From Zasmidium citrigriseum (Eukaryota; Ascomycota; Dothideomycetes; Mycosphaerellales; Mycosphaerellaceae): a stretch of DNA of 64,000 nucleotides. The translations under genes and the position numbers were made by a program. The stretch spans positions 558,001 through 622,000 of the forward strand of contig NHNW01000008.1 of the NCBI GenBank assembly GCA_002786025.1. The letters are read 5' to 3'. The notes under the pieces were generated by a model. The model saw nothing but the letters and a program-made list of their open reading frames with translations. It did not search any database and was not told the DNA's origin. Below are positions 1 to 64,000 of the stretch, one piece after another (positions within the stretch are counted from its first letter, which is position 1; each line of letters begins with the position of its first letter).

Positions 1-197
1 AGGTACATTGCTTGATGGTTTGTTGTCTCGCGTCAGGCTGAGTCTAGGCTGATACATACCAGTGAATCGATAAAGACGTGTGTTTCAGGGAACGGCATAG
101 CAACTCAACTACGAACGGATTTCGGATCCTGATAGCAACATCTCGTGAAGAGCTCATCGCTTCATCACGATCAAACGACTCGAACCCCTTCGATAGA

Positions 198-1493
198 TCA
201 CTCGCCCAAGAAGACCGGCCTCTCCGCCTGCGGCGTGATCCTCAACATATGCCTCCTCGTCTCTCCCTCTTTGACTTCGAAATCTCGCAGGGCAGAACTG
301 TCAGGTCAGTCAACAATCTCGCCCTTCCTCCACACGGAAGCAAAATGAATCAGTAGACTCACTGCTGCGTAACCCGATTATCGTAAACCACTACCGTTCC
401 TGGCCTCCACCTCACACGAATATGCCAGTCCTGACCGTGCTCGATATGATTGTAGAGGAAGTTTAGGAGGGTGTCGCTCTCGTCTTGTTTAAGATTTGTT
501 ATGCGGCGAGTGTAGAGGCGGTTGATATAGAGGGAGTTGGATCTCGTGACCTGGGAGTTTGCTGTGAGCATGTAGTGGAATCGATGGTATCAGGGTCTTC
601 GTACGGGATGCGTTCGAACAACCGGATGATTCGTCTCAATCGGCTCACGAATATAACGTTCTTTATGATCTGCCACTGCAGCTTGCTGAAAGCCGGAATG
701 CGTGGCTACGAGGCCGTGAAGGCGGGCCTTGAACGGCTCGGAAAGAGCATTGTAGGCGGCTGTTGTGGAGAGATAGAGCGTGTCGCCGCCGGACTTGGGC
801 GTGGAGAGCGAGAAGAAGATTGTCGTACCCATGCCGTTTCTTTGAAGTCAGTCCGTGTTTCGTCGAGTATCGGGAGAGGAAGACCGTACATCTCATAAGA
901 CATATCAGAATGCCACTTGATACTGCTGACGTTCTCCTTGATTTCATTATCCACCGATCCCGCTTTGAAGTCGCGGTAGACGGGTAGCAACTCAGGATAG
1001 TCTTTGACATGGCCACCATGTTGATGGATGTGCAGAGGGCCGAAGTGCTTGCCGAATTCACGTTGTTTCTCAGGACCTATGTCGACAAAGTCTTGGTCTC
1101 GAAAGACAACGACGCCACGCTCGGCTGCGAGTAATGCTAGCTGGTCTTTTTGATCAGACGTCAGGGAGGATAGCTGGAGGCCATGGACTTCGGTCCCGAT
1201 CGCTGGGGTGATTTCTTCAAAGGTGCTGCTCGGCGCTGTGAGGAGAGCGGTCTTGTTGGGATCCGCACGGAGGCCGGGGTCTTGGTGGTGGAATTCTTGG
1301 AGAGGAGGTTGGAGTCCCGGGACGTAGTGTGGTAGATAGGATGCGTATTTGTACTTTGGGTAAATGCTCAGCTAATGGTAGGCAATCATGACTTTTGAGT
1401 GGTACTGACCTTGTTCGCTTCGTAGTCAATCGACGTCTCAAATTTGAGTTGGCCTGGTGGCGGAGAGGTCGATGTGACAGTGTGTGTCGCCAT
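198..1493 (-). CDS. TauD/TfdA-family alpha-ketoglutarate-dependent sulfonate dioxygenase
   Basis: Predicted Fe(II)/2-oxoglutarate dioxygenase that would release sulfite from taurine or another sulfonate for sulfur nutrition. I rebuilt five exons (1493-1410, 1371-890, 839-605, 550-363, 297-198), giving 362 codons in frame. Visible family marks: FGPLHIHQ; the iron-binding HxD in WHSDMSYE; GGDTLY; LHGLVATHSGFQQA; RRITNLKQDES; RWRPGTVVVYDNRVTQHSA with the distal His; and the RRHMLRITP Arg region for the cosubstrate. The start is the first ATG in frame with the family N-terminus. The first intron would be only 38 nt, unusually short, so the first exon joint is the weakest part. It diverges from the transporter at 1929, which suggests joint uptake and use of a sulfonate; that link is inference. 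Confidence 0.88.
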
Positions 1494-1928
1494 ATTGCTG
1501 ATATCTAACTCTTACCAGACCATCGGACACGACACGGCTCAGCGATGCTTATACCCGCGGTGTGGCGATGTTGCGAGCTTGACCAGGATCATGGTGCCAT
1601 GCATGTCGTATGGCTTGGCGAGCAACGCAAAAGTCCTGTCTCCATGCTCAGAGCCGGCGAAGGTTGTTGGCCACCAATCGATTTCGTGGTTGATATCTCT
1701 TGGTAATAGCTGCGTTGGATGAGGTGCGTCTCGTTCCCGTAAAGAGCGTGTCGAACACCTGAAACGCTCGAACCGAGGAGCAGAGCCCACTTTCTAACTT
1801 GGATTGATACTCATCGTCATATTCATCTGCAATGATGTGCGTGGTCGCGGTGCGAAAGGCGTTCGATAGTCTTAAGCTTGCTGCTCGTCTGGGTAAATGT
1901 CTTCAGCGATATCGATCCAACGACCAGC
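1494..1928. promoter_or_regulatory. Shared divergent promoter of dioxygenase and transporter
   Basis: 435-bp interval between two divergently transcribed genes that plausibly serve the same sulfur pathway. A minus-strand open stretch at 1539-1790 lies inside, but I could not assign it to a family. No specific factor site is claimed. Confidence 0.4.
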
Positions 1929-3687
1929 ATGGCTGCAAATACCATCTGTCCTAAAGCAGAGCTTGGGATTGAAGTCCAAGTACATCGTGACACTCTCAAC
2001 TCGGAGAGATCGACGAGTCAAGAGCCAGCTGTGGAATGTCCGCCCTCCAAGTCCAGATGGAGGACCTTCGTTGGGCTGTTTTGGGATACGCTCGACGGGC
2101 GTCCGCGAGATCGGAAGTATGTCCAAAAGCTGGACACCTTCATGTTGTAAGCACCATTCTGTACGGGGCTTAAAGATAGAGCTGACCCGACTGCGAGCTC
2201 GTACATCTGTCTTGGATACTTCATCAAGTACCTCGATCAAACAAATTACAGTAACGCTTTCGTGAGCGGTATGCAGGAGGATGTAAGCCTTGCCTTCATT
2301 TCAGGCTGCGATATCTGCTGAAGCCTGTTAGCTCAAATTGTATGGTAATGAGCGCAATTGGCTCAATACCTGGTAAGTGCGTCCATGCACCTTCTCTTTG
2401 GGGTTTCCTGATACGCTGCTCCAGGTTCAACATCGGCATCATAATCGGCACAGTCCCCTCGCAAATGATTCAGCTTCGATACATCCGCCCTTCGATCTGG
2501 ATCCCCGCCTGCGAGATCTTCTGGTCGTCCTTGGTAATGTGTATGGCGGCCGCCAAGAATGTTGAAACTCTGTACGCTCTCCGTTTCTTCGTAGGACTGG
2601 CCGAAGCATGCGCCTTCCCAGGCTACGCTGCCTTACTCGGCGGCTGGTATGGACCACGAGAGCTGAGCAAGCGTGTTGCGATTTTCGAACAGACGAGTGG
2701 TATTGCCAGTATGTTCTCCGGATATCTTCAGGCTGGGTTGTACACTGGGATGAATGGTCGTCTGGGGCTGAAAGGATGGTAAGTTGATGGAGTGAGAGCT
2801 TGATCGTTGCTGATCCGAAGTATAGGCAATGGCTCTTCATCTTCGACGGAATAATTTCCATGCCCATAGCGATCTGGGGTCTCTTCGCCATTCCAGATCT
2901 CCCGCACACGACAAGAGCCTTCTACTGGACTGCGGACGACAGGCAGTACGGCGTCGAACGTATTGAACGCATTGGTCGCAAGCCGCCAGAGAAATTGACC
3001 TTGTCGACGATTCGAAAGGTGTATACCAACTGGAGACTGTGGGTCTTCATACTGCCGTACTTGATGGTAGCTCTTGCCGGCAACGGGACCAATTACTTCA
3101 ATTTGTATTTGAAGGCCGAGGGGTATAGTGTCGTGCAGACGAATGTCCTTCCAACGGCTGGCAATGCTCTGAGCGTAGTGACTGCGTTGACCTTTGGCAT
3201 CGCGGCGGACTATACAGGTCAGCGGATGCTGTTGATCATTGTCGTCCAGGTCATCGTCATGGTGTCGAATGTCATATTGTCGGTTTGGACCGTGCCGAAA
3301 GCGGCGCTGCTGCTCGGATTCTATCTGAGCTATGTGGGATCTGCTGCGCAGCCTATTGTCATTGTAAGCAAATGTCTCTCACAAGGATGCTGTGACCAAT
3401 TTGTTGACTCAGACACATGCATGGGGCCACCATCTGAACGCCGGGGATCCGAACTTGAGGCAATTGCTCGTGGCCACTGGCAACATCTTCACCTACACTT
3501 TTCTGGCCTTCCTTCCCTGTAAGATTTCTGTACATCTCTGCTGATGCAATCGAGCTGACAATCATCAGTGGCGCTGTTTCCGACTTACGAGGCTCCTCAT
3601 TATCGATACGGATACCAGGTACTGATATTGTTCGGCGGTCTGGCAATTGTGGGAGTGCTACTGCTCAATCACCTGCATAAGCTGTGA
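1929..3687 (+). CDS. Major facilitator, allantoate permease (DAL5/Seo1/Liz1) type
   Basis: Anion:cation symporter-type plasma membrane transporter for small organic anions. Seven exons (1929-2146, 2198-2282, 2332-2372, 2425-2778, 2826-3363, 3413-3518, 3569-3687) with introns of 47-52 nt give 486 codons, normal for the family. Typical stretches: the pre-TM1 KLDTFMFSYICLGYFIKYLD followed by QTNYSNAFVSGMQED; LYGNERNWLNTWF; RFFVGLAEACAFPGYA; and near the C-terminus HAWGHHLNAGDPNLRQLLVA and FPTYEAPHYRYGYQ. The start at MAANTICPK is the best ATG, but one in the same frame at 1878 is possible. Its divergent neighbour is a sulfonate dioxygenase; yeast Seo1 is in the same subfamily and linked to sulfur compounds, so a sulfonate or sulfur-ester substrate is a reasonable inference, not shown. 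Confidence 0.9.
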
Positions 3688-3720
3688 ACTTGAAGACGAT
3701 GCCCAACGCCTGTATTTGCT

Positions 3721-4632
3721 TCAGTGCTTCTTCCTGCCAATAAACACCGTCGCACGAGAGACGTGATGCGCTCCCGTTTCGATGTCTTTTATCGCCCGTT
3801 CTCGGTACTCCTCAAAACTGATATCGGCAATCATCTGTCCGGCCGCTTCTCTGGCTTTGACCATACTCCACCCAGCTTGGATACCCATCATCGCCCATGC
3901 TTTCCTTGTCTTTCCGTCATCATCCGGACGATCGATGACAAACGCATCACAGAGAACATCTTCCAGGTCACCATACTCGGGATTCTCCATCAGGCTATCG
4001 AGATTCATGTAGCCGTAGTTCATAGCTTCGGCACGATCGTTGGGCATGATTTTGCTAGTGAACATGCCGAACGTGAACGGTGGCGGCGGTCTCCAGTTTG
4101 ATTCGTTTTCGTGCCCATGGAGTGATTGCTCCGCTGCTCCAAGGGGTGCGACGGGTCGGAAAGGATGACGGACGGCTACGGGTCTGTCGTCTTCTACCCA
4201 CTGCAGCCAGCCTCCCGGTTTGAGCAGAGTGGTCACGTTGCGTACGGTTGTGCCCCATTCCTCGATACGCATAGCGGCTTGAATCAGGCGGATGTGAATG
4301 ACATCGAAGTAGCCGAGCCACTGCGGATCGAATGGCTTCTTGATATCCGCTAGGTGGAGCCTGACGTTCGGCGGGATCTTCTCCGGGCTTGGAAACATCT
4401 TGTCTGAAATGTCGAAGCCGTGGCATTCGGTAGAGGGCCTTGCGGCGGCGATCTCACGCAGCCAGATTGCTGTGCCCGTGCATATCTCGCCGATCTTCGC
4501 ATTGGGTGGCAGTGTGATGTTCGGATGAATGTAGTAGCCCTGGCAGGACATCGTGCACCGATGCTGGAGCTCAAGGCGTTCGGCTTCGCTTGCATCTCTC
4601 GAGATGATGTAGTTGTCTGCTGGCAAGGACAT
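3721..4632 (-). CDS. LaeA-like class I SAM-dependent methyltransferase
   Basis: Single-exon gene of 303 codons, ending 34 bp beyond the convergent transporter gene. The Rossmann SAM-binding motif I appears as IGEICTGTAIWLREI (about residues 47-61). It is followed by ECHGFDISDKMFP (motif II acidic region), FDVIHIRLIQAA (motif IV) and LLKPGGWLQWVEDD (motif VI), the order seen in the fungal LaeA/UMTA-like group. The group includes the secondary-metabolism regulator LaeA, but most members are of unknown substrate, and nothing here points to a biosynthetic cluster. Function beyond methyl transfer is therefore open. Confidence 0.85.
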   Translation of the reverse strand: MSLPADNYIISRDASEAERLELQHRCTMSCQGYYIHPNITLPPNAKIGEICTGTAIWLREIAAARPSTECHGFDISDKMFPSPEKIPPNVRLHLADIKKPFDPQWLGYFDVIHIRLIQAAMRIEEWGTTVRNVTTLLKPGGWLQWVEDDRPVAVRHPFRPVAPLGAAEQSLHGHENESNWRPPPPFTFGMFTSKIMPNDRAEAMNYGYMNLDSLMENPEYGDLEDVLCDAFVIDRPDDDGKTRKAWAMMGIQAGWSMVKAREAAGQMIADISFEEYRERAIKDIETGAHHVSRATVFIGRKKH

Positions 4633-5811
4633 GGTAATGCTCTGAATTTGTCAGTAGAGGGACCGATTTTAGAATTCCGGCGGAGAAAGATGTGATGTGA
4701 GGTAGAAGAGGACGAGCTAGGAAGTCAACGACTCAAATCTTGTTGCCAGCTGAAGGAGTCGAGCTAGAGACATGAGCGAATTCCGGCCCACAACTCCAGA
4801 GTCGGTAAGGATGTGCGGCATGCTGTCTTTCTGGTCACGAGTCCTTACGAAGCTCGTAGCAGCAACGCCTTCGTGATGTTTCGATATCATACCCGATGAG
4901 CTGTACACTCGCACCGACTACTCGATCGGGTGATGGACCAATCTGCTCGGGTCAGGGCAAACTTCCATTAGCACTCCATCGCCCGCTGGGTTGACCGGAC
5001 GGTACTTGGACTTTTCACACTGATGCAAGACTTCGAGAGAGAGGTGACTTTCTGTCATTTCGATGGAACTTGGTAGGAAAGAAGAGGAAGTGTGGTCTTC
5101 CTACCCCGTCATCTGGCAAGTGTGCACGGATCATGCGCTAAATTTAAAATTAGCAGCGGCATGAAGTCCGGTCTTGACTTCACCTCTTCACTTTCACTTT
5201 GACTGCAACTTCTAACCTCATCACCGCATCGTTTTCATCAAGTCCTCCGCTACACCACGACCATAGACGATGGCTTATCTCAACACGTGTTGGCTACTGA
5301 AGAATTGACCGAAGATCGGGGTGCCAAAGCATGACATGCGAAAAGAACCTCACCGACTTGCGCTTTACAGAGTCTCGAAAATACGTCGTGAATGGCCGAA
5401 GATTATCTAGCGATAGAGATTCCGAGCCAAGATGCGAAACATGACAACACTTCACACTCGCCTACTTGGACTTGGTCTGTTCTCTTTTAGCTTGCGTATG
5501 CAATTGCCACATCAAAGCCATGGACTCGAACTTCTAGGCTCTCTATCGACCTTGCGAAGTTTGCGATGGAAGTCCATCTCCACCGAACTAGGCCCCTTCA
5601 GCCCATCAGCACGACTGCGGGTGGCATGCTGTTTGTACTTCTAACGGAGATCAGCGAGGCTGTTGTGACCCGCACGATCTTCAGAGGACGATCATGTGAA
5701 AGCACTGACTTGAGTACGGGACGGACCGTTTGCTACTGTTTGTCTTCGCTCAGTGCACCTGCCCCTCGCCTGAACTGATACCATCCTGACAACATCAGCC
5801 TCGCGCACGCA
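4633..5811. other. Gene-free interval, promoter region of two neighbours
   Basis: About 1.2 kb between the divergent methyltransferase and AIM9-like gene. Only short unconvincing open frames (for example 5432-5644). An A/T-rich spot lies near 5138-5155. No repeat or RNA gene recognised. Confidence 0.5.
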
Positions 5812-7658
5812 ATGTCGCTGTGTTGTTTCGCAGGTCGACATACCTTCGCCAAAGCACGATGTTTGACCTTCTTCACGACAAACACGACCCTCAGTAACCA
5901 TCGCCATGCACGCCTGCTTACGAATAGCTCGTTTGTGCGACCGGAAGACAATGAGCTTTTCAACCACACATCCGGGCGATGGCTGTGAGACCTGCTCTTG
6001 CAAACGTTTCTTTATGAAACTAACTGAATCTTAGGTACAACGAAGAGAAAAGACTCCAGGAGCGATACCTGAAGTTCGACGTCGACGTCCTCGCCAAAAC
6101 TGCTGCTGGCACTACAGGCCGACGTCCGGACGACGTGCAGTCACTCCGCAAGTTCCACGACGGCAAATCCCACAGAATCTTCGAGGTGACAATGCGAGAT
6201 GGATCTCAAGTTCTCGCACCACTCCCATACCGTTTTCACCAACCTGCGGGCCTTTTGACTGCTAGCGAAGTTGCCACGATGGATCTCGCCAGCCGGCACG
6301 GTATCAAAGCCCCTCACGTCTACGGATACTCTGCAGACAAATGCAACCCCGTGGGGTCAGAATACATCATCATGGAGAAGTTCCGAGGGAAGCGCCTCAA
6401 TGACGTCTGGTTCGACCTCTCGGAACAGAGTAGAGTCAGAGTCATGGACAGTATCGTGAGCTGGGAGGCGAAGTTCTTCGGCATCTCTTTCCCAGCCTTT
6501 GGCAGCATTTTCTTCGAGAAGGATCTGCCAAGTCACATTGGCAGAGTCCTAATCAATGGACAAGCCGAAGGACTGTGTATTGGACCGGACGTATCTTTCG
6601 AGCACTGGGGAGGAACACGCAGTCAGCTGAACATCATCAGAGGTCCTAGTAAGTATTCCCGGGTGTACAATCGATAATCATCGACTGATACGAAGACCAC
6701 AGCGACAACTCCTCTTGAGCTGTTTGAAGCTGCTGCAAATAGGGAGATCGCATGGCTCCAAACCTATGGCAAACCTCGACTTTCACAAGACCCGCAGCAT
6801 CGTAGGCTGTTCGATCATCAACAAGTTGATCCGAAAGAGCATCTCTCCAGCCTCGAAGCCTTTATGCAAGTTATACCCCACGTCGTGCCGAACCAAGAAT
6901 GGCTCTGCAAGCCAGCGCTGCGATATGCAGAGGTTTATCTTCACAACATCTTGGTTGGCGAGGATGACGATGGTGAAGTTGACTTTGTGGGCCTCCTGGA
7001 TTGGCAGTACACCTCCGTGCGGCCACTATTCTTGCAAGCTCAACTTCCTGCGGGCTTTCATTACTACCAAGATGGAGACCCTGAAGCACTGCAGAAGCCC
7101 GAGATGGCCGCTGATATCCACTTGGACAGCAAGTGCAGTCGAAACTGCGCACTGGACATCTACCATCGCAAGCACACTCAATGGTACTACATGCAAGCGA
7201 CCGCACGGAAGTTCAACGATCACTCCCAGGCGATGATGCACAAGAACGCGAATTTCCTGAGGCAGATGTAATGGCGTGCCGCGCTCCCTTGGGAAGGCAA
7301 CAGCGTTCTACTTCAGCGCACTCTTGTACACCTCGCTGAGAATTGGTCTGAGATTGCCAGCGATGGAATGAGAGCCAACGAGGCGCCTGCTGAATGTCCG
7401 ATCACATTCACTGAGCACGAATCCAAGGACATCAAGGAGAAGAAAGGCGACATGTTTTGGAAGCAGATCTTTCACAAGCCTCTTGAGTCGAGAATTGGTG
7501 TCGAGTGCGATGGCGCTGTCTCACATGAGGGGTATGAGCAGGCGAAGCTTCGTGCCGCTGAAGAGAAGGCGGAGGCATTGAGAGAAGCAGCGGGTGATGA
7601 GGCCGGGCTGAAGACGATCGAACTGGCCTGGCCATTCGATGATCATGACGAAGATTGA
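5812..7658 (+). pseudogene. AIM9/FMP29-like phosphotransferase gene with in-frame stop and degenerate catalytic loop
   Basis: Member of the fungal APH/ChoK-like family that includes mitochondrial AIM9. Exons 5812-5984, 6035-6648 and 6703 onward. The N-terminus (MSLCCFAGRHTFAKARC) is basic and resembles a mitochondrial presequence. Family blocks are clear: ELFNHTSGRWLYNEEKRLQ, EYIIMEKFRGKRLNDVW, GLLDWQYTSVRPLFLQA. A TAA at 7269-7271 ends the frame after 451 codons. The same frame then stays open for 128 more codons carrying the expected family C-terminus (ALPWEGNSVLLQRTLVHLAE, ECPITFTEHE, final WPFDDHDED). In addition, the catalytic-loop block usually written RHPDLHxxN reads RYAEVYLHN, so the His and catalytic Asp are replaced. 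Best read as a decaying pseudogene or pseudokinase; stop readthrough is an alternative. Confidence 0.82.
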
Positions 7659-7806
7659 TAGGCCCCTGATGAGTCTGGCATTGCATTTCGAGGGAATGCT
7701 TTGACAGGTAGACTGACCAGAGCCAGAGCTGCCAGCCGAATCTGGCGAGGACCGTAATGAAACCTCCACTCAACAGCGAGAGATCGAGTCTCGAGCTTCA
7801 AATGGA

Positions 7807-8358
7807 TCAAGCAACAAGTTCTCTGTTCTCTATCAAATCGAACAACGGCACTTCCATACCACCCTCCCAGCTCGCGCTCCATCGCCCCTGGGCCTTCTTC
7901 CGATCAATGTACTCCAGCGCCTTCGTCTCCACTTCCTCCCATTCCTCCAACCTTGCCACCAACCCCGTCCTCCGCAACTCAATGATCGCATCCCTGACCC
8001 AAGTCCGGCAACTAAACAATCCTCCTTCCTCGCCCTCTCCACCACCCTTCCCGATCTGACGCACCGGCAGTCCCTCCAAGACTTTCTCCACCGCCTCCCT
8101 GTCACCACAGATCTTTCCCATAATCATCCTCGCCAACAACCTCTGCTCGTATGCAACGTCTGATATCTCAATTCTTTCGTACCGCCAGGGTTGCGAAATC
8201 TCTCCGTCGACGTTCTGAATCGTATTCTTCACGTGGTGCTTTGTCGTTGGCCCTTGGACGCCTGCTTTTGGAGCCAGGAAGAGTGCATAATGGTAGGTGC
8301 CCGGGTGCTTAGGCCGGGTGTAGAGGGCAAGCTGGGCACGGGGCTTGTGGCGAGGCAT
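7807..8358 (-). CDS. Small fungal protein of unknown function (DUF6914-like)
   Basis: Single-exon frame of 183 codons, convergent with the AIM9-like gene. The N-terminal part (HYALFLAPKAGVQGP, then TKHHVKNTIQ and an aromatic SQPWRYE) resembles a family of short uncharacterised fungal proteins that often carry a 'YHxALLVGPK...FHVKN' pattern. Recall of that family is from memory, so the name is tentative. No signal peptide or membrane segment. A conserved-looking acidic/Trp block (RLEEWEEVETKALEYIDRKK) is near the C-terminus. Function unknown. Confidence 0.7.
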   Translation of the reverse strand: MPRHKPRAQLALYTRPKHPGTYHYALFLAPKAGVQGPTTKHHVKNTIQNVDGEISQPWRYERIEISDVAYEQRLLARMIMGKICGDREAVEKVLEGLPVRQIGKGGGEGEEGGLFSCRTWVRDAIIELRRTGLVARLEEWEEVETKALEYIDRKKAQGRWSASWEGGMEVPLFDLIENRELVA

Positions 8359-9028
8359 ACTCGTTCCGAAATTGTAAAGAATGGCACAGGCTTCTGTGAG
8401 AAGTAGAATCGAAGACAGGTGGCGTGTCGCGACTGCCCAACAACAGAATCAGGGTAGAATGTCCCTTCGTCGCCAGAGCAGTCACGTGTCTTCGTATCCA
8501 ATTATCATGGATGAGCTTGCTTGCATCTTCACTGCGGATTTGGTGACTTTGAGGAGAATCTATGTTGATGGTTGGTGTTGTTGTCATCTAGATGGCTGGG
8601 AGGACAGATGTATCTCCCCTTGGCCAATTGTTTCACGACTTGAAGGGACGGCGTGGGGCTTTCTTCCTCCCTTCGCACGACGGAGCTCCCTCCAACCACC
8701 ATCATCATTAATTAATGGCAAAACATGGTAGAGCCACTTCAACACCGGAATGCTTCGGAAAATACGAGAAATAATACATCAAAGGCCTAGAGATCGTCAT
8801 TCAATGCCTGGGACGAGTGAGAGTGTATCACAATGTGAGACTTTGCTGCCCCTTGTGATCAGCGGCGAAACAGACTCGGAGTACAGTGCAAGATCATAGC
8901 AACGATGGTGTCGTTGCAGATTAAGGCCAAACCCACAATGGCTCTGCGAGCTTTGAGGCAACGATCACATCTACCCTGCTTCAAACACACCCTGGCATCT
9001 GCCTGTGCTGACTGTTCTTGCAGCATCG
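8359..9028. other. Intergenic leader with a 3' splice-site-like tract
   Basis: 670 bp before the GxGYxYP gene. At 9005-9022 the string GTGCTGACTGTTCTTGCAG has a branch-site-like CTGAC, a pyrimidine run and CAG, so an unseen 5' exon may splice in here. A short frame opening at ATG 8938 runs through this site and stops after the gene's ATG in another frame; it could act as an upstream ORF. Confidence 0.35.
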
Positions 9029-10594
9029 ATGGTGGCCTCATCACACGCTACATTGGAATGGCCAAGCGATAGAGCCTTTCCCGTCTTCCCGGATGCCGCC
9101 CAAGATGTTGATTCTGCTGACATTACCAAACTCACTGGAGAGGAGAAAGCTTTACTGACATCGCTCCAGGGCGTTATCAACAGAAAGCAGCCTCGCATGT
9201 ACCTTTATTGGGATGATGACGGCACGAACAAGACGTGGCTGGAGGACCTTAGACAGTGTGTGACTATCACAGACTGGTCTACCGCACCGCTACGACTTCT
9301 CGAGAAATATCGTTCAGAGATTCAGGGGGCCATCGTGTATGATCTGGAAGTACCGGATACGATCAATCTTGCGACATCAATAGCTGGACATCGAGACTTT
9401 GTCATTGCGACTGCCGAGCTAGCAAAATCGCATGGACTCCACATACTCCAAGATTTGCACGGCATGTTCGAAAGCAAGCTGGAAGTGTACATCTACGGAC
9501 TACAGAACGTATACCCTCACTTGACGAAGCGTTTGGTAACAGCAATTCCTCCGAAAGCTGGCAAGACCACCGTGAATCCGATCTTGCGTGACTACATCGT
9601 GGCTATTGGCGCACCCTGCATATGGCTGGATCCTGAAAATGACGACGAGCTGCAACTTCTCAGAAAGATCCTACAGACTTCCGAGGCCAATTCGGCGTAC
9701 CTTGGTTGGTTTCCGCATGGCCATGAAATGACTGGAGTTACGGAAGCGTCACGATGCAGTATGTATGTGGTGGCCAGTGACTTCCTCTTCAATGGCAGTC
9801 TCATGGCTGGTCTGTCGAAGTTTTTCCCAATGGACAGACCGAGACCGTTAATTGACGAGACTAGAGCAAGCAGGCAGATCGAAAACAAGATCTACATCTC
9901 ACTGACGTGGAGTGAAGGCGATAATGTTCAGTACTGCCAACGACACTTGAAACACCTGTGGGACAATGACAGTCGCGGCAAGATCCCTATGGGCTGGACC
10001 ATCACTCCTCTACTCGTCGACATCGCACCTAACATACTAAGCTATTTTCAGAGAACCGCAACTGGAAACGATGCTCTCGTGGTGGGACCATCGGGCGCTG
10101 GATACACAAACCCAGTTGACTGGCCGACAAAAGACCTTGAGCTCTTCCTTGACCAAACGAAGCGGTACAACAGCCAAGCTGCCATTCAGAGCCACGTCTG
10201 GGTCTACAATCGTGTGAACGGGAAACCCATAGCTATCTCGAAGAACCTCGCTTCGGCTTACAAGAAAGCTCTCGGACCGGAGCTCCTGGGGATCTCAACC
10301 GATGCACGGGAGAAAGGCAAGGATAGATACGCTGTGGAATTTATTGACGGTCTTCCTGTCGCGGGCTTGCTCCAGATCGATCGCCTTGACGAGGGCTTGG
10401 TCCAGCTGAAGACAATATCAAAATCACATTTCGACGGCACGGAACCTCTTTTCGTAGCCTGCTCATTGACAGCTTGGAATTTCACAGTCGGGGATGTCAA
10501 TAGCATGATTGGAAGATTGGGCGAAGAGTTTGAAGTGGTGAGGCCAGACGAGCAGTTCAAAATGATCCAAATGGTACACAACCAGCAAGCTTGA
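9029..10594 (+). CDS. GxGYxYP-family protein (putative carbohydrate-active, bacterial-type)
   Basis: Single-exon frame. The first ATG in frame at 9029 gives 521 codons. It matches the layout of the GxGYxYP family, mostly known from Bacteroidetes and other bacteria and predicted to be a glycoside hydrolase. The N-terminal domain has LLTSLQGVINRKQPRMYLYW. The C-terminal domain has the naming motif as GPSGAGYTNP, preceded by IYISLTWSEGDNVQYCQRH and MGWTITPLLVDIAPNILSYF. The ATG leaves only MVASSHATLEW before the conserved region. An upstream non-ATG extension would add a hydrophobic LTVLAASMVA stretch, and a 3' splice-like site precedes the ATG, so a spliced first exon with a signal peptide is possible. 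No known enzyme activity can be assigned. Confidence 0.75.
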   Translation: MVASSHATLEWPSDRAFPVFPDAAQDVDSADITKLTGEEKALLTSLQGVINRKQPRMYLYWDDDGTNKTWLEDLRQCVTITDWSTAPLRLLEKYRSEIQGAIVYDLEVPDTINLATSIAGHRDFVIATAELAKSHGLHILQDLHGMFESKLEVYIYGLQNVYPHLTKRLVTAIPPKAGKTTVNPILRDYIVAIGAPCIWLDPENDDELQLLRKILQTSEANSAYLGWFPHGHEMTGVTEASRCSMYVVASDFLFNGSLMAGLSKFFPMDRPRPLIDETRASRQIENKIYISLTWSEGDNVQYCQRHLKHLWDNDSRGKIPMGWTITPLLVDIAPNILSYFQRTATGNDALVVGPSGAGYTNPVDWPTKDLELFLDQTKRYNSQAAIQSHVWVYNRVNGKPIAISKNLASAYKKALGPELLGISTDAREKGKDRYAVEFIDGLPVAGLLQIDRLDEGLVQLKTISKSHFDGTEPLFVACSLTAWNFTVGDVNSMIGRLGEEFEVVRPDEQFKMIQMVHNQQA

Positions 10595-11606
10595 GACGAA
10601 CATGATTCCTTCACGATGGTCACTCCACTTTAAATAGGAAACAGGAAACAAGTCCACCCGCTAGCTCCCGACGCAAACCACTCCACTGTCCTGTGCAGGA
10701 TACCTTCTTACTCAATGGGCCACGATAGATAAGCGAAAAGCCACTCCGACGTAGGCGTCACTAATGTACGATTTACTTCATACATCCGTTGGTGTCCGGA
10801 CTCAGTCGCCCATAGAGGACGAGACAATGCTTGCTTACGATCGGCGCTAGAAGCGAGCTAAACCGGTAGCGTTCCGAATTTGCATGTGATTAGGGGAAAC
10901 AGGTTCTGCCACCTGTGGCCAACCGCTAGATCCCAGGAATCATAAGCCAGTAAAAGCGTATACAATTTTTTCCGTGAGTCCTTGTTGATTTCCACCAGTC
11001 AAAAAATTCGTGCTTTGCCACTGAGTTCGTACATGTCCTGGCGGCCGCAGTTTTGCGACGATTGGCAGTCGTCTTATTCGTGGCGAAAGCGTCATGAGTC
11101 TCGAAAAGGGTCAGAGTTCAAAATGGATCGTTCTGGCCGAAGTGAAGTTGCCAGATCACGGACGAGTTCGTGGAGCCAGTGTTGACTACGCGGCCTTGAC
11201 GCCTTCGGAAAATTTGCCCCTGAGGACGACGCTGCCTATCAGGAAATTCTTCTTTTCGACAAAGTTCGTCCACCCGCTGGCGTCGCTTTTGATCTAGCGA
11301 CTTGAATGTCGCATGATTACATCCGCTGTGAGAGAGCCTTGGAGGCGATCTTTCGTAATCTTACGAACTTGAGGATTGTGAACATCCCTTAGCCTGCCAA
11401 AATCGACAGTCGCTCTCAATGCGATGAATGCTAACGGAGTAAAGTAACACCATCATGATGCCACGGTCAAGATCCAGGTCGACGGAGAATGAGCCAAGAA
11501 GTACGTCACGAGAAGGACATTGTTTAGGTCCCAGACTTCTGTACCCAGTGTGAGCTCTGATGATTGTCAAGCGTTTGGCCTCAGCGCAGCCTCGGGTCGA
11601 TGGTCA
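10595..11606. other. Gene-free interval
   Basis: About 1 kb with no coding frame I would support. It leads directly into the tandem repeats at 11607-11940. Confidence 0.5.
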
Positions 11607-11940
11607 TCGGAGAGAGTACCAAAATTCAGGACTACGTGACCAGGGACATTGTTGTTGATCATTTGCACATCCGCTAGCGTACCTCTTTCAACGATGAATA
11701 GAGTGCGGAGTAGATGGCATGATTGATACAAACCCCTGTGAACTTGAGCTAGCGTACCGTCCTCCACAGTGAGTGCAATGTTGAGTGAATGTGCTGATTG
11801 ATTCAAACAGTCGTGACATGAGCTAGCGTACCCCTTTCAACAACCAGTGAAGCTTCGAGAAAATGTGATGATTGTTTGGAAACAGTCGTAACATGACCTA
11901 GCGTGCCAGCTTTTATTTCCTTTCAACGATGACCTATTCA
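11607..11940. repeat. Imperfect ~75-bp minisatellite with GCTAGCGTACC core
   Basis: Units begin with GCTAGCGTACC at 11673, 11749 and 11822, a decayed CCTAGCGTGCC at 11897, and a weaker GTACC-containing unit at about 11616. Spacing is 76, 73 and 75 bp. Inside each unit a CTTTCAAC-type block is followed by GATTGATnCAAAC and GTCGTGACATGA variants. There are three full copies and two partial ones, 75-85 percent alike by eye. No coding frame follows the period. Confidence 0.8.
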
Positions 11941-12055
11941 TGCTGACACAGATGCTCAGGCCGCGAGTGTCTAGATCATACATACGACCATGATCCTTCT
12001 ATGTAGCCTGATGTTCTCCCCCTAAATCGCTCGGCAGCCTCACACGATGATGGCC

Positions 12056-12742
12056 TTAGATCTGTTCAGGCTGCACCTCAACCATGTTCCCATCAGGATC
12101 CATAATGAGCAGGAACTGGTCAAAGCCGATGGTCGAAAGTGCTCTCACGGTCATCAGACCCTCCTGAACATTATCTCCGAACCCGAACCCCTTGGCCGCT
12201 GGCAACTGTCCTTTTGGCATGATGGACTCACCAGTTCTCTTCAAGATCGGCACCTTAAACTTCTCCATCCTTTTCTGAAAGCTCTTCACATCCGGAACGA
12301 CGAGCCCAACGTGCGAGAACGAGCTCTCCCGTTGTGTCGATGGAGTCAACTTGGGGCGGTTATTGCCGCAGTCCTTGCGATAGATCAACTCGACCTGTCC
12401 CTGAGTGTTTGTCTTTTGGTCGTAGAGGGCTTGGCCTGTTTGGAAACCTGTGCCGTTCAGGCCTCCTTGACTGTAGCTGAGATAGGTGATGGAAAAGGTC
12501 GGCGAGGTGTGGAAGGTAAAGACGTGGCGCATGCCAAGAACTTTGCTGTAGAAGTGGGTTGAGGCTTCGAGGTCGTTGACGTGGAGAGCCAAGTGGTTCA
12601 TGCTGTATCCTAGAGTTGCGGCATCTGGGTAGCTGTCGTTGCCGAGTTGAAAGGCTTCTGAGGCATTCAGTGGAGGTCCACAAGCTTGTGTTGTTAGGAT
12701 TGAGGTGAGTAGGATGGCCAAAGGGGCATTTATGGGACGCAT
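12056..12742 (-). CDS. Secreted-looking glyoxalase I / VOC-fold protein
   Basis: Single-exon gene of 228 codons. The ATG at 12742 gives MRPINAPLAILLTSILTTQA followed by CGPP, a good signal peptide. The body is a two-module VOC (glyoxalase I) fold. All four candidate metal ligands of glyoxalase I are visible: His in MNHLALHV, Glu in GQVELIYRK, His in FSHVGLVVPD, and Glu in GNMVEVQPE. Glyoxalase I converts the methylglyoxal-glutathione hemithioacetal to lactoylglutathione and is normally cytosolic, so a signal peptide is odd. The substrate may differ. An in-frame non-ATG extension up to 12787 was not used. Confidence 0.85.
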   Translation of the reverse strand: MRPINAPLAILLTSILTTQACGPPLNASEAFQLGNDSYPDAATLGYSMNHLALHVNDLEASTHFYSKVLGMRHVFTFHTSPTFSITYLSYSQGGLNGTGFQTGQALYDQKTNTQGQVELIYRKDCGNNRPKLTPSTQRESSFSHVGLVVPDVKSFQKRMEKFKVPILKRTGESIMPKGQLPAAKGFGFGDNVQEGLMTVRALSTIGFDQFLLIMDPDGNMVEVQPEQI

Positions 12743-13214
12743 GTTGTATTCCGTAAGTTCGCTCTTCTCTGAGATCGGTGTAGTCAAAAGAATAAGTCCT
12801 TGCGACTGACCAGCATTGTCTTAGGACGTTGAAAGCCGTATATATACATCCATGGCATCTCGCTGATCGACATCAGGACACAAGGGTGTCTGCCGGACGG
12901 CCGTATTCGTTCTGCGATTGGCGTATAACTTACTGCTCAGCTGTTCGAACCAAATTTGAGCTAGGACATGTCTTTTGGAAGGACGGAGAGAGTCTTCGGC
13001 CGGTAGAGAAAGCAGGAAGGCTGTGCGCCCGCGAGATGAGATATTGATATCAGCGCCCAATCTGCTTAGTAACGTAAAAGACCGTTACAGGACTTATCAC
13101 GTTCCACGTCTTCACGCGTTCGTGGCCCGTGCCCCCTGTCGCTTCTTTGGGCTCTCTCTCACCTCCTTTTCGACCTCTACTCACAGCAACAACACAGCAA
13201 CAAGCCTCGTCGCC

Positions 13215-14255
13215 ATGGATCCCGTGCTTTTGAATGACCAATGCTTGCAATGCGGAGCTGAGGGACGGCTTCTGACCTGCACGACCTGTGGAGTCGTGAA
13301 ATATTGCTCTCGCGCTCACAAAACTGCTCACCGTCCTGACCACATCAAGTGGTGCACCGCCGTGAAGAAAGCACGGAGGAAGGTTGTCACTACAGAGCGC
13401 AAGCTTCGACAGGAAGAACCCACTGCTTTTGAGGAGTTCTCCGGCAGCTTCTGGGGAGTCCATGAAACACGACCTTACATGAGCGCACGAGAGGATCTTA
13501 TGTGTGCCCTGTCCGACGTCAAGACTCGTGCGGCAGTGCAGGCGACTCTGGATCTTGCATTCGGGAACCTTCAGCTTTCCACGAGTGACAACATTGGCTC
13601 ACGAGGATGGGTTCCTGCGCTACTGATCCGCCTGGGCCAAGATCAAGAGGCATACGATTTCATGAAATGGAGCGTCACAACTGGGGGAGGCTTCTCAGGC
13701 ATTGATGCCAACGACCCGCTGTCTTTCATCGACCGACGCGATGAGAATGTTTTCGAGCCTCTCGATGCTGTTCCATTTTCACGAATGGGAATGTTGGGTT
13801 ACCAAACAGCTCTGGCATTGATCAAGTTCCGAGTGCTTTCCGATCTTCGCACGGTGCAGAACTCCATGGCCCTCGGTGAAACAGACATTGATCAGGACAA
13901 GCTGCTTACCAACGTCACCTTTGATTCGGACCTAATTCAGCAAATTCAAGACGGGCAAGATATTCAAGAACGCATCAACAACCTGGAGCAGCAGACAAAC
14001 GCGCTGTTCGATCAAGTACATCGGCGAAATAAATATTTCTGGCCTGCAGTCCCAGTCGCTGGGGAAGGACTTGGAGAATTCCCTGAATCCTACGGCCCTG
14101 GTGGATTCGAAGAGGTTGTGATGATCATGATCCAATCCACCTATGGGTCGTGGGAAGAAACCCCCGGCGCCGTTGACTGGGTCGAGCAAAAGCTTCTGGA
14201 GAGAAATTTACAACCTCTCGTGCTCGAGGAAATTGAGCGAATGCCTCAATTTTGA
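13215..14255 (+). CDS. MYND zinc-finger protein
   Basis: 346 codons from an ATG in a strong context (CGCCATGG). The open frame extends upstream to 12975 but the MYND finger sits right after this ATG. The finger spans about residues 9-47: CLQCGAEGRLLTC, CGVVKYCSRAHKTAH, then HIKWC, giving the Cys/His zinc ligands. The remaining 300 residues are a mixed alpha-helical region (for example RGWVPALLIRLGQDQEAYDFMKW) found C-terminal to MYND fingers in many ascomycete proteins of unknown role. No SET domain is present. MYND fingers bind proline-rich partners; the partner here is unknown. Confidence 0.88.
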   Translation: MDPVLLNDQCLQCGAEGRLLTCTTCGVVKYCSRAHKTAHRPDHIKWCTAVKKARRKVVTTERKLRQEEPTAFEEFSGSFWGVHETRPYMSAREDLMCALSDVKTRAAVQATLDLAFGNLQLSTSDNIGSRGWVPALLIRLGQDQEAYDFMKWSVTTGGGFSGIDANDPLSFIDRRDENVFEPLDAVPFSRMGMLGYQTALALIKFRVLSDLRTVQNSMALGETDIDQDKLLTNVTFDSDLIQQIQDGQDIQERINNLEQQTNALFDQVHRRNKYFWPAVPVAGEGLGEFPESYGPGGFEEVVMIMIQSTYGSWEETPGAVDWVEQKLLERNLQPLVLEEIERMPQF

Positions 14256-15100
14256 TCTGAAGGCGATATTCCCTATGCCCACTTTATGTTGATCCATATG
14301 AACATACTTTGTCTTGACAAGAGCACTTATGCCATGGACTGGGTCAAGATGGAGGGGATGGAAATGCAGTTGTAATACTGATACGAAGACCGGATTGTCT
14401 GGCATGCTTTCCATAGCGGGCTGCTAATACTATGGGCGGGTATGGATGCGGTCTCTGCATCCGTACACTCCACACCTTTTCCAACACCAGAGCACCGGGA
14501 GAAGCGAATTTCCATTGTCGAAAATCAGGCTGCCAAGCGCCATAAAGTACAATATCCATCTGTCCACCTTAATGGAATCCCCTTGCACCAACCCGAAGAC
14601 TAGCAATAGACACTCATACGCCCCTGCAAAGCTTAACGAAGAGACTCTCCAGCTGGCGCAGGAATGGGCCCCGGAATCCATCGGCTTCACCTGAAGCGGT
14701 AGGAGGTTGACTTCCCAATACGGCTGAGGTGCAAGCAGTTGCGGCAGAGCAATGGAGCAAGGCAACCAGTTTGCAGTCCATGACAGTCTGACAAAGAAAA
14801 TTGGCTGTCGTGTGCAATGAAGCAGAGTAGTGAGCTCCCCGATCACACCAATTACACTCACGAATCAAAGTCGGCGTGCTATTATCAATCAGGGCAGGAC
14901 TTCTTTGGGCATACAGTGCGAGAAGCTGCCTTGGCTGTACGTACTTGTCTCATTATGCCTAATACGCTGGGTGTGGTAGCTGGTGAGGCTGACACCCCTG
15001 ACCAATCCCCATCGCCGACATATAGAGAGGACACGATGCAAACTCCGAGTTCCTGATTCTTGCTGTACTACCTGGCCTACCGAACAATCGGCACTTCGAA
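14256..15100. other. Gene-free interval between convergent genes
   Basis: 845 bp between the ends of the MYND and DJ-1/PfpI genes. Short overlapping frames on both strands, none with family features. Nothing else recognised. Confidence 0.5.
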
Positions 15101-15778
15101 CTAAGGATACTCCTCTCCTCTCCCCTCTTCACCGAAGTCCAAACCCCACAACGCAAGCTCCACAATCTCTTTCCCAAAAGTCCCCTTGCAAAACACCTTC
15201 GCCATATCCGCCCCAGCAAAAGCACCACCACTCGTCCAAAGCCTCGTCTCCCCGGGTTTCTCATCAACCACCCACCGTCGATCAACCCATTCACACTCCG
15301 GATGAAACTTCGCAACAGCTTCCAGCGCAGCCCGATTCGTCGTCACTCTTCGACCTTCAAAGACACCCGCATCGGCCGCCCACATCGCCCCCGTACACGT
15401 CGTCATCAGAATGCCCTTCTTCTGAGCCATGAATTTGCGGATGTACTCCAGACTCGCGGCGGGACGAACGTTGGGATGCGGGCCCGCGATGAATAGCATA
15501 TCCACGTCTAGAGGACAGGTCTCGTAGGTGTGGGTTGGCATGATGATCATTCCACATCCAGGCGTCGTTTTGGTTGGCTCAAGAGTTGAAGAGACCCAGT
15601 GGACCTTCAAGTCCAGTGCTTGCTCCCGGAGGAGGGAGGCATTAGGAAGGTCAGGGAAGCTTTGGATTGCTTCTTCGATGTAGGCTATGGAGAGATTGGC
15701 AAGGAGGTCGATGGGGAGGAGATCGCTGAATTGGACTTCTTCGTGGAAGACGGCGACGGTGAAGGACTTGTTCGGCAT
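15101..15778 (-). CDS. DJ-1/PfpI-family glutamine amidotransferase-like protein
   Basis: 225 codons from the ATG at 15778 (MPNKSFTVAVFHEEVQFSD). The frame is open upstream but without family similarity. It has the DJ-1/PfpI fold: a beta strand at the N-terminus, DVDMLFIAGPHPNVRP, and the nucleophile elbow ILMTTCTGAMWAADAG with the reactive Cys. Then come EGRRVTTNRAALEAVAKFHP and the late helix RLWTSGGAFAGADMAK. This resembles the fungal group of unknown substrate, often called ThiJ/PfpI or isonitrile-hydratase-like. The usual catalytic His after the TSGG turn is not seen (FAGAD), so hydrolytic activity is uncertain. Confidence 0.85.
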   Translation of the reverse strand: MPNKSFTVAVFHEEVQFSDLLPIDLLANLSIAYIEEAIQSFPDLPNASLLREQALDLKVHWVSSTLEPTKTTPGCGMIIMPTHTYETCPLDVDMLFIAGPHPNVRPAASLEYIRKFMAQKKGILMTTCTGAMWAADAGVFEGRRVTTNRAALEAVAKFHPECEWVDRRWVVDEKPGETRLWTSGGAFAGADMAKVFCKGTFGKEIVELALWGLDFGEEGRGEEYP

Positions 15779-16363
15779 CTTGCAAGTTTGCAAGATCGTG
15801 ATGGTATTATTTGGTCCCCGGTCTTTTCTTGTGAGTAGGCCTGCTTTATGTACCAGCTCAGTCTTCAAACTATCAAGTGCTATTTGGCTGACTTCTCCCA
15901 GACCGCCTCTGAACGAAGAACGGTCGTCTGCGTCCTTTTGAGCAAGTTTCCATGAAGTGCAATGCACTACACATCGCGAATGTCTTCGACTTTGCCGAAA
16001 CTGAACGAGAAGCACTATTTCTCGCAAAATTTGGTCAATGTGTACGGCGCTTGTTCAGCCGTTGCTTGGAGTTTTCGCATTCGCACTCGTTCAGCTCTGG
16101 CTTGCATGTGACTGGGAGCTGTGACTTGCACTGAACTCTCGTCTTCATAGAATGAGTCGAACGGGACTCTGATGTTGCCACTATTCGGAAGCAATCGTTA
16201 ACAAGAGCCGCCTGACATCGGTAACGGCTTTGGCTACACAGAGGTTGGAGAACAATTGAATATGTAGACCGATATCCATCAGACTTCATGAGATGGTGGA
16301 ATGGCTGACACAGTGTTCAGAATCTATACAACATCTGTCGTCTTCAGCTGTCGACTACCGAGT
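15779..16363. other. Gene-free interval
   Basis: 585 bp between two minus-strand genes, holding the promoter of the DJ-1 gene and the 3' region of the esterase. Nothing else recognised. Confidence 0.45.
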
Positions 16364-17314
16364 TCAAGCATACGGCCCCAACCCAAACCACTTCATATCC
16401 GCATCTCCATCACTTGGAACCGAATGCCCAACACCCTTCGCATAAACGCCCTGCACAACACCCAAAGGATTCTCCTCATCAACACCCCAGAGCTGAGTAG
16501 TATACCCAGCCTTCGGTGTATCAACCTCCGTGGAATCCGGACTCGTATAATCAAACCCAAAAACCCCAGTCCACTCCTTAACAGTCTCGTTATAATTCTG
16601 CGGCAACAAAGTCGCATCATCCGCACCGTGGTACACCTGAAATCGAGGACGAGGGCCAGAGTATCCTGGATTCATGGCCTTGACGACTGAAGTCGAGTAC
16701 TCTGGTGTGGCGTCGATTTGGCCTTGAGCGCATGTGGCATTCCATCCTGCGGTTGTGCCTGATGGTGGAGGGTTGGTTTGACCGGTGATTTCGAAGCAGC
16801 CAGCGGGAACACCTGAGTAGGCTGTCGCTGCTTTGAATAGGCCTGGGTATGTTGCTGCCATCACGTTGGTCATCATGGCGCCGGAACTGGTTCCCGTAAC
16901 GAAGATCTGGCTTGCATCTGCTGAGTACTTGTCGAGGGTGTACGAGACCATATCAGCGATGGCATTGCTATCCGCTCCTCCATCATGAGTCAAAGCTGCT
17001 TTACTCCCCACATCCCAGCAAGTCCCTTCGTAGGGCGATTCCGGGTAGATCACGATGAAGCCGTATTGGTCTGCGAGTTGGGCGTAGGGAGAGCCGGTGT
17101 AGTAGGCTTGTGCCGTTCCCGTGCAGTAGTGGATTGCTACGATGATTGGTGGTGAGGTGGCGAGTTGGTCCGGGACGTAGATGTACATTTTGGTGTTGGT
17201 GGGGTTGTTGGTTGTGAAGTTGGTGACTTGGGTGAGGGATGCTCGTTTGGTGATGGATGAGGCTGTGGTGCTGGCCAGCAGCGCTGATAAGGTGGTGAGG
17301 AGCGGGAGCCGCAT
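16364..17314 (-). CDS. axeA: Acetylxylan esterase, carbohydrate esterase family 1
   Basis: 316 codons, single exon. A signal peptide (MRLPLLTTLSALLASTTASS) precedes an alpha/beta-hydrolase catalytic domain of the CE1/PHB-depolymerase-like type. This domain deacetylates xylan outside the cell. Visible marks: PPIIVAIHYCTGTAQAYY (oxyanion region), GFIVIYPESPYEGTCWDV, the nucleophile elbow FVTGTSSGAMMTNVMAATYP with Ser, the acid region VYHGADDATLLPQNYNE, and the catalytic His in KGVGHSVPSDG. Length matches fungal AxeA without a carbohydrate-binding module. A second hemicellulose enzyme (GH54) lies 20 kb away. Confidence 0.93.
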   Translation of the reverse strand: MRLPLLTTLSALLASTTASSITKRASLTQVTNFTTNNPTNTKMYIYVPDQLATSPPIIVAIHYCTGTAQAYYTGSPYAQLADQYGFIVIYPESPYEGTCWDVGSKAALTHDGGADSNAIADMVSYTLDKYSADASQIFVTGTSSGAMMTNVMAATYPGLFKAATAYSGVPAGCFEITGQTNPPPSGTTAGWNATCAQGQIDATPEYSTSVVKAMNPGYSGPRPRFQVYHGADDATLLPQNYNETVKEWTGVFGFDYTSPDSTEVDTPKAGYTTQLWGVDEENPLGVVQGVYAKGVGHSVPSDGDADMKWFGLGPYA

Positions 17315-18431
17315 TGTCGTTGAAGTGTTGAATCGTTGAATCCCGGATCGATCGAAAGTCGTTGAAGCGGTTTCGAAAGTCTATAAGTACTTTGAAGTCT
17401 TGTAGATGCCTGCTGGTCCGTCTGTCTCCGTGCGACTTTTCTGAGGGGTCAGTAATCAATTCGATGCCTCGCTTGGATAAATTCGAAGCTCGTTGTGTGG
17501 CCCGCTGGCGTTTCGAAACAATCAGTAAAACAGCTGTACAGCGCAATTGCTGCGGATTGGAGAAACTCGCTCCGTCAATAAATCCGACCAAAGTTGGACC
17601 CTAATTTCGAGAATGTCGAGGAGGGAGACTAGGATTTGAAGCTGCTTACTAGTTCTTCGACTTCTTCGGACTCTTCGGGTTGAAGATCGTTGGCAGGGCA
17701 GTGCCTGTATCCGTGCCTGTTTCAGTCACATGGAAATGCCGAGACCGAGGATTGGCTGTTTTGAGGGTGTGCATATTTTTGAAGAGTGTTAGGGCAGGCA
17801 TTGCAAGGCGATCTTGCGTGCAGCTTACCGTCTTTGGAGCATGGCAATCAGTTACAAGGCGGCTGAATAACTTCGTCTTCTTTCTTCCCCGGCAGTCAAA
17901 GCTATGGAAGTTGTTGACCGTGAAGGATTTGGAGCGCTTTTTGTTCGTCATTCAGACTATTAATGCCGAAAGGCATCGCACGGTAAAAATCCGTTTCAAG
18001 GCTTCTCGTCGCCGCTGTCTTTCGCTTGTCGCTGATCTAGATGGAAGTCTGCCACCAGCGATGGGCTTGACGGCAATGCCTGTGCAGGCGATGGGAGCTG
18101 AAGAAGGAATGCAAGCTGTCGATGCCCGAAAAAGCATTGGAAAATGCCAGGGGCTCTTGTGTGCATGTTCGAACAATATGTGAGAGCCTGACGAGGCTCA
18201 GCCTTATTTGTGTAGGAAATTTCGACAACACCATGAGCAGGAAGGACGACCAGCAATAGAGTGAGACTCAAAGGAGGTGGTAAAAGAGAGTTGTAAGAGG
18301 TAGCTCGCTGCATGGGAAAGAGTCATGGGAGCTCGGCTCTTCCTCGCTGTCATTGCAGCCGGCCGCACCCGTCTTGAGCTACATAAACGCATAGTATCTG
18401 CTCCCTCTCATCCAATCAGCAATCAAATCCC
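17315..18431. other. Interval without a supported protein gene
   Basis: 1.1 kb upstream of the esterase and of the split tRNA gene. Several overlapping frames exist on both strands (17649-17951 minus, 17680-18183 plus, 17996-18313 minus with a hydrophobic start). None shows a recognised domain or a consistent splice model. Confidence 0.45.
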
Positions 18432-18446
18432 TCTTCATTGGTCTAG

Positions 18447-18499
18447 GTAAACAGCAGCCTGTCCATTGACTCAAAATCATCCACTAACGTCATCAATAG
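18447..18499 (+). other. Intron 1 of tRNA-Asp (spliceosomal-type), in D loop
   Basis: 53 nt inserted between G15 and the following T of the D loop, after CTAG. Donor GTAAAC, branch-like CACTAAC at 18482-18488, acceptor CAATAG. It splits the A box. All three signals match the mRNA introns of neighbouring genes. Confidence 0.8.
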
Positions 18500-18521
18500 T
18501 GGTCATGATTTCCGCTTGTCA

Positions 18522-18537
18522 TAGCAATATCGTCAAG
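18522..18537 (+). other. Intron 2 of tRNA-Asp, canonical 37/38 position
   Basis: 16 nt (TAGCAATATCGTCAAG) between A37 and C38, the standard site for eukaryotic pre-tRNA introns removed by the tRNA endonuclease. No spliceosomal donor or branch site. Confidence 0.75.
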
Positions 18538-18545
18538 CGCGGGAG

Positions 18546-18602
18546 GTAAGCATTCAGCACCCACCATATCAGTTCAGAACAGCAACTAACAGCGCACAAT
18601 AG
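18546..18602 (+). other. Intron 3 of tRNA-Asp (spliceosomal-type), in variable region
   Basis: 57 nt inserted after position 45, following GGAG. Donor GTAAGC, branch-like AACTAAC at 18584-18590, acceptor CAATAG. Both this and intron 1 sit behind AG, a proto-splice-like site, and end in a similar ACTAAC...CAATAG block. Confidence 0.82.
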
Positions 18603-18635
18603 ACCAGGGTTCGATTCCCTGATGGAGAGTCCTTC

Positions 18636-18640
18636 TTTTT
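18636..18640 (+). terminator. Pol III T5 terminator of tRNA-Asp
   Basis: Run of five T, 7 nt downstream of the discriminator base, as expected for RNA polymerase III termination. Confidence 0.7.
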
Positions 18641-19271
18641 GCTGTTTTGGAGTAGACCCGAGTGATATTGAGCGGACTCGGGGGCGGATAGGATGGACTG
18701 TAAAAAGTGGACACTTTTTTGGATATCTGACCGAACGAAGCTCGAGTCTATGTCGAGATTGGCGTGCTACGTGCCTTTTGTGTGTAGATTCCTGTGCTAT
18801 GAGATTGGGAGTCGAGTCCATGTTCAAGGAAAGAAAATCTAGCTTTTTTCGGTGGACATGATTTTTTTCCAATTTGATTCGACAACGACGATTGTCTCAG
18901 ACGTTCAACGAGCACTACAGAGGTCTCATGCGAGCGAGAAACCCACCTGTTACACTGTGTCTTGGACGATATGGTGATGGGGAAGCAGCAGTAGTTGCAT
19001 TGACGGGCAAAAGAGACAGCAACGTATCGAAGACAGGACAGCTTTCCATGCACATTGTTCTTATCATCATAGCTCATATGCTCAGCCTCTCGGTATCAAC
19101 AAGACGCATCTTCACGAGATGCATTTGTCTAAGCCATGTCTTCTTGATCGACCAAACCCTACGACCACTTCTCCCGAATTCCAAACATAATCCCTTCCAG
19201 TAGCGACACCCTTTTCCATCTGACCACTCATTCCATCGACCTCTTCACGACAACCCATCGATTCTCCCTGT
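18641..19271. other. Gene-free interval
   Basis: 630 bp after the tRNA terminator. Short frames only; nothing recognised. Confidence 0.45.
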
Positions 19272-19805
19272 TCACCACACCTTCTCACAATCAACCTCAT
19301 ACCCCCACCCCCTAACCTCCCAAACCCAAGGCATAAAAACCACACTCCCAAGCGCCACACACACCATCGTCAAAAAAACCTGCATCCTCGTCCACCCACA
19401 CCCACACCTCCCCCAAACACACCAAACCCCCACCGCCAACCCGGGAAGCACCGTCAACGCGGCAGGACTCAAGCCATTATAGAACGTCACCAGATTCGGC
19501 GCTTTGCGACACATGTCGGCCGGGTTGTGCAGGGCCCAGGCTACGACGCAGAGGGTGAAGGTTAGGGGGATGCTGCAGAGGAGGGTCAGGAGGAGGGAGA
19601 GGGAGGGCTCGCAGCGGCGGATTAGGAGGCCTTCGGGGCCGTCGGGGTTGTGTGGTAGGGGGTGCAGGTCGTGGGTTGTGGAGATGGGGATTGGGATGAC
19701 TAGGACGTCGTCGGAGAAGTGGACGGTTTGGCGGCGGGGGTGGGTGGCTTTTTCGGGGGTTGATGGGGTGGGCGTCGTTGGTTGGTATTGTGGTGGTTGC
19801 TCCAT
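19272..19805 (-). CDS. Predicted small multi-pass membrane protein
   Basis: 177 codons, single exon, no recognised family. The N-terminal 65 residues are Pro/Thr-rich and cytosolic-looking ([17 protein letters not shown]). Three hydrophobic segments follow: [20 protein letters not shown] (about 78-97), [16 protein letters not shown] (about 116-131) and [18 protein letters not shown] (about 141-158). Aromatic and Trp-rich ends ([14 protein letters not shown]) are seen. Codon use and the regular membrane layout argue for a real gene, but there is no homology evidence. Confidence 0.6.
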
Positions 19806-19926
19806 TGTTGATGATGGACAAGTTTGTTGTTGATGAAGATTAAGAGTTGAAACAAGACAGACCTACTCGACGTTTTTGGGCACCTGGTTACGATTTCGAC
19901 ATTGCTGTGCGTGTGAGAAAGTCTAT

Positions 19927-20885
19927 CTAATCCGCATCGACCGGATCCCAATCTGTGGTTCGCAATGGTCAGCAAGTTCTCCAAAAGCATACTAGAGGTG
20001 GGGATGTTACCAGTCACTAGATATTCATCAAGACCATCCATTCGCTTCATGTCTTCATCGTCGATTTGGAAGAAGCCGATGTTGGCATTCTCGACGATGC
20101 GTTCTTTGCGGACACTCTTTGGGAGAGGCACGAAGCCGTGTTGAAGACTCCATCGTACGAGCAGCTGTCCTGATGTGCATCCGTATTTCTTGGCGAGCTC
20201 GACGATGGTGGGGTGTTTCATTCGTAGGGCTCGCGCGAGAGGAGCGTATGCTTCCACTATGATGTTGTTCCTCTTGCAGTGCTCGGTTATGTTGGTGCGG
20301 GTGTTGAAGGGGTGGACTTCGATCTGGTTCACAGCAGGCTTGATCCTCGGATTGCTCGCGAGCAGCTCGTCAATCTGGAAAGTCTTAGCAGCATTCTTTC
20401 TCCCATGAGATCTTTTCACTTACATGCTTAGGTCCATAATTGCTCACTCCCCCGATCTTGACCTCACCAGCCTGAATAGCATCCTCAACAGCCCTCCAGC
20501 TTTCCAGCCGCGCCGTCTTCCCACCATAAGGACTATGCAACAAGAACAAATCGATATACCCAAGCCCACACTCCTTCACACTCTTCGTAATGCTCTTCCT
20601 CGCCCTCTCATAATCGCTATTACTCGCCAACTTCGACGTATAATGTATATCCTCTCTCTTCAATTCAGGATGCGACTTCAAATAGCTCGAGATAGCATCT
20701 CCCACATCTTTCTCATTGTGGTACATTTGTGCCGAATCAAAAGCTCTGTACCCGGCTTCCAATGCATAGTGGACCGCTTTCGAGGCTTCGTTGCCGGACA
20801 TCAGGTACACGCCCAGGTGGATCTGGGGCATTGTGAGGCCATTGTTGAGCTTGACGCGGGTTGCGAGGGAGTATGATTCGGCCAT
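19927..20885 (-). CDS. Aldo/keto reductase (AKR3/AKR5-like)
   Basis: Three exons (20885-20424, 20374-20011, 19952-19927) give 283 codons. The last, tiny exon supplies the family C-terminus DWDPVDAD just before the stop. The NADPH-dependent TIM-barrel reductase signature is complete: catalytic Asp and Tyr in [14 protein letters not shown], Lys in HYTSKLA, His in LFLLHSPYG. Further marks are [21 protein letters not shown] and the cofactor-binding [17 protein letters not shown]. The ATG at 20903 (18 bp upstream) is an equal alternative start. It probably reduces carbonyls of small metabolites; the substrate is not readable. Confidence 0.9.
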
Positions 20886-21578
20886 TTTTCGAAGGACTGA
20901 CATATGCTGTGTTAGGATAGAGATGAATAGCACGAGATATGAAAGAATAGGACATCGATGAGTACAAGGAAATACTTAGGCGAGCATCATCGTCTGCGGC
21001 CAGGCATGACGTCGCCGTCGACGGAGTAGCTCCGGTTGATGGAGGAGGTTGTAATGACCATCATATTAGCACAATATGACGGCTCTCAAAATTCCACATC
21101 TCATGAAGAATGCATACCAAGAAGATAGTCTTCTCGATTCACAAGCAAATGTGAGAAAGATAGGAAGAAGACATGGGGCACACAGATCGCAAGCCCCGAT
21201 CTCGAATCCGATCTGGCGCCATCAAATGCAGGGGTAGAGCTCATCAAATCTGGCGGAATCCGCTCGATTGCCCGCCACGACATCGTTCTTCGCCGCTGTA
21301 CCACCACATCGCCCCTCGCACTGCAGACAGCCTCGCCAGCATGGCCGGGCACAAACGCGGCTTCTCGTCTCTCATGACACCATCCACCCACCCGCACAAA
21401 GGCAAGCGGCGCGCTCCAGGTAGGCCGTCTATTTCGTGTACCAAGATATAGAAGCGTCGTCGGGGCAGACAGCTCCTCCAACTCTAACTCCACCCATGAC
21501 CGCACCACTCCTGCTAGTCGAGCGCCCGAGTAGCACGAGCTGCATATCCATCGACTATTTCGTGAATCCACTGCCACA
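20886..21578. other. Divergent promoter interval
   Basis: 693 bp between the aldo/keto reductase and the gene at 21579. Overlapping short frames only; no conserved element recognised. Confidence 0.45.
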
Positions 21579-22562
21579 ATGGGCTCCATCCCGCCGCCCT
21601 TCGGCAGCAGCAACAACTCCAACTCCAACCCATTCGAGTCGTCGGCGGGCGTCTACTTGAACGGCTCCGCCCACCAACACCAGCAGCAGTCGAGCTCACG
21701 CAGGTTTGTAGACAGCGCCATGGGCGAAGAACATCCCCCAGCTGGCCCGTCCATGGGCGATGCGAACTTCGATATCCTCGAATGGCACCCTGCGTACCTG
21801 TCCTGTCAGCGGTACTTCATCGATCATGCTCAACACGAACCAGCCACCCAGGCTGTCTGCGCACTCATAAACATACGACTACCTTTCCAATGGCTCAACA
21901 ACCCCATCACAACCTCCACTCCGCCTCAGAACTCCCAAGCAGGAGGCTCAAACTTCAACTTCAACGCCTACGGCCGCCAGAACAACAACTACCCCAGCCC
22001 CCAAAACCGCACCAACGACCGCCCCACAACCTTCGTCTCCCCCGTCCCCTACATCCGCCGCCTGGTCGTCACAGGCTTCGACAAAGCCGCAATCCTCCAC
22101 GGCTTCTTCGGCGACGACTACATCAAAGGCATCATGCCACACGTCGAATGCGAGCGACGGAACTACCTCTTCGCAGCCAAACACGGCGGTTGGAGGACGT
22201 GCAAGAAGCAGTACGACTCGGGGAGTGGAGGAGGTCAAGATGAGACATTGCCGTTTATGAAGCCACTGGATGAGGCCAAGGTGGAGGAGCTGACGGCGGC
22301 GGAAAAGGCTTGGAGTAGTTGGCTCGCGATGGAGGATTGGATGGTGGGACCTAGGGCGCCGGTTGATGAGGAGGTTACCAGGACGCATTCGCATCGGGCG
22401 AGTGGGGGTGGGAGTATGAGGTACACGGGGATGCCGGATGGGGTTGGGGAGAGTGGGAGTGCGAGGTATGGAGGGATGCCGGATGGAGGGCTGTCAGCAA
22501 GTGGTGGAGCTGGTATGGGATATGGTGGAATGCAGGATGGTGGGCTATCGGATGGAGTCTAG
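21579..22562 (+). CDS. Conserved fungal protein of unknown function with Gly-Met repeats
   Basis: 327 codons, single exon. A Ser/Asn/Gln-rich N-terminus is followed by a conserved-looking core (FDILEWHPAYLSCQRYFIDH, ALINIRLPFQW, PYIRRLVVTGFDKAAILHGF, FFGDDYIKGIMPHVECERR). Part of the core looks like a small helical domain seen in other ascomycete hypothetical proteins. The C-terminus holds about four degenerate copies of a YxGMxDG unit between residues 270 and 325 (YTGMPDGVG, YGGMPDGGL, YGGMQDGGL). No signal peptide or membrane segment. Function unknown. Confidence 0.75.
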   Translation: MGSIPPPFGSSNNSNSNPFESSAGVYLNGSAHQHQQQSSSRRFVDSAMGEEHPPAGPSMGDANFDILEWHPAYLSCQRYFIDHAQHEPATQAVCALINIRLPFQWLNNPITTSTPPQNSQAGGSNFNFNAYGRQNNNYPSPQNRTNDRPTTFVSPVPYIRRLVVTGFDKAAILHGFFGDDYIKGIMPHVECERRNYLFAAKHGGWRTCKKQYDSGSGGGQDETLPFMKPLDEAKVEELTAAEKAWSSWLAMEDWMVGPRAPVDEEVTRTHSHRASGGGSMRYTGMPDGVGESGSARYGGMPDGGLSASGGAGMGYGGMQDGGLSDGV

Positions 22563-23064
22563 GGGGCTTCGTCTTCTAAGGTGGCGAGCCACAAAATGCC
22601 CTCACACCAGATCGAGCGAGACATCGGTGCGTCTCGAGCATCGTCGAGCCGCAATCCGACCGCATGAAAGGACAGGACTCCACGCTGTGACGAGCGGATG
22701 CGGTTAACATTGACTACGAGCCTCCAATGTCGCTTCAGTATCATTACGGCATATACACAGACAACGACAGTCTCCTCAGCGGACTCAGGTGGACAGGCCA
22801 TGATCAAGATAGGACATTTAGCTGTAAGATTAACAACATGAAAGTGGTGATATCCAGCCCTGCCAAAGCTATCTCACCAAATCTACCCTAGGCTAAGCTG
22901 TCGATAGATCTATCGGACCTCGAATCTATGGAACATTACGCTCCTTCCCTCTTTGCTCAATCTCCGCTTGGCGTGTCGCCAGCAAACGGCCAGCTCTCAG
23001 ACGAGCTCGCACCTTCGGACCTTCAACTTTTCGATCTCCACCAAACACGCCGCATCTCCGCACT
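22563..23064. other. Intergenic, F-box gene promoter
   Basis: 502 bp between two plus-strand genes; no feature recognised. Confidence 0.4.
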
Positions 23065-23679
23065 ATGGAGGACGAATCGAGTGCCCCAGCCGCTCAGCGA
23101 GTGTTCGAGACCGTCGAACTCCTAGAGATGGTGCTGCTCGAGCTTCCACTCACGCAGCTCTTCGCCATCTCGCGCACCAGCAAGGCCTTCCATGCCACCA
23201 TTCATGGCTCCAGCAAGTTGAGACAGCGGATATTTCTCGAGAGCGCGCCTGGAAGCGCCGACAACACTGAATGGAATCCAGTCCTATCGACCTACTTCCT
23301 GAGACCTGAGGCCAGCAGTGGCCTCTTCGAGGCTGAAATCTGCCCACGCTTTACCAACAACACTCACCTGTACAGCCTGATTCCGTACAAGTCACACATC
23401 GACCGAGTCCGTCCGCACTGCTGCTGCAGTGCACCAGAACACACGGTCATCCAAGAAGAGCTTCCTACCAGAAAGGTCCTGCCGCTGCACCGGGAGGTTA
23501 GGGAGTCATGGCGGGAGATGCTTGTTGCGCACACTACATCGAAGTTGGAGCTGGATGCTATTGGCTGGTCAGCACTCAGCTACAGGTTTTTCGTTCCGGA
23601 CGGGGCTCGAATGAAGACTTTGGGGGAGCTGCTGGAGTGGTTGGAATGGGTGAAGAAGAGGCCGCCGCTGCCAATTTGA
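23065..23679 (+). CDS. F-box domain protein
   Basis: 204 codons, single exon. The N-terminal F-box spans about residues 12-57: FETVELLEMVLLELPLTQLF, then ISRTSKAFHATIHGSSKLRQ. F-boxes bind Skp1 and recruit targets to SCF ubiquitin ligases. The C-terminal 140 residues lack Leu-rich or WD repeats and end in LGELLEWLEWVKKRPPLPI. Short F-box proteins of this build form large lineage-specific families in Dothideomycetes (general knowledge), usually of unknown target. Confidence 0.85.
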   Translation: MEDESSAPAAQRVFETVELLEMVLLELPLTQLFAISRTSKAFHATIHGSSKLRQRIFLESAPGSADNTEWNPVLSTYFLRPEASSGLFEAEICPRFTNNTHLYSLIPYKSHIDRVRPHCCCSAPEHTVIQEELPTRKVLPLHREVRESWREMLVAHTTSKLELDAIGWSALSYRFFVPDGARMKTLGELLEWLEWVKKRPPLPI

Positions 23680-24056
23680 GCAGGAGAGGTATGTTGTTCC
23701 CAGTCGGCCCACCGTCTGATCAAGCTTCCAAATTGATGTTGAGATGCGTAGACGCGAAGAAAAGCACGGAGATAGACCACACGGTTTCTCGACGTCTTAC
23801 GACGCCTACTCAGGGGCGGGAGAACAGTGGGCCAAAGAAGGTTCATTGGCAAATCGGTCGCCGGGAGACATTCACTTAAATCTCACCCGATTAATCACCG
23901 TCTCTCACAGCCTTGTCCTCAAACCTTCATTTTCCTCCTCACTTCCCTCACCTCCTGCTTCACAACTCACCATCACACTCGTTCTGATCAACATCACGCT
24001 CATTTATGATCACGACCACGCTCATTTCAACCACCACCACGTTCATTTCATTCAAG
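23680..24056. other. Intergenic with pyrimidine-rich leader
   Basis: 377 bp. The last 150 bp before the secreted-protein ATG are rich in C and T (for example 23899-23965), as in leaders of well expressed fungal genes. Confidence 0.45.
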
Positions 24057-24636
24057 ATGTCTTCCCTGCTCACACTCCTGACCCTTCTGGGCACGAGCTC
24101 CGCCGACTTCCTCATCGCCAACTGCGCCTCGCACACCCCCGCCCCTCCAAACTCCACCTGGCTCCCCGGACTCTCCGTAAAATGCGACTACATAGCATCC
24201 CCAGTGACCGCCAACGTCTGTGAAGTGAACAGCACAATCCGCACGCACAACGACGGAGGCGTCTGTCCCGGCAACGACGCCAACAGATCGCTGGATTTCT
24301 GTCTGGCGGATCTGGCGGGGAGTGGATGCCCGTCAACGTTCCAGATGAGTGCGTAATACCCTCCTTCCCCCAAGAGTGTGTGGTGTGCTGATGAGACTGG
24401 TGTTTGAAGATCCTAGAGACGACTGTGGCGACATCGTGCTCGCGAACGAAGGCGCCATGCCGGAAGATGGATACTTTTATGCGGATTTGATTGATACGGC
24501 GAGGAATAATATTGCGGTGGGGAGGTGTGTTTATGAAAAGGCACAGGAGGTGGATTGTTCGAGGGGGAATGTTACGAGGAGCTGTGAGGGGTTTGTGAGG
24601 TGTTATACGGGGATGTATGGGACTCAGGAGTGTTGA
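24057..24636 (+). CDS. Small secreted cysteine-rich protein, candidate effector
   Basis: Two exons (24057-24348, 24410-24636; 61-nt intron) give 172 codons. A signal peptide (MSSLLTLLTLLGTSSA) precedes a mature part of about 155 residues with 12 Cys, enough for six disulfides. Examples: FLIANC, VKCDY, GVCPGND, FCLADLAGSGCPS, VDCSRGNV, RSCEGF, VRCYTG and C-terminal QEC. No known domain was recognised. Size, secretion and cysteine content fit an apoplastic effector or wall-associated protein, but this is inference only. Confidence 0.8.
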
Positions 24637-25005
24637 AGAGGTCGAGGGTGAATGACGAAGGAGTGGGAGGGGGAAATGGGAAGGGAGTTGGCGCTCGTGG
24701 GCTGTCTTGTTGTGGGAGGAGTTGGGGAGGAAAGCGTGGTAATGGGAAATCGCTTTTGTTTGCCTTGGGGCGTTCGCTTTCTATTTGTATCGACTCCGTC
24801 GCTGAAGATATGAGAATCCCTTGACGCTCGCAATGACAAACACTGTAGGTCTGTCGATGGGGTAACGCCGCGCTGAAAAGTATCAGTCCATCCATCCGTA
24901 AGTCCTGTAATACCTCCCAATCCCCCAAACGCCATCGCAGCAAATCCTCAAACCCCCACCCAGTCCCTCCCCTTCAAAATTCCCCTCCGCAGCCTCCTCT
25001 CCCAT
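24637..25005. other. Intergenic
   Basis: 369 bp between convergent genes; nothing recognised. Confidence 0.4.
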
Positions 25006-25347
25006 TCATTTCTCCCCCTCCTCTCCATCCTTTCCTCTAGCCTTCTTAGCAGCCCACTTCACCTCCGGCCAAACAACATCCTTCACTTCCTCCGTGACTT
25101 TCTTGCCCACCCAAAGCGCCGCACAGCTCGCCGTCAAGAGGAAGAGAGCGTCGCCGAAACCGAGGGTGCTTGCGCCTGTGAGGTAGTTGCCCGCGTCGGG
25201 CTCGAAGGCTCTGGGGATGGCGGCGTGTTCTGGGCTGGTAGGCGTGGCGTGGAGGGCGCGGCGGTTGCGGATTGGTGCGCGCATAGTGTTGCGCATCATG
25301 GTGCGTGGAATAGCGCGGGTGATGGCGTTCATTTTGGTTGTTGTCAT
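25006..25347 (-). CDS. Small predicted mitochondrial membrane protein
   Basis: 113 codons, single exon. A basic, acid-free, Arg-rich N-terminus (TRAIPRTMMRNTMRAPIRNR) ending at RRALHATPTS looks like a cleaved mitochondrial targeting sequence. One membrane segment follows (ALFLLTASCAALWVGKKV, about 67-84), then a charged tail (VKDVVWPEVKWAAKKARGKD). The family was not recognised; size and layout would fit an inner-membrane complex subunit. Moderate support only. Confidence 0.6.
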   Translation of the reverse strand: MTTTKMNAITRAIPRTMMRNTMRAPIRNRRALHATPTSPEHAAIPRAFEPDAGNYLTGASTLGFGDALFLLTASCAALWVGKKVTEEVKDVVWPEVKWAAKKARGKDGEEGEK

Positions 25348-25754
25348 AGTGATGCCGGTGGTTTGGGTAAAGAAGGTGGATTGAGGTAGTCGCGATGTCG
25401 TTGACGCAGTTTCGAAGTCGCCTTATAGTTTTGAGCGAATGTGCTTGCTGTAAGTGTGCTTGTTGATGTGCTTGCCAAAGAGAAGGATTGTCGCAAGAGG
25501 TGTTGTGGCAAGTGTCTTTTGAAGTGTCGCGTGCCTTCACATGAAAGGGCGAAATCCTGGAAAGTTCCACCAGGGACAAGTGAATCACCAAAATCCACCG
25601 TCTTCCAAACTTCGACTGCTGGTAAGCAACATCTCAGCCAAACACATGCGTCCAAGATAAGATATGTTCCATAAGCAGAATACAAACCCAACAGACTCTC
25701 GCGAATTCTTCTTTTACGATTTCCCGAGAGCCGTACATCGTCTCCCAACAAATT
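25348..25754. other. Intergenic
   Basis: 407 bp between two minus-strand genes; nothing recognised. Confidence 0.4.
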
Positions 25755-26870
25755 TTACTGCAAGGACAGTTGATTCCCACCCATCCATCTATTCTCAGGG
25801 TAGGAGACATTCCTACCGTGCCTCACCATGCCGCCGGGAAGGAGAGAACTCAGGATGACACCGCGCTCGACTATAGATGATTCGCGCGGGCGAGGTTCCT
25901 GGACGAGCGTGACGTCGGAAGTGGTAGAGGTTCCTGGAGTGTCGGGCGCGTCGTTGCTGAACATGTCTTCTCGAAACGTTGGCGCGCCGCTTGCATGAGC
26001 CATCTCGGCGGCATCGTCCGCGTCCGTCGCTGGAGCTTGGGTGAGTTCTTCGTGGATGATGCGAGGTGTAGTAGATTCGTCGAGCGCACTGGCCGTGGTG
26101 GTTGGCGAGTGCTGGTAAGTTGCGTCGTCAGTCTGTCTAGGATCGATGGGATCGATGCTATCAGCTGTCTCTGCTCGACTTCCCGTTACAGTGGCCGCTG
26201 AGGGGAGGTCACCTGGAGATTCGTCGAGCGAATCGTTCGTGGTCGTTGGCGAGAGCTCGCGACTCGTCTGTTGAGCATCATGTGGATCAACGCTCTCGTC
26301 GATTCCATCTTGGTAATCAGAAGTCGCGACTGTAGCAGGAGTCGATTTCGGAGAATCGTTGGGGCTGGCAGTGCCATATCCACTGTCATGATCGACCACC
26401 TCGCCGTCCTTCACACCAAACGTCCGATCTTCGCCATCAGCATCCACAACATCCTTCGACACATTTCCATCGATATTCGTAAAGCTAGTCGCTCCAGACG
26501 GAGATGACAATCCAAAAGTACGAACACTCGCAGACCAGGTAGAAGAACTGATCTCTCTTGCGGGTCTGGACATTCGTCTTCCACGAGGTGGATCTTGATC
26601 GTCGGTCCTGTTTTGAGCTCCTCGGAAAGTAGTGCCTGCCTGAGCATGAGTCCAGCCTGGCGGAGCTTGACCGTTGGCGAGAAATTGGGCTTCCACTTCA
26701 GTCATCTTTCGCCTGTTATCGGGTGGAAGTAGGACTGGTCCATCTCCTCCGTGGACAGGCTGGAGAGGCTGTGGATTGAGTGGAATGGGCTGGACAGGTT
26801 GTGCGTTGCGTTGGAAGAGGGCGTTGATGTTCAGCCAGGCTTGGTTGAGGTTGAGTCTGAACTTCTTCAT
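25755..26870 (-). CDS. Low-complexity Ser/Thr/Asp-rich protein of unknown function
   Basis: 371 codons, single exon, no recognised domain. The start MKKFRLNLNQAWLNINALFQ is followed by a Gln/Pro-rich stretch (QPVQPIPLNPQPLQPVHGGD). A long acidic, Ser/Thr/Pro-rich middle contains a duplicated block of about 50 residues; both copies carry DP-D-QT and SPTTT-LDES. Predicted to be largely disordered. A TATATAAG element sits about 105 bp upstream of the ATG, which supports a transcribed gene. Confidence 0.6.
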   Translation of the reverse strand: MKKFRLNLNQAWLNINALFQRNAQPVQPIPLNPQPLQPVHGGDGPVLLPPDNRRKMTEVEAQFLANGQAPPGWTHAQAGTTFRGAQNRTDDQDPPRGRRMSRPAREISSSTWSASVRTFGLSSPSGATSFTNIDGNVSKDVVDADGEDRTFGVKDGEVVDHDSGYGTASPNDSPKSTPATVATSDYQDGIDESVDPHDAQQTSRELSPTTTNDSLDESPGDLPSAATVTGSRAETADSIDPIDPRQTDDATYQHSPTTTASALDESTTPRIIHEELTQAPATDADDAAEMAHASGAPTFREDMFSNDAPDTPGTSTTSDVTLVQEPRPRESSIVERGVILSSLLPGGMVRHGRNVSYPENRWMGGNQLSLQ

Positions 26871-27237
26871 GATGCTGTTGTTTTATTGCTTGTGTGGTCT
26901 TGTTCTGAGGTTCCGGTGCTGTTGTGATGACTTGTTTTTGTTCTGCAGTCCGCTGCTCGATATCCATATGGACTTATATATCGCTCCTCGCCATGGCCAT
27001 GTTCTTGCTGGAAATTGTTTGCTATCCTGCAGACCTGCAGGGTGTGAGGTAGAATCGGTGATGTCTCACCAGCCATGTCAATGAGCAGCGGTAGAGATAT
27101 GCGGCGTGAGAACAAAATGTTTTGTGCAGTATGTCTCAGCATCCTTACATATCAAAGTATGTGCATCTTGGCATGTCTGCTCTCATGTCCTGTGGAGTCG
27201 TTCCTGGATTGCATTTGCAGAGGACATGCAACGTGTC
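26871..27237. other. Intergenic
   Basis: 367 bp holding the promoter of the disordered-protein gene and the 3' region of COQ2. Confidence 0.4.
26973..26980 (-). promoter_or_regulatory. TATA box
   Basis: TATATAAG read on the minus strand, about 105 bp upstream of the ATG at 26870. A good TATA match in an otherwise GC-balanced region. Confidence 0.5.
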
Positions 27238-28410
27238 TCACGTACTCTTGGCCTGCTCTTCCTCTTCCTTTTCATACCATCCCAGATACTGGGCAAGATA
27301 CTCCCCGAACAACCCCATCGAAATCGCACCTCCCGTAAACCACGCCCCTCTTTTAAACCACCCAGCACAATCTTCCACGCTCTTCAAATTGACCTTCCTG
27401 ATCATATATCCCAACGTACCCGCAGCCCCTCCACAAACTCCCGCAAAATACAGAGGTCCGGCTCCAACAGCCATGCCCGCGCCCGCAAGCAGCCCAACCT
27501 GCACCGTACTCACAGCGCTCAGAAAGACCTTCGCATTCTTCTCCTGTGCCAATGCAATGCTCTTGATGCCCGCCTTTGCGTCGTCTTTGATATCTTGATA
27601 TGCGTAGATCATGTCGTAGACGACTGTCCAGGCGACGCAGCTACCGTACAGACACGCTGCAGATATTAGGGCCGGGGTGTGTGAGAGTAGATCGATTCCA
27701 AGGGCCGGGAAGCCCATGATAGCGCCCCAGGAGAAGGTCAGTCCCAGCACGGCTTGTGGGTAATTCGTCACACGTTTCGCGAGAGGATACGCGGTGACGA
27801 AGATCAAGCTCGGCGTCGCGTAGAAGAAGCACTGCCACGGTAATTGCAACAGTAACGCCAATCCTGCGAAAAGCTGCACACCAAGATACGGGATCGCCTG
27901 GTATACGCTGAGGGCTCCTCTTGCAATCGGTCGGAGACGAGTGCGGGCGACGTGTGGATCGAGATTCCGGTCCCAGAGGTCATTGACTGTGCAGCCTGCC
28001 CCTCGCATTATCAGGGCACCGGTGAAGAAGAGGCCGGAGGTGTAGAGGACGGACGATGGTGGGACGATTGGATTGGTGAGTGGAGCGGCGAGGAGCGTGC
28101 TGAAGAAGCACGGCAGGAAGAGGTAGTATGTTCCGGCTGGGTTTTGAAGGCGGATGAGTTCGGCGTAGGGGACCCATGATCGTGGGAGGTGCGAGAGGAG
28201 GCCGGTTGTCGGTGGGCGGTAGGCATCGTGTGGTAGATCGTCGACAGTGCTAATCGGTGTGTTTGTCGCAGCTGTTGGGATGGCTGGCTTGATAGGAGTA
28301 TTGCTCGTCGCTGTCCACCTCCTGATGGTCGTATTCTGTAACTGCCGTGAAGTCCTTGCGAATGAAGAGGTACGATAGAGAAGTGAGGAGATGCGGAATG
28401 GAGTAGCCAT
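27238..28410 (-). CDS. coq2: 4-hydroxybenzoate polyprenyltransferase, mitochondrial (ubiquinone biosynthesis)
   Basis: 390 codons, single exon. COQ2 joins the polyprenyl tail to 4-hydroxybenzoate in the inner mitochondrial membrane, an early ubiquinone step. The N-terminal 60 residues are basic and Ser/Thr-rich (targeting sequence). UbiA-family marks follow: YAELIRLQNPAGTYYLFLPC, the first Asp-rich motif GAGCTVNDLWDRNLDPHVAR with TRLRPIARG, and the second motif YDMIYAYQDIKDDAKAGIKS. Eight or so hydrophobic segments fill the rest. Length matches fungal COQ2. It diverges from the JmjC gene across 429 bp. Confidence 0.95.
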   Translation of the reverse strand: MATPFRISSLLYRTSSFARTSRQLQNTTIRRWTATSNTPIKPAIPTAATNTPISTVDDLPHDAYRPPTTGLLSHLPRSWVPYAELIRLQNPAGTYYLFLPCFFSTLLAAPLTNPIVPPSSVLYTSGLFFTGALIMRGAGCTVNDLWDRNLDPHVARTRLRPIARGALSVYQAIPYLGVQLFAGLALLLQLPWQCFFYATPSLIFVTAYPLAKRVTNYPQAVLGLTFSWGAIMGFPALGIDLLSHTPALISAACLYGSCVAWTVVYDMIYAYQDIKDDAKAGIKSIALAQEKNAKVFLSAVSTVQVGLLAGAGMAVGAGPLYFAGVCGGAAGTLGYMIRKVNLKSVEDCAGWFKRGAWFTGGAISMGLFGEYLAQYLGWYEKEEEEQAKST

Positions 28411-28839
28411 TGGAGGTACAAATTGAGACTATGGCCTACCTCAGATTGATATCGACTTGCATGTGATGGAGAATACTAACCAGCGGATCTCAAGTGAGTG
28501 AGTGAATGAGTGAGGCAGAGGAGAAGAGATTGATGGATTGATTGAGGTCTTAATTAAAGTTTCACGCGGACCGCCAAGCCGCCTCGGCGAGACTCCAAGC
28601 TCTCCTCACGTTCCCTCACGTCCATCTCCAACCGCACGCGCGCAACATCACCAAATCGCCGTCACACGACACTCGCGCATGCTCAGAGAGCTGTAACTGG
28701 ACTCCGCGACGCCGCCTATCCTATCGCAACTATCACCAACCCCCCGCGCCGAACCGTCACAAGGCAATGAACAAGCCGCGGTGACCTCCGCAGGCGCGTC
28801 TCTGTGATATCCTCGAATCACCACCCGAAAGCTGCCAGC
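28411..28839. promoter_or_regulatory. Divergent promoter of coq2 and the JmjC gene
   Basis: 429 bp. Contains TTAATTAAAG at about 28551 and two close CTCACGT/CCTCACGT repeats at 28605-28625 (E-box-like CACGT). No factor is assigned. Confidence 0.4.
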
Positions 28840-31800
28840 ATGCCTGCGCAACGCCCCCGCGCATCGTTCGAGCCCATTGCACCTGATTTCGACCTGAAGA
28901 CACTGGTCGAAAACACTCCCAACTTCAGCTATGTCGACCGAATATCATGCGACATGATCGACCAGCAGGGCATGCAGGCCTTCGAGAAGCTAGTCACCCT
29001 GCATGTCATTCTCGGTGGAAAGCCGCTCGTCATCGATGGCTTCGAAGAGCGACTGGATCCTTGGACGTTCAGTCCCAAGTGGCTGAGAGACAATTGCGGA
29101 GAGAAGGTCGAAAATGCTCGAAACCTTACGGCGAAGGACAACATTGCTCTTACAATGGGTCACTACCTAAAGAACATGGGCTTGCTCACAAATCAATTCT
29201 TTGACAAGCCTGGTGCATACCGAGAGAAGGGCCGGCAGAGAGTGTATCTCAAAGATATCGATTGTCCAGATGTTTGGTGGGACAAATTGAAGGACAACAT
29301 CCCACCGGCTCTTGCATATCTCAACGACAGCACGGGAGAGGTCGGTGGCCCAGGTGCTGTCCCAGACTCCAACAATGCTGCGCCTGGCAGACGGCTTGGC
29401 AAAGGTATTGCACGGGCAGGTGACCTCATGAGCTCACTTCCTCCTGACATGCGTGCTGAGAATTTGATGTGTTATATCGGTCACGAAGGCACTTATACAC
29501 CAGCACATCGAGAGATGTGCGCCTCGCTGGGTCAGAACATCATGGTCGAAGCCTCGCAGACTGTGTCCGACGATGGCAAAGCTGAGAAACCTGGATCTTC
29601 CATCTGGTTCATGACGGAATCGAAAGATCGCCACCTGGTCTCCGAATACTGGCTCAGCGTGCTTGGCCACGACATCGAAGTTGAGAATCACTTTGCTCAA
29701 GTCGTAGCTTGGAAGAAGGCGACATTCAATGTATATGTTGTCGAGCAGAGACCAGGAGACTTCATTCTGATCCCGCCACTCGCTCCACACCAAGTCTGGA
29801 ATCGCGGCACCCGGACCATGAAAGTTGCATGGAACCGCACGACCGTTGAGACTCTCGAGATGGCGCTGAACGAAGCACTTCCACGTCAGCGAATCGTCTG
29901 CCGAGATGAGCAGTACAAGAACAAGGCGATCGTGTACTATACCCTCCAGAAATACGCATCGCTCCTTACCCAGGCCATGAGTCAGGCGTCTCGCATGCCT
30001 CAACACGACGCACACGCCCTCTTGACAAGCGACAAGATCAAGCAGCTGCGCAAAGACTTCAAGCGCCTTTTCGCCATGTACAAGCAGATGCTTCTCACTG
30101 AGATGTTCAGTCCCGAAGAACGAGACGCACCGAAGTCTCTTGATTACTTGCCATTCGACTCCAACGTCACGTGCGCATACTGCAGAGGCAACATCTTCAA
30201 CCGCTTCCTTACCTGCCCCAACTGCAAGGACCTGCTCGGCCACAATGCGGACGACGACGATGGCGATCCGTACGACGTCTGCATGGACTGCTATGCCATG
30301 GGCAGATCTTGCGCCTGCACAAGTGGATTGAAATGGGTCGAGCAATTTCGATGGAAGGAACTGGCAAGCAAATACGAAAACTGGAGGAGGCTCATCATCC
30401 AACTTGACCAGGGCGTGACTGAGAAGACACCGTTGCCGCTGCTCGACGAGCGAAAGAAGTATGGCAAGAAGACTCTGGCTGAGGTCGTCAAGGACCAGCT
30501 CAAGCGCCGACCTTTCAAAGATGTCAAGAAGCCAACGGACGAGCCGAAAGACGACGAGGAGTCTGACGAGGAGATTGTCGTTGGTGATGACGGCCAAGTC
30601 AAGAAGATCACCAAGAAGAAGTCGAAGGCATGGTTGAAGAACAACCAGCCATGCCATGTGTGCTGCCACCGTCACCCGACCTGGAAAATGGCGAAATGCA
30701 CCACATGCGAGCGCTCTTGGTGCTACGGCTCCCTCTTCCGCGGTTGGGACAAGATGCCTATTGAAATCATGGAAGATCAAGACTGGTCTTGCCCGCACTG
30801 TCTTGGCATCTGCTTCGCTGGCGCTTGCAAGCGTGAGGGTAAGATGAAGCCGTACGAGCCCAAAGGTACGTTGCTTGGTCACGATACGAAGAAGGTGGCC
30901 GATGTTCGCAGCGTGGAGGCATTGGTAGACTTCAGCGTCAGCAATTTGAATTGGCTGAAAGATGACGACCCGGTGGACCGCACGCAATCCAAGCGCTTCC
31001 AGAAGGCTCGCGCGGAGGCCGACAGAGAGAAGGAGATTGATCCAAGCACGCAAGACCAGGATGATGATCACGTCGACGAGACCCAAGTGGAGATGGAATA
31101 CTCTCCCGACGACACACCCATTGACCCAGCACTTGGCGGTCCTATTCCTTCCAGCAGTCGTCGCCATCGTAACAATGCGGAAGCGAATGGTGACTTCGAT
31201 GAGGCTGACATGGCCAGGAGGCTACAATTGGCAAATTCGTCGCTGCCTCCCCCTGCGGCCATGGTTGCTGGTGCACCAGCTGGCCCACCAGACGGCTATT
31301 CGTCACTGCAGTCTGCAGGCTACTCTGGCTACGATGTTCCAGCTGCCCAGATGTATCCGAATCCGGACGGCGACAACACGTATCACTACCCCGGCCACCG
31401 CGACGACGATAGTGCAGAGCCAACCGGAGAAGAGCTGCGACCATTCAGGAAGCGGCAGCGAAGCGGTGATGGGGACGAAGATGGCGATTTTGAGGATATC
31501 GCCATGTCAAAGGGGAAGAAAGCGAAGAAGCCACGTCTCCAAATGGCTGGTTTCCGCTCATTCGATCTGGCAGAGTCCGCAGTTGGACCAATGGCTAGCA
31601 AGGCCAAGAATGAGGTTCAGCGTCAGTTTGAGAAGGAGAAGGAGCGGAAGGCGCTCGAGAAGGCAAAGGCACAGGGCCGCTTCATCATGCTGCAGGCTGC
31701 TATTAAGGGCAAGAAGAGGATCGTCAAGCTTCCAGTCGCTGGGCACCGCTTGGCTCAATTTCTCGCCCAGCAGACCGCGCGGGCAGCCCTCACCACTACC

Positions 31801-32913
31801 AATGGAGATGGCGAAGATGCCGATGCGGACCACGAAATTGTTGATGGAGCCGCGCAGAACGGTGCTGGCGAAGATGATACCGGCCTGCTGCTCAAGAGTG
31901 ATGTCGCGCCGAAGAAGAACCCGTCGCAGAACTACGAAAAACGTGTGCGCGAAGGCAAGGTTGTCAGCGGTGCTACGAAGAAAGCTCTTGTTCCCGTCGA
32001 CAAGGATGAAAGCTACACGTACAGGCCGCGAGAGCGTCTTCCAAATGGCAAGCGCGGCGTTCGTCAGTCGCTGCCCGCAACGGCCGCAAGCTCGAAGGGC
32101 AAGCGGAAGCACACGCAGCAATTCGAAGAAGTGGACATCGGCTCTGAAGATGAGGACGACGATGACTTTGACGAGTCCAGCTTCGTTGCCATCAATGGCA
32201 CCAAGGCTGGCTCATCGAAGGGCCGCCGTTCGTTGCCCGGATACCTGCAGAACCGACACGCTGATGACCCCGAAATGCCGGACGAGCTGCCTGATGACTT
32301 CCGTGACGCCAATCCGTATGAGCGTCGCCGTGTTCAGCTGAAGGCAAGCCAGAAAGCGGCCGAAAAGCAACTTCAACAGGAAGCCAACGCAGCAGACGTC
32401 TCGCCAGCACCTGCAGCTGCGAAGAAGAGTCAAGTTGGAGGCAAGCGACCTAGCATGCGTCCTGCTTCGGCAGCCGACCCCATCGACATCGAAGACGACG
32501 ACGATGATGAAGACGATGACAATGGCGAGACGTCTGAGATGCTCAGCCAAGCTGCCAATGGCGCTTTCGGGCACTCCAATGGTGGTACTCCTGTTGGAAG
32601 CAGCAAGGGCAAGACCAGCAGGCCCAGCACTGGCCGTCCACGCGGTCGTCCGAGCAAGAAGCTCACGCCTTCGAAATCGTCAAACGCGCAGACCGCCGCA
32701 CAGCAAGCTCAAGAGGCACAGCGCATGATGGAAGAGGAGAACAGGCTCGCGAAGCTTCAAGCTCTTGAGATGCTGGACGATCCATTCGGCAACTCGTTTG
32801 GCAGCGCTCGCGCTGGCGGAAACATCTCCATGGCTGACGACGATCTCTTCGGCGATGAGAACAGCGACGATGATGATGTCGACGTCGTGCCAGCTCGTGC
32901 GGGCATGGTCTGA
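28840..32913 (+). CDS. JmjC-domain chromatin protein with 4CXXC-R1 zinc fingers and AT-hook
   Basis: 1357 codons in one exon; the ATG at 28840 is the first in frame. Residues about 190-340 form a JmjC domain with the Fe(II) ligands in TPAHREMC (His223, Glu225) and the distal His317 in PPLAPHQVWNRG, so demethylase chemistry is possible. Two Cys-rich clusters follow. Residues about 444-497 hold CAYCRGNIFNRFLTCPNC...CMDC. Residues about 605-665 hold CHVCCHRHPTWKMAKCTTC...WSCPHCLGICFAGACKR, the zf-4CXXC_R1 type shared with vertebrate CDCA7. The C-terminal half is charged and disordered, with acidic runs (about 1209-1225) and an AT-hook-like GRPRGRPSKK near residue 1266. Likely nuclear, linking histone or DNA methylation state to DNA; the target is not known. 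Confidence 0.9.
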   Translation: MPAQRPRASFEPIAPDFDLKTLVENTPNFSYVDRISCDMIDQQGMQAFEKLVTLHVILGGKPLVIDGFEERLDPWTFSPKWLRDNCGEKVENARNLTAKDNIALTMGHYLKNMGLLTNQFFDKPGAYREKGRQRVYLKDIDCPDVWWDKLKDNIPPALAYLNDSTGEVGGPGAVPDSNNAAPGRRLGKGIARAGDLMSSLPPDMRAENLMCYIGHEGTYTPAHREMCASLGQNIMVEASQTVSDDGKAEKPGSSIWFMTESKDRHLVSEYWLSVLGHDIEVENHFAQVVAWKKATFNVYVVEQRPGDFILIPPLAPHQVWNRGTRTMKVAWNRTTVETLEMALNEALPRQRIVCRDEQYKNKAIVYYTLQKYASLLTQAMSQASRMPQHDAHALLTSDKIKQLRKDFKRLFAMYKQMLLTEMFSPEERDAPKSLDYLPFDSNVTCAYCRGNIFNRFLTCPNCKDLLGHNADDDDGDPYDVCMDCYAMGRSCACTSGLKWVEQFRWKELASKYENWRRLIIQLDQGVTEKTPLPLLDERKKYGKKTLAEVVKDQLKRRPFKDVKKPTDEPKDDEESDEEIVVGDDGQVKKITKKKSKAWLKNNQPCHVCCHRHPTWKMAKCTTCERSWCYGSLFRGWDKMPIEIMEDQDWSCPHCLGICFAGACKREGKMKPYEPKGTLLGHDTKKVADVRSVEALVDFSVSNLNWLKDDDPVDRTQSKRFQKARAEADREKEIDPSTQDQDDDHVDETQVEMEYSPDDTPIDPALGGPIPSSSRRHRNNAEANGDFDEADMARRLQLANSSLPPPAAMVAGAPAGPPDGYSSLQSAGYSGYDVPAAQMYPNPDGDNTYHYPGHRDDDSAEPTGEELRPFRKRQRSGDGDEDGDFEDIAMSKGKKAKKPRLQMAGFRSFDLAESAVGPMASKAKNEVQRQFEKEKERKALEKAKAQGRFIMLQAAIKGKKRIVKLPVAGHRLAQFLAQQTARAALTTTNGDGEDADADHEIVDGAAQNGAGEDDTGLLLKSDVAPKKNPSQNYEKRVREGKVVSGATKKALVPVDKDESYTYRPRERLPNGKRGVRQSLPATAASSKGKRKHTQQFEEVDIGSEDEDDDDFDESSFVAINGTKAGSSKGRRSLPGYLQNRHADDPEMPDELPDDFRDANPYERRRVQLKASQKAAEKQLQQEANAADVSPAPAAAKKSQVGGKRPSMRPASAADPIDIEDDDDDEDDDNGETSEMLSQAANGAFGHSNGGTPVGSSKGKTSRPSTGRPRGRPSKKLTPSKSSNAQTAAQQAQEAQRMMEEENRLAKLQALEMLDDPFGNSFGSARAGGNISMADDDLFGDENSDDDDVDVVPARAGMV

Positions 32914-34107
32914 CGGTAGCCTCGCTTCGAGACGAAGAGGCGGCACGGCAGTTGTGGTGTTGTTCCAAGAGGGAAGTCCCATGAGTCGTTGACCGCGTGG
33001 TAGCTACTGCACGACATTGGACTTTGCTTGCAGCCCAGCGCAGCCCAAGCTCCATTTGGAAGGATTGTGCTTTTGATCTTTACGAGTCAGGGGCACGCTT
33101 CGGCATGCCGAGCGTAAGACGACGTGAGTGAGGGCCGGGCTTGTGTTTATGACGAGTGGGTTGTGATCGATTGAGCGGTTGGTGTTTGTAGTGTAGGGAT
33201 GTGTGTATACCCAATGTGATATTTTGTGAAGAGACCAATCTCCTTCCCCCCAGGTCCTCACGGCTAGGGAGACCAGGCCTTCAAGATCTGTATATTTGTA
33301 CGAGAGCGATGAGGGGCCTTACATTCTCTGCTTTCTGGTTAGATGAAGATGTTTGCACGATCGTTCTGCCCTCTCCGGGATGTTCTTTGACAAGCCCGTG
33401 CAGTCCCAATCATTGAGAGATTGGGCAACTACCACCTGGACGCTCTTTCTCACCATCATCCCACCCCGACCTAGAACATCGCCGCTTGTCTAGACATCCT
33501 CGCATTGCAATCTTTCAATCCTCCTCAACAAATACATGTACCCTCGTGGTACCTGTGGCGGTGCAAGAAACTTCTGAAGCTCATCTCAGGAACTGCATCG
33601 CTGCCCTATCGACGATTGCTCGAGCTTCGCCAAGACCAGCATGACCAGATTGCGTGGACGGTCTTGAGTCGTCTATTTCGAACAGAATTTCTCTTTCCAT
33701 GATCATGCACGATTCCTGCAGATGCAGGATGTTTCGACTAGATCTTGACCCCGTTGCTGACGACTTCGATGCAGGCCCAGGCTGGGAATGCTGGTCTCAC
33801 GGATTGTGGTCCGGTCCTGATATGGAAAGTAGGTTCGCCAGCATGGCGTGGACTGGGATCGTGGACAACGGGCTGAAGGGCACGAGAGAAGTCTTCGGAC
33901 GCTGTTGTCCCGAGGTCAGCTTTCATTCACTTCACTCATGGTCACATGCTCTTCTGAAGCCTGACGCTAAAGTTACGCACGCCAAGAGACGAAAGCGGGA
34001 ACTTGCATCTTTGACAACGCACAGCATTCCATCGCCCGTCCGTCTGCATTCCACCTGCCAAACGACAAAGTACCTTCACAAATCTCTACTTGGTCTGGCA
34101 CCGCACC
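32914..34107. other. Gene-free interval
   Basis: 1.2 kb between two plus-strand genes. Short frames (for example 33654-34154) lack any family feature. The last part is the leader of the next gene. Confidence 0.45.
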
Positions 34108-34923
34108 ATGCCGTACCTCGACGAGATCACCTACTCGCGCCAAGACGTCATTGACGCAGTGCGAGACTTCTACAAATTCCTCATTCAGCTATACTTACCC
34201 GAGCACATTCTCAAAGAGCCGCCAGAAGGAGGATGGCCGCACGTCACGCCCGAGAACTGCGGGTTTCTTGGCAAAACTGACGAGGTCGTGATGCTTCTTC
34301 GCCACTTGCCATATCTCCATCCTGACGGCAGTAATGGCTTCTTCTCCGCCAACGGTGCACCGAACACAGACTTTGCCGATTGGGATCGCATCCTGCACAG
34401 GTCAGCTCAGCAATCGTGGAAGCCAAACGAAATCGATTCAAACGCAAGAATCCTCTCCGAAGGCCTCCTCTTCGAAGACGGCTGCATCCCTCCCCACGTC
34501 ATCGGACTAACATTCGGTGCCACTGGGACAGAAAGATTCCTGCTGGACACTCAACTCGGCGTCATCTACTGGCACGAATGCCGCTCGGAAATCAAAGGCC
34601 TCACGCCTCGACTATGTGATCCAGAGCGCGTTCTCGATGATCCTTTCGATTACATTGAGTCTGAGGATGATGCGACGTGGCGTTTGGGAAGCGGTGCGTG
34701 GGCGGTGAAGGATTTCTTTGAGGTTTTGAAGGAGCAGTTTCGGAGGCTGAACTTTTATCCGAGGGGCAAGGGCAGAGTGAGTGAGATCTGGGCGCATAGA
34801 GATGCGTCTGGCATGAGACTTCGCGAGCGGATTCGAGAGACGTTTCGAGAGTATGGCTGGCCGGATCTGGAGAGGTATCGGAAGCTGGAGTGTATGGATG
34901 CTGTGGCGAAGTTGATGGGATAG
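34108..34923 (+). CDS. Conserved fungal protein of unknown function
   Basis: 271 codons, single exon. The ATG at 34108 begins MPYLDEITYSRQDVIDAVRD. Conserved-looking blocks: FLIQLYLPEHILKEPPEGGW, DEVVMLLRHLPYL, LLDTQLGVIYWHECRSE and a C-terminal helix-rich part (WAVKDFFEVLKEQFRRLNFY). The middle resembles proteins that record the 'face value' of a farm of ascomycete hypothetical proteins near SMI1/KNR4-like folds, but I cannot confirm a domain. No signal peptide or membrane segment. Confidence 0.7.
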   Translation: MPYLDEITYSRQDVIDAVRDFYKFLIQLYLPEHILKEPPEGGWPHVTPENCGFLGKTDEVVMLLRHLPYLHPDGSNGFFSANGAPNTDFADWDRILHRSAQQSWKPNEIDSNARILSEGLLFEDGCIPPHVIGLTFGATGTERFLLDTQLGVIYWHECRSEIKGLTPRLCDPERVLDDPFDYIESEDDATWRLGSGAWAVKDFFEVLKEQFRRLNFYPRGKGRVSEIWAHRDASGMRLRERIRETFREYGWPDLERYRKLECMDAVAKLMG

Positions 34924-34955
34924 CCTTCGTTTGATCTGGACTATGTTGCTTCTAC

Positions 34956-35939
34956 TCAAGCAGCGCTGGTCAGGACTCGGTTGACCCACGCCGTCCGTGC
35001 CGCCATTGATGCTTTCGACACAGCAGCACCAGGTGCAAGAACATCAAAAGCATGAGGCCCTCCAGGCCAGATATGGAGCTCAGCTTGAACACCACATTCC
35101 CAAAGACGACTTGCATAAGCCACGGCCTCGTCCCTGGAAGGCTCTGCACAGCTTACATCAAGGAAAGTAGGAGGCAGGCCGTGAAGATCCGTGGCTCTAG
35201 CTGGTGATGCATAGGGGCTGACGTCGTCCCCGTCTACATAATGTTCAAGAAGACACTTCCACGCAAAGGCATTCGATGTCGAGTTCCAAGATCCTCCTTC
35301 CGTGTATTGTGCGGAAGATACAGTCTGGTTTCGGTCATCGAGTACTGGCACTCCAATCAATTGTGCACACAGGGTCGGACCTCCTTTATCTCGAGCCATG
35401 AGCGCTGTAGCTGCTGCGATACCTCCACCGGCTGATTGGCCTTCGATCAACATCATCCCGGGATCTATGCCTAACTCTCCTGCGTTCTTGCCCATCCGCA
35501 CAAGTCCAGCATAACAGTCCTCGACCGGCGCAGGATGGGGATGCTCAGGAGGTAACCTGTATTCAACTGCCACTGCAACCGCATCGATTTCTTTCACCTA
35601 GGGTAGAACAAGATCAAGTCCTCCATGACGAGTTCCTGCCGTGAGACCACCTCCATGGATGTGATAGATCCCCGGCCGTTTCCCTTTGGCCGTTCCAGCT
35701 TTCCGAACGATGACGACTTGTAAGTCTCCTGCTGGACCTGCAATGGTCTGCTCCCTGCATTCAAGATCAGGATCAGACTGGATGTTTTGCTTTGTGATAT
35801 CACCGAACCGTTCGAAGAATTGCCGTGCAGCATGGATTTGGTCAGCGGTTGTTGGCGTAGCAAGATCAAGATTCGGTGGAAGCAGTTGGGCAACTTCCTC
35901 GTCGTATTTTGGTCCTGGATGGACTTTTGACGTATCCAT
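34956..35939 (-). pseudogene. HSL-type alpha/beta hydrolase interrupted by one TAG codon
   Basis: A frame of 328 codons reads an entire hormone-sensitive-lipase-type esterase except for TAG at 35598-35600 (codon 114). All catalytic parts are intact on both sides: oxyanion motif YHIHGGG before the stop; then EYRLPPEHPHPAPVEDCYAG, the Ser elbow EGQSAGGG, Asp in LDVSCAEPSRDEA and His in GGPHAFDV. In relatives the position after the LDxVL-type stretch is usually Trp (LPWVKEIDA is the expected reading), so TAG stands for TGG. No splice pair removes it without destroying HGGG. Either a very young nonsense mutation, a sequencing error, or a codon corrected in RNA. Confidence 0.85.
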
Positions 35940-37332
35940 GGCGTTGGTCGAGGTCCTATTGAGTTTGATGAAATTGACCAGAGCAAGACTGCTCGGCAGA
36001 GATATATTCTAGCCTCCTTGCATGACAGCCTTGCCAGCGTTAAGTCCGTGGGGACTGCTCATGTAAACTTGCTAATGTCCGCATTGCAAGATGGCTAAGC
36101 ATTTGCTAAAACCGAGCTTTGAGGCTCTCATCGAGCATCAATGGCTTTGAAGTTCTTGGGGAGACTGCTTTCCTATCCTGGTCGATTTCGGAAGGCGGAT
36201 CCTGCCAAGTTCCGGCATGTGATGTGCCTGAGTCAGCACCTCCTTTCTCTCTAGTCGCGCCTTCCTCCCTACTTCCTCCACTGACCTTCCAACCCCTCGC
36301 CAGCCTGATCGTGTCCATATCAGAGGCATCAAAGCACAATCAGGTTTTAATGGGGTCCGCTTTCGATAGACGGCACTGACAGTCAGCACTGCCCCTACAT
36401 CTGCGGCGGCAAGTATACAGCCTTTCCAGCTCGTCTCCTGGTCAGAAGTTGGTCTTTCGTTCTCCAGTCCAAACGAAACGACATCATGCACCTTGCAGTG
36501 CAGACTCGATCAGTCTTGCACGTTAAACTTCAATACAACCAGCAATACTTCTAGACGTTCACATTCTTCGTTTCGCCCATGTTGTGCTCATGCTGACAGC
36601 TATCAATGGATAAGAAGTTCAGAGAACGCAAAGCAGCGAAGAGACGGAGCTCGCCACAGGATCAATCTGGAACGCTTTCACAATGAAGTGAATTCATTAT
36701 CGGTGAATCCAATATGTTTCGAATATCGGGATGATCTGGGTTGATGCTCCTGTTGGTTCTACTCTCGAGGAATAACTAAATGGTCTTACAGACTTTACTG
36801 GGAGGAGTCGGTCAGACTTGCATTGATGGGAGCCAAGTTGCCGTTGGATGTCAACATGAGAAAGGAGTTGTATGTACCACTCACGAAGCCAAACGAAAAC
36901 GAAAGACCGAGAGAGGCAAACCCAAGGAGGCTGACTCTGCAAGCGACAGAGAGGAATAAGTTTGTACGTCTCCAGCAATCAAGGACAAGAAGTCTACAGC
37001 TTCCAATTATGATGGAAGCAAAGTCGGAGAATTGGAACGGGCCAGACCTCCGGCTTCATGCAGGCCCTTCTACCGCGAACCGAACATTCAGGATCGTCAA
37101 CGCCACAGACAAAGATCTTCAGTCGAGACCTCCATGAGGCAAAGCGGGTCTGCACTATTGGATCGATACTTAATTCTCTCAGCTGCATACCAATGGAAAT
37201 TCTACATTGTGGCTGGCCGTGGCTGGCTGCTCAGAGGGACTTGGAGAGTCCAGCCTGATACATACATGAAGTTGGGTGTTCGACTTTCCTTTGCACTGCG
37301 GCTCTCGACACAACCCAAGGCGACAAGAGAAG
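35940..37332. other. Gene-free interval
   Basis: 1.4 kb between divergent hydrolase and GH54 genes. Several overlapping short frames, none with a domain or splice model. Confidence 0.5.
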
Positions 37333-38334
37333 ATGCATACCTCCCTCGTGCTGGGGCTTTTGACGATAATCACGCAGGCTACCGCCGGGCCTTGCGACAT
37401 CTATCGTTCAGGCAACACACCCTGTGTGGCAGCCCACGCCACTACACGAGCTCTATACAACAACTACGCCGGCCCACTCTACCAAGTGACACGCAATTCT
37501 GATCAACGCACCGCCAATATCTTGCCTCTATCGACCGGCGGAGTTGCGAATGCATCCGCCCAAGACGTCTTCTGCGCCGGAACCTCATGCTTGATCTCTC
37601 TGATCTACGACCAATCCGGCAATGGCAACCATCTCGCCCGAGCGCCTCCGGGCGGATACAAAGGCCCTGCTCCTGGCGGATACGACAACTTGGCTGATGC
37701 TGCAGCTGCACCAGTCCATCTCAATGGAAGAAAGGCGTATGGCGTCTACGTGGCTCCCGGGACGGGCTACCGCAACAACTCCGCTATACGGACAGCGACA
37801 GGTGATCAACCAGAAGGGATGTATGCTGTAGTCGATGGCTCGCACTTTAACGGAATCTGCTGTTTCGACTACGGCAACGCCGAGCGCTCTTCGACAGACA
37901 CAGGGCCAGGGCACATGGAAGCTCTTCACTTCAGCAACGCAAAGGTCACAGGCTGGGGGAGCGGTTCCGGGCCTTGGATTACAGCTGACTTTGAGGATGG
38001 TGTCTATGCTGGATATGCCCGGGGCGAGGTCGATGCCGATCCGAGCATCTCCTACCGCTTCGTGACAGCCACGCTGAAGGGAAAGCAGAACTACTGGGCA
38101 ATGAAAGGGGGCAATGCAGCATCGGGCTCGTTGTCCACTTTCTATGCTGGTCAACGTCCTGCTGGGTACAACCCCATGCAGAAGTCAGGCGCGATTATTC
38201 TGGGTATTGGTGGTGACAACAGCAATGGTGGAGCAGGTACGTTCTACGAGGGTGTTATGACAAGCGGATATCCGTCCGATGCTGTAGAGAGTAAAGTTCA
38301 GAACAATATTGTAGCCGCTAGGTACACCACGTAG
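37333..38334 (+). CDS. abfB: Alpha-L-arabinofuranosidase B catalytic domain, GH54
   Basis: 333 codons, single exon. The signal peptide MHTSLVLGLLTIITQATAG leads straight into the GH54 domain (PCDIYRSGNTPCVAAHATTR). It releases terminal arabinose from arabinoxylan and arabinan outside the cell. Family signatures: LISLIYDQSGNGNHLARAPP, GICCFDYGNAERSSTDTGPG, GHMEALHFSN (region of the known nucleophile Glu), WAMKGGNAASGSLSTFYAG, ILGIGGDNSNGG (region of the acid/base Asp), and FYEGVMTSGYPSDAVESKVQ. The protein stops at NNIVAARYTT, where Aspergillus AbfB continues into a CBM42 module, so this is a catalytic-domain-only form. Confidence 0.95.
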   Translation: MHTSLVLGLLTIITQATAGPCDIYRSGNTPCVAAHATTRALYNNYAGPLYQVTRNSDQRTANILPLSTGGVANASAQDVFCAGTSCLISLIYDQSGNGNHLARAPPGGYKGPAPGGYDNLADAAAAPVHLNGRKAYGVYVAPGTGYRNNSAIRTATGDQPEGMYAVVDGSHFNGICCFDYGNAERSSTDTGPGHMEALHFSNAKVTGWGSGSGPWITADFEDGVYAGYARGEVDADPSISYRFVTATLKGKQNYWAMKGGNAASGSLSTFYAGQRPAGYNPMQKSGAIILGIGGDNSNGGAGTFYEGVMTSGYPSDAVESKVQNNIVAARYTT

Positions 38335-38365
38335 CTCGACTGAAGAATCCGAATCGAAGACAGCC

Positions 38366-39499
38366 TTATCGTTCAACGATCATCGAATCAAGACTCTTCG
38401 TCAAAGTCTGCAAAGCCCACCCCTCTCTCGCCTTAACCTCATCCTCTAAAGAAGTGCTCACAATACAATTGATCGCTCTGACTCGTCCGTCTCTCCACTC
38501 CGGAGTCTCCTGAAGCGTATTCTGCACCAGCCTCGTCAACCTTGGTCCCATTCCAAGATCGAGGAAGATAACCTCCGTGCCCTTGCTTGCCTCATAAATC
38601 CCCTCCACACAATGCTTGAAATGAATCGGTGTCGTCAAATGCGTGGCCCAATAGTTAGCATTCAGAGGAGTTCCCTCAGGCAACTCCGTTCCGCTGACAT
38701 TCGACCAGTGACGGACACCAGGTTTGACTTTGGCATCGCAGGAGTCTTCGTCCGAGAAGACAGATTTGTTTCTTCGAAGCTCGTCCGCGACGCCTTTGAC
38801 ATGCGTGGCATGCATTCCATAGGGCAACTTTCTTCGCTGACATTCCATTCCATCGTCCTCGAGGAGTTTCTGGACTTCCTCGATATCCTCCGCATTACCA
38901 GAGAGGACACTTGATTTTGAGTGCGGATATCCCGAGACATCGACAACACCAGCCACGCCATTGCGAGCGAGACCGACTTTGGTTTGTTCTGCAGGGGCTT
39001 GGACGGTGAGCATGCCGCCTTCTTTGGGGACGAGATTTCGGTCGTTGAACATCTCTTCTCTCCAGAGGAGGAGTTTCAAGCCGGCTCTCAGGGGAAGCGA
39101 ACCAGTCACCATCGAGGCACAGTGCTCGCCGAGAGAATATCCCACCACGTCCGTAGGCTCGATGCCGAAATTTCGGATGACTCTAGCTAAGGCATATTGG
39201 GCCGCAAAGATGACCAGAGGCGCTGCCGGAGTTGTCAAGTCTGCTGGCTTGTTGTTTGTATCAGCTTCGAATGGAGCCACGTGCGGTTGTCGTATTTCGG
39301 CTTCTTCAAGGTAATCGCTGAGTGAGATGAATGTTCGTTTGCGCTCTTGTTTCTCAACTAGTGATGAGATCTCTGCATCGACCTCGTGGATGGCTCCGCG
39401 AAATGCATCCGATGTGCGATAGAGATCGCGAGCTGCTTCTAGGGGAACGTATCCTTGGCCTGCGAAGCAGAACACGATGGTTCGTGTTTGGGAAGGCAT
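38366..39499 (-). CDS. Stand-alone polyketide/fatty-acid-type acyltransferase (AT) domain protein
   Basis: 377 codons, single exon, converging with the GH54 gene (31 bp apart). The sequence is an FabD/PKS acyltransferase domain and nothing else. It has VFCFAGQGYVPLEAARDLY at the N-terminus, PLVIFAAQYALARVIRNFGI, the nucleophile GYSLGEHCASMVTG, and the second catalytic residue in LPYGMHATHVKGVADEL (usual form YxxHSxHM). LGMGPRLTRLVQ completes the fold. It would load acyl groups from CoA onto an acyl carrier protein. Length is close to a bacterial MCAT, but the motifs look like fungal iterative PKS AT. No PKS or ACP gene lies in the window. The mitochondrial MCAT (Mct1) is an alternative identity, though no targeting sequence is seen. 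Confidence 0.85.
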   Translation of the reverse strand: MPSQTRTIVFCFAGQGYVPLEAARDLYRTSDAFRGAIHEVDAEISSLVEKQERKRTFISLSDYLEEAEIRQPHVAPFEADTNNKPADLTTPAAPLVIFAAQYALARVIRNFGIEPTDVVGYSLGEHCASMVTGSLPLRAGLKLLLWREEMFNDRNLVPKEGGMLTVQAPAEQTKVGLARNGVAGVVDVSGYPHSKSSVLSGNAEDIEEVQKLLEDDGMECQRRKLPYGMHATHVKGVADELRRNKSVFSDEDSCDAKVKPGVRHWSNVSGTELPEGTPLNANYWATHLTTPIHFKHCVEGIYEASKGTEVIFLDLGMGPRLTRLVQNTLQETPEWRDGRVRAINCIVSTSLEDEVKAREGWALQTLTKSLDSMIVER

Positions 39500-40461
39500 T
39501 AAGGCAGCTTGTACATGAACCGATCTCTGGGATCTCTTGTGTTTCTTGAAGTGAGTGTACGGAAATAGAGTAGAGGGAAGACTTCTTCACTTGAGACGAT
39601 GTGAACCCAGGCCTGGCTCTTTCATATGGTGCAAGCCGCCTAATCTTGCAACGACATCATATCAGCCAACGACGCTATAGCTGTCAGCAAAGTGTGCAAT
39701 CGATTGGATTATACTTGTCTCAACCAAAGTGCCATATCGTTGAAATACAGCGCATACGGCACCTAGGCATCGTGCGAGACTCCTTAACTTGTAGCTCTCG
39801 GGCGATCATAACCCCAGAGTGGCATTTGCAACTCTCTTTAAACTTTCGTCGCCACAGATAGCTGGACGAGTGTGGATCGGAGCGGACCTGTCACCGCCAT
39901 CAATTGGGTGCTGCAGACGCGGTTGAGGTCAAGGTCGATGCATTTCGTCATCGGATGGGAACTAACTTCAACTAAGCTTTGACCAGTGCAGGAGAGCATC
40001 GACGAGGTTGATGCTGTCGAGACACGTGACTGAACTCCGACAATCAGCGTCTCGAACTGACTTACGTAGTCTTCCTGAAATAAAGATAGAAGACCATTCC
40101 CAATGGAGACATGGGTCGTGTGACAAAGGTGTGTGGAGAATTCGTACCTGCCTGTTTCGATTGATGAGTTTAAGCTCCGACGCCAGCGTGAACGTTCCAT
40201 GTCACTACTAGGACGTAGTGTCGCTAGCAATGGACGTTTCATTGAATAGAATCGCCACAGTGACATGCTGGCAAGTGTTGCGCGTTCGTCACGGTCGGCT
40301 TGTCTTATCATATAGACATATCTCAAATGTCATTCTGGATGTGTCGACTACACTGAAAGGGACAGTACTCCTTTGCCACGACTGTTTCGAGCCGCCCGGT
40401 ATGTCCTGGTCATGACATTTGATCTTCACGAGTTCATGAGGACACCATTCTCACGCCTCTT
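39500..40461. other. Divergent promoter interval
   Basis: 962 bp between the acyltransferase and the DHA1 transporter. Short frames only; nothing recognised. Confidence 0.45.
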
Positions 40462-42126
40462 ATGCCCGGTAGGATGTCGACAACGATCGAAGGGCCAGTT
40501 GCCTCGTCGATGAGTCTCAAGGAAGAAAACAAAGCCATCGGACCAGCGAACCACTCAGGCGATGGAAAACAGATGGCCAAAGACTGGTGGGGTCCAGACG
40601 ACAGCGGAAACCCGGTGAATTGGAGCACCGCGAAGAAGATATACCATACGGTCGTGCCAGCGGCAATAGGCTTCGTGTGCTCGTCCGGCAGCTCGGTCTA
40701 TACACCCGGTCACAAGCAAGTGATGCAGGAATTTGGCGTCTCCCGTGAAAAGGCTCTGCTGCCCTTCGTCTTCTACTTCCTCGGCCTCTCCTTTGGACCG
40801 GTGGTTGCGGCACCGATGAGCGAACAGTTTGGCAGGAAGATCGTGTTGCTTGCTTCGATACCCACGTTCGCGGTCTTCACATTAGGGGCCGGATTCTCGC
40901 CGTGCATAGGCTCCTTGGTGGTATGCCGCTTCCTTGCCGGCCTATTTGCAAGCCCTGGGCTCGCTGTCGGCACTGGGATCATCAGCGACATATACGCCCT
41001 AGAGAACAGAGCGCCACCTCTGTCGGTGTTTGTCTTCTCGATTCAATTTGGACCTGCGATGGGTCCTGTCATTGGGGGTTTCCTGGTCTTCAAGGAGGGC
41101 TGGCGTTGGACGCAATGGGTCATATGCTTTGGATGTGTGGCCGTATTCGCTGTGAGTACAGATGAGAGACACCTCATTCGGGAAAAAGAGGCTCATACAT
41201 TGCAGGTCGTGGTTGGGATGTCCGAGACGTACAAAAGAACGATCTTGCAGAAGCGTGCGAAACAATACGGCATCTCGGGACCCGAGAATCCAGGCAGGAA
41301 CTTCTTGGAGAGTGTCCAATTCTTCACCACAAGCGTTCGTTCGCATTTGCTTGCATTCGCGTTGCTCGACACTGACTTGTTGACAGACAGTTTTCAGGCC
41401 AATGCACATGCTCTTCACCGAGCCAATCGTCACGGCGTTGGATTTGTACATCGCCTTCAATTTCGGCCTGCGCGATTCGTTCTTCGCCGCATTCTCTTGG
41501 GTCTTCGAGACCGTGTACGGCTTTGACACACCGATGACCGGCCTCACATATCTCGGGCAAGCAGCTGGCAGTATCGCTGGCTTGATCATACTGCTCCTCG
41601 TCCATCAATTTTACTGGAAAACAAAGATCGCGGAGCTGCGCAAGCGGGATCCGGAGAGAACAATCTCTCCAGATAAGCGTCTCATAATTGCGATGCTTGG
41701 TGCACCGATGTTGCCTGTCTCGTAAGCAGAAGTAAATTCATGCGCGTGGTTGTTGCTAAGACTGTTCGCAGCCTCTTCTGGTTTGGTTGGACTGCGCGAC
41801 CCTCGATCCATTGGATAGTTCCCATCGTCGCCGAAGCCGTGTTCGCCTGCGGCAATATTTTGGTCTTCACCTGCGCTGCTCTGTACCTTACAGACTGCTA
41901 CGGCGCCCTGAATGGAGCGTCCGCATGGGCCTCGAATACTTTCATGCGGTACCTCGCCGCCTTCATCTTTCCACTATTCGCGGTACAGATGTACGAAGGC
42001 CTCGGAGTAGGATGGGCGAGCTCGTTGCTAGGCTTTTGCAGCACCGCATTGGCACTCATCCCGTTTGTGTTTGCGAAGTATGGGGCTTGGTTGAGGAGCC
42101 GAAGTAGCTACACAGCCGGAAGTTAA
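40462..42126 (+). CDS. Major facilitator, DHA1 drug/polyamine:H+ antiporter type
   Basis: Four exons (40462-41151, 41206-41311, 41391-41721, 41772-42126) give 493 codons. The pre-TM1 WWGPDDSGNPVNWSTAKKIY is the usual DHA1 (Tpo1/Flr1-like) entry. Then come FGVSREKALLPFVFYFLGLS, the motif A region APMSEQFGRKIVLLASI, the antiporter motif C-like FSIQFGPAMGPVIGGFL, WRWTQWVICF, FRPMHMLFTEPIVTALDLYI and the closing TARPSIHWIVPIVAEAVFAC. The middle intron (79 nt, donor GTGTCC) was set by restoring NFLEIFRPMHM. Exports drugs, polyamines or a secondary metabolite; which one cannot be told. Confidence 0.9.
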
Positions 42127-42461
42127 ATATTATTGATGGCATGGCAGTTCGTCCGTTGTGGTTGAGCAAAGAAGTAGACATACCTCTGGAGAGTAGCTGG
42201 AGAGATGGATTCATCAATGTTGGAGGGCAGGCACGGAAGTTAGCTTTGACACCACCTGTCGTCAATGCCGCTAGCGCCTTGGACGGCCCGAGCCCTGCGC
42301 TTCTTTCACGTGGCAGCGCGAGCATTTCGTTTCTCCAGCGACCTCCAAGTGAATCTTCCCCGTCACGCCCTTCTGCCAACACCCCTTCGCCAACCTCGGC
42401 CGTCCTCCACGATGCACACATAGCACCACCTCCGTCGACTCTTCGCCGCACATGCACCACT
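42127..42461. other. Intergenic, alternative 5' extension of NDC1
   Basis: 335 bp. The NDC1 frame stays open back to an ATG at 42141, adding 107 Ser/Pro-rich residues with no family look. I treat it as leader. Confidence 0.45.
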
Positions 42462-44660
42462 ATGTCCACACAAACCCTGACGACGAGGCCCATCTTCGCG
42501 GCCAACGCGGGCAACAACATGCAACCCGCTCCGATCAAAACCGCATCGCAACCTCGAATTCGCGGATACAAAGACTTTCTCACCCCCGCTCTACACCGCC
42601 GCTTTACCCGAGCAGCTGGCACTGTCCTGATACTCTGCTGGTTTGACAGCTGGCTGCTCTCAACCAACAGCACCCGCTTCTGGTCATTGTTCCCCTTCGG
42701 GCCGGCAGGCATTAGGGCACTGCTCCTCTTCATACCATGCCTCGCAGTCTTCATTGTGCGCGTGGCCAATATGCACATCGGTCATCGCACTGCGAACAGC
42801 CGCGCTGAGTTGGTATATGCTCAGCTGTTTAGTGGCAGGTCGCTGCATACGTTGATCTGGTACATGTTCAGCTCGTGGTGGTTCGGCGAGGTGTACATCT
42901 GGACCAGGAGCAGCAGCGCTGAGCTGATGATGGTGGATCCTGGAAAACCATACGAGCGACCTGAGTTGAACGAGAACCCAATCTTCATCAGATGCTTGTT
43001 TTTGGTGATGGGCGTGCTGCGCACTGGTTGGCATTTGCTTGGAGGATACGACAGAGTGGAAATTCCAGCAGGGAAAGAAGAGGAGGACGTCAGGGCCAAT
43101 TTCATAACATCGATCATTGGCATACCGGTTGTGGCTAAGCTGCCGCAACCATTCAGAGCTTTGACGGAAAGACTGGGAACCATAACCAATGCCTGCGGGC
43201 AGACGCTAGTCATCGGGTGGTTGACGACTTTGATTCTCTACTTTCCCGTCTTTCGCTACCCTGCTTGGAGGTGGACATACAGCTTCGTAAAGCCATTCTT
43301 CCGGCAAATGCAGGACGCATCCAGACCCCGAGGCTTCACGCATGCACCTACTGTCATATGGCAAGCTTTTAGCTCTGCCATGATGCTGTGTATACTGTGG
43401 GAGGTCAGCAATACTGTATTCGACGCACTCGTAACTCTGCCGCCTGTCAAAAAGGGTGAGCCACTGACGAGTGAGATTAAGGATGCACGTGGAGTCATCC
43501 TCCATAAGAGCGCCGATCCCAATGGCAGCTTGCTCAATGGACTGAACTCGAAGAAGGAGGTCAACAAGGCTTTCGCCTTCTGGGAGCTGTACCTCATCTG
43601 CACGAAATACGACAAGCGGAGGAAAACCATCTACACCGAAGTCGACCGCAAGGATGGCAGTACGTGGTCAAAAGTCTGCGAGTACGCTCTGAAGGAGGCA
43701 ACTTCGATCAAAGACCGCATCAAGGTTGCCACGGACCCCAACGAGTACAAGACCAAGCAGGCGGAGCTTGCGTTGCAAAAAGAGCAACACAAAGACTTGA
43801 TTCCGGTGGAGAGACAACACCTTGGACTGAAGAAGATTGCGGATCAGGGCGTACAAAACGACGGAGACGTCTTCGCGAAGCGCAAAGGCGACTTTGCCCA
43901 CCAATTCGGAGAACTTGCGAAGTCGGTTGGTCAGTCACCCGGCAGTGAGCCCGTCAAGACAGCATGGGATTGGGGAAAGAAGCATGCTTTTACGGAAGAA
44001 CAGCTACGGGAGCTACAGGAGACGCCAGAGCACTCCAAACAGGCTTTTAACGGCTACCTGTCGAATCTACTCCGGACACCTGTGGGCGAGCCATTCAGGT
44101 TGACATTCGCCAGGAGAGCCACGGTGGTGATTGCAGGAACTCCTGTCTCGAACAAGACCAATATCATTCACGCCATGAAATCGCTCAGCAAGCTGGCAGT
44201 GTGCAGTCTGATGGAAGACGACTACGGTTCCGTCCAGAAGGATGTGGCCAAGATTGTAAGGATGCTCACGGAAACCATCCACGTCATCGAGAAGTTCGTC
44301 CAAGAGCTGGAGCCACACTGGACGGATGTGTCGTATTTTGAGGTGGAGCGGCAAGCGAGAGCTAAACAGCGTCAAGCTGATGTGAATGACGAAGCAGCGA
44401 GGACGAGGAGTAGAGTCGAAGCGGAGGCTTTGAGGAACCATGCCGCCGTCTTGAGGAATGAAGCCGTGGCAATGATGCTCAAGAGACGCGATATCGGCGA
44501 GGCGCAGGAAGTTCTGGATGCTTTGAAGGGAGGTCTTGAGGAGATTATGCTCGCTTTTGGAGAGTATGCAAGCTCTGTCGGATTGAGCAAGAAAGAGGTC
44601 AGGGAGGCTAGAGAGGCTGCTGGTGGCAAGGCGAATGTTCTGCCTGCTATACAGCCTTAG
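42462..44660 (+). CDS. ndc1: Nucleoporin NDC1 (transmembrane pore and spindle-pole anchor)
   Basis: 732 codons from ATG 42462 (MSTQTLTTRPIFAANAG). NDC1 anchors nuclear pore complexes, and in yeasts the spindle pole body, in the nuclear envelope. The entry motif RIRGYKDFLTPALHRRFTRA is typical of fungal NDC1. Six or so membrane segments lie in the first 330 residues (for example AGTVLILCWFDSWLL, IRALLLFIPCLAVFIVRV, TLVIGWLTTLILYFPVF, AFSSAMMLCILWEVSNTVFD). A soluble C-terminal half follows (FWELYLICTKYDKRRKTIYT, IHAMKSLSKLAVCSLMEDDY) and ends in a coiled-coil-like region. A start at 42141 would add 107 low-complexity residues. Confidence 0.88.
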   Translation: MSTQTLTTRPIFAANAGNNMQPAPIKTASQPRIRGYKDFLTPALHRRFTRAAGTVLILCWFDSWLLSTNSTRFWSLFPFGPAGIRALLLFIPCLAVFIVRVANMHIGHRTANSRAELVYAQLFSGRSLHTLIWYMFSSWWFGEVYIWTRSSSAELMMVDPGKPYERPELNENPIFIRCLFLVMGVLRTGWHLLGGYDRVEIPAGKEEEDVRANFITSIIGIPVVAKLPQPFRALTERLGTITNACGQTLVIGWLTTLILYFPVFRYPAWRWTYSFVKPFFRQMQDASRPRGFTHAPTVIWQAFSSAMMLCILWEVSNTVFDALVTLPPVKKGEPLTSEIKDARGVILHKSADPNGSLLNGLNSKKEVNKAFAFWELYLICTKYDKRRKTIYTEVDRKDGSTWSKVCEYALKEATSIKDRIKVATDPNEYKTKQAELALQKEQHKDLIPVERQHLGLKKIADQGVQNDGDVFAKRKGDFAHQFGELAKSVGQSPGSEPVKTAWDWGKKHAFTEEQLRELQETPEHSKQAFNGYLSNLLRTPVGEPFRLTFARRATVVIAGTPVSNKTNIIHAMKSLSKLAVCSLMEDDYGSVQKDVAKIVRMLTETIHVIEKFVQELEPHWTDVSYFEVERQARAKQRQADVNDEAARTRSRVEAEALRNHAAVLRNEAVAMMLKRRDIGEAQEVLDALKGGLEEIMLAFGEYASSVGLSKKEVREAREAAGGKANVLPAIQP

Positions 44661-44842
44661 GGAGGTCTGTTTGAGGTGGAACAGGCGCGGGCTCGTAATG
44701 TGTAAGAGTGAAACACTTTCCATGCGCGGCGCAGGTGGGTTTTCAAACAAAACGACACCGGGGCATTTGACTTCTATGATACCAACGAATGCAATGCGTT
44801 TTCAAATTCTCCCACCCCTTCCCCCTCTTCTCCTTCCATCCT

Positions 44843-45723
44843 CTACACATTCCACCCACCATCCACACTATGAATCTGCCCCGTAATATAACTACTCTCA
44901 TCACTCAACAAAAACGCCACCACCTTTGCAATCTCCACCGGTTGGCCTTTCCGCTGCAAAGGTGTGGCTTTGACTCCTATATCGACGGCGTCTTCTCTGC
45001 CTTTCTCCGCCGTCTGCAGCATGGGCGTGTCGGTGTAGCCGGGAGCGACTGCGTTGATTCGGATGCCCTTTGGGCCGTAGTCTTTTGCGCAGACGCGCGT
45101 GAGGCCTACGACGGCGTGTTTGGAGACGCCGTACTGGGGTGTGGTTAGTTCTGGGGATGGGAGGGAGAGGGGAGAGGGGGGCCTACGGCTGCGGAGAAGG
45201 GAATCGCTCGAACGCCTGCTATCGAGGCTGCGTTTACGATTGCGGCGCCGCGGCTCATGAGTTTGAGTTCTTCTTTTATGCAGTGCATCATTCCCTGGAA
45301 ATCGGTCATTTAGTCGAAGAAACCCTTCCCTTTTGAAGTTGGTAGTGAGCGCACAGTGAGGTTAATGCCAATAATCCTCTCCCAATCTCCCTCGTCCTGA
45401 TGCTCAATCAACCCACTCCCGCCTCCATGGCCTTCAGGCTGGTTACTGATAACGCCCGCCATATTCGCCGCGCCATCCAGCTTCCCAAACTTCTCGATGG
45501 TTTTGGCGAGCCAGTCATGGACTTGATCCAAATTGCGGATGTCGCATTGGTACACCATTGCTCGCTCTTCGCCGAGTTCTGAGAGGAGGTTTTGCAGGCT
45601 GGAGAGGTTGACATCGCAGATGCTGACTTTGGCGCCGCGTTCGTGGAGAAGTTTGGAGAGGGCGAGACCGATTCCTGAGGCGCCGCCTGTGATTGCTATT
45701 ACTTTGTCTTTGAGGGTGTCCAT
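44843..45723 (-). CDS. Short-chain dehydrogenase/reductase (classical SDR)
   Basis: Three exons (45723-45355, 45294-45187, 45133-44843) give 255 codons, the classical SDR size. The NAD(P)-binding TGGASGIG motif (about 11-18) and ICDVNL suggest NAD(H) preference. NMAGV is the NNAG-type strand. Catalytic Ser lies in VNAASIAG and the Tyr/Lys pair in [20 protein letters not shown] and the C-terminal [12 protein letters not shown] are typical. Neither end has a targeting sequence. The substrate is unknown. Confidence 0.92.
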
Positions 45724-46440
45724 GTTGGCTTGAGTGGGCTAGGAGAGAGAGAGGTGTAGTTGTTTGGCCTTGGGATTGAGGATTGAGAAAAGATAGGAAA
45801 GGATAGATGAGATGAGGTATGGTCAACGCTTTTTGACTTTCCCCTGTACTTACGAGACCTTCACATGGATGCCACACCACTTTCTTCTTGTATTCCCCTC
45901 CATAAAGTGGAACTGGGTCAATCTCGGCGCAGAACGAGCAGTTGCCGCACCCCGCAGAGCTTTGGTCTTGGTGATGTGGTGATTGTCTTGGAGCTTCTCG
46001 GTTGTGTATTTCCATAGGCGCAGTACGAGTACGGATCCCTCCTTTTGAGCCATGTGCTTCCCATGGGATCCTTCAAGCTCATGCTGGTGTGGTTCGCATG
46101 GATGCAGGCATGGGCAGGGTCTCTCGGCCAGGTACAGATGCGGAGGTGGACTTCATGGGTTTGATCGCTGTCTGTTAGACCAGCCTTGATCTTTCATCAA
46201 GGGCTGTCATGAGTATGATGAGGTGAAGAAGACAAACCTCGGGATGGAAGACCTTCTCCTTCCAGCTAGATCAGACCAAAAGAAGGAGCGATGGCCAAAA
46301 GTCTGCGTCGAGTGAATGTCCAGGGAAGTCGTGACGTAAGTCCGAGACACCAGTCGCGCGATTGCTTGGGGGCAAACGATATCGGACTCTCAACTTCTGA
46401 TGTGTTTCGTGTCTTCCCTTTCCAATGTTCGCATTGAGGC
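45724..46440. other. Divergent promoter interval
   Basis: 717 bp between the SDR and the J-protein gene. Nothing convincing in the short frames. Confidence 0.4.
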
Positions 46441-47340
46441 ATGATTGTACGGTCATGCGCGTGGAAGCGGACAGCAGCACAATGCTCGCACCTGGAATGG
46501 CCGCCCACGCGCCATTTCCACGCTTCTGCTGGAAGGAGAGATGACCGTGGAATGCCCAACCATTATCAGACTCTGGACGTTTCTGTGAATGCTTCGCAGA
46601 AGGATATCAAGAAGTAAGGCAAATGTTTTGTCGGCTTCTCGAGCAAGCGGTACTGACATGATCGCAGGCAATTCTACAAGCTCTCCAAAGCAAACCACCC
46701 CGACCTCCACCCAAACGACCAAGCCGCCTCGCAACGATTTGTAAAGATCAGTGAAGCATGGGCTACATTAGGGTCACCTGAGAAGAAGCAGCGATATGAC
46801 AGAGACTTCATGCGGACACAACAACAGTCAGGGCCAGCCAGTAGCGGTCCTGTACCTCACGGCAGCTTCTCTTCCTCGAGCAGCGGACCCGGTGGGCGGC
46901 CAGCTAGTGGACTGAGTCGCAGAAGGACACAGTTCCGTGGACCGCCACCATCTTTCTACCGAAGTGGAGGCTGGGGCGAACACTCCTCTAAACGCAGCGA
47001 ACACGCCTCCAAAGCCTCACACACGAACGAAGCGCAAGGGCAATCTGCAAGTGGGCCACAAGGACCAGGAATGGGACCAGGAGGATTTGCGATGGGTATG
47101 GATAACGATGTTCCGCATTTCAACAATCAGGCGCACAACCAAACGCATAGCGATCTTGAGCGTACGAGGCATAAGGCGAGAAGGAAAAGAGCTGTGCGTG
47201 TTGAGGAGCCTGAGACGGTGAGCGGGAATAGTGTTCTGTTCAACTTCTTTCTGTTGACGGGCATTCTGGGGGCGATTGCTGGTGTTTCGAACGCGGTTTA
47301 TGGAGGGAGAGGCAAGGGCAAGAAGGAGACCGACAGCTAG
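46441..47340 (+). CDS. Mitochondrial DnaJ-domain protein
   Basis: Two exons (46441-46613, 46668-47340) give 281 codons. I chose the ATG at 46441 because it adds a basic presequence with a likely cleavage region (PPTRHFHASAGRRDD) directly before the J domain. The J domain covers about residues 39-104: NHYQTLDVSVNASQKDIKKQ, the HPD loop in KANHPDLHPND, and FVKISEAWATLGSPEKKQRY. A Gly/Ser-rich middle follows, then a C-terminal membrane segment (VLFNFFLLTGILGAIAGVSN). J proteins stimulate Hsp70; here probably mtHsp70 or an organelle-membrane role. A shorter start (MPNHYQT at 46552) is possible. Confidence 0.88.
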
Positions 47341-48293
47341 GCGTTTTGGAGATACCCAAATAGAGCATATTCGAGAAAGCACTGCGTTGCCAGGTTGGAA
47401 GAGATCTTGGTTCTCCGGACAATGGCAGTGGCAGATGCCTCACGAGACATTTGACAGTGCCAGTGTATTTCGTGGAGTCGGAGAATATTCAATAGAGACT
47501 GACTCGTAGGTCGACGATCACATGTAGGTACCTTGTACCTCAATAAAACTTGAAAGGATAGTTCAGTAGAGATGCAAGACCGCGAGTCTACTTGTACTCT
47601 GCATTCTCACTCTAAAGATGCCGATCGATCAAGTACCACACGCCTACCGACAATGACTGTCCGAGATGACGGCATTCATTCCATGAGCGAATTTCAAGGC
47701 CAAGTTGCTCGGACTTTATGGATAGACTTTCGAGAAGGCGTGATATCAGACGCGATATGCACTGCGGATCGATCGACACGTGAAAGTATGGATCACGCTC
47801 CCATCCATCCATCTTGAATCTTGAATTTCACTGGCCGTCATTGCCCCTTTTGCATATAATGTGCGACTGATCCCTGGCAACTGCGTTTGCTCTTCTTTGT
47901 TTGACGTGGCGGGCGTCTTTGACCGCAAAACAACAATCACCACGACGACTCACTACGCGCAGACTTATGGATCCCACCAGCCGCAATCATGGCCATGGCA
48001 TCGATGCTGTATAACGAGTCGGAGATCTCAGAGCAGCAGGTGAGTGTCCCGGTTCCGATGCGAGCAAGACGGCAGTTCTGGGTGGTCTGAGGCGTGAGAT
48101 GGAAATCCAGCCAATGGCCGCACGGCTGGCAAGCCGCGTGCTGCTGAGCTGTCGGGAAGCTTAGGAGGTCGGGTGTGCTTCAGATGTTTTTCCTGACGAT
48201 AAACAGATCCATCTCCCATCAACCACCTCAATCACCAACGCCGCACCGTCTTCTTGGATCCCTTGGTCGTCACGTCCATCTTCGAATAACAAC
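47341..48293. other. Gene-free interval
   Basis: 953 bp. An AATAAA polyadenylation-like signal is at about 47541. At 47989-48039 a short ATG frame ends exactly at a GTGAGT donor, so a non-conserved upstream leader exon for the porin gene is possible. Confidence 0.4.
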
Positions 48294-49761
48294 ATGAGCT
48301 TCACCGAGAAGGCAGCCGAGACCGTCGCCCCGTCGGCGGTCCACGTCCTCATGCCCATTCCTGCCTTTGGCGACTTGGGCAAGTCCGCCAATGATGTACG
48401 CGAGAGATTTGGCGGGATGATTGAGTAAGAGAAGAAGAGTGAGGCTGATGGAGAGATAGCTCGTCAACAAGGACTTCTACCACATGAGCCAAGGTCAGTC
48501 AGGACGTAGAGCCGGTCAATGCGGAACAGCTATCTTCATGGAGAGATCACTTCAAGCTCTGCTCAAGAGGCGCACGCCTTCAGAGCATCTCGGCGATAGC
48601 TGCGCGTCCAATTTGACCGGCATAGGAGGATTGGATAGAACAACAGCTGACACGCGATTCTAGCGACCCTCGATGTCAAGCTCAAGGCTCCCAACGGCAC
48701 CAATGTCACCGTCAAGGGCAAGCAGGGCTTCGACGGCGTGACCAGCGGCTCCGTAAGTCTATCACTCCTCACACTCTCAATTTTTGGCTTCTAACAGTCA
48801 CAACAGGTCGAGGGCAAGCACACTCTCAAGCCAAACGGTACGCGGAATTCCTCTTCTACTTCCTCATCGACTAGATCAACGCAAAAAGCAACGCAAAAGA
48901 AGGATCAGGGCTTCATCAGGATGTTCCACATGATGCAGCAATTGCCTTCACCCTTACGCACCTCTCTATACTTGTCCGCCCTGAACACTCCGAATGGCGA
49001 CGGCACACAAAGCAAACTTTCGCTGACTTTCCGGCATCAAAAAGGCGTCACCATCACCCAGTCGTGGACCACCGCCTCTCTGCTCGACAGCAAGGTTGAG
49101 CTCGCCGACGTTGTCGCCCCTGGCGTCAAGGTCGACCTCCAGAACCTGTGGAACCCAGCCAAGCCAGAGGCTGCTGCTCAGAAGCTCAACCTCGCCTTCA
49201 AGAACCCCAACGTCCACTCGCGCGCTTTCATCAACTACGGCACTGCTAAGGGCGCCATCGACGCCGTCGTCGATGTCACTGCTGGCCATGAGGGTTTCCT
49301 CGTCGGTGGTGAGGCTGGCTACGACGTCCAGAAGGCCGCTGTCACCAAGTACAGCCTTGGTATCGGCTACCAGAGCCCAACCTACAACGCTAGCATTGTT
49401 GGCACCCAGAACCTGAGCATCATCGCTGCCAGCTACTACCAGAAGGTCAACTCCTCCGTCGAGGTTGGCGCTAAGGCTGGCTATGACGTCCAGGCACAGA
49501 AGGCCAGCGGCCTCGAGCTCGCCTCGAAGTACAAGCTCGACCAGCTCTCTTTCGCCAAGGTCAGTACATCCTTATATGTTTACAGAGCAAACAACGCTGA
49601 CAACATCCCAGGCCAAGATCAACGACCGCGGTATCGCCGCCCTCGCCTACAGCACCAAGCTCAACGCTGGCACCACCCTCGGCCTCGGTCTCTCCCTCGA
49701 CACCAACAAGCTCAACGAGGCTGGCCACAAGGTCGGCACCTCCCTCACCTTCGAGGGTTAG
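48294..49761 (+). CDS. por1: Mitochondrial outer-membrane porin (VDAC)
   Basis: Six exons (48294-48395, 48460-48493, 48664-48752, 48807-48837, 49045-49559, 49612-49761) give 306 codons in frame. VDAC forms the 19-strand beta barrel for metabolite exchange. Family stretches: the N-terminal helix AFGDLGKSANDLVNKDFYH, LDVKLKAPNGTNVTVKGKQG, VTITQSWTTASLLDSKVELA, VGGEAGYDVQKAAVTKYSLG and the closing INDRGIAALAYSTKL...VGTSLTFEG with the beta signal. The protein starts about 20 residues earlier than most fungal porins (MSFTEKAAETVAPSAVHVL). Introns 2 (170 nt) and 4 (207 nt) are much longer than the local norm, so small unseen exons cannot be excluded. Confidence 0.9.
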
Positions 49762-50654
49762 ATACACCACTTGTTTGAAGGAAGAGGAGCGGAGTAGGGA
49801 TGCGTGAGTTTATGGCTCATATACCCGGTGTGATGCATGGCTGGCTAGTCTCCACTAGATTTGCTATTGTATAAAATACTGTTTCAATGCCCCGAGTATA
49901 TCTATCTCGATTTCTTTCACCTCATATCCATCGATGTATCGATGTGTTCCGAGTACTCGGGTTTCATGGGCTGGCAGGGGTTTGATGAGATTGCGGAGTC
50001 TGGAGAGCTCTTGCCCGAAGTCGCTGGCTTGGACCTTGGCGTCATCTTCGACTTCAATCTTCTCTTCGCTTTTAGCCGCTTTCATTGAAGAGCCTTACAC
50101 CAGCCGTTGATATGCCGGCACAGCCAAGGCAAATATGGTCTTGGGAGTGATTAATCAGACCTTGATGAGTCCATCGCCCTATCTCTAACCGAAACAGAAA
50201 TCGAAGTCGATATCTTCCATAAACAGCTCATCAGAACGTTTGCTACGGCTTTGAGAGGAGCGGTATCAGACTGCCAGTATCTTCTTCATCGGCCTATCGA
50301 GGAAAAGATACCGAACTCGCCGGGCGAGATGAGGCTGCATCAAGCTCAGCGGGTGAATGCAGTCCGCGGCGATCTTTCAGGCACCTGATCGTTCCTCCAC
50401 CTTTCCATGTTCGCTAATGGCCCCGGGTGGCCTTGTTCGATCGGCCGTTCTCCCAATGCCCGCCTATATCACGGCGGCCGGAGAGGGGTAGGTGCGCGAG
50501 TCTAACGGATTGACTGGCCGTGGGCCGTTGTAAGTATAAGTATTGGAGGCTATGACTTCACGATTAAGGTTTGGGACGTTCTTCTCTCTTTGCTTGACGT
50601 TTGTCTTCGCAAGTATCGTCTTCACTGCTGATTTCATCCCGACGAAGAGGCAGC
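49762..50654. other. Gene-free interval
   Basis: 893 bp between the porin and the carboxylesterase. A minus frame at 49864-50085 (73 codons, charged N-terminus) is noted but unsupported. Confidence 0.4.
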
Positions 50655-52316
50655 ATGAAGGCAATCGCTAACGCATTACTCCTGGCCGACGCCGCACTGG
50701 CAGTCTCGCCACTGGTTAACCTCAACTACGCCTCCTACAAAGGCACCGTTCTTCCAAACGGCGTGACCCAATGGCTAGGCCTGAGATACGCCGCTCCTCC
50801 ACTCGGAGACCTACGATTTGCTGCACCTCAAGATCCCAAGCCGGCGTATGGAGTTCAGCCCGCAGATGCTCATGGAAAGATCTGTTTGGGGACCGATGCG
50901 GGACCGCCGTCGAACACTACGGATGAGGATTGTTTGTTTTTGGATGTGTATGCGCCGAGTAATGCGACCAGGCATTCGAAGTTGCCGGTGTTCTTTTACA
51001 TTCAGGGTATGTTGTCAGCGGTAGGATGGTTGGAGGGACGGCGGCTGATGGATTTTGTTGCAGGTGGTGGTTTCAACTCCAATGCAGGTGCAAACTACAA
51101 TGGCTCTGGATTAATCCTCGCAAGCGAATACAACATGCTTCTCGTGAACTTCAACTACCGCGTCGGACCGTATGGATTTCTGGCCGGCGAGGAGGTCTTG
51201 AAAGGCGGCAGCGTCAACAATGGCCTCAAGGACCAGCGAAAAGCCTTGCATTGGGTACAGAAGTACATCTCTCAATTCGGGGGCGATCCACGACATGTTG
51301 TAATGGGAGGAGCCAGTGCCGGAGGGCAGAGCGTGGACTTGCACGTCACTGCCTATGGTGGTCGAGACGATGGACTCTTCAGTGCTGTGGCGGCGGAATC
51401 GCAGTCTTTCTCTGCGCTTCGCAATGTGGCCGAGAGTCAATTCGCCTACAACAACCTCGCGATCCGAGCAGGCTGCGCATCAGAGACAGACACCCTAGCC
51501 TGTCTCCGGAACCTCACAGCCACAGAGCTCCAAGCCATAAACATCAACACGCCCTTCCCCGGAGCCCAAGAAGCACCCTTGTACATGTACGGCCCAGTCC
51601 TCGACCACGACTTCATAACCGACTACACCTACCGCGCGTACGCCGAAGGCAAATTCGTCAAAGTCCCCGCCATCCACGGCGACGACACAAACGAAGGGAC
51701 GAAATTCGTGCCCAAGAACACCAGCAGCTACGGCGAAAGCGATACATTTCTGCAAAACCAGTTCCCAGACCTCACTCTCGCACAGCTGGGCAAGATCAAC
51801 GAATTGTACCCCGTAGAAGGCACACCCTCGTTCCCAGACTCAGGCAGATTCTGGCGCCAGGCCTCTGATGCATATGGCGAGACGAGGTATAACTGTCCTG
51901 GGATTTTCATCAGCCAGACGTATGCGAAAATGCACGTCCCGCTATACAACTACCGCTGGAACGTCATCGATCCTCCCTCCGACGCAGAAGGCTTCGGCGT
52001 GACGCATACCGTCGAAGCGAACGCCATCTTCGGTCCGGAAAATGTCAATGGCGGTGCTCCGGACTCTTATAAAGAGGGCGGTGTCAACTACCCCATCGTC
52101 GCTGTGACGCAGGCATACTGGACGAGTTTTATAAGGTCGTATAACCCTAATACGTATAGGAAGCCCGGGACGCCGACGTGGGAGGAGTTCTCGAAGAGGC
52201 ATTATAATCGAAGGATTATGTTTCAGACGAATAATACGAGGATGGAGGATATTGAGGGGAAGCAGTTGAGGAGGTGTGCGTATTTGAGCTCGATTGGGGT
52301 GAGTTTGAAGCAGTAA
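50655..52316 (+). CDS. Secreted type-B carboxylesterase/lipase
   Basis: Two exons (50655-51006, 51064-52316) give 534 codons. The 57-nt intron is in frame and would pass unnoticed, but it breaks the oxyanion motif YIQGGGF, which splicing restores. The signal peptide is short (MKAIANALLLADAALAVS). Carboxylesterase-B marks: the N-terminal WLGLRYAAPPLGDLRFAAPQ, EDCLFLDVYAP, NFNYRVGPYGFLAG, LKDQRKALHWVQKYISQFGG, the Ser elbow GGASAGGQS, Glu in GDDTNEGTKF and His in GVTHTVEANAIFG. Cleaves carboxylic esters outside the cell; the substrate is not readable. Confidence 0.92.
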   Translation: MKAIANALLLADAALAVSPLVNLNYASYKGTVLPNGVTQWLGLRYAAPPLGDLRFAAPQDPKPAYGVQPADAHGKICLGTDAGPPSNTTDEDCLFLDVYAPSNATRHSKLPVFFYIQGMLSAVGWLEGRRLMDFVAGGGFNSNAGANYNGSGLILASEYNMLLVNFNYRVGPYGFLAGEEVLKGGSVNNGLKDQRKALHWVQKYISQFGGDPRHVVMGGASAGGQSVDLHVTAYGGRDDGLFSAVAAESQSFSALRNVAESQFAYNNLAIRAGCASETDTLACLRNLTATELQAININTPFPGAQEAPLYMYGPVLDHDFITDYTYRAYAEGKFVKVPAIHGDDTNEGTKFVPKNTSSYGESDTFLQNQFPDLTLAQLGKINELYPVEGTPSFPDSGRFWRQASDAYGETRYNCPGIFISQTYAKMHVPLYNYRWNVIDPPSDAEGFGVTHTVEANAIFGPENVNGGAPDSYKEGGVNYPIVAVTQAYWTSFIRSYNPNTYRKPGTPTWEEFSKRHYNRRIMFQTNNTRMEDIEGKQLRRCAYLSSIGVSLKQ

Positions 52317-54123
52317 GAGAAGGGAATCGGGTTGAAGTTGGATGGAGGCATGTACTTTTTAGTGTTGTCGACCGTCCTATATCATTGAGAACCTACTTGC
52401 GAAGCTTGTTAGAAGAACTAGGTCCAGGTGAGATTGCTGTGACTGGTGACTGCTAACACAAACAAGCAACGCAGTATCAACAGCATGCGGGTTGTCAGTG
52501 TCACAACATTAGCAGCATGACTTCGATAAGGAGGAAGGTGCCAAAGTCCTTTCGAGCTCAGACTCAGAGTGCGAAAGAACTCAACGCTCACGCATTCGCA
52601 TGTGACTTTGACCCTAATGCCAAGCCTCAAAACGAATATACCTGAAGCGAATGTCCAGAGCCAGCACATGACATCTCAGCCGACTTCGCACTTTGCCGTC
52701 AGGAAGAAGTCAGCGCCGAAATACGCAGCAACAAAAGGAGCCGCTCCCGTCGACGCTGTGTAACCGACTAGATTGCGGCTCAAAACTGCGGCGATTGCTA
52801 TTATCGATCGTCGGGACTGCCGGCAGGTCGCTTCTTGGGTAGGGGCGGTTTGGGTTACATGCTTCATGTGGACATCCGTGAAGTTTGAACATTTTACTTC
52901 AAAGATATCTTGTTCTTCACAAAAAGGCTATCGTTGCGGCGATGACGTCGAGTTCATCCGACGTGGAGTGACGGGGATAATGTGGTAGAGTTCTTCCGTG
53001 CGTCAATCGCCACGCTGCAGTTATTGTTAGAATAGTCGTAGTACTGTAGTAGGAGAGATTTCGTATCAGCGTCGCAGTCACATCCATCTCAACAAGCGGA
53101 GACCTCGGACAATGGACATTTTGGACAGGAGAGTTTCGTCAGCTGCAGTCCTGGCTCGTATCGGCCACAAGCCGGGCGTGTCGTGGCGCTCGTCATTGGA
53201 GGAGCAGGCGAATTAGCCGTCAGCCAGCTGCGTATCCGACTTCCTGGAGGAAGCACATGTGAACGAGGATGTTCGTGGGACGAGCGGTTCGGTTTGTCGC
53301 AGGCGGGCTGGGGGTTTGACAATGGGTGGTGGGAGGTGTCTCGCGCAGGTGTTTTGAAGTGACAGGCGCGGCAAGTGAGGTGGTAGCGGTGGTGGTGATA
53401 ACCAGCGTCTGCTCGGCGATGCAACGTGCCGGGACGCATTGGGGAATGATGAGATTAGAAGTAGCGGGCGTTAGGCGCTTGGAGGGCTAGCGAGACGAAG
53501 AGGGCAACGGGCTGACGGCGGCGTTGGGCGTTGATTGATCAATCTGGGAGCGGCGGCGATAACGCGCAGCCTCCAGCAGCAGCCCTGCAGCGACGAGCAG
53601 AACAGAGTGTGCAGCAGAGTGCAGCAGCGGCGAGCAGTCATCCATCCGAGCGAGCGAGCGAACAGCTTTCTTTGTGCCCGTGGCCAGCCTGATCTGAGGT
53701 TCTTCTTCTTTCTCGCCGCAGCCTTTGTGCAGAGAAGGCCTCATCAAACCCCGAGTCGCCAGCAGGAATCGCTTTATTATTTTACCCGCGGGAGCACGCG
53801 TACGAGACCCACACCTGCCTGGCCGGCTAGCAGACGATCGGAAACACTCTTCTTGGGCCAGGAGCAGCGACTGTCCTTCCATCTCGCCAGCCAGCCAAGT
53901 CTGTGCCTGCCGACATCACATTCCCTTCTCGCCTCTCGTTAACCCACTCATCAACACCTCACGCGACACGCTCGCCGTCGCCCGCAGCACTATCGCATTC
54001 CCGCCAGCAATTCCTCAGTCCAGAGCGCGGCCGATGCAGCGTTGGCCCTAGTCCATTGCCTTTGAATTTGGGGTCCGGCCAGTCAAATCACGCGGCCAAG
54101 TGCTGCTGCTGAGCGTCGCCAGC
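52317..54123. other. Gene-free interval and long leader
   Basis: 1.8 kb. The 3' part (53560-54110) is GC-rich with short CAG/CGAG runs (for example around 53602-53665) and likely holds the promoter and a long 5' leader of the wall-sensor gene. No protein gene supported. Confidence 0.45.
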
Positions 54124-55539
54124 ATGTCCAACTCGACCAGTACGTACTACCTGACTTGCCTGACTACGCTCTCCCATCTCACCCACCCATCCCTCCCATA
54201 ATTGCCAGCCGAAGCAATCAGACGCCCGTTGGCATACTAATGCGCCTGCGAAGCCTCGTCGGCAATCACGTCGTCGTCCTCGCTGCCGCCCACCTCGTCC
54301 TCCTCCGCCATGTCGACCTCGAGCGTGGCCAGCAGCACCACTGACCCAACCACTCCCTCAGTCTCGAGCACCACGCCCGCCGACACTTCCTCGACTACAT
54401 CCATCCCACCCACGTCATCCATCGACACTTCATCGTTAATCTCATCCATCTCCTCGGCCGTCTCGTCATCCATTATCTCACCCTCGTCAACAACCACCGT
54501 TGAGTCGACCGCCGCCGAGCCTTCTTCTACCACCACTCTCTCGCTTTCGTCCCAACCAGCCACCACCCGGGTCTACACGTCCGTCGTCACCACGGGCCCG
54601 GCCAACGATGGCTCCTCCGCTAGTCCCGTCACTGTCATCGTGACCCAGACTCAAGACGCTACCAGCGTGCCGATCACATCGCAAGTCGCCGCCGAGACTA
54701 CTTCCACCACCTCTGGATCCCCAGCCCTTAACACTGGCTCTTCGGATGATAACAACGGCGGCGGCGGTCTTAGCACGGCAGGTGTCACCGCCATCGCTGT
54801 CGTGGTCCCAGTCGTAGTCATCGCGCTGCTTGCCGTTGCCGGCATCTTTTTCTGGCGGAAACGCAAGCAAAAGAAGGCAGCCGAGGAAGCGCGTCGCAAG
54901 GAGGTCGAGGACTACGGCTTCAACCCGAACAACGACCCGACGCTCCCAACAGTCGCATCCGAGAACGGCGCAGAGATGTCGGAAGACCACAGCAGCGGGT
55001 ACAGAGGTTGGGGCGCAGCAGGCGCAGCCAGCCGTAAGATGTCGACTACGCTGTCTGGCGGCCACACGCAAGGCCAACTCTCCGACACGGGCAGCAACCC
55101 CTATAGAGGAGGCGTTTCACCCACTGGCGGCAACTCGGATGGCCACAGCGCAGATGCTATGCTGCACCAAAGGCGAGAGACGATGAACAGCGATGATGTC
55201 GGATCACTCGGTCAAGCGCCTCTCGCCAGTGCTAATCAGCCTGGCATGAAGCGAGGCCCATCCAACGCATCCTCCACATACTCGGCTGCAGGGCATTCAG
55301 ACGTCTCTGATGGGCCACCACCCCCGAGTAGTCTTCCAGCGTCGTATGATGCCTACAACCCGAACAACGGCTTCGGCTATAGTCAGCACGGCCCCTATGG
55401 CGACGGCACCTACGGCGGTGGTAACGGCCCCGACAGCGGCATGCCAATCGTTAGGGACGTTTCTGCACGACGCAACACACGGATACAGCAGCCGGGTAAC
55501 TACCAGCAAGGCAACTCCGGCATCGCGCAAAACTTCTAA
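54124..55539 (+). CDS. Mid2/Wsc-like single-pass Ser/Thr-rich membrane protein
   Basis: Two exons (54124-54139, 54254-55539; 114-nt intron with a TACTAAT branch site) give 433 codons. About 165 residues of Ser/Thr-rich, likely O-mannosylated ectodomain lead to one membrane segment (AIAVVVPVVVIALLAVAGIF), then the stop-transfer FWRKRKQKKAAEE. A Gly/Ser/Asn-rich cytosolic tail of about 220 residues follows. This is the layout of fungal cell-wall stress sensors such as Mid2 or Wtl-type proteins. No classical signal peptide is seen in this model, as in some type III members, so the first exon may be wrong. The role in wall-integrity signalling is inferred from layout only. Confidence 0.75.
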
Positions 55540-58009
55540 ACGGCCTGTGTGTGTTCTCAACTGGATTGTACAAAAAAGCAATGCATTCTTCAACGGCACA
55601 AAGACTTTCGCTGCTGCTGCTCTCGTTCTTGGATACCGATGACGCAGGGCTGGCGGTGTGTTCTTCGTTTTCCGAAATCATGGCGATGGCGTTCATTTGG
55701 ACATAAGGGAATGCGTGTGTCTCTCGCAGAAGGAAAGAGAAAGGGACGGAGGGAGAGTGCATCGCCGGCGAGCGTGTGCGGAGGGAGACACACTTTGATT
55801 ATTTCTGTTTAAAGCAACCCCCAATACTCCCCCCATTGCTACTGTTGCTGGCTTTGTTTTGTGTTTGGAAATGGAAAGGGACATTATTCCCCCAATGACT
55901 ATGTTACTACCCACCACTACTACACTACTCCTCGTTGTAGGTTAATACTGCTGGCATGCGGATCCGCTGTCGCTGCTCGATTACATATGCAGAGTACCTT
56001 ACGCTCATGACCTTTCTATACATATACACCTCTTCTTATCCTTTCTTTTGCTTTCAGGAGACAGAACTTGAGTCGGTATCGAAAGGTAAGATCACCGGAA
56101 GCGCAGGAGAGGCCTTGGGAGGTTGACCTACCTTTCCTTGCGATGGTCTGCTGCCTTACCCGACTGCAGTCGCTGAGTCCAAATCGATGCAGCAGCAGAA
56201 GAAGGCGAGAGAGCGAAGATACCTCACTCTGTGGCTGGGTGAAGTAACACAACAAATGTGAGGAAACTCACTTCGTTTTGTAAGATAGCCAACGTCTTAC
56301 TCGTGGTGAGTTCACCTCACCTGGAAGATGTGAAGAAAGCTCACTTGCACCTACTCCACCGTCGTGACCCAAGAGCAGGTCCGGGTTTGGGTTTGGACGC
56401 ATGTGAATCCAGGTCCGTGCTTCTCGAATATCTATTTACATCTTTCGACGTCCCTCTCTTTCCAGTTGCCGACCTTGGCGAGACTCAAGACGAAGCCATG
56501 GATGAGCTCAACACTGACAAGAACGCCATGATGATGGGTCAGGTGATAGAAGCGCCTAAAACGTCCCCTGAGCGAGCGGGCGAGTAGAGCACCCTTACGG
56601 CGTGAGGGAGGGCTGTTATTTGGCGGGTCTTGTGGGTGTAGTTGGGTCTTTCTCTGTGGACTGGGTAAGGTCGAGGCCAGAGGAGGGTGTTGATGGAGGT
56701 TTGAGAAACGCCTCAGTTGTTGGGATAGTTGATCGGAACTGATGTGAATGCGGTCAGAAGCGCTGAGGCGTGAGAGGGCAGTCCACAAGAAGTCTTCAGA
56801 AGTTCATAGTAGAAGGAGGATACCAAGAGCTCGAATACGGCATTCGTTGATGTTTTTGGCGAATATTGTCCGTCTCGAGGAGGTAAATTGGTATGAGAGA
56901 GTGGTCAAGACTCACACAAAGCGCAGCGAGCGGAGAGGAGCATGATGTTGAGGATGCTCGCTCCATGCGCCGTCGCCACCACACATATTCATGCAAGTCC
57001 ACGAGTTCCCACTCAATCCATTGGCCGGCAAGGTTCCACGAGCTCCCCATACATATCGCCCGCAGCAGGAGCCATACTCACATCCATCGGAGAATTCACC
57101 CTAGCAGCCTGCCGTGAACCGAGAATTCTCGTGTCCTGTCGTGTCCAGAACACACACCGTGGCGAAAGTCGCGTGGCCGTGGCAACGACCATCACGAGAC
57201 GAAGATTCCATCAAGTCCTCGAACGTCTTCGACCAGGCTCCCCCGGTCACTTTGTACGAGGATCGGCCGCAGGGAACCATTGCGTTCGCCCAATGCATCC
57301 TAGCCTCCTCGGAATGGCTTCCCTCATTTCCACGCCGAACCGTTTGAAGGGACCGTTTGACTATCTCGGCACGCTCCAGCGACAAGCTCGATGTTAAAGA
57401 TGACCTCGTGCCGTGTCAAGAATTCGAAAAGCTCGTAATAGAGACCTTCGGATTCGATGGTCGAGGCTGGTACACAAGTACGCAATCAATAGTCTATTCT
57501 GGGGTGTGTGGTGAGAGCTCCAGGGTCGAGGTGCATCGAAGAAAAAGATGCGCCATTTCTGCAGAAGTGCACCTGCACACGGCCTGCAGCTCACGCCAAA
57601 CCGTCCTTCCCGATATGCCGCCTATTGCTCTCATCGAATCAGCGCCTGGGAATGCTCTAGCGCGTTCCATTTAAGAGCTGTTGCGCTTTGGCTTTTACTC
57701 CAGATTTATGCGTTGCTGAGACAGGGGATATACAAAGTATATGAGTCGGCAGCAGTCCCATGTCCACGGTCTGTGTCTGCCTTTATAAGTCTCTCTCGCT
57801 CTTCCCGTCTTGCTCTTGCTTCTCCTGTCTCCTGCCTAACTATCGTACGATCGCTTCTTCGTAGTCTCTCGCTTCTGGAAAACCGTTCATCCTTCTATTC
57901 TACAACACCAACGATACCCAAGCAGCTGTTTATTATCGATCGGATACACGTATCCTCTACCGCATTTTAATCCAAATCCATCTCACGAGAGAATACCACG
58001 CGAACGAAA
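55540..58009. other. Gene-free interval
   Basis: 2.5 kb, the largest gap in the window. Contains the 3' region of the sensor gene and the promoter of the GPI-protein gene. Frames such as 56258-56587 (plus) and 57101-57385 (minus) have no family features. No repeats recognised. Confidence 0.5.
57784..57849 (+). promoter_or_regulatory. TATA box plus CT-rich tract
   Basis: TATAAG at 57784 followed by a 60-bp pyrimidine-rich run (CTCTCTCGCTCTTCCCG and on), about 225 bp before the ATG at 58010. This is the classic promoter design of strongly expressed fungal genes. Confidence 0.55.
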
Positions 58010-58691
58010 ATGCACGCCAAGCAGGTCCTCATCCTTGCTGCCGCTGGCCTCGCCGCCGCGCAGTCCAGCACCTCGTCTGCTGCCACCAGCTCCTCCACCA
58101 ACAGCGGCACCTCTGGCTGCGGAAGCTCGATCGACGCGTAAATCACCCATGCTGAGGAAAGTGCGACAAGAAGGCTGACACAGATTCGCAGCATCATCTC
58201 CAGCTGTCTCGACACCACCCAATCCCAACTCGATGCCTGCGCTACGAACGACTGGGACTGCTACTGCGAGCAGAGCAACAACGTCCTGACTTGCTACAAC
58301 AACTGCCCCAGCGACCCACGCCGCAACGGCGTCGACCAGCAGAACGAGACTTGGTGCAACGCTGCAAAAGCGTACGTTCCTCCCCCATCCTCCACCCATA
58401 TCCATCCTAACTTTCTGTCATAGCTACGGCACCTCCTCCTCCGCCAGCATGTCCCGCACCGCAACCGCCTCCGGCTCGAGCGGCACCGGCATGGCCTCCG
58501 CCTCTGCTTCCGGTTCGGAATCCGAGTCCACGGCCAGTGCAACCACGGATTCGTCCAACTCTGGCCCCTCGGCCACCACTTCGTCGAACAGCGAGGAGGC
58601 CAGCTCCACCGAGTCGACGGGCGCCGCGGCTGGCGTTGTGATCCCAGGCAGCCTCGTTGCCGCTATCTTCGGTCTCGCCGCTATCTTCTAG
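58010..58691 (+). CDS. Secreted cysteine-rich, probably GPI-anchored surface protein
   Basis: Three exons (58010-58137, 58192-58371, 58424-58691) give 191 codons. The signal peptide MHAKQVLILAAAGLAAAQ is followed by a Ser/Thr stretch. A Cys-rich core carries nine Cys in about 65 residues (GCGSSID, SSCLDTTQSQLDACATNDWD, CYCEQSNNVLTCYNNCPSDP, ETWCNAA). Then a long Ser/Thr/Gly-rich stalk ends in a hydrophobic tail (PGSLVAAIFGLAAIF), as for GPI anchoring. The same layout is common in ascomycete GPI-anchored Ser/Thr-rich proteins of unknown function. The promoter has a TATA box and CT tract. Confidence 0.85.
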
Positions 58692-59283
58692 GGGAAGAGT
58701 AGTGAGGGGTCCGTTGTGTTTTTGGCAAGATTGCTGTTGCTGGATGATGTGAAGCTGGATGCTATTGGAGGAGACTGGACGAGAGAAGGGATACCTCTTG
58801 TGTGCATAGCGCGCGATAGCTGAATTGTTAATGTCTACCTTGTTCGAAGGGACCTTCCCGCAAGATCCGTTGTTGTCAAGATATTGCCCAGCTGATGATC
58901 CAGGTCGAGAAAGCTTTGTTGCTTACATACCATCTCTTGAAATCGAGAGTACCGGAGTACATGACCGCATTGTACGCCTTCTCGAAGGAATTCCCGAGAA
59001 TGTCGCGAGAGCTAAAACAAATATCACCGACATCACATCTTGTCAGCATGGCTACGATTCGAATTGTACGAGCTTCAACCGAACGCCTTCTCGCCGAGTT
59101 CCATCACATTACCTTCGACGAAAACGCAGAGGAAAGGGCCACGCACTTTCGAAGGAGACGGAAGATCAAAGGCTAAGATCGATCGTCTTCAACACTTTCG
59201 ATTCATTCTGTGGGTATTACATACAGGGTGCCTTCTTCATCCATGACCGGGACTCGTTACGAGCCATTGCCCTTCTCGACACT
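58692..59283. other. Convergent intergenic interval
   Basis: 592 bp between the GPI-protein and reductase genes; frames here are not supported. Confidence 0.4.
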
Positions 59284-60517
59284 CTAAAGAGGTGGTGTAT
59301 CCGCAAAGCACGCCTTGGCAAAGCCCTCTGGGTATCGATGACCACGCACCTCAGCGTTCTCGCAGGCCTGGCGGATCTCATGCTCTTCCTCCTTGGACAG
59401 CTTGATCTTCAGCGCGCCGATGTTCTCCTCGAGACGGTCGAGGTTGGTGGTACCTGGGATTGGGATGATGTCGTCGCCCTGAGCCATCAACCATGCGAGG
59501 GTGAGCTGGGATGGAGTGCAGTTCTTCTTCTTGGCGATTTCGGTGATGCGGTCGACGAGTTCGAGGTTCTTGGGGAAGTTCTGGAGAGGGATGTCAGTAG
59601 GTTCTCGGGAAATGGGGTATTCGGACGAGACTCACCTCCTCAGAGAAGCGTGGAGCGAATGATCTGAAGTCTCCCTCGCCGAAGTCCTTGGGGCTGCGGA
59701 TCTGGCCTCCAAGCATACCACGACCGATTGGTGAATACGCAACGACAGCAACACCGAGCTCGCGGCAAGTCTTCAGGAGGCCAATCTCCTCGCGTTCGAT
59801 GTCCAAAGAGAATGGCGAGTACTCGATCTGAACGGCATCGATGTGCTCGACCTTGCAGGCTCGACGAAGGGACTCGCTGCTGCACTCGGACAGACCGATG
59901 TACTTGATCTTGCCCTCCTGCTTGAGCTTTTTCAACTCCTCGACGGTCTTCTCGACTGGGGTCTTGCCATCGAGGCGGTGGGCGTAGTCTGGACATCACA
60001 TGTCAGAGAAGAAGTCTGATTTGAGAAGCTGTGGGGACTTACACAGATCGATATGATCAACTCCCAGCCTGGATAGTGACTTCTCGCACGCCTTGCGGCA
60101 GTACTCAGGCGAGGAATCCACCCATCGATTGCCATCTGCGTCCGAGCAGTTGGCGAACTTGGTCGCCAGGAAGATCTTCTCGCGCTTGCCGGGGTTCTGC
60201 TTGAACCACTTGCCTGGTCACAACATCAGCGTCAACCCTCCAACAACTCCGGCTCTTCACAACTTACCAAGCAGGTCCTCTGAATCCTGATACATGTCCG
60301 CTGAGTCCCAGTTCACTTCGCCCAACTCATAACACTTGTCCAGGACCGCGAAGCGCTCAGCATCGGGCTTCGGCTTGCCGTAAAAGGCGCTCAGGCCCAT
60401 GGTGCCGTAGCCCAAGGCCGTGATGTGTGGACCATTCTTTCCCAACTTGCGGGTGGGGAGTTTGTGGCCAACGGCGCCGTCGGTGACTTTGCCGAGAATC
60501 TCTTGAGCTTTCTGCAT
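59284..60517 (-). CDS. Aldo/keto reductase (YakC/AKR13-like)
   Basis: Four exons (60517-60268, 60213-60043, 59988-59636, 59580-59284) give 356 codons. Typical entry RKLGKNGPHITALGYGTMGL. Catalytic set: Asp and Tyr in NWDSADMYQDSEDLLGKW, Lys in FLATKFANC, His in DLYYAHRLDGKTPVE. Then IKYIGLSECSSESLRRA, VQIEYSPFSLDIE, VVAYSPIGRGMLGGQI and the cofactor loop DDIIPIPGTTNLDRLEEN. These match the fungal YakC-type aldo/keto (pyridoxal-like) reductases that use NADPH. The physiological substrate is unknown. Confidence 0.93.
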
Positions 60518-61526
60518 GGTGTTGATGTTGATATTGAGTGTTGTTTGAAGAAGAGAACAAGTGAGAAGAAGCAGATGTTAAATAGTTCCCTCCCCGAGGT
60601 CCATTCAAGTCCACGTCAACTCGCACCTTCCAATTGTTGACATGTATGCCTTCCCGTCTTCACTTGAGCTATGACGTTACAAGCGGCCGCAGCGGAGTTA
60701 ACAGCGACAGCTATTTGCAATCGTCAAGCTCCAGCAATGTGAGGGGTTCAAACGCATGCAAGGGTTTCTTCTTGCGTTGTTGTCTCTTTGCGGCAAGGGC
60801 GAATGCCTTTGGAAATTCGGCCCCAGGGAATCCTTCCTTCGAGATTTAGGGCCGCTTGTCCGAGTTGAAGGATTGAGTGGGTGAGACTTTTGCACGTGCG
60901 CGCCAAGTTTCATATTCCTGGTATCACTTTCGTTCTCTACCCTATCAAACATTCATCTAGACGTATCGTGCGTTCGAATAGCACTACTTCGACACGGATA
61001 TCTGAGGGAGTATCAACTATCGTTTGAATCTCCTTGTCCCTCACCTACTGTCGATTAGAGGCTTTAGACTCACTCCAACTCACCTCACCTCATTCTCACC
61101 CACTTACCATGTCAATCCCAAGACCTCAAAGACAAAACCCATGCCCTACACTCACCTATGCGAATCCACCAACAGATGCGGCCGCACACCATCAAAACAG
61201 GCAACAGCCTCGTACAGAAAGGCACCTCAGAACGCCCACTGGACCAGAGAGTCACCACTATATCCGGTCCGGCCCAACCTGAAACCCGGAGAACAAATTG
61301 CTCGTACTTAATCCATACCTTGTACCGTGGCTCTGTACACGTATATACACTGCTTGCTACCAAGAATATGACTGACTGTTGTCTTTGGGTATCACTGGCC
61401 CAAGATCGTGCCTCGCAAACTCCGCGATGCACTATGCATCCCTCTGTCGCAAATCTTTTTCATAACCAATCCCATCCCAAAAATGCCACACAAACGCCCT
61501 CATGCACCATCCCAATGTCTCGTCAC
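60518..61526. other. Gene-free interval
   Basis: 1 kb between the reductase promoter and the end of the fusion gene; short frames only. Confidence 0.45.
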
Positions 61527-64000
61527 TCATTCATTGATCGTCTCACTGACCCTTCTCTCGCGATACTCAACCCCACCACTCCCCTTCCTATCCGTCTTCC
61601 TCTTCCCAATACTCAAAAGACTCAAAGCCCGACTCGCTCGACTACTCATCGAACTCGGCCTCGACTGTCCACTCTCCGTAACATCCTTAATAGGATCCAC
61701 AACCCTCCTCACCCGTCCACTAACATTCAGCCCAATCGCAAAGACCGTTCCGCCGGCATAAGCCGCAATAGCCACAACAAGGGAATACGACACCGCGCGG
61801 CCAGAATTGATGACAGCAGTTGAGATAGGGGAGAAGACAGCCCCGCCGCTGATGGCTGAGGTGAGGAAAACGGCTGCGGTCTTGGTATGTTTCCCCTGTC
61901 CGCGGAGGGCTTGGGCGAAGATGAGCGAGAAGAGTGGACCTTCGCAGAAGAAGGCCATGATCATTAACGCGACGCCTGTGCTCCCGGTGTAGTGTGTGCT
62001 GAGGCCGATGAAGAGGATGGCGCCGGAGTAGAAGAAGAGGAGCATGATGCGGGGTTTGATCCAGAGACCTAAGCCTGCCGCCAGAAAGCGCGAGACGGCG
62101 AAGGCAGTGTGGGCTATGGCGAGGTAGTTCGAAGTATTGTATCCTGGGGCGATAGACTGGAGGTAAGGGGCGAATTTCTGGCCAATGACTTCTTGTCCGC
62201 CGACGTAGCAGAACTGGCTCAGGACTCCTAGGCCTAGGACGAGCCAGATTACTCGTATGTTGCCGATTCTGGCTTTGTTTGCGCCGTCCATTCGTTCTGC
62301 GGCGTCTTCGAGTTCGGCGTCTGTGGCTTCGTTTAGGGGGAGGTAGAAGTAGATCACCGCGAGGGCGACAGTCGCCAGTGCGATGCCCAAATACGCCCAT
62401 TGTGTGTTGACCAGAGAAGGCGCATGCAGAGATTTGTGATAAAAGGCCCTGTTAGCGATCAGGGGAGCAACCACAGTTCCAATCGCCTGCACTCCCTGGC
62501 TGAAATTCAGCCTGGCCTCAGCATACTCAGCCGGTCCACAGAGTGCAATGAACGGATTCGCCGAGACTTCGAGAATAGAAAGTCCAAACCCCACGATGAA
62601 GTTAGTCACCAGGAATGTCGGCCAGGAAGTCAACACAGCAGCAGGCCAGAAAATCAAACATCCTGCAGCGTAGATACTGAGCCCGATCGGATAGCACGCC
62701 TTGAAGCCCCAATGCTGCAGAACGGGGCGCCCAACGAGAAGTGGTCCAGTAAAGTATCCAGCGTAGTAAGCACTTCGGATCCCGACATTCTGGTTAGTGG
62801 TAACATAGGCTACCATCTGGAATTGCTGATTCAGAGTTTCAAGCAACCCGTATTCGAAGCCCCAGATGAAGAACAGCACCGTCACCGCTGCAACCGGGTA
62901 TATTGACTCCTTGTTCGTCAGATGGACAACGCTCTTCCTCTGCTTCATATTCACAAAATCGAAGAACGTCGGTGTCTCAGGCCTGGTATGTCTCGTCGTA
63001 TTCGTCAACGCAGTGGGCGATCGTTCCATAGGAGGCATCGTCGCCATTTCAGGAGTCGTCAAGAAATCCATCATATCCATCGGAGCCTGCTCTGCATCCT
63101 CACCCTGGCCAGCAGCAGAGTTATTCGGCCGCCCAGTCAAGAACTCAAACATGTCCATCTCTCTTCCATCTTCCTCCTCCTCAGGAGTCCTGCCGAAATC
63201 CCGGTGATGCACATCGTTCGGCATGGGTAGAGGAGCAGGAGCAGGAGGTGGTTTCTCATCCGATCCATCAGGCCCCGAGAAAGATCCAAAGACCGAAGGC
63301 GGATCACTGACGTCGCGCAACATATGCGGCATGAATCGCGCGACCAAAGGTTTAAGCCCAGGGACACAAGCACACATGATCCCCGTCGTCACCTCAATCG
63401 CACTCCACATGAAGGAAAAGGCCAGGTAAAACGAAGAATCCGTGGCCACAGCCCTCTGCGTCGAACTCTCCGAACTCTGGCTTTGGATCTCCTCCAGCCG
63501 GGTCATGGCCGCCGATTGCAGGTACGATATCCTGACGACATCCACCACCGCGACGAAAATACCAAAACTGAACGTCACCACCAATATAATCTTCTGCTTC
63601 CTCGGCAAGCGCATCCCCGTGAGAATCGGCATGGGCAAGAACAGCAGCGTCAAATCCGTAATGATGTTCAGCGGCACGGAAGCCAGATAAATCGTCAAGA
63701 TATCCGTACACGACGCAGTCACCGGCGTAATGAGCTTGAAAACCGCCCCGATGGGATCACACTGGAACAGGGTGACGAACGTCAGCGAGAGTCCTCCCGC
63801 ATTGACAACGAACAGCGTCGCATAGCATGCCCAGCGGAAGATCTGGTTCGCAGTCGAAAACGTCAGGTAAAACGCCAGAATGGACGTCTTGGTCGCCATC
63901 AGAGCCGGCTGGTACAGCACCGCGAAGGCATAATTCGAGCGCTTCAATCCACTCCTCCAGCCGGCCGGTACGTCCTCTTCATGTCGTCCAAGTCCGTACG
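61527..64000 (-). CDS. PTH11-like receptor domain fused to FucP-type MFS sugar transporter (partial, 5' end outside)
   Basis: One uninterrupted frame runs from the stop at 61527 through the right edge (about 824 codons seen). The N-terminal part is a fungal rhodopsin-like/PTH11-type seven-helix domain, lacking its first one or two helices here: YGLGRHEEDVP, SNYAFAVLYQPALMATKTSI, then FVTLFQCDPIGAVF, LNIITDLTLLFLPMPILTGM and CACVPGLKPLVARFMPHM. A linker of about 150 residues has repeated DM-(F/M)-(E/D)-FLT motifs. The C-terminal 400 residues are an L-fucose:H+ symporter-like (FHS family) MFS: LFFIWGFEYGLLETLNQQFQ, YYAGYFTGPLLVG, VSANPFIALCGP, FNFSQGVQAIG-type and SGGAVFSPISTAV. A sensor coupled to a sugar transporter is a fair inference, not proven. 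Confidence 0.88.
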   Translation of the reverse strand, partial: YGLGRHEEDVPAGWRSGLKRSNYAFAVLYQPALMATKTSILAFYLTFSTANQIFRWACYATLFVVNAGGLSLTFVTLFQCDPIGAVFKLITPVTASCTDILTIYLASVPLNIITDLTLLFLPMPILTGMRLPRKQKIILVVTFSFGIFVAVVDVVRISYLQSAAMTRLEEIQSQSSESSTQRAVATDSSFYLAFSFMWSAIEVTTGIMCACVPGLKPLVARFMPHMLRDVSDPPSVFGSFSGPDGSDEKPPPAPAPLPMPNDVHHRDFGRTPEEEEDGREMDMFEFLTGRPNNSAAGQGEDAEQAPMDMMDFLTTPEMATMPPMERSPTALTNTTRHTRPETPTFFDFVNMKQRKSVVHLTNKESIYPVAAVTVLFFIWGFEYGLLETLNQQFQMVAYVTTNQNVGIRSAYYAGYFTGPLLVGRPVLQHWGFKACYPIGLSIYAAGCLIFWPAAVLTSWPTFLVTNFIVGFGLSILEVSANPFIALCGPAEYAEARLNFSQGVQAIGTVVAPLIANRAFYHKSLHAPSLVNTQWAYLGIALATVALAVIYFYLPLNEATDAELEDAAERMDGANKARIGNIRVIWLVLGLGVLSQFCYVGGQEVIGQKFAPYLQSIAPGYNTSNYLAIAHTAFAVSRFLAAGLGLWIKPRIMLLFFYSGAILFIGLSTHYTGSTGVALMIMAFFCEGPLFSLIFAQALRGQGKHTKTAAVFLTSAISGGAVFSPISTAVINSGRAVSYSLVVAIAAYAGGTVFAIGLNVSGRVRRVVDPIKDVTESGQSRPSSMSSRASRALSLLSIGKRKTDRKGSGGVEYRERRVSETINE

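Follow-up and report, generated by a model that had tools for sequence, protein, structure and literature searches.

Results

Anatomy of the tRNA-Asp(GUC) locus

Positions 18432-18629 of the window, that is, of the whole 64-kb stretch of DNA analysed here (C127:558001-622000 in an assembly of 44.4 Mb and 148 contigs), hold a gene for tRNA-Asp(GUC) that is split by two mRNA-type inserts as well as by an ordinary 16-nt intron at 37/38. The gene lies on the forward strand in four exon pieces of 15, 22, 8 and 27 nt, which join to 72 nt. Exon 1 (18432-18446, tRNA positions 1-15) supplies the 5' strands of the acceptor and D stems including G10, and is followed at 15/16, in the D loop, by a 53-nt mRNA-type intron (18447-18499) of the form GTAAAC...CTAAC...CAATAG with its branch-site motif CTAAC at 18484-18488. 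Exon 2 (18500-18521, positions 16-37) carries U25 and the GUC anticodon and ends at the canonical intron (18522-18537). Exon 3 (18538-18545, positions 38-45) contributes C38 and the 3' strand of the anticodon stem; it is separated from exon 4 (18603-18629, positions 46-73; T arm, 3' strand of the acceptor stem and G73) by a second mRNA-type intron of 57 nt at 45/46, in the variable loop (18546-18602, GTAAGC...CTAAC...CAATAG, with CTAAC at 18586-18590). On re-reading the sequence, these boundaries and the insert lengths of 53, 16 and 57 nt matched exactly those given in the initial annotation, which had also placed the two long inserts correctly away from 37/38. It had further reported CTAAC close to the acceptor; the motif is present in both inserts, but the distance needed correction, as CTAAC ends 11 and 12 nt before the respective intron ends. 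Canonical introns of eukaryotic nuclear tRNAs lie at 37/38 and are removed by the Sen endonuclease and a ligase. The 16-nt insert fits this description of a single intron at 37/38, whereas the 53- and 57-nt inserts differ from it both in place and in their spliceosomal signals.

ARAGORN calls the spliced 72 nt tRNA-Asp(gtc), the identity given in the initial annotation. The raw, unspliced locus gave no ARAGORN call, with one intron allowed or not, and no tRNA was found in the 64-kb window by ARAGORN or by Rfam at the gathering threshold. The cloverleaf had been described as flawless, and the acceptor, anticodon and T stems are indeed paired throughout, but the D stem has three of its four pairs (counting G10-U25) and a U-U mismatch at 13-22. 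Among the stem pairs there are two G-U wobbles, and the minimum-energy fold of the bare RNA differs from the cloverleaf. The Asp identity elements G10, U25, G34-U35-C36, C38 (which we take to be a further element of the yeast type) and G73 are present in the spliced tRNA and are distributed over all four exons. Passages of PMC9976931 list G34, U35, U25, G73 and the pair G10.U25 as determinants of yeast tRNA-Asp, and m1G37 as an antideterminant; the latter has no counterpart in the spliced tRNA, in which position 37 is A. The sequence thereby has the cloverleaf, GUC anticodon and Asp identity of a functional tRNA-Asp, save for U-U 13-22 and A37. The window also encodes an Ndc1 nucleoporin with 75-77% identity to two Zasmidium cellare proteins (75-79% over its five best matches) and 49% to the next named species, which belongs to another genus; this places the fungus in the Mycosphaerellaceae, near Zasmidium.

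Signals expected for RNA polymerase III (Pol III) lie around and within the gene. A TATA-like TACATA (18380-18385, forward strand) lies 52 nt upstream of the 5' end, and a CCAATCA motif (18412-18418, forward strand) recurs upstream of several tRNA genes in this genome, as seen by eye and without a count. The initial annotation had described the B box as intact and noted a T5 terminator, and both are there: the B box GGTTCGATTCC at 18608-18618, recovered by the B-box pattern search (C127:576608), and T5 at 18636-18640, 6 nt past the gene, both on the forward strand. In the genomic reading TGGTCTAGGTA, the A box retains its first eight positions and the remainder is divided by intron 1. The B box, the terminator and the upstream TATA-like box are as in a type 2 Pol III gene, and all three also occur at uninterrupted tRNA genes.

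A single tRNA-Asp 3' end in the genome

For other tRNA-Asp copies we searched the genome with a pattern of the T arm and acceptor strand. This returned the target as the one perfect match and 7 further matches, all with 3 mismatches; a reversed control also gives 7. With its own locus as the positive control, the pattern found no second tRNA-Asp 3' end across the 44.4 Mb. The spliced 72-mer used as a DNA query of the genome gave no match and missed its own locus too, and so does not bear on absence. The sequence of the target locus was matched once in the genome, without near-identical copies of the introner type. On the pattern search, and within the limits of the assembly, the target is the sole tRNA-Asp gene.

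Census of interrupted tRNA genes

Genes were sought over the genome by B boxes with a T run after them and by the Rfam tRNA model; the B-box patterns find only genes whose T loop is intact and that have a T run close by. Our finder takes out zero to three candidate introns, defined by a GT donor, CTRAY and YAG within 40-125 nt, and rates how well what is left fits a tRNA that may or may not have a 37/38 intron. The census is a lower bound: of 1309 candidates for the Rfam tRNA model 63 were scored, and part of the pattern matches, without one B-box match (C138), were taken further. The 36 resolved nuclear genes comprise 33 of 37 finder rows plus L127, L128 and L130; four odd-family rows, L138 and L119 were left out before counting.

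Inserts of the GT...CTRAY...YAG kind, for which the initial annotation had proposed a search (as GTRNG...CTRAC...YAG), split 14 of the 36 genes, with 18 introns outside 37/38. Besides tRNA-Asp with its two, these are at least 13 more tRNA genes: Gln(UUG) with three mRNA-type introns, Pro(CGG) with two, and Val(CAC), Val(AAC), Gly(CCC), two Gln(CUG) genes, Leu(CAG), Ser(UGA), Met(CAU), Thr(UGU), Ser(GCU) and Pro(UGG) with one each. For Leu(CAG) and Ser(UGA), which fit just as well with a single very long intron at 37/38, the assignment was made by keeping the canonical intron below 60 nt. The 16 tabulated introns lie at 9/10, 15/16, 16/17, 18/19, 21/22, 26/27, 28/29, 45/46, 46/47, 47/48, 50/51 and in the long variable arm, and none at 37/38. 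Canonical 37/38 introns of 8 to 61 nt occur in 30 of the 36 genes, a high share. Copies without an mRNA-type intron exist for Gly(CCC), Thr(UGU), Ser(GCU) and Pro(UGG); the other interrupted kinds have no intron-free copy among the resolved genes, the genome-wide test having been made for Asp only. Predicted mRNA-type introns in tRNA genes are a genome-wide feature here and not the property of one odd gene.

After splicing in silico, ARAGORN assigned the correct isotype and anticodon to 14/14 genes. It recognised 0/14 unspliced sequences when introns were disallowed; with one intron allowed, two were correct (Val-CAC and Ser-UGA), one had the correct isotype with a wrong anticodon (Leu), five received a wrong isotype and six were missed. 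Ordinary tRNA finders can therefore miss essential tRNA genes.

Several loci stand beside this census. L119 (C57:596060-596470), probably a gene for tRNA-Val(UAC), has 49 nt inserted ahead of the anticodon; the insert ends in CTAATAGTCTTATAG and has no GT donor, and the spliceosomal model leaves it unexplained. The B-box loci L049, L063/L081, L066, L069, L070 and L110 gave no resolved tRNA in the finder and may hide more interrupted tRNA genes, of isotypes missing from the census. An often tandem tRNA-like family (L072, L121, L077, L064, L065, L033, L076 and L071), with five copies in L072 (C78:194332-195748) and four in L121 (C61:518240-519650), has acceptor, D and T arms, a B box and a T-run terminator (e.g., GCTGATCTGGTCTAATGGTAAGAC...GGTTCGACTCCGGTGGTCAGCA) around a long and highly variable anticodon domain, and more pattern matches have 3' ends that resemble it by eye. 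L102, L103, L104, L115, L120, L034, L089 and L093, with internal T runs and GTTTCTCTTTTTGC-like pieces between A-box-like and B-box-like sequence, are possibly other Pol III RNAs.

Splice signals and controls

A GT donor and a YAG acceptor bound 18/18 tabulated tRNA introns, a set that excludes L119 and on which the search imposed these ends except in Ser(GCU). GTAAGC, GTAAGT and GTTAGT are the most frequent donors in the set of 16 tabulated introns, the acceptors are CAG (11) and TAG (5), and the branch motifs are CTAAC, CTGAC, CTAAT and CTGAT; the Ser(GCU) and Pro(UGG) introns (L127 and L130) also contain CTAAC. The branch A falls 9-15 nt from the 3' end in 16/16; the search required the presence of the motif but not this tight distance, as it allowed far more. 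The statement that the two long inserts of the target are as long as local mRNA introns also held, and for the whole set: the 16 introns measure 48-78 nt (median 57), compared with 47-98 nt (median 54.5) for 18 mRNA introns of the window, which are ab initio predictions only. The latter have the same layout, with some branch motifs more distant.

With strict motifs, 10 loci, the target included, of 133 distinct B-box-like sites were best read as tRNAs with GT...CTRAY...YAG inserts. Three sets of strict decoy motifs gave 0/133 each, and 20 rounds of dinucleotide shuffling gave no intron-bearing solution and five uninterrupted ones at a threshold of 20 (one at 21). A chance origin of the insert pattern was rejected on these counts of 0 versus 10 of 133. 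When any GT was accepted as donor, 11/149 loci needed mRNA-type introns, a count that omits L127, whose 3' end duplicates that of L009, as well as L045 and L078, where a very long canonical intron scores equally. Seven looser decoys placed 0, 2, 2, 4, 3, 3 and 1 of the 149 loci above threshold, all of them, except L119, already-interrupted genes with a shifted boundary or another isotype (L074). As the looser decoys fit the same genes, the exact boundary of single genes is not always unique. In motif-free single deletions of seven one-intron genes, the GT-AG boundary was among the best in 4/7 (with 12, 2, 2 and 4 co-optimal solutions), and in the other three an unconstrained deletion scored slightly higher, with GT-AG within one score unit.

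Copy pairs and the origin of the introns

Ser(GCU) offers the cleanest case, one independent of motif and model. Removal of 54 nt from L127 yields L009 letter for letter, in just two exact registers, one of which is a GT...AG insert holding CTAAC. Pro(UGG) likewise exists without (L128) and with (L130) an mRNA-type intron, and the two genes differ, by eye, through compensatory changes in the acceptor and T stems. The two Gln(CUG) paralogues both have their intron at 28/29 and show four exon differences, two of which constitute a compensatory swap from G50-C64 to C50-G64, indicating that selection preserved the folded tRNA after duplication, both genes being interrupted.

These pairs bear on the proposal that the interrupted genes are defunct tRNA copies into which introns or intron-like transposons have inserted. 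A source for such an invasion is at hand, since introner-like elements exist in the Dothideomycetes and are a known origin of new spliceosomal introns in this class, according to passages of PMC4457414, where Zasmidium cellare appears in the species list. Among the 21 tRNA and U6 intron cores, however, 210 pairwise comparisons reached a best score of 11 compared with 14 for shuffled sequences, so that no mobile sequence is shared, unlike in introner-like elements, and a recent introner burst was rejected as an explanation. Dead copies would also not be expected to keep stems and B boxes intact, to accumulate compensatory stem changes between paralogues, to show the same arrangement in many tRNA genes or to supply the only Asp 3' end of the genome. 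The dead-copy option offered in the initial annotation thus fails, and we consider it hardly credible; a set of working tRNA genes accounts better for these observations.

Introns in U6 genes

U6 snRNA, a Pol III gene, had been named as a precedent for spliceosomal introns in a Pol III RNA, and the precedent proved to exist in this very genome: 3/3 U6 genes found carry an mRNA-type intron (L124, C59:490950-491109, minus strand; L125, C72:164877-165035, minus strand; L126, C117:112082 onwards, plus strand). The introns are 56-58 nt long, of the form GTAAGT...CTAA[CT]...AG, and occupy the same site in the three genes, between GGCC and CCTGCACTAAGG. The Rfam scores, 30.7 to 44 bits in a search that scored 47 of 2195 candidates, are at or under the 44-bit threshold because the intron splits the match. 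No insert is present in the 25 full-length 5S rRNA copies (at least 78 bits) among 47 scored of 2288 candidates, a sample that could miss interrupted copies. As all three U6 genes found contain such an intron, the spliceosome of this fungus very probably already handles Pol III transcripts.

The U6 introns also weigh on a second alternative, in which the tRNA inserts are excised by the tRNA endonuclease and a ligase at non-canonical sites and their GT-AG ends are coincidental. Non-canonical multiple introns are removed in this way in Cyanidioschyzon and archaea, the route in nucleomorphs being unknown (in the parts of PMC4090602 on such introns), and canonical introns are clearly present in this genome. 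The constellation of GT, CTRAY at 9-15 nt and YAG would nonetheless be unexpected from such removal, in the tRNA introns as in the U6 introns at their constant site. When the 16 introns were tested at their exact boundaries for the central helix of a bulge-helix-bulge, a mean of 0.94 of its 4 pairs formed, in what is a weak test; with a shift of one allowed, canonical introns scored 2.27, mRNA-type introns 1.94 and shuffled sequences 2.18, which does not discriminate. We regard excision by the endonuclease as very improbable and removal by the spliceosome as the preferred reading.

Transcription signals of interrupted genes

Spliceosomal introns normally occur in Pol II transcripts. This usual home favours a third alternative, namely that RNA polymerase II transcribes the interrupted genes into long RNAs that are spliced and yield the tRNA by cleavage. 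The A box is, in addition, split in several of these genes, which should weaken TFIIIC binding. The remaining signals point to Pol III. The B boxes are intact, a property built into the search; a TATA-like match within 90 nt upstream is present in 8/12 interrupted genes (and absent in 4/12) and in 11/21 of the remaining tRNA genes; and in 10/12 interrupted genes, all but L031 and L099, a T run begins no more than 15 nt past the gene. T runs longer than four are absent from the 16 tabulated tRNA introns, and the three U6 introns have no T5 either, so that Pol III could read through them. This is a necessary condition only, as just 1/19 mRNA-type introns of the window contain T5 (a set that wrongly counts the second insert of the target among the window mRNA introns). 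Given that U6, transcribed by Pol III, has the same introns here, we judge transcription of the interrupted tRNA genes by Pol II to be unlikely, and Pol III to be the polymerase that would read them.

Discussion

The gene anatomy, the splice signals and their recurrence, the empty-site pair, the compensatory changes and the single Asp 3' end are features of the DNA itself. On this basis we consider it highly probable that the two long inserts are U2-type spliceosomal introns in a working, Pol III-transcribed tRNA-Asp gene, as in at least 13 more tRNA genes. Among the three options in the initial annotation, the action of the spliceosome on a Pol III precursor is the one best supported by sequence.

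We infer a maturation pathway, and the dependence of the cell on it, as follows. Directed by the TATA-like box and the internal boxes, Pol III would transcribe the tRNA-Asp gene as far as the T5 run. In the nucleus, the spliceosome would then excise the D-loop and variable-loop introns, thereby first creating the D arm and the variable loop, and end trimming would come next. Finally, the tRNA splicing endonuclease and ligase would excise the 16-nt 37/38 intron. This order is proposed because the D arm and variable loop are absent before removal of the long introns and the endonuclease should therefore lack a proper substrate. The same scheme would apply to at least 13 more tRNA genes, and the spliceosome step also to the U6 genes found.

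Comparison with known systems places these genes between several precedents. U6 snRNA genes of some basidiomycete yeasts contain mRNA-type introns. The S. pombe U6 gene has one as well, according to a passage of PMC10484740. The U6 introns of fission yeast and basidiomycete yeasts are alike in being spliceosomal introns in a structural Pol III RNA; here, in contrast, tRNAs are the hosts; a single gene can hold as many as three of these introns, they occur at many different positions, and in most cases a 37/38 intron is present as well. Non-canonical eukaryotic tRNA introns are described for nucleomorphs and a red alga in passages of the tRNA-intron review PMC4090602. The introns of Crenarchaeota, Cyanidioschyzon merolae and nucleomorphs resemble the present ones in that several occur per gene and off 37/38, yet in archaea and C. 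merolae the introns depend on bulge-helix-bulge motifs, and in the Guillardia nucleomorph they span 3-24 nt, whereas the introns described here have the length, and the signals, of mRNA introns (same passages).

In searches of the open-access full-text literature, judged by titles, the beginnings of abstracts and passages, no description of spliceosomal introns in tRNA genes came to light. The letters "spliceosom" are absent from PMC4090602 and from the tRNAscan-SE 2.0 paper (PMC8450103), "tRNA" is absent from the main text of the introner-like element paper PMC4457414, and passages of PMC6461891, PMC12730881, PMC3978253, PMC4022394, PMC13130702 and PMC11782384 hold nothing on spliceosomal introns in tRNA genes. 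This suggests that, while spliceosomal introns in Pol III RNAs are already known, tRNA genes as their hosts are apparently undescribed.

In the textbook view, spliceosomal introns belong to Pol II transcripts and tRNA introns to a protein endonuclease. The genome described here offers a setting in which it can be tested whether a cap or Pol II is needed for spliceosome assembly, in what way introns come to colonise structural RNAs, and what follows when translation depends on splicing. The presence of mRNA-like introns in the sole tRNA-Asp gene found and in at least 13 more tRNA genes suggests that the spliceosome must also mature tRNAs. It is likely that in this lineage the spliceosome is an obligatory tRNA-maturation machine for a large share of the tRNA genes, with two unrelated splicing systems acting in turn on one Pol III transcript, and that both translation and U6 would depend on it.
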